From assembly GCA_034509925.1 (NCBI GenBank), contig CM067535.1:8053201-8117200 (forward strand): DNA of 64,000 bases, read 5' to 3'. Both the position numbers and the translations under genes were made by a program. This DNA comes from Hirudinaria manillensis. Taxonomy: Eukaryota > Annelida > Clitellata > Hirudinida > Hirudinidae. Shown one piece after another: positions 1 to 64,000 of the stretch; the stretch's first letter is position 1, and each line of letters begins with the position of its first letter. Under the pieces are notes generated by a model. It had not been told where the DNA came from and searched no databases. It worked only from the letters and a program-made list of their open reading frames with translations.

Positions 1-48
1 TCAAACAATTCTAAACAATTCTTTTCCAAACCATCCAACCTCCACCAG

Positions 49-1837
49 AATGCCCACGAATTCAGCATGCTCCCCGTGAGACACAACGAAGATCAGTTGA
101 ACGAAGAACTTTCAAGAAAGCTTCCCATCAAAGTGGATGCCCACACCTACGACAGGTCGAGCACCAAGACACACCTGCTTTTCCAGGCGCACTTCTCCAG
201 GTGTCCCCTGCCGATCGCAGACTACTTCACGGACACCAAGTCCGTCATGGATCAGGCGATTAGGGTCCTCCAGGTTCGTGATGGAAATGCTGTTATTTTT
301 ATATGGCTTCATTGCTTTTTGCTGCAGGCTTGTTAAACAATGTCATAGCTAAGTCTGTGGTCATGGTGGACACTGTTATCAATCATTATCTTATTTATTC
401 GACCTTTTTATATTTATAATTCCAGTTCTACTCGATTAAATTTATTTTTTTTTATTGAAACTTAATTTAAATTTCTTTTAAATTTCAGTCCATGATTGAC
501 TTGAGTGCTGAAGAAGGATGGTTAGTGACCACTCTCCAGGTCATCCAATTGGTTCAGATGGTGGTCCAGGGATTGTGGATCCATCAAAATCCGCTTCTGT
601 GTCTGCCGCACGTCAATGAAAACCTCCTCCGTTGCTTCAAGTGAGTTTCAAAACAAATTGTTTAACTTAATTAATTGTTGATGTTGTTTAACGAACTGCA
701 AATGATTTCAATGGCAATGTCAAGGATATTCATGTGAAGGTTTACTCACCTATTCACAACATTTTCCACCCTCCTACCCATCCATTCATCTGCTTTTGTT
801 TTTTGTTTACAAAATTGTAATAATCATTAATTAATTAATTAAATTTTAATTTAATTTTTGCATCAGGATCGGAGGGGAACAAATAACGTCTTTGCCAGAA
901 TTGATGAATTTGGCAGGAAGAGAATCGCAGTCACTTGAAAACATGCTCAAAGGATCCTTGAACTCTCAACAAATCAATCAGGTATCAGTTTATTTTCAAA
1001 TCATTCTCATCATAGTGACTGTTGAGAAAGCCAATGCTTTGTAGTCCTAGTTGTTGTTGTTGACAACATCATCATCATCATCATCGTGTGTGCCATAACA
1101 AAACAAAAATAAAAATTTTCAGATTGCAGACGTTCTCAAAGCACTGCCCGTCATAAGAACGAGCATGTCCCTCTCCTGTGATTCATCAAACTGCAACACT
1201 GAAGAGGAAGAGCAAAACTCTAAACCATACTTTATTAAACTCGTCCATCAAGGCAAGTGTTTCATTAACTAATTTATTAATAATAATATTAATTAATTAA
1301 TCAACTAACTAATTTTTAAATCATAAAAAAGAGGATTTTTTCACTGAATTATTATTTAATTATGTTAATTTTGCATTTCATTCAGACATGAGTCGAAGGG
1401 TGGCCTGGACCAAAGTCTCTGCTGGAAGAGACTGCACCTTGTCTGTTGAGCTAAACAGGAACAACAGCATGAAGGTTATTCAAAACTACGCATTTTCAAA
1501 ATCAAAATCCATTATTTCCCACAAAACATCTTGAATCTCATGTAGACATTAACGTAAAATTTCAACTCTTGATTTTCAGAAGAAAGACAATTACGTCCAT
1601 CCCACGAAATTCCCGAAGCCGAAGGAGGAAGGATGGATTCTGGTGCTCGGCGAAGCAGAAACGAAGAACGTCTTGGCTCTGAAGAAGATCGGTTTCATCA
1701 GAAACAGGAGCAGAGTTCAGCTGCTGTTCACTTCTCCCGAAAGACCAGGGAGGGTCATTTACACCCTGTACGTCATGAGCGACTCCTACTTGAGTCTTGA
1801 TCAACAGTACGAGATTTTCCTGGAGGTGGACAAATGA
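49..1837 (+). CDS. ASCC3: ASCC3 C-terminal part (Sec63-type helicase cassette end), 5' partial
   Basis: ASCC3 is the Ski2-like 3'-5' DNA/RNA helicase of the ASC-1 complex (alkylation repair, ribosome quality control). Only the final Sec63 homology module is in the window. Exons read as 49-273, 489-640, 867-981, 1123-1252, 1386-1474 and 1580-1837, and all phases join. Family landmarks are LPVRHNEDQLNEEL, the LPIADYFTDTKSVMDQA block, EEGWLVTTLQVIQLVQMVVQG, and the C-terminal FN3-like strand region ending MSDSYLSLDQQYEIFLEVDK. Intron 4 (1253-1385) starts with GC, in the context AAG|GCAAGT, and only this donor keeps the frame matching the family. The stop is TGA at 1835. The upstream helicase cassettes lie outside the left edge. 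Remembered similarity to human ASCC3 is strong; SNRNP200 fits less well. Confidence 0.93.
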
Positions 1838-1897
1838 TTCCTCGTGGCCAGGATTTGGAAGAGTGGTTTTAATTTGGATGATGGGATGTTTAGGGTC

Positions 1898-1903
1898 AAT
1901 AAA
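1898..1903 (+). terminator. Polyadenylation signal of ASCC3
   Basis: A canonical AATAAA lies 61 bases after the ASCC3 stop codon, with no competing signal closer. It is a reasonable 3' end for this transcript. Confidence 0.6.
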
Positions 1904-2843
1904 GTAGTATTATACTCCAAATACGTGTTATTATCATCATCATCATTATTATTATGTTATGCTATTCTGGTGATCAGTCAATATTACTTAACTTTAGTAA
2001 CTAAATCCTGTTCATATTTGATGTATCCACTTAGGTTTTAAAAACTATTCTTAATTGAAGTGTTTTGAGGACACAATAAATTCGGAAGATAATCCTTTTG
2101 TTTTCATTTCCTTTAGGGTCAAGAGGTGCTCTAATACCTCGTTAAATATTTAGACATTAAGTAATTTTCTGTGACGGTGTGTTTATAGTTGAGAATTCAG
2201 CAGGAATTTATAACAAAATGGTTATTTTGCTAAGTGAAGTTGTGAAAAAAAGATGGTAAAATTTTGTAGCTGGAAAGTTATATCTCGCGCACAAACTATA
2301 TCCATAAATTATATGGCTATACAAATCTATTATTCTGAAAAAATCTGAATTGCACTGCAAGGAAAAATCTGATGACTTGATAAGAAGAATTATCATCGAT
2401 GAAAAGTTCATTCATAATGCATCCATTTTTAAACGAGACAACGTATGCAAATTGTAATTAATAAATACGCGTGTATCGGCTGTACCGGAAAGTTGTCTAC
2501 TGAGAAAGAAATTAGTTTCTCGATTTTCTTTTAGAATTCTTGACCTTGGGGTTGTTTTTTGTCTTTGGACTTTGTTTTTGCTTGCTCGGCGTTATTGGAC
2601 TCTTTGTTGTTTTCTTTGCCGAGCGTTTTTTTGCTGTTCTCTCAAATTTCATTTTGATGCCTGCAACGTTTATTTAATAAGTTGTTTTGAATCAGAATAC
2701 ATTTTCGGTAGTTTAGGTTGCGGCTTAGAATCATTTCGAAATATACTTTAGTAAATTAACGAGCTAATTTTAAGCTTTAATGACAATAACTTCAAATCAC
2801 ATGTAACAAAATAAGAAGTTTAGAATCACGTAATGAAATTCTA
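1904..2843. other. Intergenic interval between ASCC3 and the astacin gene
   Basis: This is the 3'-to-3' gap between two convergent genes. It is AT-rich, with only short unsupported open frames and no splice-linked coding segment. I see no RNA gene or element in it. Confidence 0.5.
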
Positions 2844-4996
2844 TTAACTTGTTTCATAAGAAGCTGAAAATCCTTGGAAGTTGGTGGAAGTAAACGACTT
2901 AAAAACCACGAGCAGAGCATTCGTGGTTGATGTGAAATTCTTGTTCTGCTGTTTTCCACAGAATTTTCCCAAAGACTTTGCATCGTCGTATTCTCCATCT
3001 CTGACATCTATGTACTCCTCTTCGCACAATTCATCTTCTCCAATCTTAATAGAATTAATAAATAGCATTAAATGGCAATCCCTCACTAATGTCAACGTTC
3101 GGAATTTTTTTTAGACACATCTGTAATAGGTTTATAAGTTGTTGGTTAATAACGATTACCTCCACGATGTGGAAAGTCAGTTTGATGACAGTTGAATTTG
3201 GACTTCTGATGAGATAGTGACACAGTTTGAGGAAGGGATAAAAATTCGGGAAACCGGGAGATGTGAAGTTTCCAGCCATTCCGTCCAGTGTTTTGAGGGA
3301 AATTGCTGCATTAATTTAGCATTTAAATGTTCTTTTAAGTTTTCGCTCGAATTCGGTTATAATAAATTTAATTAAAATTGATTAAATCGTTTAATACATT
3401 AACTTCGTTACTTCGATATTGAGCTGACAATCCTGGCGTCCATGATCTAGCTCCGGGAGCCAAATTAAAGTTAATAAGCATCCGCGAACCCGTGGATCTA
3501 ATTATTTTCGGCATTTTTATCGAAGCTCCGCATATTTTTTCTGCAGAATAAAATTAATTTAGCCAATTTTCCTTTATGTAATTGCCAAAAAATGTCGGTC
3601 TAACTTAAAATAGGTGAATTAAAATATCCATCTTTAATCTCCAAGTAACTGGTGCAATTCTTGTTTTTCGGAATTCTGGCTCGAGTTATTCTCATCTCGA
3701 CGATGTCGTTAGAACTGGCCAAAATCCTCCATTGACATGATTGTTTTTCAAAAAATTTCTTCGTTTTGTGCTTCGTAACGAGGCCGTCTCCATTGTAATC
3801 CAAACTTCCTGTGCTTTTGGTCAGCGTCTTTCCACATCCTACAAAATAGGATCAAGAGATTCAAATATCGAATCAAGTATGGAAACATAAATAAATAAAT
3901 ATAACCATAATAATAAGGGAAATAGTAAAATAAAGATCACCCAAATCAATTATTGGTTGATATTAGTTAATACTTGACACTTACCAGGACATTTGTAGAG
4001 CTTATTTGTCTGCCTAATGTCCCCTGGACTTAGGATCGAGCGCTGCCCTACTTTGGCGTAAGAATGCTTGTATTTGTCGTTATTATTATTGTTGTTGTTG
4101 TTGTGGTTGATGCTGCTGTAGTTGTGGTTGTTGTTGATGACGCTCATGAACGCCTTACCACCCTTTGCTGGGTAATAAAGTGGGTAGTGCATGATGCTGT
4201 CAAAGTCATATGGCTCCCCCAATGAATCCAAGTCTTTGTACATTTTGAAGTTGTGTTGCAAATCTTTAAAACATTTTGGTCGAGAATTATTATTATTAAG
4301 TGTTTAAATAATTATTAATAAGTATTATTCTACTTTTTATTTATTTCATATTTTAATATTTTAAATTAACATCATGACTTGAGAAATGATCTGAACAAGT
4401 CGGTGAATTCGTGCAAAATTACAAAAAAAAAAACAAAAAACATCATGGAAGCGAACGTTTGTCGATATTTTCAAAGTGGATGCGAACGTATTTGTCCCTG
4501 TCAGGTCTCGACTGTTCGTGATAGAAGCCAATCGTATGGCCAAGTTCGTGCATTATGTTCCCCATTTGACTGCAGTTCGGTGAAATTGAGAAGAATTGGG
4601 ATCCATTCCTCTTATTACCAACGGGAGTGCAACATCTGAAATCGATTGAATCGATTGATCCGCTTTCAGCTGGAGTAAGATGGAGTGGTTTGTCATTTGA
4701 AATGGGCTAAAGTTTCGATGGGTTGAAAGTTCTGATTATTTACCGTGTAAGTCTTAATGCGAATTAATTTAATGTTATTTAAATTAATGTTATTTAAATT
4801 AATTAATGTAATTTATTTAATAAATTTAAATTACATCGCTACATTTAAATTCTATTCTGTAACGTTAAAGATTGCGCTACATCATCCAGCGTTTCGAAAG
4901 AATTATGGAAATAGTATTTCAAGCGGCAGAGAGACATGTTTGGTAGAAGGAAATTCCAAAATAAATAATCTCTCGACATAATATACACGCTACGGA

Positions 4997-5028
<32 letters not shown>

Positions 5029-6680
5029 TAATATGGACAACACTGGCTATAATATAAATATCTATGACGGCAATAACATGCATTTAGTAAATATCAATAA
5101 TAATTCATCATTAATCATTAATCTACAAAATAATATATATTGTAATATTGTTAATTTAATATTATTATTATTACTATTGTAAATATTACTACGTAATAAT
5201 TAGTATTAATAATAAATATAATAATTATGAATTAGTAAATATTATTATTCCAATTTTAACGACAAATTCAGTCAAAAATAAATTAACGGGGAAATAAATA
5301 AATAATATAAGTAAATAAATAAGATGAACAGACAAACAAGGGGATAAAAAGATTCTATTGAGAAAGGGTGGCCTGGAAAAGGTGAAGATTGAAAACATGA
5401 GTTGCGGGTGCAAAAATTATGAGATGTCGAACGATGGAGTTGAAATATTTATGAGACTCTGAAACACGCCAAATCAGATCAGATCATCTGAAATGAAATC
5501 CATTAAAAATAATTTCGAAGTTTTTTAGTTTTATTATTATTTAGTTTTGACTAACGAATAATTTACTTTTTTAAATGCAAATTCTGAATTGAATAGCTTC
5601 TCTGAGTTACCAATCTTGTAAAAGGTTACGAATAGAAACCGTATCTTACGATTTTCAATAAATGCCATTCAATAAGTCGTAAATCATACCTTCTTCACGA
5701 TTTATGTCAGTACATTCGAGATGTCGAATTGGCGAACAAGTTTAAAAGTGAAATCTGATATTAAGGAGGGAACTCATCGATCGAAGTTCAAACTTTTTTA
5801 TATATAATATTCCACCTTGCGATAACCTTAAAACACTTTATAAGTTAATGATAAATTTCTATTCAGCATTTTACTTACGTGTACGTATTTTTTTAGGCGT
5901 GTTCCTACGCCAAAACATCCAGAGCAGCGCAACAAATACTTGAAAGCGAATTTAAAAAGCATGCACTGCCTCTTTTAGAAGTTTTTTTAGACAGTTTCGT
6001 GACAATATAACAATTATCTTGCAAATATTTCTAGTCAATAAAATGTAAAAGAAAAATTAAAATTAAACTCTTTGAAATAAATAATTATTTAGAACTTAAT
6101 TATTAGAAAATAAAGTTAAATTTAATCTTTGAAAATTTAAACTGTATAGCTTTAAACTTGAAACCAACCCGCAATCAGTCCTCGTAAAATGGACGAAGTT
6201 GACCTCCGAAGGTGATTTCTTGACAAAACTCAGACAAGTTGCTTTCTCCCATTCTCTCATGCTCAGTTTCAGAATTGTAACTGAATATTCTGATTTGTAT
6301 CGAATACATTTAAAACGATATATAATGTATTTTTCACAACGAAAAGTTATTATTATAACGAAATATATTCTAAGAATATATATTATATATTATAAAAATA
6401 ATGCATAAATTGAAATACATCTCATACAAAATGTGAGCCAACTAAAAACAAACTCAACTCTGCAAATTAATCATTTCAAAGTCAACTTTTAAAATGATTA
6501 ATTTCTAATTCAGAAAATCGTGAAATTTAAAATCCAACGAATAAAAAAAAAAGATCAATATCAGGTAAGATACCCGGAAGGATGGGGTCAATATCATAGG
6601 GTATGGTGGCATAATCCCACAAGCGATTGGGGTCAGCGAGTGCAGCTCTCTTGTGTCTGAGCGACGGCGATGCATTGTTT
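2844..6680 (-). CDS. Astacin-family metalloprotease with two CUB domains (BMP1/tolloid/SpAN type), 5' end missing
   Basis: A secreted zinc endopeptidase. Exons in transcript order are 6680-6574, 6289-6169, 4635-4457, 4263-3985, 3838-3605, 3540-3412, 3305-3160 and 3044-2844, with all phases consistent. The first exon carries a basic pro-domain junction (LRHKRAA) and the mature start (LWDYATIPYDIDP). The next has the MREWEKATCLSF helix. The third has the zinc site HELGHTIGFYHEQSRPDRD, and the fourth the Met-turn YDFDSIMHYPL. CUB1 starts at CGKTL and contains CQWRI and the LCGA-type half; CUB2 starts at GNFTSPGFPNFYP, contains EEEYIDVRDG and ends SASYETS. The fourth exon has an Asn-rich microsatellite insertion (about 4070-4140) inside the protease C-lobe. 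The signal peptide and pro-peptide exons were not identified upstream of 6680. CUB2 lacks the usual N-terminal Cys pair. Which astacin subfamily it belongs to is uncertain. Confidence 0.88.
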
Positions 6681-6786
6681 CTGTTCAAAACAAATCCAAC
6701 GTGGTACGAAAAATGATTAATTACATTCAAATGCCTTGTTTTTCAGACTGCCATCAGTTTTTCACGTCTGGCATCGGAGGAATTTA

Positions 6787-6822
6787 TGAAGCATTTTATG
6801 AAGCATTTTATGAAGCATTTTC
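6787..6822. repeat. Three tandem 12-bp units
   Basis: A 12-base unit (atgaagcatttt) is repeated about three times just outside the 5'-most astacin exon found. It is in non-coding DNA with no evident role. Confidence 0.6.
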
Positions 6823-7076
6823 AAAAAACTTACTTATATTATATAATACCATATGATAACTTTTATTCTTTTATTTCGAAAAGAAAATGATAGTAAAAGA
6901 AAGGATTATGAAAACTTATTGTTAATAAGTTAATATCAATAAGTAATATCAATATGTGTTAATATTAATAATATTATTATTATTATGTTATATATTTATA
7001 TAATATTTTATGTATATGTATTATTATTTATGAAAATAATAATATTATGATATAATTAATATGGTAATGAATGTGA

Positions 7077-7077
<1 letters not shown>

Positions 7078-7144
<67 letters not shown>
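7078..7144. repeat. ATT trinucleotide microsatellite
   Basis: An uninterrupted ATT/TTA array of about 20 units. Confidence 0.9.
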
Positions 7145-9005
7145 GGATGGCTTGCATAATTAATTACTGATCATGAAAAGCCAGATGTTCAAAACCAACC
7201 TTAACGAGGAAGGCAGAACTGATTCTTCATTTTTCTGTTTCTGAATTCCTTTGTTTTCAATTAAAACTTTACTCGGCACGATTAATAAATTATATTAACA
7301 CAGCAATATAATAATTAATAATAATTATAGTAATTATAATAATAATAATTAATAATAATTATAGTAATTATTATAATATAATTATTAATAATTATAGTAA
7401 TTATTATAATAATAATTATTATTAATAATAATTATAGTAATTATTATATTCCTAAATCGAGACTGAAACTCCAAATGACATGTCCAAACTTTCATTTATG
7501 TAGTTTATACATGCATAATAGTATGTTTGTTTACGAATTTAATACTAATTTGAATGAAGTCGCTCTTCAAAGTTTTGTCTCTGCTCAAATTAGAGTCGGA
7601 TTATTTAATTATGCAATTAGCGCCTTTCATGATTTTACTTTTTGAACGAACGTCAACAAATATCTCCTGCCCTCCGAAATAAAAACATTGAATTTCACTA
7701 CAAAATACTTTTTTTTCAAGACGACGTTGGAATAAATTTAAAGTGATGGAGGAATTTTGACGAATGAATGAGTTGGGATTTTTTGAGTTTTTTTTTTTAC
7801 TAATCATTAATTAACATATTTATTATTCAACATTAACGTGACAAATGGAATTGAATAAATAATAAATTAATTAATTAATTAATTAATTAAATTATATACA
7901 AATGTAGCGTGTTGCTAAATAAATTTCAATCAGTCGTATTTAAATTGATGGCTGAGGTCTAAAATGGCTGGGAAGAAATTCTTCGGCAACATTTATACTT
8001 TGGTCATAAACAATTCTTTCTCTTCGCCACACGCTGGGATCATTTTTTGGAAATGGAATGCTAAGGTTGTATCCCTTTCTCATTTCGTTCATTTGTTTGC
8101 GATTTATTTGTATCAATTTTTCATTGAATCGTATGCGTAATATTACAGCGATTATAATTTTAAAATTATGACTTTCTTCTTAGACATATTTTAACTCTCA
8201 AAGTCTCAATTTGCTGAAAAAACAAAACAAAAAAGAACATGCAAAAAAGGACTAGCAAGAAAAGCGAGTGCAAACATCTCAAAGCCAAATAGTTTTGTAT
8301 TGTATACGCACATTTATTCGCTTCAATAGGCATCAACAACTGGAACATGACGTACCAAAACTGAATCCAACGTACAAATGCAAGAGCAGATTGACAACCA
8401 GAAATCCCGCAAGCACTTTCATTTCCTCTTTTAATGGCAATCACGATGGCTGACGGTGCTTTATAAATACTTCGTCAGTGCATGGATCCAACAACTTTTT
8501 GGTTTTGAGGAGGAGGATGGCATAATATTTTTAAGACAATCGATCGTAATGTAATTAGATGTTGACGATCGAAAGTTTCTATTTCATTCCCTTCAGTCAG
8601 TTTGCATTGAAATAATCTTTTGCATTGAAAACATTGTGAGGGTACAAAACAGACGATGGTAACATCACGTTTGTCCCACATTGACACCGCTATCATTGTT
8701 CAGCTGAGAAATGCTTTGACAATAAACTTCCGATGTAATAAATTATCGGCCAGTGAAGAAAGTCTTTATTCACAAGTACGTGGATTCTCAGAAGCGAATC
8801 CACTTGATAACTTCCGTTAATTGAACCTTCGAGTATTCACTGATTAACGAGGCCATTCATCCATCCGATTGGGAAAACTCCCTCAGAGCGGTGTGACCTA
8901 TAGTCTCTCGCAGTTTTTAACTTAATGCTTGTCGTTTCCCTATACATTTCTATACTTATTTTCATTGGAAATCGTAAATTAAAGAGTTTTTTAAACACAT
9001 GTTTA

Positions 9006-9170
9006 GTCGGAGGATGCTTTGGATCATGGGTGAGGAAGAAACGGTTCAAATGGTATGAATCACAAACTGATTCATTCGATGATTGGTTTCCAATATTCAT
9101 GGAATTACAATCAGATCTTCAAAATCAGATGCGGTGGATGCAAGCGAAGCAACAAATTAGAAAAACTTGA
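9006..9170 (+). pseudogene. Possible terminal exon or decayed exon copy with DDWFP motif
   Basis: An open segment after a possible acceptor (tttag at 9001-9006) ends at TGA 9168-9170, and AATAAA follows almost immediately at about 9174. The translation is hydrophilic, with KRFKWYESQ and SFDDWFP, then a Gln-rich helix-like end. The DDWFP motif resembles FDEWFP in the first Tudor/MBT exon of the next gene (9968-10127), so it could be a decayed partial duplicate. It could equally be a terminal exon of an unseen gene, or chance. No start codon or upstream exon was linked. Confidence 0.2.
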
Positions 9171-9718
9171 TACAATAAATCATTTATTATTCTGCGACCG
9201 GTGAACTAAGTTGCTAAGTTTTCTTTAAACAAAAAGCGAAACCACAAAGCCCTGTTAGTAACTGTTTCTGGCGTGAGAATCAAAGCGACGAAATCCTAAC
9301 TCTTCCATAAATATATGAAATTAATATTCAGCTCCAAAAATAATTCAAATGCATGATATCACCAGATCTTTGAATGTTTAAATCATCTTTGTTCCATTAG
9401 CATCACTCCTTTCAAAATTCGTTTTTGTTAGGTTCTGGGGAGGCAGATGGCCCTCCGTTACTAAAAGAGGCCTCAGCTAAAGCAGTTCAGTTTTCTAACT
9501 TTTGAAAAAAATGGTTTTTGAAACAGTACTTTTCTATTAAAAGTAAATCAATTATGAAATTATCTCATGTTTCACTTTTAAACATTTGCTCTCGAATAGT
9601 TCTGCTTTGTTGTGCTTTCAATTTGGATTCCGTATCCAGGTTTTGGGTAAAAGCGGATTCTGGCACCACTTATTCAATAGTAGACGGACTTTATAAATCG
9701 TATGTGTAACAGTCAATT

Positions 9719-12700
9719 ATGGACTATTTGCGCTGGAAAGTCGGAGACAGAGTTGAAGCCAAAGATTTCATGAATGTTTGGTGGGTTTGTACTCTGCTAT
9801 TTCATTTCCATTTAATGTAATTTTTGGAAGATAGTTGCCAGAAAAGTATTAATTTCAATTAAGGAACATTTGTGGTGTAATGAGGTTGATTTGATTTGGT
9901 GTGTCGTATTGGAACTGATTTTAAAAGGACTTGCAAGAATAACCTACTACGAAACTTAAACTTGAAGGTACCCTTCCAAAGTGGTTGCCTATGATGACAA
10001 AGAAGATGCAATTTTGGTGCATTTTGAGGGATGGAATCAAAGATTTGATGAGTGGTTTCCATCAAATAGTGATAAACTTCGCCCTTTACGTAAATCCTTC
10101 AGAGAAAGTTTAAAATCATCAACTCAGGTATTTTCTTGTTTTAAATTATTTCATTTCAAATATGTTATAAAATTATTGGAAACATTTTACTGTAAAAATA
10201 TTCTCTATAAAATTGTGATAAAAAATCTTTTATCACAATAGCTTCTTAAAGTGGGTCAGCATGTATCAGCCCCCTGGAAAGATGGAGAAAGTTACCCTGG
10301 AAGAATTAAGAATGTCAATTTTAAACGTCAGTTTCTTTAAATCAGTCTATTAAAATGAAAAAGGTTTAGTAATGAACACTTAAATTGCTCAGAATTGCAT
10401 TAAAATCAACAGAAAGAAAATATGAAGTTTCCTTTCTTGACGGAGCTACGAGACACGTGTCATTCAAGAACGTCCGAGTCATGACGGACGAAGAAATTAA
10501 GGAGGTGATCGTTTTCTCCTCAAATTTTAATTAAATTCTTCATTAATATTTTTCTTGGAATATTTAATAATTAACCCCTTAATTAATAAATAAATTAATC
10601 CCATTTTTTTCTAAAGCTGAACTACAACCTTGGAACTTCAGATATTATGTCCATCTCAACAGACTCAAACAGTATTCAAGATGGTTAATTTACTAAGTTT
10701 ATGTGATAATATATAGTAAATTAGTTATTATGTGGTAAATTAGTTTTAATGATTTAATAAACAGTATGTATTGGCTATTGGAAAGGAATGTTTATTGAAA
10801 GTGTTGCTCTCAAATATTTTCACAATTGTGATTTTAAAAGCTTTTATAATTTCAGAGTTCGATGCTGGAACATATTTTAAGCTAATATTTTATTTTGTCA
10901 CTGGCTAGAATGTGTTTTCTGGGCACCGACACAGTTCAGATTTAATTTCTATTTTAATAAAACTCCATTAATAAACTAATTATTTTTAATTTTCAGGTGA
11001 AATGCTTGGATGGTTGGACAAGCATTCCAATAACTTTGACAGAAGTAATCCAATTATCTCAGAACTAACAATCAAAGCTCCTCAGCTGCACACCACGAGT
11101 ACTCGTTAATATTAAGTTGTCATTAATATTAACATTATAATTAATATTATATATATTTATTTATATTGATGAGGATTATATTTTGTCAGGCTCGATTGAA
11201 TCCTCTGCATTGGTTGATAGGCTCGATGATAAAGTTCAATCGTGTCCTTCTTCAAATTTTTGTTTAATTTGTGGCAAAGATGTATCTCAAAATAAGGTAT
11301 TGCAATGGGGTCCTGTTTTTGTTTTGTATTTAAAACATGTTTGAGTCTGTTGTTGTTGTTGTTGTTGTTGCGATTATCATTGTTTTTGTTCATTATCGAT
11401 AAACCATTTGCTTTTGTATTGACTTCTGAATTGTTTGCAATTGTTTGTTTCTGTCTTGAATGCATTGTGAATTGATGCCCCTGTTTGTTTGGTCAAACAT
11501 GATAATTATTTCAGAAGTAATTGTATTATTATTATTATTACACTGTGCAACATTTCTGACAGAATCAACAAAATCCAACAGAGCCACAGGTTCATCAGTC
11601 TGGAGTTCTTCCATGTTTTAACAATGGTCAGTAATTTCAATCAAAACATTTCATTTTAATATTGAATTGAATTGAAAAAAAAAAAATCAAATAAAAATAT
11701 TGAAAATTATTATTTCTTGGTTGAGAACATCAGTTAACAAAATTGTTTTCTGGTATTTGTTTCAACAAAGAAACTTTATCAGTTTTAACAGATGATATCA
11801 GTTATAATATTACTTTTAATTTTTAAAAACTCAGAAATTTCATTTAAAGTTTATCAAATACACAACTTATTATCCATAATAATAATTATTAATTTCGCAT
11901 AATAATTTTGTAAAATTAAATTTTAATAATTTAATTTAATCATAATTGAGCGAGCTAACGAGTGATCGATGCATTGTGTTGAGCAATTTTTGTTTTGTTT
12001 TTTTTCAAATTTAATAAAGAAAACATTCTTTTATTGTCACTTCAGAACACCTCTTGACTCCAAAATGGCTTCAATTCATGAATTCATTGAACAGCTTACA
12101 GAAAATGCTCAAGAACAACGAACAGAAAGTGAAACTTGTCAAAAAGTAGTCTCTTTTTTTTCTCCCCCCTGTTTTCCGAATTTTCATTTTAAACCGTAAA
12201 ATGTTTCAAATAATTTTGCAATTCCTTTTATTTAGGAAAATATTTAATTTAATTTTTTAATGACTCAAATACAGTAATTCAAAACCAATTTTAACTTTTG
12301 TAGCAAGCTCGGTGATGAGGGAGGACAGGCTGATGTATGGTTCACTTTCAAGAATTTCGTATAAATAAATAAATTAATTAATCCACTTATGATAAAAATA
12401 AATTAATCAATTAATTAATTAAAAAATAAATCAATCAATTAATTAAAAATAAATTGATCAATTAATTAATTAAAAATAAATAAATTAATTTAAAAAATTA
12501 ACCAATTAATTTATTTATTATCTAATATTTACAGGTCCACTTTGACTGCAAAATCATCAAAAATGACCAAAAATTTATGGAAGACACAATAAATAAGATT
12601 GAGAAACTTGTAGATGGTGGGTGCACATGGTCTGACCATGTCTATGTTACAATGAGAAAGAATAACACTTAGTGCAGATGCACGTAATTTGTGTTACAGA

Positions 12701-12734
12701 TTTAGCAGAAACCTCTGGAGAGTCTGATCAATAG
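9719..12734 (+). CDS. PHF20-like Tudor/MBT-repeat protein (330 aa)
   Basis: A probable nuclear reader of methylated histones or p53, related to the N-terminus of PHF20/PHF20L1, which work with the MOF/NSL acetyltransferase complex. There are twelve exons: 9719-9780, 9968-10127, 10242-10326, 10413-10504, 10617-10683, 10997-11104, 11190-11296, 11563-11626, 12046-12145, 12304-12334, 12535-12616 and 12700-12734. Every phase joins, giving 330 residues. Residues 1-70 are Tudor/MBT 1 (KVGDRVEAKDFMNVWYPSKV, FEGWNQRFDEWFP). Residues 75-135 are Tudor 2 (VGQHVSAPWKDGESYPGRI, VSFLDGATRHV). The tail has one CLICGK Cys pair and a Lys-rich helix. No AT-hook or PHD finger is visible, so it is much shorter than vertebrate PHF20. 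ATG 9719 follows a possible acceptor (taacag), so a 5' UTR intron is likely. Confidence 0.8.
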
Positions 12735-13689
12735 GTTACTTGGAAACAAGAATTTCAAATCTTCGACGATGACAATTGACAGAATTCGTTCTTGTTTAGA
12801 AATGGCCAGCTATATACACGTGTGATGATAATATTATCATTCACAATAAGAATAGTGGTGCTACGGCACTATGATCGCACAAGCATTTCTGAACTAAGGC
12901 TTAATTAATAAATGAACTAAAGCTATCCTGGACAGGATGTTCCTTTTTATTTGCTTAGAAAAGTTAATGCCTCTGCGTTTGGGAACAGTTGGAAGTAGGC
13001 ATGTTTGTGGGAAAACTCAATTGTTGAATCCGCTCAATTTTGTGGTTGTTGGCTTTTAAATTGTTGAGTGGGGATTATCGGGTGTTGGGTCAGTCGCGAA
13101 TGCAAGATCGGCGATTTTGTAGAAGGAAAGAAGGAACGTGACATAGGGAAGGGTTTTTCAGTCTTAGGAGAACCATAGTGCGAGAGTGTTACAAAGAAAG
13201 GAATGGAGTAATATGTCGAATCGCCCAGGTGATATGACTGCAAGATTTTGTTAGAGTTAGGTATGTTCTTTAAAATTAAGGTGATCATTTGTGTTTTCCC
13301 CGAGAGGACTTTTACTGTAAACTATAATTTTGTGAAATGCCTCTTGATTTTCTAGAATGATTGATCTTGGCAGCGTCTTCGGCTAATTAATAAATAAGCG
13401 TAATTTAAACAGAAGGTTGTTTTGCATTTTCTATTCTTTGCCTTTATCTGTCTTGGATTGCTTCATTATTTTTGCAAATGTTTTAGAAAGTTTGGCTTGG
13501 TTGTACATTTCAAATGATTTTATTTTGTCAATTCATTAACTTTTCTTGAGAGCTTTTGAAAAATATTGTCATCTTTAAGGATTTATAATGTTTTATTTTT
13601 GAAATTTTGCGCAGCGCGAAACCAAATTTTGTTTACAATTGGCTGAAGAGATAACCTGGTGATCGTCGTTAAAGATATTGGTAGCAGTT
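12735..13689. other. Intergenic gap between PHF20-like gene and ERI2
   Basis: It contains the 3' UTR of the upstream gene (AATAAA near 12907) and the presumed promoter and 5' UTR of ERI2. No coding segment with splice or family support was seen. Confidence 0.5.
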
Positions 13690-16216
13690 ATGAAGTCCAC
13701 GAAAGAATTGGCAAAGTATGACAAAATTGTTTGATTAACAATAATCGTGCAAACTTATTGGTGTGCAGCATATTTGTCAATTTGGTCACTTTTTGCTCAA
13801 GTTTATGATAGAAAATATAAACTATTAATATAATTTAGGGAACTTGGCATTTTGAAAACAAAGCCAAAGGTGACGAACTACGACAAAGAAGGCTTTAGTA
13901 AGTTTCTAAGTGACATTGCTATATAATTGTGAAAGAAATCAAATCATCTAAATTTACAGCACAGCTTTTTAGCTACCTTATTGTATTGGATTTCGAATCG
14001 ACATGTTGGCAAAATGACAAATTCAGATCCCAGGAAATTAGTGAGTACATTAATTAAAACCAATTAGAGCTTTTGATTCCATTACTATCATCACCGTCGC
14101 TCCACTTTACGTATTTCAGTGCTTGACTATTCAGTTTGAGTTAATTCTTATAATAATTCTAATAAATAAAAAAACTATTTTAATCAAACAATGTTTTTTC
14201 TTTAGTTGAATTCCCAGCAGTGTTACTAAACTTGAGGACTGGGGAGGTGGAAGCTGAGTTTCATTCTTATGTTCAACCACAGGAAAACCCCATTCTCAGT
14301 CAGTTCTGTACTCAACTGACAGGCATCTCACAGGTTCTTGAATAATTTATTTCTTTAATTTTCAGGCTTCAATTTTGTTTTTGTTCATAGAAAGTTGTGC
14401 CACATTAGTTGTACATTCACAGTGAATGATTCGATGAATTTCACTGTTTGAAGTAATTTTAAGAATGCTAAAGTTTAACCATGTGCATGCTTTTCATTAT
14501 ATTGTTGTTGCACTATATTTACATGTATATCTGATCTTTTGAGTGCCTTATATATATATTTTCCAAGGATACAAAGGCAATTCTTCGTCAATCTATTTCT
14601 AAAATGACCTTCTTGAAAGCATTAGCCAATGGTTCAGGCTATCAAATATCGATAGGTCATATGATGCATTACAACCGCTGCTACTGCGACCTGCAGAAAT
14701 TTAGCAACACGCATGCCATTACTTTACCATTGGTCCTCAACTCAATGTGAATCTGTTTTTAGGAACAAGTGGATGAAGGCATTCCCCTGTTCATTTGCCT
14801 GAAAAAATTTTCTGCTTGGCTGAATCAGCAGTCAAAACTAAGAAAGTTTACATTTCCTCCCAACGTCACAAATACCAATGCCTGCTTTCTCACTTGGTCA
14901 GGTTCGTCATCCTTAAAGTACATTGTTATGATAATTATTATTATGTTATTATTTATATTATGCTATTATTTATGGCAATGATGATGAGTTGAATTGGTTA
15001 ATACCAATTGATTTGATATTGATTAAAATTTCAATCTTTAGATTGGGATTTAAGCGTCTGCTTGCATTACGAATGCCAGAGGAAGCAGTTGAGGAGACCA
15101 CCAGAAATGGATTATTGGATTGACTTGAGGGCTACATACAGGGTCTGTTGAATTGTTTGCCACTATTACTTTTTGTAGGATTTATAAAATTGTATCTAAA
15201 GAATCAATTTCATTTAAATCTTTCAAATTTTTTTTTATTATGATGAAATAAACCCTTAATTTACTGCTTATTTATTTTTAAAAGAAGTTTTATAACAGAA
15301 GACCGAATGGCTTGAAAGGGGCTCTGCAAGAAGTTGGAATAATGTTTGAGGGAAGGGAACACTCAGGTTGTTTCTTGAGGTAGAATTCCATGATGGACTA
15401 TTTTTTTTTCTAGCAACTATTCAAAATTCCTGCAGGACTCCACGATTCTCGCAACACTGCGATGCTCGTGAAGAAAATCATGCTTGATGGATGCAAACTT
15501 CAAGTCACAAAATCCATTCATCCTGTTAGTAATGTTTCTTTTAATAAAGGAAGCTTTGGTATAATTCAATTGGTCTTTTTATTATTTTATTTATTTCAAT
15601 TAATCTTTTTTTTTCTTTTAGAATGTGAACTTAGCAAGCCTAAATGGTAATCTATGGAAATGTAGAGCGTCACTTGGAAGTTCTATCAAATCTGACCCAA
15701 AACAAACCAGCGAAGAATCTCAAGAAAATACTAAACACGAGGAACAATGTTCATCTGATCGACAAGCTGTAGTACCCTGTACTGAAATGAGGAATGATGT
15801 TGAGATGTGGTTAAATGACAGTATTGATGATTCAGACATTCTCTGTGCTTCTCTAAGTGAAGGACAAAGCAAAGGTGAGGAATTGCAGCCAATCTCTGAA
15901 GTTAGAGTTCAGAACCTTTCAGACAAAGTCCAACAAAGTCGGAGCAAAGCTATTGAATCCTCTTCATCAAGTATTGCTCTGGATGATTCAGACGTGCTTG
16001 TGACTCATCATGGCGATGCTGGAACAGACAGTGTGAGTCTTGATCCATTAATTAACAAAAGAATCACAGCTCAGGAAAATTCAAAATTCACTTCTAGTGT
16101 CAAGTACAAAGAAGTTAACAAAGAGAATTTAACATTTGTTGGCAACAGGGCATTTGCTAAATCAAGTGGTGAAACTCCGAGAACTCCCCTAACTAACATA
16201 AACAAGGACTTGCCAT

Positions 16217-16266
<50 letters not shown>

Positions 16267-16761
16267 CATTTATTGATGAATATAAATAAGGGATTTTTAA
16301 GCCCAAGTGAATGCTCAACAGCATTTAGAAAAGATTTACATGAAGCTTTTACTGGATCAGGTTCAAAGAATGTTGGACAGAATCATAATCTATTCAAACG
16401 AATGTCCGCTAATAATTCCTTTGCATCACCCGTTGCGAAATCAATGGTATCTCCCGATTCTTTTAGGCTCAGCAATACATCTTGCTCGTCCAGGATGATG
16501 AGGTCTATGAGTTCATTGAATTCTGAAGCAATCTGTCGAACCCCTCCCCTTTGTGGGTGTGGCTGTAGGACAAAACGAAAGCTTGTAAGAAATGGTGGTC
16601 CGAACCAAGGCAGGACTTTCTTTTCTTGCCCCCAAAAAGCTGGCTGCAAATTTTTCCAGTGGGAGTTCAAAGAGAACCGACCATCTGCTAATGTCTCCTT
16701 AGGAGCCATGCAAACGTCATCACTGTTTGACATTACTTCCTCTTATGTTAACAGCAGGTGA
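13690..16761 (+). CDS. ERI2: ERI1 exoribonuclease 2 with GRF zinc finger
   Basis: A DEDDh 3'-5' exonuclease of the ERI1/3'hExo family. Exons are 13690-13715, 13839-13897, 13960-14040, 14206-14333, 14763-14901, 15042-15142, 15285-15366, 15436-15524 and 15622-16761, all phase-consistent. The start MKSTKELAKELGIL parallels the vertebrate N-terminus. Exonuclease motifs: ExoI YLIVLDFESTCW, then QEIIEFPAVLLN, QPQENPILSQFCTQLTGI, DWDLSVCLHYEC, and ExoIII GREHSGLHDSRNTAML with its catalytic His and Asp. The last exon is 1.1 kb: a long low-complexity linker with a poly-Asn run coded by AAT repeats (16218-16264), then a GRF-type finger (CGCGCRTKRK...GGPNQGRTFFSCPQKAGCKFFQW). The stop is TGA 16759. The finger is expected in ERI2 and argues against ERI1 or ERI3. 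Confidence 0.94.
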
Positions 16762-16798
16762 TAACAATTAGTTAACATGTTTTTGAGTAATTTGAGTT

Positions 16799-16804
16799 AA
16801 TAAA
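16799..16804 (+). terminator. Polyadenylation signal of ERI2
   Basis: AATAAA lies 38 bases after the ERI2 stop. Confidence 0.6.
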
Positions 16805-17370
16805 GTATTTTGAAAAAAGCAATTTCTGATCTTAAGTTGAAGTTTTCAAATATTTAGCTTTGATGTTATCTTTATGGTTTTCGACTAGCGATGGCTTTGC
16901 TTACAGACCCAATGGTTGGGTAATTTACTAATTTCTTAATGTCTTTGGAAACCTCTATTGCGCCTTAGCTACGAAAACGTTTCCATGCAAGTACTAAGAA
17001 CGATATGAAACGATAATTTCAGGAATTTCACTATTTCCAAGTATCTTCGATTAAATTAGATAATGGAATGAAGCTTAGAATTTCTGACAAAGTGAAGCGT
17101 TGAAGTCGACGATTGAATTGTTATGGATTACAAAATTACCGAATGCCATTATGAATCGAACTCAAATCAACGATCTGCAATTCTTAAAAAGCACGTAGAT
17201 ACGAAAGGGTCAATAATGAAATCATCTCAGGAATTTCACTAAATAAGAAGGAGTTCTGGAACTGCATCAAATTTATTTTATTATCCAAAATTGTTATTGC
17301 AAAATATTGCATTAAATCATAGTTATTAAAATTTCAAAGGTTAGCTTTCAGAAAAATTTTAGATGGTCCA

Positions 17371-18905
17371 TCATTTGCCCAGAGTCAAGACCCTTTTACC
17401 GGCAACGTCCAAATCGGCCAGGTCCTGTGTTCCATCGAGGAGACCGCTCAGCAAATCTCTTTTACCCAGAGACAAGACCCTTTTACCAGTAACGTCCAAA
17501 TCGGCAAGATCCTGTGTACCATCGAGGAGACCGCTCAGCAAATCTCTTTTACCCAGAGACAAGACCCTTTTACCGGTAACGTCCAAATCGGCCAAGTTCT
17601 CTGTACCATCGAGGAGACCGCTCAGCAAATCTCTTTTACCCAGAGACAAGACCCTTTTACCGGTAACGTCCAAATCGGCCAAGTTCTCTGTACCATCGAG
17701 GAGACCGCTCAGCAAATCTCTTTTACCCAGAGACAAGACCCTTTTACCAGAAACGTCCAAATCGGCAAGATCCTGTTTACCATCGAGGAGACCGCTCAGC
17801 AAATCTCTTTTACCCAGAGACAAGACCCTTTTACCGGTAACGTCCAAATCGGCCAAGTTCTCTGTACCATCGAGGAGACCGCTCAGCAAATCTCTTTTAC
17901 CCAGAGACAAGACCCTTTTACCGGCAACGTCCAAATCGGCCAGGTCCTGTGTTCCATCGAGGAGACCGCTCAGCAAATCTCTTTTACCCAGAGACAAGAC
18001 CCTTTTACCGGTAACGTCCAAATCGGCCAAGTTCTCTGTACCATCGAGGAGACCGCTCAGCAAATCTCTTTTACCCAGAGATAAGACCCTTTTACCAGTA
18101 ACGTCCAAATCGGCAAGATCCTGTGTACCATCGAGGAGACCGCTCAGCAAATCTCTTTTACCCAGAGACAAGACCCTTTTACCGGTAACGTCCAAATCGG
18201 CCAAGTTCTCTGTACCATCGAGGAGACCGCTCAGCAAATCTCTTTTACCCAGAGACAAGACCCTTTTACCGGCAACGTCCAAATCGGCCAGGTCCTGTGT
18301 TCCATCGAGGAGACCGCTCAGCAAATCTCTTTTACCCAGAGACAAGACCCTTTTACCGGTAACGTCCAAATCGGCCAAGTTCTCTGTACCATCGAGGAGA
18401 CCGCTCAGCAAATCTCTTTTACCCAGAGATAAGACCCTTTTACCGGCAACGTCCAAATCGGCCAGGTCCTGTGTTCCATCGAGGAGACCGCTCAGCAAAT
18501 CTCTTTTACCCAGAGACAAGACCCTTTTACCGGTAACGTCCAAATCGGCCAAGTTCTCTGTACCATCGAGGAGACCGCTCAGCAAATCTCTTTTACCCAG
18601 AGATAAGACCCTTTTACCGGCAACGTCCAAATCGGCCAGGTCCTGTGTTCCATCGAGGAGACCGCTCAGCAAATCTCTTTTACCCAGAGACAAGACCCTT
18701 TTACCAGTAACGTCCAAATCGGCAAGATCCTGTGTACCATCGAGGAGACCGCTCAGCAAATCTCTTTTACCCAGAGACAAGACCCTTTTACCGGTAACGT
18801 CCAAATCGGCCAGGTCCTGTGTTCCATCGAGGAGACCGCTCAGCAAATCTCTTTTACCCAGAGACAAGACCCTATTACCGGCAACGTCCAAATCGGCTAA
18901 ATTTT
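17371..18905. repeat. 87-bp coding minisatellite (17 full units) with 174-bp higher-order alternation
   Basis: Units of exactly 87 bp follow each other with no indels; only a few bases vary. In coding order, units 3 to 12 mostly alternate a TQD form (usually with Ala before GKR) with a TEN form (with Thr), a 174-bp two-unit period. The pattern suggests recent expansion and homogenisation by unequal exchange. The unit length is a multiple of three, which keeps five of the six frames mostly readable in places. There are no unique spacers, so this is not a CRISPR-like array. Confidence 0.95.
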
Positions 18906-19094
18906 CCAATCCTTCTAGAGTATCTTCGAGTAATGCTCTTGTTTCTAACTCACCGTCTGCGTTTCGAGAAAATTGTTAATTTATGGATATAAAATATTGA
19001 AAACATTAATGTTAAAATTACTTGTTGGGGCGCTTCGGCACACTGCACCGCTGAGAACAAGGCACAAAATCAGAGAAAACAGATAATTCTTCAT
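17371..19094 (-). CDS. Candidate amidated-peptide (neuropeptide-like) precursor with 17 tandem repeats
   Basis: Two exons (19094-19022 and 18956-17371, with a 65-bp GT-AG intron) encode about 552 residues. Exon 1 gives a clear signal peptide: Met-Lys, a hydrophobic core LFSLILCLVLSGAV, then CRSAPT. A short acidic spacer (GELETRALLEDTLEGLENL) is followed by a degenerate half unit with GNR, then 17 repeats of 29 residues. Each repeat has the form DLLSGLLDG-x3-LADLDV-x-GKR-VLSL-GKR. GKR occurs 34 times, the classic prohormone-convertase plus amidation signal. Predicted products are a 19-residue amphipathic acidic peptide (variants TQD..T x4, TQD..A x5, TEN..T x7, KQD..S x1) and the tetrapeptide VLSL, both C-terminally amidated. 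The last unit reads VLTLGK-stop. I recognise no known family. The opposite strand is also open across the array, but lacks a signal peptide and meaningful sites. The function is inferred. Confidence 0.8.
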
Positions 19095-19838
19095 CTTTAT
19101 CCGTTGCTGTTGTACCATCGAATATTCTGAGCTTATATTAGTTGTTGGCTATTGTTTTTCTCTAATCATGCGGAACTAATCAACGTCAAAGGCAACAGTT
19201 TTCGATTGACACCTTTCCTGACAATCGACATTGGCTCGATTATGTCAATTTTGAGACTTCACGACGTTAAAGTTCGTCATAAAATTGATTTATTTTATGA
19301 TAAAGAAGGAAATCTAACAAAGTTCCTGTCTAGTTGAATACTGACGAATTTTATTTTTTTTTACACTAAGTTGATGAAATTTTTCATACTAAGCATTGGT
19401 ATCCTCTGGAAAAAGCATGTTTTCGCTCAATTTTAATTGGTTAGTTATTCAGTCATTTAATTAAAATTGTTTGTACACGATAAATTATTAGTAAACATTA
19501 TATTTAAATTAATATTGAAATTAAACACGCCAATGGAACATTTCCCAAAAATCAATTATTAAAATACACTCAGACCTAAAGAAATTTCCCTTTAATGCTC
19601 AAGAACTGAATAGTTTCTTTCGTTAAACTTTCCAATATTTTATTTAGATGTTCCCGGTTTTGCTCATGATTTAAGTTGAAGATTTCATAAGAAATCTCAC
19701 ATGCCATTATAGCTAAAGAACTAATAAGGTAAGAAAATAATTTGCAGTTTGAGATGAATTTATTCAGAGATTTTAACTCAATGTCATGTCATTGATTTAG
19801 GGCAAAATTCCAGGAAGGATGTCGTTCGATTCGTGTCT

Positions 19839-22800
19839 TCAGTTCGATTCTTCTTTGCCACCATCTTTGTAGGGCTTGTAGACGGGTTTGCCTGGAAGAC
19901 AAAAAAATCAAAATTTAAGTTTACAATTATTAATAATTTGGACACTCTTGATGCCAAATGACACATAAGTTCATAGGTTTGCCAAAACCTGGTTCAGTGC
20001 TCGGGTACAGTTTGACGAATCTGGGTTGAAGGTTTCCAACGCGGTAGAGCTTGTCCAAACTCAGATCGACGCAGGATGGCTCAGTCGGTTTCACCTGAAA
20101 ATAGAAATAAATCGAAATTATTTCATATTTATGACGTCTGAGTGACATAACATGGGAGTGATATAATATGATATACTTCGTGGTAGACCAAGTACACTTC
20201 ATCGTCCTGTTTGAGAACTTGTGGGTTGGAATTGCGTTGGCGATTCTCCAGGTTGAGTTCGTAGCCGGACAAGAGAGGAACTTCAGCGACGAGGAAACCG
20301 CTCGGTTCCTTTTCCAAGTTTCTGGTGAGTAGAAAATGAAGACGTTAAAAATAATTTAAATGGTTGTAATACTGCGATGCGATATAGAAATGATAAAATG
20401 AGTACGACGAGTGTGCACATACACTGCGCAGACTGTCAATGTCAGATGTTCAGGATCCTTCTGTTTCACTTCAACTTTCAGATCGACTGACGTCGGTCTA
20501 CTGGATGGGACGGCTTCATTGAACTCCGGTACGTTCTGCAAAAAGAAATTTAATATAATAAAATCTGATAAATGGACTTAATTGATAGCTAAACAAACCT
20601 GAACAAGAAGGACACCTGCTCCAGACGATTCCAATTTCAGAGGCTTGCTGAGACTGAGGTTGGAGTGCTGAAATAATGAATAAAATGATTATAATATCTC
20701 AAAATGAACTTAAACATTTATATAAAATAATGTCATACGTCAAAGTACAGGCTCGCGACAAACAGTGGACTGAGGACTTTCAAGGAAAGTTGTTTCTTGT
20801 CCGACAAAGTGACGTTGACATCGACGTTGACGTGTTCATGTTCGTGGTAGACGTTGTAGAGACGGAAGTACTGCGATAAGGCCTTCAATGCGACATGTGA
20901 ATCCTGGGACGTGACAAACGCTCCATTGGGTTTCATTGAACTCAGAACAAAGTTGACGAAGGGCCTTGCACCGTCCAAATCGCTCATGGCCAGAGAGGTC
21001 AAGATGGCGTAGGATGTTGCTTGGACGGACAGTGAACAATCTTCTACGTTTTCTCTTTCTCCAACTCTCCAATATTCTTCATCGTCTGAAAAAATAATTT
21101 GATAATTATAAATTTATTTTGTGTCCAACATCCCTGCCACGGTAACTGGGGTACCTTCAAGAACCATCAAGGGGTCTCTTCGTTTCAGAACTTCAAAGAC
21201 TTTGTCACTCTTGGCCAGGGTCAGGGCATAAGCAGCAAGATTGAGTGAATAAGAATCCTTGTCGAGGTCTCCCTTCGTGACGACCTTTTCAATGTACGCC
21301 ACTGCTTTCTTGGTCACTGACTCCACCAGTTTGACTTCTTCCTCAGGAAGCTGTTAAATGATTGAAACAAAATGTACGTCTTATATTTTAAAATCATTGT
21401 AGCAAAGCCGTGACAATTACATCAAGATTGTTAGAAGCTTCGAGAAGTGAGGCAAGCACTTGTGATGTCAAAGGCATGTGATGAGATTCTTCGTCCTGTA
21501 CAAGATAATGAATTTTAGAATTTAATTTCAATTTAATGATAATCTAACGACAGAGCGTTTGTACCAGATCCTTCCTAAGGACAATGACATCCTTATTCTC
21601 AACAAAAGACCCGTCTTCCTTCTGCTGTTTGACCAACCACTTCACAGTTTCAACAACGTGTTCTTCGTTCCAGGAGACCACGTTTCTCAACAAAACTGTT
21701 GAGTCCAACATCAGTGAGGTGAGCCTGCAAATAAATAACTCGAATATTTAGTGAAATAACTAATGGAAATAATGAAATTAATATGAAATAATAAAAATAA
21801 AAAGCGTTTTCCTACCAAAGGTAACCAGGTTGTTTCGGGTAGAATGAAAATGACCCATCTTCATTCTTTTTGTTCAGCAGATACTGCAGAGCTGCAATAA
21901 ACATGATTTTCATTAGAATCAGATATTCTGATTAATAATGAGTAATAATATTACTACTATTAATAATAATAATAATAAGTAAACTTACAATACTGAAGGG
22001 TCTCGATGCATTCGTCTTTGCCTACTGGAACTTCCAATGAAACATTGACTGGCAGTTTTGTCTCGTCGTAGTCCACGAGAACTGAATTGTAGAAGAGCGT
22101 GTTGTTGGCGATGTGCTCGAGTACGTTGACAGCGAGGACGAAATCCAATTTCGTTCTTTCCTCCAAAACACTCGACTCGTTCAAATGCTGGCAGACGTGT
22201 TCAATGGCGGGACCCAAAGGATGACCTGTGTCAATAAAAATGCACCATTTATGAAATAACACATTTCCAGTAGTGGTATCGATTATAATATTATAATTCA
22301 AACCACTTACCGTAGAGCTTGACATGGGCTCTTTCAGACTTTTCTATGGGGTTTGTGATGTTCTTTGGAACGTCGACGACGAGGACTTGTTCTCCGTTGA
22401 AATTGTCGAGCAACAAACTTTCTGATGGCACCACTTCGTATCCTTGGTACTGCAATTTAATGAATAATTTAGTAAAATGAAACAAAGTAACTCTACAAAG
22501 TATCAAACGTTTACTTTAAGTTCAATAGACGAATTGAGTTTGTGATGAACACCATCTGAGACCACTTCAACTTCCAAATCGAGTGGCTCCTGAGCTGTTG
22601 CTGATGTCTTGACAGGGAACGGAACAACGGTCAATTGTTTGGGCTTCAACTGAAATTATTTGAAAATTTTTATTAATTATTTTAATATTCATGAAATACT
22701 CATGAAACTCACGACGACTTCAGAATGCTTGCTTTCCTTGTCATTTTCTCGATGCTCGCTGGGCCAGTCATGACTTTCTCTCACAGTCACTTGAACCTGC

Positions 22801-25800
22801 GAATGATTTCATTATTATTACTATTTATGGACGACATAAGCACAGGCTTTGTTTTAAACCTTAGCTTCTTTCTCCTGGTTGTTGAACAAGTGAACTTCCA
22901 CAACAACCTCTTCGCCGCGCACCACGGATTCAGGATGTTCCAGAGTAGTCAAAACCTTAGACGTTGACATCAGCTGCAAAATAAATAAAAAGAAACGCAT
23001 TTCATTAAAAGTAGAATTCGAACGATGCCAAATAAAAAACAATTATCGTCATTTGCTGTGCTCGCAAGCCAATCCAAAGAATGTTCACCTTAATATAAAA
23101 AGATTTAATTATACCTGCAAAGGTCCATCAACAACCACGAGACCCTTTCCGGGCGTGAGACCAAAAGCAGCGAGGGTGTAAAGTCTCGCTTCCTCGGGGA
23201 GAACCAACAGAAGTTTTTCTTCACCAGATGGCCTGAAAAAAAACATTTTCATTTATGAATATCTACACAATTGTAACAAAGCAAGCTATTAAAGCGATGA
23301 ACGTACCCAACGGTGACGTTGAGCTTCCAAAGATTCGAATCGAATTCTTCGACGGTGTACAGGCTCGAAGGTTCAAGATCATCCAGAGTTCCATTTTTAA
23401 GAGGAGGAGTTGGCCATTGTCTGCCTGAAATAAATAAATAAATTCTTCGTGCAAGAAGAAGAATCAATCACAGCCAAAATATAAATGTACTTGGGTCGAT
23501 GAACAGGAGCCCGTCAGTAAGAAGGAGACTTTCTGATTCCTGCGAAATACAATGAAATTCTTAATGTCTAATTGGTAATATTTAAAAGTAACATTCAGTC
23601 CACAATGAGGCGACATCAACTAACGTTGTGCACTCTTTGAGAATCAGGAACCAACGAGGGAATAGTCGAAAGCAATTCTCCCAACTCATCGATGGTTCTC
23701 GAGAACATGGTTGTATTCAAGTTGTGAAGGTATCTCAGCATCTTCTCGTTGGCCTTTATAAATAAAATATTTAATTAGTCTGATATAATTTAAATGTTAA
23801 TTTACAATTTTCCAACTAACCATCAGTTTACGGACTTCCTGCTCTTTTGGATCGAAGGCCAGAAGATTGGAAACAGACATCAGATACACGTTGGTGAAGG
23901 GTTCTGCTTTCACAAGCAATTCAACGACATCTCCCGGTTCGGCAACTTCTGGTTTCACAGACACTTCCAGCTAAATAGAATAGAATGTAAAAAAATTGCA
24001 TTGAATAACCAATTGAACATTTAAAAAAACTAATAATGTTTACCGGATATTCGTTTTTCTGTTGAACAACAACTCTGAGACTGTCAGAAAGAATCTCGTG
24101 ACTGGGACTGAGGACTTCCACAACAAGACGAGGATTTGAAAGAAGATGGCTGACATTTTGCGGGAGGAGGACAGACAGATCGTGTTTTGTAGCCGGAGAC
24201 AGAGCCACCAGTTTTCCCGCGAGAACCAATCCCGATTGGCAGACGACCTGATAAATGACTTCATTGGTGGGGAACGTTGTCTCGACCTTGGCCTTCAGTG
24301 TTTCGCCGACCTGAATGTAAAAATTATCATTAGGTTATTGGTTTTACTAATATATGAGAATAAAGAAAATAATTTCTAAATTCACTAAGTTCACTCACAA
24401 CAAATTTTGGTGGTTTCTGCTCTGTCAAGATTTGCACAAGGTGTCCATCTTTGTTTTTGGTGACAAATGGCAGAACTTCTTTCATAGTAGCTGTCACGAC
24501 CTTGCCAGATTCCTTGTCTTCAAATTGCGCCTGGAATAATTAAAAAACAACAACTTATGTTAAAAAATATTCAGAAAACGTTCAACTTGTATCTTGTAAA
24601 GTTATTACCTCGAGTTCAAGTTTGTTGGTTTCCTTGGGAACCCTGAGTGAAAACTCGCCGAGTGAGTTTGGTTTCAGTTTCAGAGTGATTTTCTCGTCTT
24701 TAGGACTTCCAGGGTTCGAAGTGTGGTGTCTCACATTAACTGTCACCTCTTTTTCCTCTGAATTGGCTGGAAGCAATTCCTCGACTGGTTTCAACAGAAC
24801 CTGAAATTCAAGGATACCGTTAAAAGAATGTTGTGGAATAGGAGTAAGGAGTTTAATCTCTAACCTGTCCTACGTATGTCAAACCAGGCTTGTAGAACTG
24901 AGGGGTGAATTCACTGAAGAACAGGACATGAGACTGATCGACAAATTGGACGTGGACTTCTTTGACGACGACGGGCACCTTTGACTTCGGTTCTTCGTTA
25001 CTATCCCTCTTGTCTTTTTCCTCCATTCCTTCGTTTTTTTCTTCTTTTTTCTTCTTGCCATCCTCATCTTCCTTCTCTATTTGACTGCTTCCTTGTCTGG
25101 GCAGAGGTCGCTCTTCTTCGACCGTAACTTGAACTCTGACTTCGTGACCCACCAGAGGCTCCTCAGTTTTCAGTCCTAGGGCTTTTTTGATTTCATCTGG
25201 TTTCAGAGAGAAGACTTTCAGACCAGCATCGAGCTGTTGAAATCAATGTCAGTAGTTAGTTAGTGAATCATGATGCATTCTTATAGAGCTAAAACTAGTT
25301 TTTTCTATTAATAATAGTAATAATAATAAAAGGAATGCAAATTTAACCTCAGCTGGCGGCAGTGACCCCGATTTCGTCGAGTTTACAAGAGAAACTTGAA
25401 GTTCGACCTTTCCTTTCAACGGAGCACCAGAATGATGGCTGCATAACAATGAAAAAAGTCATTATTATTATTATTGCATATTATATCATTTAAATAAAAG
25501 AATGGTAACAATTACCTCGCTAGCACACTGAGATCTAGGCTGGGACTTTTGCCTTCATCGCTCGAACGAAGGGTGTGATACTTTGGAGATCTGACATCAA
25601 CCAAGAAGCAGTCGTGATCTGAAAATATTGAAGTTAAATTTTAAGTTAGAACTCATTGAAGTGAATGATATCTCTAAAATAATAATAAAGTAAAGATAAA
25701 TTATCACAAAACTACTTCTGGTCTTCTGAAATCATTTCCCTACCGTATGGTCCAACGGGTTGTTCGACGTGGAAGGTATGGTTGACCTCTTGGTTCTAAA

Positions 25801-26288
25801 ATGAAAAATGAAAAATATCAAATAAATATCTAATACGTCCGTCATAATAAATTAATAATAATAGTATATCTTATTTCTTACGTGGCTTTCCAAGGTGAGA
25901 ACGAATTCTTCCGATTGAAGCAGAAGTGGAAGCAAGTATTCTTTTCTGATGAGACCTGAATTGAAATAAAGAAAGATTTAATTATTAATATAACTGAAGA
26001 AATATGATTCACGATATTAATTTACGACATTTTGAAATGTTACGTAAAATGCAAACCTTCTTCAGCGGTGACGTTCAACCATTCGACCAGCAGGACATCT
26101 TTGGAATTCTAGAAAAATAAGTGACGATTAATTTAAAAATAAATAAATAAAACAATAATAATAATGATAAATTAAGATAAAAATACTAACATGGATGGAC
26201 AGGTTGACAGGCTTCCAGTGTGGTTGAAGCTCCTCTGTGAGGACGAGTGACTCAATCAACACTGAAATATAAAAAAAATATTTAACAA

Positions 26289-26320
<32 letters not shown>

Positions 26321-27061
26321 ATTATATAAATATATTATTTCACTGTTGACAGACCAAGATCTCCAGGGCGATATTTCAGTTTGTCAGTGCGCAGTGAAAC
26401 CAGCAACTCCTTCCATGCTGTTGGAACTTCGACAGAACGGCTGAACTTGAAGCATGAACTAGACTCGATCTTCAGGTCTGAAACTAGTGGCCATTCTTCG
26501 GGCGACACCTGTCGGGCAAAAAAAGAATTAATTAATTAATTAATTATTAGGGCTTGTGAGAGCACGAGCAGTTGAAAATTGTTTCGTAACCAAGAGTCTG
26601 AGGGTTTTCGAGAAACCTGCAAATAAAAAAATTTCGAGTCGGTTATATAATTTGACATGGAGTCCAAATAAAATAAGTTATAAAATAATTTACTTTTCGG
26701 TGTCTTGTCCAGGTCGAGTTTCCAAACAGATCGATGCCACAGATGGTCGTCAGCAGATACACTGAGATCGAGAAGGCATTCATCATCAGCGGGTTTCTTG
26801 CCGTCTTCTTCCTTGGGGTCAGATCGGACGAGGTCGAGCAGGTGCAGGTCAATCAGAAGTTCAGAGCCGGGTACGAGAACATCGCTTGTGACGACGACGT
26901 AGGACCTGGAAAATAATTTTTAAGGAATATTTAATCAACACCTCGTACATCGACATACACCCCTAACGTACGTACGTGTTGCTTGTCGGAACAGCACGGA
27001 TGGCCAAACTGGAAGCGACGAACGCCGACAACAGGAGTAGGAACAACGGATGTCTCTCCAT
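19839..27061 (-). CDS. Alpha-2-macroglobulin family protein lacking the thioester motif
   Basis: A large secreted protein of the A2M/complement C3/TEP/CD109 superfamily, in more than thirty small exons. Early exons are 27061-26976 (signal peptide MERHPLFLLLLSAFVASS), 26905-26694 (SYVVVTSDVLVPGSELL, MG1), a 26-nt microexon 26616-26591, and 26508-26355 (TDKLKYRPGD, the family's TDKxxYRPG). Middle exons give more MG domains (FTPQFYKPGLTYVG). The linker before the thioester domain reads SNLWKLNVTVG, then EEARLYTLAAFGLTPGKGL. The TED begins VKLYGHPLGPAIEHVCQHL (from 22316 down), where the family has ..LGSAMQN..GCGEQ; here the aligned site reads VLEER, so the Cys and Gln are gone. Later exons give EDGSFSFYPKQPGYLWLTS and WLVKQQKEDGSF helices and the receptor-binding domain (PSGFLVAEVPLLSGYEL; YRVGNLQPRFVKLYPSTEPG). 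The final exon (19891-19839) and tail are tentative; reading through would stop at 19930. An acidic/Lys-rich insertion (about 25000-25090) interrupts one MG domain. Confidence 0.88.
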
Positions 27062-27195
27062 CTGAAAATAAAAACAAAATATAATTTATTTAAAATATAA
27101 TATATACCTTTAAATATAACGCTTCACCTCGAATGTAACAAGAAATCGCAAGAAGCAATTTTTGTTACTGAGTGCCAATGGTCTGATCTGAGTCT

Positions 27196-27203
27196 CTTTT
27201 ATA
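27196..27203 (-). promoter_or_regulatory. TATA box and initiator of the A2M-family gene
   Basis: Reading the minus strand, TATAAAAG at 27203-27196 is followed 34 bases on by an initiator-like TCAGT (27171-27167). A short 5' UTR exon then ends at the donor GAG|GTGAAG (27128/27127), and an intron runs to the acceptor directly before ATG 27061. The order TATA, Inr, non-coding exon, signal-peptide exon is coherent. The spacing is slightly longer than usual. Confidence 0.6.
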
Positions 27204-27488
27204 CACTATAAGATCGATAAATGATTGATTCTCTAATTTCTTAATTAAAACTTGCCTCGGAGTTAGCGATCAATAGCCTACCAGTGAAACGTAATTTAAA
27301 ATAATTTAAAGTAATTATAATAGAAATTATTATTATATTTATTTTTAATATAATTATTTTATATAATGTTAGAATAGTGTTTATTTATGGTCTGGATAAT
27401 CTCTGATTCTAATGACATTAAAATTCCACAACTGAATGGTTATTTGAATCATATTTACTTCTGCATTAAATTAAATATATGATTATAG

Positions 27489-27490
27489 GC

Positions 27491-27581
<91 letters not shown>
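27489..27581. repeat. AAT trinucleotide microsatellite
   Basis: A near-perfect AAT array of about 30 units upstream of the A2M-family promoter. Confidence 0.9.
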
Positions 27582-27585
<4 letters not shown>

Positions 27586-27999
27586 TTCTATAGAGATTTT
27601 TTATATGTATTTGTAATTATAATAATAATAATCAGTACAATTATAATATCTAAAAAAATAAGCTATAATAAGATTGAACTAAATATTCTACGGGTAATGT
27701 ACATGGATATTTCTTCCGTTCTTCTCAGATATTTCTTCTGAGTATCTTAAATTGAACAATGTTCCAATAATAAAAACTGATCGAATTCAAACAAGATTAT
27801 CTTTTTTTGGGTCTTTATTGAAAGCTTTCCAATTTTAAAATTTGCCATCAGGTATGATGATGATGATGCTGATGATGCTGATGGTAATAATGATGATGAT
27901 GATGATCGCGACGACGACGATGATGATGATGATGACTGGCCTAAATCAATACATTGTAATTTCCACGTGGAATATCGATATCAAACACCGGTTACCAGT

Positions 28000-30900
28000 T
28001 TTCAACAATTTCATCAACTTAACCCCAAATGTGGGAATACTGATTTATTTTTATTTTTAAACTTAAATGCCTCATATTTCTTGTCACTCATTTTCAAATT
28101 TGTTATTTTAATTGAGTTATTGAATTAATTAATTAATTAATTAATTTAATGATCATAAATTATGCTAATGATTGTCTGAAAGGGGTAACTGTAACTACTT
28201 GATATGATGTTTTAGCCAGCAATAACCACTATCGAAACATCGTCATTATAATAAACTCTTAGGAATAATAAACTAATAGACACTTAATAAATAAAGTGTG
28301 AATATTAATTTATAGAAATTATAAAAGCTTATTTATTGGGACTGTTTTAAACGTTTTTTTAAATTAATTTTTGCTTGGCTTTCTCTTTCATTTGAATAAA
28401 ATAAAAAATAAATTCTTAGGCGTGGAATGGCTGGCTAACTTCGATTGCATTTGCGGTCATCAAATTAATAATGGTTATTTATTAATAATAAACATTTATT
28501 TAACTAGATGTCCAAAAATTAAGAAAAATTTAACAAAATCTAATAAATCTTGCAAACGAATTCTTTCTTCTTAATTCTCGCTTAGGATTCCAGATGGCGG
28601 TGTCTCCAGAATAAAAAACTTAAAAACTTTATGGAGGCTCAATCGTGTGACACAACTCCCATGGAAATCAGGTGATGCATATCTCCCAGGGATGCTTTAG
28701 CGGGTTAACGATTCGTTTTGTGCCAAGGTTTTACAATTATTTATTATATTTAGCACTCAGGGACAATTAATTTTGTGATGTGATCAAGATTTCGATAGGT
28801 CATAATCTTCGAATGAGTCTAAAATTTTCACTCGACTTCTTATTCGCATTTCTGGCAATTTCTTGGTCTGCCTCTGACTCCTTTTACAGCCAACGTTTGA
28901 ATTTTAATTATTTCATCGAAGATGCTGTTACTCCTGCCTGTCAGGCACCAAAATATTGGTTAGTGTAAAAGGTAAACTTCGGTTTTTCATTGGATACATT
29001 TCATAAAAACAAAATGGAGTTCGACTTCTAACGTGTTTATTATTAAAATGGTCACTGTTGGAATCAATCATGACGGAATTGAAGGGAAAGGTCAAATCCC
29101 CTTACGATTTTAAATAATAACTGAACTAGACTAGAGTATCGCCACCAATTTCTTGGATAGGGGTGGTATTGTCTACTCCAGACTCCCCATACATGTTGAT
29201 TCGGTATTGCGGTAAAATCGGTAGCGGTTTTAGAATCGACCATGCAGACCAATCCGAATAATCTGGTTATTTGATGGACGTTAATTTATCTATTAAGCTA
29301 ATGCAATTATGAGTAGACAAAATGCTGATACGCATATGTAACGCAGATGATTACGCGAGAAACGTGATTAAGCAAACTGTGCCAGTTAATCACATAGCAC
29401 TGACATTTGTCCTGATGACACAATGATTCACCACAATGTTGCAGTTGCGAAAAAAACGATCAAAGAGGAAAACTTTTCTTGTAAGGGACGTAATATAAAT
29501 AATCCAAAGGTGCTATAAACAAATCCAATTACTGCACAGGGCACCAGAAATGTCGAACTGTAATTACCAGACCTTCAATTTAAGGATAATTACTTAATTA
29601 CTGTTCTGTATTTAGTGGTTACATCATGTGCACCATGTGCAATGATATAGAGGATAACACGTGACAATCAGACTGGTCCCGACTGCTTCAGACAATTGTG
29701 TCATAAATGCAAGACAGGCGATTCTCAGCGTCGCCACTCAACACCGACTTGCCAGAATAAAATATAAAAATAAACAATTGTTATAATAATAATAATAACA
29801 ATAATAATAATAATAAATATAATAAAAATGAGCAAAAAAATCATATAAATAAGTGTCTACAATGCTTCCGTAAAATCTAAGTGTCAAAAACTGAATACCC
29901 CTTAGACATTGCTTTCTGATTTCTAAAATATAAACAGAATAATAATAAGAATAATCACTTTTAATAATTTCATCCAAAGTTTCTAGTGCATCTGTCGGCT
30001 CCTGCAAAAATTCTACCTATCAGACGACCGCTAGGCTAGTGGCTAGTTCCAACGCGTCCCTCGTGACTAAAGTCTGCCACTTGGGCCTCACAAAGTCTCA
30101 GGGGCCACTCCTCTCTCGGCCCACTCCTATCCTGTACAATCAGGAAATATATTTGGTTTCATAAAGCCAGAATCTTTAGACTTCCTGACCCCATTGCCAT
30201 GGTGGCCAAAAATGGACTCAAGTTATCTTTCTTATGATAGTAATCTTTAACTCTTTAATTCTTAAAATATTTAACTCGAAATTATGATAATAATCTTTAA
30301 TTTGAAATGTTGAAATGTCAAAAGTTATAGTAAACAGCATACTGTACAACTCCCCATTATTGATCTGCTGTAATGCTGATAGCATAAGAAGAACAAGTGC
30401 ATAGCAAGGGCCCGAATAATAATAACAACCACAATAACGATGGTGGTACCATCACAATAAGTGACATGAAAACAGACAAATAAAGCCTGATAAATAAAGC
30501 CTAATAAATCAAGTATGGTACAAATACAGTGCACTTGCAAAATCAGAATTAACGATTTCTCAATGGCCGTGGCTATAAATATTCTTGTGGAAATATCCTC
30601 ACGACGTGCCTATACACGCCTGTCCACAGAACCATTGCATTTACCAGTACATGGACTTTTGCATGAATGTGGAAAGTACATTTTGTGACAGCCAGTGTTA
30701 GCTAACGTTGATTAACACTTAGTGGCTTATGATAATGTTTACAAACTTAATTACATAATTATTAACTAATCCATCAAACCTGTTTGCCCGTAAACCTGTT
30801 GATGTTTCTTGTTCCAACCACTCAGACATAAGAAATCCAGGAAGAAAATTTCCATCGCAAGGTCAGCTCTGCCTAGCTCAGTAATTTTTTAATAGCGGCG

Positions 30901-31200
30901 ATATAATATTATCAATAAATAAAGATAATATATAACTAGAGTGATTAAACAGAAATAACAGAATACCTTAAGCCCTAATACTATGAGAAGCTAAGACAGT
31001 GCATAATAAAAAACACTGCCAGACCCTTCAAAATCAGGAAAGAAAATTGAGAGAGACACAGAACTTCAATCGAAACTCCAGGCATTAATAACAACTTCAA
31101 CGAGCCAATCAAAAAGAAGAAAAAAGGAAGGAGGAGCAAATCAAAATCAGGAATGTTTCCTCTTCAAGTGGTCCAAAAATTGTAAGTCGACATCCACCCC
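28000..31200. other. Mostly non-coding, probably repeat-derived interval
   Basis: Apart from the possible exon at 28813, no coding segment is supported. The stretch 30020-30240 is less AT-rich than its surroundings, with a different base composition, and reads like a fragment of an interspersed element. So does 30540-30680. Neither has a recognisable open frame. AAT tracts occur near 29780-29825. Confidence 0.4.
28813..28958 (+). CDS. Possible first coding exon of an unknown secreted protein
   Basis: ATG 28813 opens a frame with a signal-peptide-like start (MSLKFSLDFLFAFLAISWS), then about 30 polar/aromatic residues including one Cys (AVTPACQAPKYW). A donor-like TTG|GTTAGT follows at 28958/28959. 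I found no downstream exon that joins it in phase. It may be a real first exon, the remnant of one, or chance. Confidence 0.25.
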
Positions 31201-31205
31201 TCTCA

Positions 31206-33685
31206 TTATTGGCTGAATCTGGGCGACCCTGGCGTGCTGGTATCTCTGGGGCAGTCGGAAGGGAGACGTGGCTCGGAGCACCGGGGTCTCGTTCCGGTCT
31301 TCGGGGCACCCGTTGGGCACCCTGCGGTTCGACTTTTCGGGGAAGTCGTTCCGAAGGGTGATGCCTGAAAGAAGAAGATTTCGATGACTTGCAGATGTTA
31401 TGGCGTCTCATAATAATGGATGGATGTTATTATTAATATTATTATTATTATTGTTGTTGTTAACACAAATGTTTTTGTTTTATTAATTAAAAATCAAGTT
31501 TCTGCTCCACAATAACACCATGATAAATTGCAATTTATCGTAAAATGTGGAAATCTTATGATGCTCAGTGAAATATCCTACAATTAGTCATGGTGTAAAA
31601 TTACACAGGACTCATTTTGATAAGATACATTCAATAAGATATCAGTCTGATAGAACTGTGACCTTTAAATTGACTAATTCAATGTGAAATGTCACAATGC
31701 AAGGTGTTTATTTGCCTGCCCAAAACAAAATGTCTCTTCCCAAAATGAATGAATGAATGAATGAATGAATGAATGAATGAATGAATGAATGAATGAATGA
31801 ATGAATAAATGACTGAATGACTGGATGGGCGATGGTTGACATCACTCGAGCATTGATGCATACTTAAGTTTACAGAATAAATAAACATAATAGACAAAAC
31901 AGGGCGTTGTTTGGACTCCAAAGTTCTCAATCAAAATTTTTATCTCTCCTCTCTCCCTATCTCTCTCTGGGCATTTCACTTGTGAAATTTGTGTTTCTCA
32001 AAAGAGAAGGAACAGATATTATATAATATGAAGCAAGTGAATTCTTTAGAATTAGAGAGACGAATTCTCAATGAATTAATCTATAATCAGGTCATTCCTA
32101 TGATTACTTTTTGACCTTAAATGGTTACTTTTTATTTAAAATAATGTTGCCTACATTTGCCAAAGCACGTTAAGAGACATACATTCATTCATTCATTCAC
32201 ACATTCATCCATTCACACATTCATACATTCACACAAATGCACATTCATTTCCTGAGACACATTACAAAAGAGACGATGAAATGGCAAAAAAAATATATGA
32301 CCACTAAAAACTTCACAAATCTACAAAACCATCTGAATATTCATCAGATGAATAACTTCCCATCAACGGACAGAGAATGTATGAATTATTATTATTATTA
32401 AAATTATTATTAAAATTATTGTTATTATTAATTATAATTAATATTGAATAAAAACTCTTAACTCATTACTGCCTCTTGCATCCTATTAAAATGCAACCAC
32501 AAAGTCAGTCATAACTTACAAATAACAATATTTATCTTATTTACTAAAATTTTTTGTTAATGTTTAGTCTTTACATTAAACCATTTCTTTCATTTATATT
32601 TGTGGATCTCAACATTTTGAAATTGTTTTTGACAATTTTCCGAGCAAAATCATGAAATGTTGCCAGCAAAATTTGGCCGTTAATAGGTTTTCAAGTCCTG
32701 TATAGGGGTCCCGTAATTGAATTACCCAATAGAGTTTTCTGAATGGCTATTGCTAGGTGTCTTTCTTTAGAATTAATTACAGTCTGTTTTCAGCAAGTAA
32801 TTACTAAATAGTTCATAGCAACTACTCATCAAAAAGGATGTCGTAATTATTATTATTATTATTATTCCTACTATTACAATCGTCATCATCATCACTTTTA
32901 TTGTCACCCTTATCATCACCAACATTGCCATTATTATTATGGTTTTTATTATTATTATTATTATTATTTTGTTGTCACTATTGTAATTATTATTACAAAT
33001 ACAATCGAATAAGACTAAATTGGTCAGTTGGAGTAAGAAACTTTTAAGGACTGATTTGAGGAAGGAGAAAAAAAAACCAACTTTTGAAAATGTCCGCCTT
33101 GGAGCTCAGAATCTTTCCCTGTTCGCGGATGTTCTCCTGGAAAATCCTCAAAGATTCGGAAAAACTCTGCTGTTGAGAGGCGAGATTCCTGCAGATGCCA
33201 CCAATGAACGATCGAAACTTTTCTCTCTCTGAAAATACGTTCCATTATTTTATCTCACATGTTTTTCAAACGTATTTCATTTTAAACTCTAGCTCTAGAT
33301 TTAGGAAGACTGCATTCCCAAGTGCAGAGATATTCCATCATAACACATGCATTTTAGCAATGAACTTGAGATGCTAAATGCAATGCCTAACAATAAAAGG
33401 GCACCTAAGTAAAGGCATGTGACCCACTGAAAGTACAATTATGATTCGAAGAAATTATTATTTGATCCTAGATTCCACCTATAATTTTCTATTGAGTCAA
33501 TGTACCCAATGATCTGGTGACATTAAGTACCAAGCAATCAGAACTCTAACTGATTAAGACATGACAAAAGCAGATCCATTTTTCAGAATTTATGTCATGA
33601 GTTTATTCCAGAATTTTATTTGTTAAAATGTTCTATTTATATATTTATATATGCTTACTAAGCATATGATGAGTCAGGCATAAAT

Positions 33686-33761
<76 letters not shown>

Positions 33762-34836
33762 CCATACTCAATTTATATTTACTCAATCGTCATAGCAAAC
33801 TTTTCCTTCCTCCTGGCACGAGTTTGTTTACAAAATAACTTTCAAAAGAAGTTAGTCAACTGCTGATTCAGCACTGACCAACAGTAAATAAGTTTTGAGA
33901 CCACCTTAACATTACAAAATGCAACCTAATATAACAGTTCATAACTTAATGAACTAATTTTATTAAAACTTGATAATCAAATTCCACCACCATAGTATAA
34001 TACTAATAATACATAGTTATAATACTAATAATACATAATTATAATAATAATAACACATAGTATAATACTAATAATACATAGTTATAATAATAATAATAGT
34101 AATAATAATAATAATAATACATAGTTATACTAATAGAAAATCAAATTAATGATAAGAAAGTCCCAGATGATAAAAAAAACATTGCACTTAAAGAAGCTAA
34201 AAAAATTAGCAAATACAAGGACCTGGAGATTGAAATCAACCGGATGTGGAATGTGAAGTCTAAAGTCGTTCCGGTAATTGTAGGAGCGCTCGGAACGCTA
34301 AGAAAAGACTTTACAAAGTATGTAGAGTTGATACCAGGACGACCAAAGACTTCGGAGATTCAGAAGATCTCCTTGCTGGGCACTGCCCACATTCTTCGGA
34401 AAGTTCTTGGGTGAGTAGGCATTCACTCCTCACTGGCAGCGAAGCCATGGAGAGAAAAATTTGTATAATAATAATAACAACAATAATAATAATAAGGGTA
34501 CAAGGTTAATAGAAATATTTAAAGTTTTTTTGCATACCTAACATTACAAACAAACAAACAAAAACTAAAAAAATTTTTTTTAAATTTACTTATTAATTTA
34601 TAATCAAAATTAAAAATCAAAATCAATTTGTACTTATTAATCATTTATATTCCACGAAAAATCTGATGATTTAACTTTTGTTTAATTTTAATAAAAATGC
34701 AATGCAACTGTCCCCAACCTTCCTCAAGTGTACTCATTAATTTGAAGTTCTGTTCTGTTAACTTCTTTATTTCCAGATATTCTTCGCTGTCTTCAGTGTT
34801 GGTGCCTTTGTCCACGGTTTGAGTCTTCGGAGCCAT
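31206..34836 (-). CDS. Small coiled-coil protein, family not recognised
   Basis: Three exons join in phase: 34836-34719, 33228-33082 and 31364-31206, giving about 140 residues. The start [20 protein letters not shown] has a good start context (an in-frame ATG lies four codons upstream at 34848). The exon 1/2 junction reads [18 protein letters not shown] and continues [19 protein letters not shown] and [18 protein letters not shown], a heptad-like helix. Exon 3 is unusually GC-rich for the region and encodes a Pro/Arg/Ser-rich tail ending RFSQ. A second frame of exon 3 ([19 protein letters not shown]) is also open, so the tail frame depends on the exon 2 donor and could be wrong. Introns hold microsatellites and a retroelement fragment. 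I infer no function. Confidence 0.5.
31746..31806. repeat. ATGA tetranucleotide microsatellite
   Basis: About 15 consecutive ATGA units in an open stretch upstream (genomic right) of exon 3 of the coiled-coil gene, inside its intron. Confidence 0.9.
33690..33759. repeat. AAT trinucleotide microsatellite
   Basis: About 23 uninterrupted AAT units, within intron 1 of the small coiled-coil gene. Confidence 0.9.
34139..34414 (+). mobile_element. Non-LTR retrotransposon remnant: C-terminal tail of a reverse-transcriptase polyprotein
   Basis: An open segment ending at TGA 34412 contains [34 protein letters not shown], and then [16 protein letters not shown]. This combination (KYxDLxxExxRxW, VVPxxVGALG, LLGTAxILRKVL) is the tail seen after the RT domain in many invertebrate R2/CR1-like pol proteins. 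Stops and simple repeats sit immediately upstream, so only the 3' end remains. It lies inside intron 1 of the minus-strand coiled-coil gene, in the opposite orientation. Confidence 0.75.
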
Positions 34837-34859
34837 TTTCTTTAACATCTATCGAAGTT

Positions 34860-37430
34860 CTCGGTCTGCCGAGATCAATTAGTTAATCGTTTCAGTATCC
34901 GTTTCGATCGATGCAAAATGCAACGGAAAATGCAAATATTAATCGTATTTCAAATCAAAACCAACTCTAAAACTAACCTTTAAGCAATCGATTTAAAATG
35001 CCAAATTAATTATTACTGCGGCCATAATATCATGTCCCAAATTCTAACAGAAGAGATTTTGCATGTAGTCCATGTCCTATAGCCTTTCTCTGATTTACCA
35101 AACCAAGCCTTAGTTATCTAGCCAATTGAACGACTTCTTGCGGCTCCATTGTCATGATTTAAAAAGCATGCGAGCTCAGATGCGAAACTCTGAAAGCAGA
35201 CGAGTTCTTTACACTCCTTATTTGAGAAAGAAACTTTCCTCGTAACTCTATTCCTCGCTTGAGATGACATTCTCATTTTGAAACAAGGACTATTTTTAAG
35301 CTTTTTCACGTAATTAATTACTTAATTAAGAATTTCAAATGGGAAAGAATTTTCCTTTTCAATTCTTTAGATCTCCTAAATATTTCTCACTGAGAAACTG
35401 ACCTTTTAAAAATTAGTTAATATGAGTTGTTTAAATGTACAGGCTAAACTCAATCATTGTTATGTTTCTGTGTGTTATTGACACAATGACCATGCTCAGA
35501 CATGATCTGCATTGTCTCAAATGGTAATATCAAGTTAATGTCCTAAAAACATTGTGTTCGAAGAGGGATTTCCAATTTCATAAAAATACAACATCTAGGC
35601 ACGAATACAATACAAATCAGTATTCGGACCATGCGCCGAGAAATCGCCTGAGAAAACCAAACAGAACTTACATGACTACATCAATGTCGCCTGTCGATGA
35701 GAACGTAATAAACCCAAAGTATCACTAGAGCACGATGCTTATATGGGAATAATATCAAAAAAACCAGAAATATCGCTGTAAATAACAGGCATCGGCAACG
35801 TATATTTATCGAAGGTCAATGTGTCTTTTTTTTATTCAGCTAAAGAAAGAAGAAGCCAGGCAGCTGAGCTCTGCACTACCTACTACCGCATTACTGTTGG
35901 AAATTCCGAACGAGAATAAACACCCTGTGCTAATTTTAATGATAATTTAGTCTTATTTAATCTTTGGATTGCGGAACTTACTTAATATTATAATATATAT
36001 GATGGTCATGAAATACTTTCGATACTCGAAACGTGGTTAAGGAAGTTAGATGTGATGTGTGAACACAAATAACACCAACACTTAGTGAACTCAAAAAAAC
36101 CTTTCCTATTTTTACATTAGGCTTCACTAGAGACTTATGAACTATTTCAATGTAATTATGTTTTGCAAATGGTTTAAAGCGGACGAATACCTCGGATTTA
36201 TTTAGGAATGCATAATTGGCAGTCAACCAAGTTATCAGAAAGACTATAAAAATGTCATAACTTGCATCGAGTAAATGTCGTTATAATGTGCCAAATTGTG
36301 ACTTAAATTATCATTTATTTTTAATTACAACTCGGTACCATTTGGTAATCATTTCGAATCATTCATTTTTCACCTTTTGAATAAGAACTTAGCCATAGAT
36401 ATTAGTAACTATTATTAGGAAATGTTTCGTTAATCAAGAAGAAAATGTCGTAAGCGTGGTTTAATCAGAAGAATTGATTAATAATTGGAGGTTTAGCGAG
36501 AGAGGTCAATCGTAAGTTCTAATATTGTTGCGGAATCTTAAGTGGTGATGACGTTTAAAATAATCCTTAATTTCAAATTAAGGAATGGATATTTTTGTTA
36601 GAATTTGTGATAGAGGTGGAATCAGGGCTGACTGGACCATTAAAACAAAACATTATTAGAACTCAAAAATTATTTGACGCTTTTTAGGGGTCTGCATTTA
36701 AATTCCTTGATGGTAATACCATTTTTTCTTTTGTGGTAGCAGAATTTAGTTTAAACTGGAATTGAAACCAGATAACCAGGAGGCACCAGGCCTGCATGGC
36801 TGAATCACTAGCTCAACGAAAACTTTGAAAGTTGATCAAATGTGAATGCTATGGTATTTTTCCATTCCAATCTGATCACGATTTGCAATCATATCGTGAT
36901 CCTTCAATCATTGCCAGCAATTATGAAACTGATTGCTTCCTAAAAGATGTTCTCATGCACTATATTATAAGACATGATTCGCTAAATTTTACTGAATAAT
37001 TTTTAAGAAGTTTGTCAAAATCTCACGAATCCCCTAATTCGAATCTGGCGAATAGGGTTCTCTCGAATAGAAATAATACGTTTTCCACGAAATTGACTTT
37101 TTTCCAATAAGTTTTACTCAAATCAAATTAGTTTTAAAAATAGATTTGCCGTGATTAAACGATTTTAAAAAAATTAATAGTAAAATTAAATCTAGTTATT
37201 GAAATAACAATAAAATTTTAGAATTATGGATTTAAAATATTAAAATTACATTTTAATTTTAATGGGTAATCTTGTTTATATGAATTATACATTCATTAAC
37301 GTGTCTTGTTTTAACGAAAAATATTATTACATAAAATTACGCGTTAGCCCATCAATACAAGTTTTCTGATATATTACGATATCTTTGCAAACATCAATTG
37401 TGTGGTAATATTGGTGGAAGGGATTTTATT
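34860..37430. other. Gene-free interval
   Basis: This is the gap between two divergent genes, AT-rich with scattered stop codons in all frames. It contains no coding segment, RNA gene or clear element that I can support. The promoters of both flanking genes should lie at its ends. Confidence 0.5.
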
Positions 37431-37438
37431 TATAAGAT

Positions 37439-40400
37439 ATGTCTTTTCATAACTTGGATGAAGAAGATTTTGGTTCTGACGATTCAAGTGATGAAGATTA
37501 CGTACCCTGTGGTAAGTTTGGGTGGTCGTCTCAGTTTAGATTGTTAATAAGGTTCATGTCATGAAGCACATTTTAAACGGCTTCTAAAAGCCTAAAATTG
37601 AAAGTTTTTTAAATTTGAATTCTAAATAACAATACTAATCTCCCAAAACATGTTGATTTATAAAAAGTTATTTCAGTAGCCATACAGTTAATTGGTCATA
37701 ATTTGAAGCCAATTATAAGAAAGATTTTAGTTGAAAATCTTATTTTTAAGGGGTCTCCATAATTTTAATTATAAATAATGCCATGATGTTTATAAATTTG
37801 GTTATTATTAAGATATTGTCCACATTTTTACTTGATTTTAAACAATGTTCATTGATATTACAAATTCCTAAATTCAAAACCCTCTGCAACTAATGCCAAC
37901 TGAGCTAATGAGCTGGGCCAATAATCACTTTAGAATCTTTTTACCTCATGATGTATTATTGAATTTATTATTTATTATTGAATATATATTATTGAATTTA
38001 TTAAACTTTAACTAAATTTGTAGAGGTTGGAAATCAAGTGAGTGAGGAGGAAAATTCTGGGGAGGATGAATCCCTCTCCCTTCCTGATAATGATGACGGA
38101 GAAGATGGAAAGAGAGGGAAGAGGAAGAAGAAAACCATCACTAAGAGGTTCTTTGATTCGGTTATCGCTTTTAGAGATGTCACCTGATTGAATAATAAGG
38201 CTAATAATGAACTGAATTTGTTTAATAATAATGATAATCTTAATAATAATAATAATAATAGTTAATTTGTAAATCACCATATGCAAAGCATCAGAGGTGC
38301 TTTGTATGGTCTTGTGTCCTTAGTAAATGTATTTGCAGCTTAATTAATGTTTGAATTTTAGAGCTAAAAAGCAGAAAGTCTCTACAAAAGGTGAGACCGG
38401 CCTGGCAGAAGGGGAAGCGACTGAAAAAGCCGATGTCCAAAATGGCGGAATGTCCGAGGAGAAGAACAAGCAGAGGGTGGACGCGCTCTGGGCAGATTTC
38501 CTGAAGGATGTCGGGGGACCGAACAAGAATTCAAAAGAGGTGAACGACCGATTATTCCTGAGGATTGTTTTTTTAGTATTTTTCGCCCACAAAAATCTCG
38601 TAGTTTTATGTCTTTGTGATGACAATGCCTCACTCACACTACAAACTAATGGATCGTGTTCAACATCATAAATTTGTGCAGTGATTATGATGTTCCTTCT
38701 TTTTCTCGGGATTTAATAGAATTAGATGAAAAAATGTAATCATATTTTTAATCAAGGTCTCTTTTTTTGTACTACTTCATGAAAGTTATTTGAAATTATT
38801 TTTAAAAACAAAAAAACTAATCAAACTCTTTCTTTACAAGGGATCCACAACAACAACACCGACAGCAACAACAGCCTCGTCACAACAGAAGTCAGAAAAG
38901 GTGACCATCGTCAAAGAGTACGACTTTGCAGGCGAAACAGTAAGGTCGGTGACTTGACTTTTTTGCTCGCCAAATACGTCGCAAGTCCATCCTTGACATT
39001 CGTTCTTCGAAGGATCTCGAAGCAAGTCGACGCCGATTCAAAAGAGGCGAAGGAGGAAGAGAAACGAAAGAGTTCTGCCCCCGTCGCTCCGAAACCCCAG
39101 GCTGCCCCCTCTCCCTCGGGCTCGACTCCGTCTCCGAATTTTGGGTGAGCGGTCTTTGGCCTCGACCCGGAGAGACGGGCAAATTGATTTTGTTTTGTGA
39201 TGACTTTCCGAGCTCGTGCGTGCATTTGCGCCGATGAACGATCGCTAAAATAAGTAACTCGGCGTTAAGACCTAACTATTAAACTAACAACTAGTCTATC
39301 AATTAAAAATTAAATTAATTATTGGTTAATTGATGGCTCTAACCCTGATCCCATGTGTTCCAGTCTCAAGAAACCCTCTGCTGGTCTGACGGGCTTGCTG
39401 GATAAACTCGGGAAAAAGCCAAAGATGACGATATTAGTGAGTTGTTTTTTAAAATTTTGTATGTACGATATTCTTGATTTTAAACGAATTAATTTCTCCA
39501 ACATTTTTCAAGTTATTTTCATTTATAAAAAAATGAAAAACATGTTAAATGATAAGTTGCGAACATCTTTTCGCAGGAAAAGTCAAAGCTGGACTGGTCG
39601 AACTTCAAAAGCGTGGAAGGAATCGAGGAGGATTTACAACAACACATCAGGGGGAAGAACGGGTGAGTTTGGATCCGGAAAGTCCGAGTTTGGGCGCGTT
39701 TTGTAAACATCAAAGAGTATTTTTTTATTACGATGAGTCACTGCTATGATTCATGATGTATTTTTGCAATATATATCTTTGTATTACGTTATTTTAAAAG
39801 TGATTATTCTATGTATTTGTAATGCTATAAGATGCAGTATAGAGCCCTATTCACAGAAAATGAATGAATCTATGAATGAATGAGTGAGTAAATGAATCTA
39901 TGAATGAATGAATGAATGAGTGAGTAAATGAATCTATGAATGAATGAATGAGTGAGTAAATGAATCTATGAATGAATGAATGAGTGAGTAAATGAATCTA
40001 TGAATGAATGAGTGAGTAAATGAATCTATGAGTGTTTGAATTTATGAATGAGGATCAGAAAAAATGGACACAAAAATATAAAAAGCTTTCTGACAATAAG
40101 ACTTGCATGCAACCAAATTTTCAAATTGGAACTAAAATGCTTTATTATACTCCATTTATATTATATTATATTATATTATATTATATTATATTATATTATA
40201 TTATATTATATTATATATTAATTTAAAATTAAATTATTTTTAATCATTTTAATCAAACATTAGAAAATAGAGTAACAAATACATGACAAATAAATATATT
40301 CATAGATATATATATATACACAATATATTTATACAATATTTTTATTAAAAATTTTATTATTAAAAATATTTAGTATGTTATAATATTTAGTATTAAAAAT

Positions 40401-40532
40401 AAATTTCACTCGGTTAATTTTCTTCGTTTTTTTGAAAGGTATTTGGAAAAGAAGGCATTTTTGGAAAGGGCTGATTACAGGCAGTTCGAGAAGGAACGAG
40501 ACATGAGGCTCGCCACACGCAAGCCCACGTGA
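37439..40532 (+). CDS. CFDP1: Craniofacial development protein 1 (BCNT/Swc5 family)
   Basis: CFDP1 is the BCNT-domain subunit of the SRCAP/SWR1 remodeller, which deposits H2A.Z. Eight exons: 37439-37511, 38024-38147, 38362-38539, 38841-38944, 39013-39144, 39364-39436, 39577-39662 and 40439-40532. They join in phase to give 287 residues, against about 299 in human. The N-terminus is acidic (MSFHNLDEEDFGSDDSSDED). The middle has KQRVDALWADFLKDVGG, then EKVTIVKEYDFAGETV. The BCNT-C domain spans the last three exons: LTGLLDKLGKKPKM, EKSKLDWSNFKSVEGIEEDL, YLEKKAFLERADYRQFEKER, ending in the usual basic tail. The shortest intron is 68 bp (38945-39012). The stop is TGA 40530; AATAAA lies near 40662. 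Confidence 0.95.
39865..40040. repeat. Minisatellite of about 28-36 bp built from ATGA and related words
   Basis: Successive copies of a unit containing 'aatgaatctatgaatg' and 'agtgagtaa' differ in the number of ATGA words. The array is in the last intron of CFDP1. Confidence 0.8.
40157..40215. repeat. ATATT pentanucleotide microsatellite
   Basis: About 11 tandem copies of a five-base ATATT unit in the last CFDP1 intron. Confidence 0.85.
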
Positions 40533-41414
40533 GGACGAAGTTTTGGTAGAAAACAAAAATTATATATCAATGGTGTCTCCGATATTTTCATTCGACTCGT
40601 TAATAAACAGCAAAACATATTTTACGTGGCTTTCGGTGTCGGCCATTTTAGGGAAATTTGAAAATAAAGTCCGTCGAAAAAGACGCAGCCACGGGTTTTG
40701 TCGTGCGGTTGCAGATACTTTGTTTATAAAAAACATTTTATTATTTATTTATTTATTTATTGTTGTCAAAGATCCTGCTGTCGAGGAGAGGTTGTTTCAA
40801 TCTCAGTTAAGGAAATAATTAAATTGTTATCACCTTGTTGGTGACCAATGGGCAGATCTGAAGCCTTATGGCTTTGGATCGAAGGGGGTACAGCTATGAG
40901 ACTCAAGTGATTCATTGATCGACCAAATTCAAAACTTTCTCAGGAGTCCAGAAGCAAAATATATATTAAATATAATAATCACTAGAAATGTAGTAGAATA
41001 AGTCTAGACATTGTGCCGAAAGTAAGCTGGCATTCAGCTAGTGATGATTTTCACTCCATTGAGTTGAAAACTGTGACGATAACATAATAATTGTTATTAT
41101 AATGCTTAATTATTATTATTATTGTTACTGTTAATATTATGTAATGCTTATAATTTTCTGATACTGATGATGATGATGCAATACCTTATAGCTGCATCAC
41201 TTTGGTGCGACTTTGGTCGCGTGTTCTAAAGCGTTATGGAATGTTTTTATTAACACATAAATATCCCACTCAGAATTTAAAAAAAAAAGAAAAAAGTATC
41301 CGGTACAAAAACATTAAAGTCAATAAAAACTCTGTGAAGTTTAAAAATAACATAAATTTATATGAACAGATAAAGGAGATCGAAGCCTTGCAAATTTTAC
41401 GGCTTAATTTCAAG

Positions 41415-42556
41415 ATGATTTCCATAAAAATAATTTTCGGACTCGTTTTGTTTATTTCTTGTTTCGTGGTGATGCGTGAAAGTTGTTCAGTTCTCCTCCA
41501 AGCAGCTGGTTAGTAAAACAATTATCGGCATGCTTATCATTTTCGTAATTACGACTATAATTTAAATTTTAATAATAATAATGCTAAGTTATGCTAATAA
41601 ATAATTTGTTTAGCGGAAGCTTGCGCTTCCTTAAGACTGACCCTATGAGTTTATTTTGTATTTTATGTTCATTTGTTTCGTTGTGTTATGTACATAATTG
41701 TTTGTTTAATAAACTCATAAACTCAAAAAAAAAATTTATGTCATGGGTAATCATCCCCAACACTCTCAGATGTCCCTCTGGGGTGGGTAGTGGCCTTTCA
41801 AGTAGCCTAGTCAGTTTGGCCAGGTCAGGGGTCCCTAACCCATATGTCCTCAAAGGGCATTTGTCCAAAGTTATTATTTGCTGTCATATTATATTATCGA
41901 TATCTTGTTTAATTACCAGACCCGTTTGCTACGTAAGAAAGTTGAGTTTCTTCATAAATATCACGTTATTTAATAGCTAGTTGATTCTAAATCTTCAAGT
42001 TTATCACAGTATACAATGCAGTATACAATGACAGTCTTGTTTGAAAATTTCTGTCTGCTTGTTCCACCTGTTTGTCTGGCTTAATGTCTCGCGTTGAAGG
42101 CGTTAATTCTGAAAAGCTATTCGTAAAGTTTAACTTAATACAGTTTTACCTCATTAAGTATTCATCTCCGCTCAAATTCGCCAGTGATCGGATTATAGCA
42201 AGTATTTATGCATATATTATAAAACATAATTTATTTATTTATTTTTTATATATTTTTTGCAGACTTAAACACCTGCTGGCAGGTATTCAAAATTTGAATT
42301 CATTAATATTTATCACGCGAAATTTACTTAGGCTGGATAGCCTGGTCATTGGCTAGCGGTAACGGCGAAGATTATAAGCATTGTGATAATTTAATAATAA
42401 TAATAATAATAATATTAATAATTATAATTAATAACAATAATTATTATAATCACGAGTATATATTTGCAGTACTACTACAGGTGCCTCAAACGCAGATGCT
42501 GTGAGAATTTAAACCAAATCTTTGAATTCCTTTCTGGCAGACCTTACTCAAAATAA
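41415..42556 (+). CDS. Candidate small secreted Cys-rich peptide precursor
   Basis: Exon 1 (41415-41508) encodes a signal-peptide-like MISIKIIFGLVLFISCFVV, then RESCSVLLQAA. A 20-nt exon (42263-42282) adds DLNTCWQ in phase, and an exon at 42470-42556 adds YYYRCLKRRCCENLNQIF to a stop. The total is 66 residues with five clustered cysteines (ESC, NTCW, YRCL, RRCC). The 3' end is ambiguous. A strong internal donor (TGCT|GTGAGA, about 42500) could instead join an exon at about 42837, which is open in several frames. One of these is itself Cys-rich (WIECCPSCKPS), reached directly from the 20-nt exon. It could encode a peptide hormone or a defence peptide. I recognise no family, and the gene model needs transcript support. 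Confidence 0.4.
41745..41880. repeat. Probable interspersed-repeat fragment
   Basis: A block of about 135 bp in intron 1 of the peptide gene is more GC-rich than its surroundings and carries words such as 'ggggtccctaaccc'. It looks like a piece of a dispersed element. It occurs once in this window, so repeat status is not shown. Confidence 0.3.
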
Positions 42557-42559
42557 TTG

Positions 42560-43950
42560 CTATAAATTATAAATAATAATATTTATTAACTATTTTAAAC
42601 CAAATTATTATGTGTGTTAACCTAATTTTAATAAAACTAACGTAATATAATATTAATAACTCGATTGTATTCTCAGATAGATATGAAAGCTATCCTAAAG
42701 CCCATTACCAGTTAATGGGTAAAGGAAAAAAATGCGAACTGGTTGGTTAATAATAATAATGATAAAATAAATGATAATAACGCAAAGTTATAAAAACGAT
42801 TAGTTGATTTTATAAATATATTTTGTTTATCAGTGGATCGAATGCTGTCCTTCCTGCAAACCTTCCAACGAGACTAAGCTCAAATGGAACCATTGAATGT
42901 GAATGCAACATTCTTCTGATTGATTAATTAATTGTTAGTAATTATTTTGGTGGATTTTTTCATGACGACGACGACGACGATGATGAGGATGACGATTGTG
43001 GTGATGATGGTAATGATGACGTCAATGATAATTTTGATTAGTACCATTTCAACAATGATGACTAGTATTTTTTTGCATTACAGATGTTAGGACGAACGGG
43101 TCAAACTCATTTGGACTTATTCATTAAACAAAAGTAAAAAAAGATTTTATAATTAAACATAAAATGTTGACTCCAGCCAACTCTCAGATATTCATTTTCT
43201 TCTCATCATTAGTCAGGGGGAGAGACCTAAATGCGAATCGCAGAGAGGGGCATTATCAAAGACAAATGGTCATACCATAAGTAGATCATTCCTGCTGATA
43301 GAGACCGATTGATTACCAATGATTAACATTTATGCAAAACATACTAAATGTTTCGGTACACTGACGAGATTTAAAGAAGAATTAAATAAATAAATACCAA
43401 CTAGGGGTAAGAGTGTTTACCTTCATATAACGCCCTCTTGGCATTTTGACGAGCAACATGTTTTTTAAATTACAAGAAATAATTAAAACTCGTTTCGCTA
43501 AAAAATTCCTCATAAAGCTTGACTGGAAATTGGTCCGCCTGTAAATAATTCGGCCTCAATTAACTTTATTTTGGAATAAAAGTTTGACTCGATTATACAT
43601 CAAGGAAATGGTGTAGTTTCCTAAATAGGCTGATGGAAGATCTCTCCGAATAATTCTCAAAAAACTTTATTGATCAAAAGTGTTTTTAAAATATTAAAAG
43701 CAATTTTTGGTTAAATAAAAGCTGATAAGAATTGTTTGAATTCACATTAACGTTTATTCTTGGAAAATCATTAACAAGCTCAGTCGTGTTTTGAGAAACC
43801 GTGTCCATCACTGCGAAATTTTTTTATATGTTTTGATTTAAGCCACTGATATGAATCACTACTAACGAGTGATTGAGTGTAGTTGCCCGTAATAAGTGGT
43901 TTATGTAATAATTACATTTACAGTAGCACAATTTAATGACAGTGTCACTA
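42560..43950. other. Intergenic gap before CCDC186
   Basis: It contains the possible alternative last exon of the peptide gene at about 42837-42920 and a GAC/GAT tract near 42963-42995. Otherwise I see nothing. The promoter and 5' UTR of CCDC186 should be at its right end (acceptor-like 'tttacag' near 43917). Confidence 0.45.
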
Positions 43951-43958
43951 TTTGTATA

Positions 43959-52790
<8,832 letters not shown>

Positions 52791-54300
52791 CCACGAGTCA
52801 TCGCCATGACGACGATCACCATGGCGACGACAGCCTTGGTGACGCGCGTCGTTTCATCCCAGTCCGTTGACATTCCTCGTGTGTGTTTTAAAAAATTTCA
52901 ATTTCTCCATTACTTTCCTGTCCACTTTCTCCACTTATTCAAAGGGGATGGTAGCCATCTTTCTTTCCTTCTTTCTTCTTTTTTTCCTTCGTTCGTTCAT
53001 TCGTTCATTCCTAAAATACCGTCTCATGGAGGCCAAACATCTCGTCGTCTGATTCTAATCGTCATCGTTGAGCGCTAATTCCCCGATTACGTTTTGTTCT
53101 CCGATCAATAATATATTTTTCGATTATCGATCACCTCCTTTCAATCTTCATTTCATCCACGTCCAATGATTTACAATCGTCACCTGCCATCTGTGATTCG
53201 ATGGAGCGTGACGCCAAGCATGATAGAAGGAAGTTCGGGATTGTCGAGTGGCGCCATCGCGCGACCTTCCAGTAAATGACGCGTCGCAAGCGAAAAAAAA
53301 ATTAAAAACGTTCAAAATTTCGACCTAATTCATGCCGTCAAGTCGCCAACGTATCCTTCGAAATTGAGTTAAAATTGCTTGTAATTAAAAATTGTCAAAG
53401 CATGCAATAAAAGTTGACCACAATCAGTGAAGGTAGTTTCTAGAATTACTCGTAAATTATTGAAAGTAATTTTTAGAATTATTCGTAAATTATTGAAAGT
53501 AATTCTTAGAATTAATCGTAAATTATTGAAAATAATTTTTAGAATTACTCTTAAATCATTCATTCCAATGCACCTTCATTACTTAACTACTTCAGTATTT
53601 TAGTTAAAAACCATCGAGACAAAACAGCTTCCTTTGGCATCAAAAAGATTACATTTTACTTTTGACTGGTCCTGTAGCAGCAAAATTCTCGAACGTAGTT
53701 GATGTTTACTTAATTATCTGATTTATTTAATTATTTACAATTTAATTATTATTATTTAGTTAATTATTTAATTAATTATTTAATTAATAATTGATTAATT
53801 GAAACAAAGCCATGGAAACGCGACTCCAAATTCAATCCCGAGCCCGAAGTGAGGTCTCCCGCCAAAAATTATCACAGTTTATTCGAGTGTTATCGATTAG
53901 AATCGATAGTAAAGTGATTAACTTTTTATTTATTAGTTTACAGAGGATCTCAATGATGCATGCCAATGATTGATTGAAGAATCGAGACATAACAAAAACA
54001 AAAAGAACACGCATTGCGCAGGATCACCAGGAATGATGCGGAATCAGAAAAGAAATTTAAAAAATCAAAATGAATGGATAAATAAATAAATAAATAAATT
54101 AATTGCTAAAGTTTGTATAACTCTGCAAAAGCACAATAAATTAATAAATTCAGGGGAGGTAATTCTATCAAATGATTACTAACAATTTAACATTAAATAT
54201 ATTAATAAATAAATAAATTAATAAATAATTAAACCTAATTATTTCAAAAACATTTCCAACACAATTCAAGACAATTTCAAGTTCAAGGAGGTTATCATGA
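52791..54300. other. Intergenic gap between CCDC186 and SLC49A3
   Basis: A 3'-to-3' gap between convergent genes. It contains a short tandem array of about 34-bp units (about 53430-53545, recurring 'aattattgaaagtaatt' type words) and simple repeats. No gene was seen. Confidence 0.45.
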
Positions 54301-54304
54301 TTAT

Positions 54305-56051
54305 TTAAACCTGATTTATTATAAGCCCTGAGGAGATACCACCTCTACTGCGATAGCAATCATCATCATCACCACCACCATCATCATCATCACCCACTCT
54401 CTCGAGGCGATCATCGCCAGCAGTGCTTCCAATCTCCAACCTGTTGCAAGAACACCTGGAGTGGAACCTAAGCAGGTTCTCGACCAGAAAGTGCCGCTCA
54501 GACTCGGAAAGTTCCGGAACGGGTTCGCGAGTCGTCTGCTCGAATCTGAACCTGAAGGCGGGACTCGAGAAGAAGAGCAGGAACGTCAGCGGCGCCGGTG
54601 CCATCAGGAGTAAGAAGGCGGTCAGGGAGTCTGTCGAAGGATGGAGCGAAGGATTTAAAAAGATTTATTAAAAAAGATTTATTTAAAACTAGTGGTGCCC
54701 AGCCACGCGTTGCTGTGGCTCAATCTGATTATTAATTTTATAAGAAAGAAATTTTTAATTTATTTAAATTATTTATGTGACATGCTGTGCCATGGACTAC
54801 TTGATTGAAGTGCAAGTATATATTATTATCCAATAAATATAATATGAATTATTTATAATATGATATATTGTAATAATAAAATTAATGAATTATTCAAATG
54901 AATGAATGAATGAATGAATGGAAAATAAATGAAGGCATTGTTTATGCGACGTGCTGCGTCATGGACTACTTGATTAAAGTGTTATTAATTGATATAATAT
55001 GTTATAATAACATATACATGACATTAGTCATTAAATTTAATATAGATTATACAATATAATACAATACAATACAATATAATGCATCATTATAATAATAAAA
55101 TTAATATAATAATTAATAATAAAGTTAAAATGAAATCTAAAAATGAATTAACAAATAAATAAATAAATAAACAAACAAACAAAGGCCGCTTATTAGAAAA
55201 TAAAAATCAACCTCAGAAAGTAAAAGTTAAGAAGGACACAAACAAAACTAACAGGGACTAATTATTTCCCCTCGGTCCTCCTTCTCTGCCAGGTGAGAAT
55301 CAATGCTGAGGATGAAGGTCAACATGGCAGACATGAGCTGACTGGAGAAGTTGAGAAGCAAACCTCAGTCTCATTTATGATTACAATTATTATTATTAAT
55401 TTATTGTTATTATTATTAATTTATTATTATTATTATTAATTTATTATTATTATTAATTTATTATTATTATTATTAATTTATTATTATTATTAACGCCATA
55501 GTTATCATTTTTATCGCAATATGATTTACTTATTCGTAAAAATATTTTAATAATTGTCCTGACTAATAACCACCACCAGGATGAAGGTCAACAGGGCAGA
55601 CATGAGCTGACTGGAGAAGTTGAGAAGCAAACCTCAGTCTCATTTAAGATTACAATTACAATTATTATTATTAATTTATTATTATTATTAACGCCATAGT
55701 TATCATTTTTATCGCAATATGATTTACTTATTCGTAAGAATATTTTAATAATTGTTCTGACTAATAACTACTACCATCACCATCATCATCACCACCCACC
55801 CGACGATCACCATGACTCCGCCGCTGGTTCCCACGGCAACCGGATAGGAGCACTCGACCGCGAGCTCCAGGCAGACTGGACTGAGGGAGAAGCAGAAGAA
55901 CCCTCCCAGGGCGAGGACGACAACGACGAGGAGGTGAAGCTTGGGGAAGTTACTCAACTGGGGGAGTGGGGTTTTGAGTGAAAGATTAAAGATAAAATGA
56001 ATAATAATAATAATAATGATAATAATAATAATAATAATAATGATAATAATG

Positions 56052-56088
<37 letters not shown>

Positions 56089-58486
56089 TAATAATAATTA
56101 ATTAAACGACAACACGATTGAATAGCAGCACGAGTTCGTCCGTGCCGTGCAGATTGCAAAATCGACTTCAATCGATTCAATCGACCAAGTCCAAAAGCAA
56201 CCCTAGGAGTGCTTCAATCGAAGCAATCAATCGATCGAATCAATCACCACGACGAAGAGGATGAGGAAGACGGCTCCGAGGCAGAAGGTCACCTTGGCGA
56301 CCGACTCGTGGTTCCCGTATCTGTCTGTCACGAACGAGGTCGAGAAGGCACCGAGGAAGCCGAAGGTCACGAAGAGGAAGATGCAGATGGAGGAAAAGTT
56401 CTGGAAATGAATAAAAAAGATTTACAAAAAAAAAACAACAAAAATTGATTCGAATGCCAGGAAAAGAAATGCTGTTGACTTCTGGTGATTCATCAGGATG
56501 CTGGTGTTAGCATCCACATTTTAATGTAATAACGATTTATCAGATGAAATTTTAACGAATTATAAGTAGAATTATCCTAGAATTCGATCTAAAATTGTTT
56601 AATCGATTGGTTTTTACATATCATTATCACTCCACTTGTAATCAATAAATGTATTTATTTATTAACTAATTAACATTAATGTGTAATATTAAATCAGTAT
56701 TATGTACCCAACCAGTTTACAAAGACAACAAAGTTTGAAACTCACATTGGAGTAGTGGTGAGGCTGTAGAAGTTGATCGGTGATTGTAACCAAGGAACTG
56801 AGGATGCCCACTCCGGTTCCGTAGCAAATCGATAACAAGAGATAGGACTTCATTCCCGATAACTGTCGATGTAAGATATCATCATCACCACCACCACCAC
56901 CACCATCATCATCTTCATCACCACCATCATCATCATCATCACCACCACCACCACCACCACAACCACCACCATCATCATCATCCTCATCACCACCATCATC
57001 ATCATCATCACATTGGTTAACATCATCAATGAAGTGTCGCAGTTGACGACATTAAACTAAAAAATCATTATCATCATCATCACCACTGCCATCATCATTA
57101 TCATCATTATCACCATCACCACCATCAAATCACCAATTGCACTGCATGAACTGCACAAGTACCACACACAATTACCACTTTGAGACCCCAGAAGAAGGAT
57201 TCAATTTCGTGGGCAGCACTGGACGACGGATCCGTGGGTGGTCGTGACTTGGGGATGAACATCGTCATCAGGAAGCCCAGGATGGCAGGGGAGCAGGTCA
57301 GGCCGAGCTGGAGAAGGGGTGAAGAATACGATGATGATGGTGATGACGATGATGAAAGCAATGATGATGATGATGGAGATGTGGTGTTGTAATCATAAGA
57401 GATAGAAGTGGAATTTCAAAGATGTAATAAAACAATATATAATAATAAGATAAATAAATAAATATAACATAATAAAACAACATATAATAATATGATAAAT
57501 AATTAAATATAACATAATAAAATAAATTATCCCTTCAAAAGGAACCCAAAGCAATCACCCAGCAACAGCCAAGAAGGCATTGCAAAGGTATGTCATTTAA
57601 CGAATGCATAATGAGTGCATAATGAATACTTAATGAGGTCCCGCTCATGAATAATTAATCAATTTCCTGATATTTTGAGGCAAAATCACGAATCCTATTG
57701 AATATCGAATGAACTTCTCAACGTCAAATTAAACAACTTTCTCGAGTTAAGAAAACAAATTCATGATCATCATCATCAGGACACTCAAATTCATGATCAT
57801 CATCATCATCAGGACATTCAAATTCATGATCATCATCATCATCAGGACATTCAAATTCATGATCATCATCATCAGGACATTCAAATTCATGATCATCATC
57901 ATCATCAGGACATTCAAATTCATGATCATCATCATCAGGACACTCAAATTCATGATCATCGTCATCAGGACACTCAAATTCATGATCATCATCAGGACAC
58001 TCGGAACAATGAGATTTGGAAATCTTGAATTTCAAGCTGCAAACCCAATTAATAATTTAAACTATCGATCAAGAAATAAGAATTAGGGAGAAAGCAGTGA
58101 ATTAATGAAGCAATTTAACGATTAAATTATTAATAATTTGATACACTTTAATAATTCAGTTATTAATAATTTAATTAATAAATTATTTATAAATTAATTA
58201 ATTATTAATAAACTTTAAAAATTAAATCATTAATAATTTAATAAAACTTTCCGAACGAACCAACGTCTGCATCTGCCCGTGGAGGTCTTTACCTTCCAAT
58301 TCTTCAGAAACGAGAATCGATGATGCGAGACCACCCGTGCAGAAGCCGAGGGGGTTGGCTGCAAAATGAGGAATTGTTGGTGGCTTGCATTAACAACTTT
58401 TAAATGCACAATAAATAAATAATAATAATAATAATAATAATAACAATAATAATAATAATAATAACAATAACAATAATAATAATAAC

Positions 58487-58530
<44 letters not shown>

Positions 58531-58552
58531 TAACAACAATAATAATAATAAC

Positions 58553-58593
<41 letters not shown>

Positions 58594-60234
58594 TAATAAT
58601 AATAATAACAATAATGTGTCCATAAATTGAATAATCAACTGACTAACCAACCACCTAAATAAATGAGTAAATAAATAAATAAAATAAATAAATAAATAAA
58701 TGAATAAATAAATAAATAAATAAATAAATAAGTAAATAAAATAATTATAAACAAAAAAAAACTTTTTTAAAATGCATTCATACCATTTTCTATTCACAGT
58801 TCACATGCAATTACAACAATAAATCGATCGACAATCAGATTGAGTTTCCTTGGTTTCAATCAGAGTGACAGTCGTTATTGATACGATATTGATATGCAAA
58901 TCACAACAATACAATTTATAATCACTCTCAATCTCCATTACCAGTGTTATATAATTGATTACAGGACTTGTTTCGTTAGTGACTTTAAAATTAATTAAAT
59001 TAATAACTCGCCGTTGTTACTTCTTTAATCTCGTTTTTACGGTGATTCAAAAGAATTCAAAATTAAAATTGAAAAATGACTTATTTTTGATTGTAAAGAC
59101 TTAGCAATTGAAATAAAAATATTTTGCAATTTCTTGATTCAAATGTTCAAATTAACCAGCAACTTCTGATATGTGTTAAGGCAGTCAGACAGACAGGCAG
59201 ACAGGATTACTGGTCAGTTAAGGTTGTAAAACAACAAATTGTCCTACCACGTTGCATCATTATAAGCACAAGTTTAACGAGTTATTATGCAAAAATGTTT
59301 GCATAAATTACAGATTGATATCAATTAACAGTCATCGATTGAATTAATTATTCATATATCTAACTAGTTAAACGAATAAATTAATTACGAACCGAGACTT
59401 CCGACGGCATTGGCCAGGGTCCTTTCCTTCGGGCCGAACCACTGAGCAGCGAGTTTCGTGGATGCAAAAATCATGAAGGGTTGGGCGCAACCGGATATCG
59501 TCTGCCCGACGAGGAGGGGTACGTACCTGCTCCCCTCGAACTGGGGGAGGGTGCCGACGACCCTGAGGGCCACCCCGACCAAGTTCGTCCAGGACGCCGC
59601 TCGGAGCTGCGACGTGAATGATTAACTAGTTAGTTAAATAATTAATTAGCAGTGATATGCATGGGATTGGGTCAATCAGTGGCTTGACCACTACCTTTAG
59701 TTTTTTTCAGGAGTAATTTTGTTGTAAATAAAAGATTAATTCAGGGTTTTAAAACAAAATAATGAAGCAATTTGAGGCTTTGTAAGAAAATCAGCTACCG
59801 ATAGCTTGAGTCCGTGCCTGTCCAGGAGCCACATGGCAGGCAGACCCAGCACCAGGGTTGCAATCATGAAGACAATCGAGAGGAAGTCCACTTGCATGAT
59901 GGATGCATTGAAATACTTGGTTGTAGGTTTGGCAATATTGCCAAAAGACATCCAAATCTATAACAACCACAAAAATGTTGCACGGTTAAAACTGTCAAAC
60001 TGCATCTCTTGTGAATGAATTCTGCTGATGTATTTCGTCTAGTTCCTTCGGAGAATCGTAGCCGGTTGAATTCATTTGAAAGGGAAACACAGAAGATAAG
60101 CAGTCGAATAAATCAAATAAACTCACGATGCCATTTGAGAAATTGAGGACGGCTAAAACGGCCAACATGTACCATCTCGAGCGATACACCTTGTAACTTC
60201 CCTTAAGATGTACATCTTCACCCTCACTTTGCAT
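54305..60234 (-). CDS. SLC49A3: SLC49A3 (MFSD7) major-facilitator transporter
   Basis: A 12-helix MFS membrane transporter of the FLVCR-related SLC49 family. Eleven exons: 60234-60127, 59957-59799, 59606-59393, 58358-58261, 57307-57176, 56862-56746, 56400-56248, 55957-55811, 55606-55577, 55337-55253 and 54630-54305, giving 522 residues with consistent phases. Anchors: YKVYRSRWYMLAVLAVLNFS and WMSFGNIAKPTTKYF (TM1), LPAMWLLDRHGLKL, ASTKLAAQWFGPKERTLANA, NPLGFCTGGLASS, FVTFGFLGAFSTSFVTDRYG and FFCFSLSPVCLELAVECSYP, the last strongly SLC49A3-like. The final exon has FLLLMAPAPLTFLLFF (TM12) and an acidic tail. The two exons forming the TM11 region (LMSALLTFIL, LMSAMLTFILSI) are tandem duplicates. 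The substrate is not known from sequence. FLVCR1/2 are less similar. Confidence 0.93.
54690..54985. repeat. Two diverged direct copies of a repeat segment
   Basis: Segments near 54774-54814 and 54942-54982 share 'atggactacttgatt' in the context of GTGCTGCGTCATGG-like words. Preceding DNA (54690-54720) has 'tgcccagccacgcgttgctg', which looks like an element end. Probably remnants of a dispersed repeat just outside the last exon of SLC49A3. Confidence 0.4.
55308..55770 (-). repeat. Tandem intragenic duplication that includes a short SLC49A3 exon
   Basis: The block at about 55308-55575 is repeated from about 55579 to 55770. Both copies have GATGAAGGTCAACA-GGCAGACATGAGCTG, the following 'gaagcaaacctcagtctcattta', ATT-rich filler and 'cgccatagttatcattttt'. 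Each copy contains an exon that starts after cagtcag (55606 and 55337). The copies differ by a few substitutions and by the length of the ATT filler. Confidence 0.85.
56880..57125. repeat. ATC/ACC trinucleotide-rich tract
   Basis: Alternating CAT and CAC triplets fill most of SLC49A3 intron 5 between exons at 57176 and 56862. Confidence 0.85.
57757..58013. repeat. 27-33-bp minisatellite, open in frame on both strands
   Basis: Eight units, each a variable (GAT)n block plus a constant part. Read on the minus strand they encode ECPDDDDHEF-type decapeptides; on the plus strand RTFKFMIII. The array lies in SLC49A3 intron 4 (57308-58260), whose flanking exons join in phase without it. Confidence 0.85.
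58419..58745. repeat. AAT/AAC and AAAT microsatellite complex
   Basis: Interrupted AAT/AAC arrays (58419-58610), then AAAT tetranucleotides (58660-58740), in SLC49A3 intron 3. Open frames here are homopolymeric and not genes. Confidence 0.9.
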
Positions 60235-60963
60235 CTTTTAAACTAATTCACACTTAAATTAATTTTTTTTTATATTTTATTATATTTATTGTATTTTACT
60301 ATTAAACCTTTTATTTCACTTAACAAGCACGCATCGAATCAGCTAAAACAGGGACTTGTTTACGGTTTCAAACCGCCAGGCGATTCTGAGTTATAAAAAT
60401 ACAACGAGCTTCTAATGACGCTGACTTTAAAAGGAATAAAACTCTTTTAATTATTATTAATTATCCTCAAACTAATTATTTAATTAATGAATAAAAAAGA
60501 TTAATTTTACTAAAATATAAAATATGAGTTTGAAAACATAATGCTTCGGAGCGGATTAAAATATTTCGCTTGAAATGGTAAATCCCCTTCAACAAATTGC
60601 CTCAACTTTGAGAACCGAATAAAATAAATTGTCGAAGCATTTTCTAACCGAGACTTATTGGCTTATTTGATTTTTTCGTAAATTGCTTTCGTCAACACAA
60701 GGAGAAGACAACATCCAGTTCCAAAAGAAAGAGAAAATAGAAACTTTAAACGAAAAATCAACAAACTATGACACAACAATCTAGCCTCAAACTGCCATCG
60801 GGTCAAGTGACATTAAATTAAAGTCCGATTAAATTTAAATTTAACCTAAATTTAAACAAAAATAGAAAAACCGAGTTCCATTAAACACGCTGCTCTTGTA
60901 TAAATAAGTCAAACCATTCGGTGCCATCTCAAAATCAATAATATAAAAAATCTTTTTCTTGGA

Positions 60964-63638
<2,675 letters not shown>

Positions 63639-64000
63639 GTTTTGTCACTGAATTTAATTTCAATTTCTTTTTATTTTATTTTTAATTGTTTGTTAATTTA
63701 AAACAATTAAATATATTTATTACAGTCGATGAAGTCAGTTGGTAATTATTTGCTAATTTAAGAATGAAAATAAATTTCTGATTATTGTGAACTAATTGTA
63801 ACGAAAATAATTGCTGATTATTTATGTTTATTACCTTAAATAATTATTTTGATTAAATAAAATTAATTAATTAAATAAATAAAATTAATTAAAATTAATT
63901 CTAGTCTGTTAACTCTTTCACTCGCTTTCGAGTGGACTGATAATTAAGTTACTAGTTAATTTTTAATAGTTACATTTATAATAATAATTATATTAATCTT
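63639..64000. other. CDC14 intron, window edge
   Basis: AT-rich intron sequence after the exon ending at 63638. No further exon is visible before the edge. Confidence 0.5.

Follow-up and report, generated by a model that had tools for sequence, protein, structure and literature searches.

A minus-strand gene made of repeat units

The window, a stretch of 64,000 nucleotides of Hirudinaria manillensis DNA (assembly GCA_034509925.1, contig CM067535.1, positions 8,053,201 to 8,117,200 of the forward strand), carries on its minus strand a gene whose predicted spliced frame, exon 1 joined to exon 2, is 552 residues long (Table 1). The frame opens at an ATG at position 19094, runs to a donor GT at 19021, resumes after an acceptor AG lying directly before 18956, and closes with a stop codon ending at 17371. 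There is a further in-frame ATG upstream at 19118; the clustered paralogs described below have AAG at that place, and the ATG at 19094 is therefore the likelier start. Judged by eye, the first exon appears to encode a signal peptide: a few residues including charged ones are followed by a hydrophobic segment and then by small residues ahead of a SAPT stretch, and the same organization is seen in all five genes of the family.

Exon 2 reads as a divergent first unit followed by an array of 29-residue units that conform to the pattern DLLSGLLDG-TQD/TEN/KQD-LADLDV(T/A/S)GKR-VL(S/T)L-GKR; the GKR before VL(S/T)L is referred to here as the inner site and the GKR after it as the outer site. Tandem Repeats Finder placed the repeat at 17374-18897 with a period of 87 bp, 17.5 copies and 93% matches. 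There are 34 GKR tripeptides in total, namely 17 inner sites, 16 outer sites and the outer site of the divergent first unit. Shuffling of a single unit produced two GKR in only 6 of 200,000 trials. Because the repeat copies are nearly identical, the 34 sites do not amount to 34 independent events, and their independent support comes from conservation across loci. An earlier note on this DNA had described a signal exon joined in phase to 17 units of 29 residues bearing 34 GKR, and we re-derived this arrangement from the sequence; the minus strand and the predicted 65-bp intron also agree with that reading, the intron having GT-AG ends and a counterpart at the matching position in a paralog on C7. 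Scanning the window against Rfam and for tRNA genes turned up neither a structured RNA family nor a tRNA.

Table 1. Features of the window gene, its flanking DNA and the related loci of the H. manillensis genome. Positions without a contig name are those of the window.
Feature	Position	Strand	Remarks
Window gene	17371..19094	-	17 units
Exon 1: signal peptide MKNYLFSLILCLVLSGAVC + RSAPT	19022..19094	-	Homologous exon in the C7 gene; signal peptide recognized by eye
Intron, 65 bp, GT-AG (predicted)	18957..19021	-	72-bp intron in the C7 paralog, equal in position and phase
Exon 2: divergent first unit + 17 units, stop TGA	17371..18956	-	Frame reading
Divergent first unit ETRALLEDTLEGLENLADLDVAGNRVLSLGKR, inner site GNR	18850..18956	-	Counterpart in the C7 gene is ETRALLGDTLGGLQNLADLDVAGKRVLTLGKR
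Array of 17 x 87-bp units, last unit VLTLGK-stop	17371..18849	-	Frame reading and Tandem Repeats Finder
Promoter-proximal conserved DNA	19096..19259	-	76% over 165 columns with the C7 gene; partly shared with the C10 cluster
TATA-like ATATAA (putative)	19138-19133	-	Function putative
30-bp upstream element around TGACATAATCGAGCCAATGTCGAT	19224..19253	-	blastn, 97% identity to the C10b cluster gene
Candidate polyadenylation signal AATAAA	17272..17277	-	Putative function
Cluster gene, 15 units	C10:6430034-6431419		In tandem with two others
Cluster gene, 8 units	C10:6433447-6434223		In tandem with two others
Cluster gene, 25 units	C10:6436252-6438507		In tandem with two others
C7 gene, 14 units after a divergent first unit	C7:6056947 onward
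Decayed fragment	C10:6438905-6439075
Decayed fragment	C3:7523413-7523526

Five paralogous genes on two chromosomes

A search of the genome (23 contigs, 148.43 Mb) with the precursor, in which array counts are lower bounds, identified five uninterrupted paralogous genes with 79 units on two chromosomes, together with two decayed fragments. A wider query listed just these loci and fragments and no additional gene. The divergent first unit of the C7 gene has GKR at the inner site, where that of the window gene has GNR. The three cluster genes on C10 have no intron; their exon 1 continues with AGT-AAA-AGA, which codes for SKR and so places a convertase site immediately ahead of the first unit. The four-base string GTAA is present both at the splice donor and within the array (GGTAAAAGAGAT), from which we infer that a deletion between two GTAA copies removed the intron and the first unit from the cluster genes and left a convertase site in their place.

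Across the five genes the inner GKR is intact in all 79 units and the outer GKR in 74. The five exceptions are the C-terminal ends of the proteins, which read GK-stop in four genes and G-stop in the C7 gene, so every array stops exactly at the amidation donor. The C7 gene ends GGC-TAA, compared with GGC-AAA-TGA in the others, so that the basic residue is gone and the amidation donor is kept.

Constraint on the unit and conservation of upstream DNA

The unit consensus sequences of the C10 cluster and the C7 gene show 12 base differences in 87 positions, and in the coding frame none of the 29 residues is changed. Translation in the five other frames gives 3 to 11 residue changes (10, 3 and 11 in the opposite-strand frames), and when 12 changes were placed at random, not one of 5000 trials was as conservative. 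Between the window gene and the C7 gene, compared as majority consensus, there are 14 base changes, and 9 of 5000 random placements were as conservative. Residue changes between these two genes number 2 in the minus frame against 8, 7 and 12 in the frames of the opposite strand. Constraint is weaker between the window gene and the cluster, where 195 to 214 of 5000 placements of the 9 base changes were as conservative. If the commonest window unit is taken for this pair, the coding frame shows 2 changes, and so does one of the opposite-strand frames. Substitutions between loci thus favor the minus frame in two of the three comparisons.

These comparisons bear on a rival reading, namely that there is no minus-strand gene here and that the locus is either a satellite-like repeat or a genuine plus-strand gene. 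An 87-bp tandem array of nearly identical copies is what a satellite would look like, the plus strand is open over 538 codons (17363-18979), and the tie in the comparison of window and cluster also speaks for this reading. However, a plus-strand or noncoding origin is difficult to reconcile with the absence of residue changes between cluster and C7 in the minus frame or with the 2 changes between window and C7, and a satellite would not be expected to carry with it, at dispersed loci, a shared signal exon and in part shared upstream DNA, as well as an intron common to two of the genes. We regard this explanation as extremely improbable.

Conservation extends upstream of the coding region. In addition to the similarity given in Table 1, the C7 gene and the cluster are 78% identical over 222 columns and the window gene and the cluster 81% over 96, and two copies similar to the 30-bp element lie upstream of the C7 gene. 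On the 3' side, the C7 gene and the cluster share 92 bp at 76%, and 1500 bp of the window gene's flank gave no match to the flanks of the C7 or cluster genes. Constraint on the unit combined with conserved upstream DNA marks these loci as a co-regulated, protein-coding family and not as a satellite.

Predicted processing and peptide products

We consider it highly probable (roughly 85%) that the gene encodes a leech multi-copy prepropeptide that is cut by convertases and amidated. Splicing, expression, cleavage, amidation and function are all predictions from the DNA. The signal peptide would direct the precursor into the secretory pathway, Kex2/PC2-like convertases would cleave after Lys-Arg, a carboxypeptidase would trim Lys and Arg, and peptidylglycine amidating enzyme (PAM) would convert the exposed Gly to a C-terminal amide. 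Nearly every unit of the leech genes would in this way yield two products, the tetrapeptide VL(S/T)L-amide and an acidic amide of 19 residues, DLLSGLLDG...LDV(T/A)-amide. The computed [M+H]+ values are 430.302 for VLSL-amide, 444.318 for VLTL-amide and 1942.997 and 1973.007 for 19-mer amides, of which the TQD and TEN forms have the same mass.

The 19-mers are free of cysteine and have a side-chain charge of -4 to -5. They had been described in the earlier note as acidic and amphipathic, and the first term is borne out by the charge. The helical moments of four 19-mers, by comparison, were reached by 627 to 3044 of 10,000 shuffles, and because the moment is so modest we do not call these peptides amphipathic. 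A role as antimicrobial peptides of the cationic type appears unlikely for such acidic sequences.

Genes for part of the expected processing machinery were found in the genome. PAM is represented by a single frame, 1128 residues long or longer, that combines two PHM-type copper domains with NHL repeats; overall, the PAM-type copper domain gave 5 matches at 3 loci, 7B2 gave 2 matches and the convertase P-domain gave 13. PAM, convertases and 7B2 are general animal equipment, necessary for such precursors and not specific to them. The proposal of a precursor that looks secreted and carries many copies of peptides to be amidated has gained in support from the five paralogs with their similar signal peptides, the terminal amidation donor that they share, the constraint on the unit and the presence of the enzyme genes.

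Homologous proteins and the predicted inner cleavage site

A search with a 146-residue construct retrieved two relatives, P0041 and P0042 (201 and 86 residues; E values of 8.5e-76 and 1e-19), among 7992 scored proteins; a search of 5.8 billion proteins with exon 2 found no match at E <= 10 among the 7998 scored. P0041 and P0042 are encoded on two ENA contigs, and their predicted sequences include stretches that are apparently frame-shifted or foreign. Their units are DLLSGVLGGVDDLAALDVAGNRVLTLGKR and DLLSGVLGGVDNLADLDVAGKRVLSLGKR, which alternate where several run in frame. A search of viral contigs with P0041 gave 62 pattern matches, none of which was confirmed.

The outer LGKR is kept in all 6 readable units of these homologs. 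At the inner site, 4 of the 7 readable units have GNR and 3 have GKR. These counts leave out, for P0041, one inner and one outer site affected by a frame shift and a leading MGKR and, for P0042, one unit with no readable inner site and an outer site cut after G. The pattern LSGLLDG...GKRVLSLGKR, which the earlier note had suggested looking for in relatives, is reproduced as to the outer GKR, and the inner site reads GNR in about half of the readable units. With the outer site kept and the inner one variable, the constant element across the leech genes and the homologs is the outer amidation site after VL(S/T)L.

Wherever the inner site is GNR, as it is in the window gene's divergent first unit and in about half of the readable homolog units, processing would give a single peptide of 26 residues ending in VL(S/T)L-amide. 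The earlier claim that two peptides are made in equal number accordingly fits the 79 units of the five leech genes and does not extend to the window gene's first unit or to 4 of the 7 homolog units. Since GNR occurs at inner sites and the outer site is retained, what is conserved is a predicted product with VL(S/T)L-amide at its end; the separation into tetrapeptide and 19-mer looks like an extra cut that depends on lineage.

One may go further and ask whether the inner GKR is used at all, as one 26-residue peptide per unit, ending in VL(S/T)L-amide, would be the product if it were used rarely or never. The GNR units are consistent with this, as is the retention of the outer GKR, 6 of 6 in the homologs and 74 of 79 in the leech, where the rest are chain ends. 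On the other hand, the inner GKR is invariant in the 79 units of the five genes, and Gly-Lys-Arg is an equally good site at both positions; we think it rather unlikely that the inner site is idle. A tentative evolutionary scenario accommodates both sets of units: in a hormone family of the leech lineage, the ancestral product may have been the 26-residue VL(S/T)L-amide, and a single change of Asn to Lys (GNR to GKR) may have created another site for cleavage and amidation within it, so that tetrapeptide and 19-mer would now be produced one-to-one. The direction of this change is conjectural, and we hold the scenario to be possible rather than probable. The mixture of GNR and GKR in the homologs offers a view of the way in which an additional cleavage product may arise in a prohormone.

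Resemblance to leucine-rich repeats

The unit has another possible identity, that of a building block of an uncleaved, secreted repeat protein, either a leucine-rich repeat (LRR) protein of the ribonuclease-inhibitor type or a β-solenoid. Like the ribonuclease-inhibitor-type LRR, the unit has a 29-residue period and the corresponding leucine spacing, and phmmer matches it to ribonuclease inhibitors in the PDB, 1dfj included, with a best E value of 1.5e-8 and the leucines in register. The phmmer score was reached by none of 500 free shuffles and, for four units, by 0, 2, 0 and 0 of 300. However, when the hydrophobic pattern was kept, 8 of 300 shuffles scored as high, one of them with 52 bits against 31. 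No LRR family appears among the Pfam matches to exon 2 at E <= 1 or to three pieces at E <= 10, a threshold at which the HMMER filters drop most matches above 0.1.

The leucine positions fit the LRR motif LxxLxLxxNxL, but its conserved Asn is Lys in all 79 units. The asparagine is present in the window gene's divergent first unit (LADLDVAGNRV) and in 4 of the 7 readable homolog units. The arrays also have no cap, and in all five genes the chain ends in the middle of a repeat, at the amidation donor.

Structure prediction with AlphaFold2, run without an alignment and hence a weak test, gave a β-solenoid as the best model of the 8-unit paralog (pLDDT 77, pTM 0.75). The best models are all-β and contain no helix, which speaks against the α/β horseshoe of LRR proteins. 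The five models differ strongly from one another, with pLDDT values between 65 and 33 (window array) and between 77 and 33 (8-unit paralog). AlphaFold2 tends to draw β-solenoids for perfect repeats. Foldseek found no PDB match at E <= 0.001 for either model; among the 50 matches listed of 77 weak ones were three chains that contain LRRs, 7fii_R, 6fnw and 4kxf_D, with E values of 3.0 to 5.5. At the level of sequence the resemblance of the unit to an LRR is real, and a remote descent of the unit from an LRR is conceivable; that the protein is secreted and remains uncleaved as an LRR or solenoid we consider improbable.

Comparison with described precursors

Returning to the amidated-peptide precursor, we compared it with established systems of similar architecture. 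The APGWamide precursors of molluscs are multi-copy and release an amidated tetrapeptide from G-K-R sites, as is predicted for the leech gene. The sequence of VL(S/T)L-amide is unrelated, however, and the leech spacer likewise has GKR at its end, so that it too would become an amide. Prohormones of the FMRFamide type have a signal peptide, many near-identical copies and Gly-Lys-Arg sites, and their peptides are amidated by PAM. The leech gene has the copies and the sites as well, together with an apparent signal peptide and predicted amidation by PAM; in contrast, its peptide has no aromatic residue or RFamide end and would terminate in -Leu-amide after VL(S/T), and it is encoded by five paralogs with up to 25 units. 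Precursors of the pedal peptide/orcokinin type resemble the leech gene in their long arrays of acidic peptides of medium length between Lys-Arg sites. Their peptides are typically not amidated, unlike those predicted here, and their sequence motifs are different. A set of multi-copy amidated prohormones from annelids is presented in PMC3890597, and a leech natriuretic-like precursor, different from the VL(S/T)L precursor, is named in PMC12343078.

No Pfam family matched above its cut-off. The acidic N-terminal stretch of the leech protein weakly matches spider latarcin precursors (PF10279, E values of 0.073-0.58), with 13.8 bits at best against a curated cut-off of 25, and we rejected this family as a match of acidic composition; a membrane-anchor family (PF25471), likewise below its cut-off, was also rejected. 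In the main text of open-access papers, the strings VLSLamide, VLSLGKR, LSLamide, LTLamide, LSLGKR, DLLSGLLDG and DLLSGVLGG did not occur. Of VLTL-NH2, VLSL-NH2, LTL-NH2 and LSL-NH2 there was likewise no occurrence in open-access papers, the one match being a misread print of 1838. The string LTLGKR was present in that literature only in two papers titled on prepro-orexin/hypocretin. The statement that neither peptide belongs to a described family thus holds for Pfam profiles and for peptide strings in the open-access literature. The VL(S/T)L-amide precursors apparently form a new family with an already known architecture, that of multi-copy amidated prohormones.

Possible roles as neuropeptide, hormone or gland peptide

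We speculate that the product of the precursor is a neuropeptide or hormone, which is our first choice and somewhat better than an even prospect. The main alternative leaves the processing unchanged and assigns the amidated peptides to an exocrine source, the salivary, skin or mucous glands. The high copy number, the five genes and the tandem gene cluster would suit this second choice, as gland peptides also usually show high copy number, several genes and gene clusters. Leech salivary glands release many bioactive proteins, as described in PMC10671345. However, the 19-mers are acidic, unlike cationic antimicrobial peptides, and contain no cysteine, unlike most of the antithrombotic proteins of H. 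manillensis as that paper describes them (PMC10671345). We take an exocrine role to be a serious possibility but a clearly less probable one than a neuropeptide or hormone.

To our knowledge, the peptide hormones of leeches are only partly catalogued. Leeches have a classic place in work that traces behavior to identified neurons, and they are also a source of drugs. A constrained family that encodes many copies of a predicted amidated peptide and has conserved upstream DNA leads one to expect a peptide of signaling or of gland secretion, a prediction open to direct test.

Other observations on the assembly

Matches to the hirudin family cluster on C4, where there are 8 at E <= 1, the best with an E value of 5.8e-6, and antistasin repeats are numerous in the genome (63 matches). 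Contig C23 is the mitochondrion; the genes recognized on it by eye are all on one strand, in the order cox1-cox2-cox3-trnQ-nad6-cob...nad4...nad1-nad3-nad2, which is the annelid ground pattern.

Precursor paralogs and the amidating enzyme

The three tandem paralogs on contig C10 (15, 8 and 25 units) lack the intron of the window precursor, and their S-K-R start, the convertase site directly before the first unit, seems to have arisen through a deletion that would have placed the array (GGTAAAAGAGAT) next to the GTAA of the splice donor. A decayed fragment lies on a different chromosome, C3, and the remainder of the gene is absent there.

The frame of the amidating enzyme, PAM, runs without interruption for at least 1128 residues and encodes two PHM-type copper-monooxygenase regions in tandem, followed by NHL (lyase) repeats; PAM chains with two PHM copies are unusual. 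A putative membrane anchor was also noted by eye.

Genomic positions of the features discussed (G000, the assembly containing the window)
Feature	Location	Strand	Remark
Alpha-2-macroglobulin/TEP-like gene	window 19700-27700	minus	immediately upstream of precursor
Precursor paralogs, three in tandem (L009/L010)	G000:C10:6430034-6438507		intron absent
Decayed precursor fragment (L012)	G000:C3:7523413-7523526	minus	about one and a half units
PAM gene (L013)	G000:C1:8126322-8129735		one uninterrupted frame
rRNA-like locus (L025)	G000:C4:12699990-12702800
Hirudin-family matches	G000:C4:12236592-12249728		clustered
COX3 copy	G000:C9:3029041-3029805		in nuclear contig

Neighboring and other loci

The alpha-2-macroglobulin/TEP-like protein, searched as a hand-joined gene model, shares only 22 to 26% identity with the 40 relatives that were listed. 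The usual thioester motif is GCGEQ or GCAEQ; intron-split motifs aside, neither was found in the three minus-strand frames.

The COX3 copy on C9 scores exactly as the mitochondrial COX3 does (311.1 bits) and is either a recent nuclear insertion or an assembly artefact. The clustered hirudin-family matches on C4 served solely as a sign of a leech genome. A pattern of 17 bases, taken from the start of 18S at its 5′ end, has its sole exact match at the rRNA-like locus on C4, where the sequence that follows is rRNA-like over a few hundred bases and then, judged by eye, gives way to unrelated sequence with the look of a retroelement.
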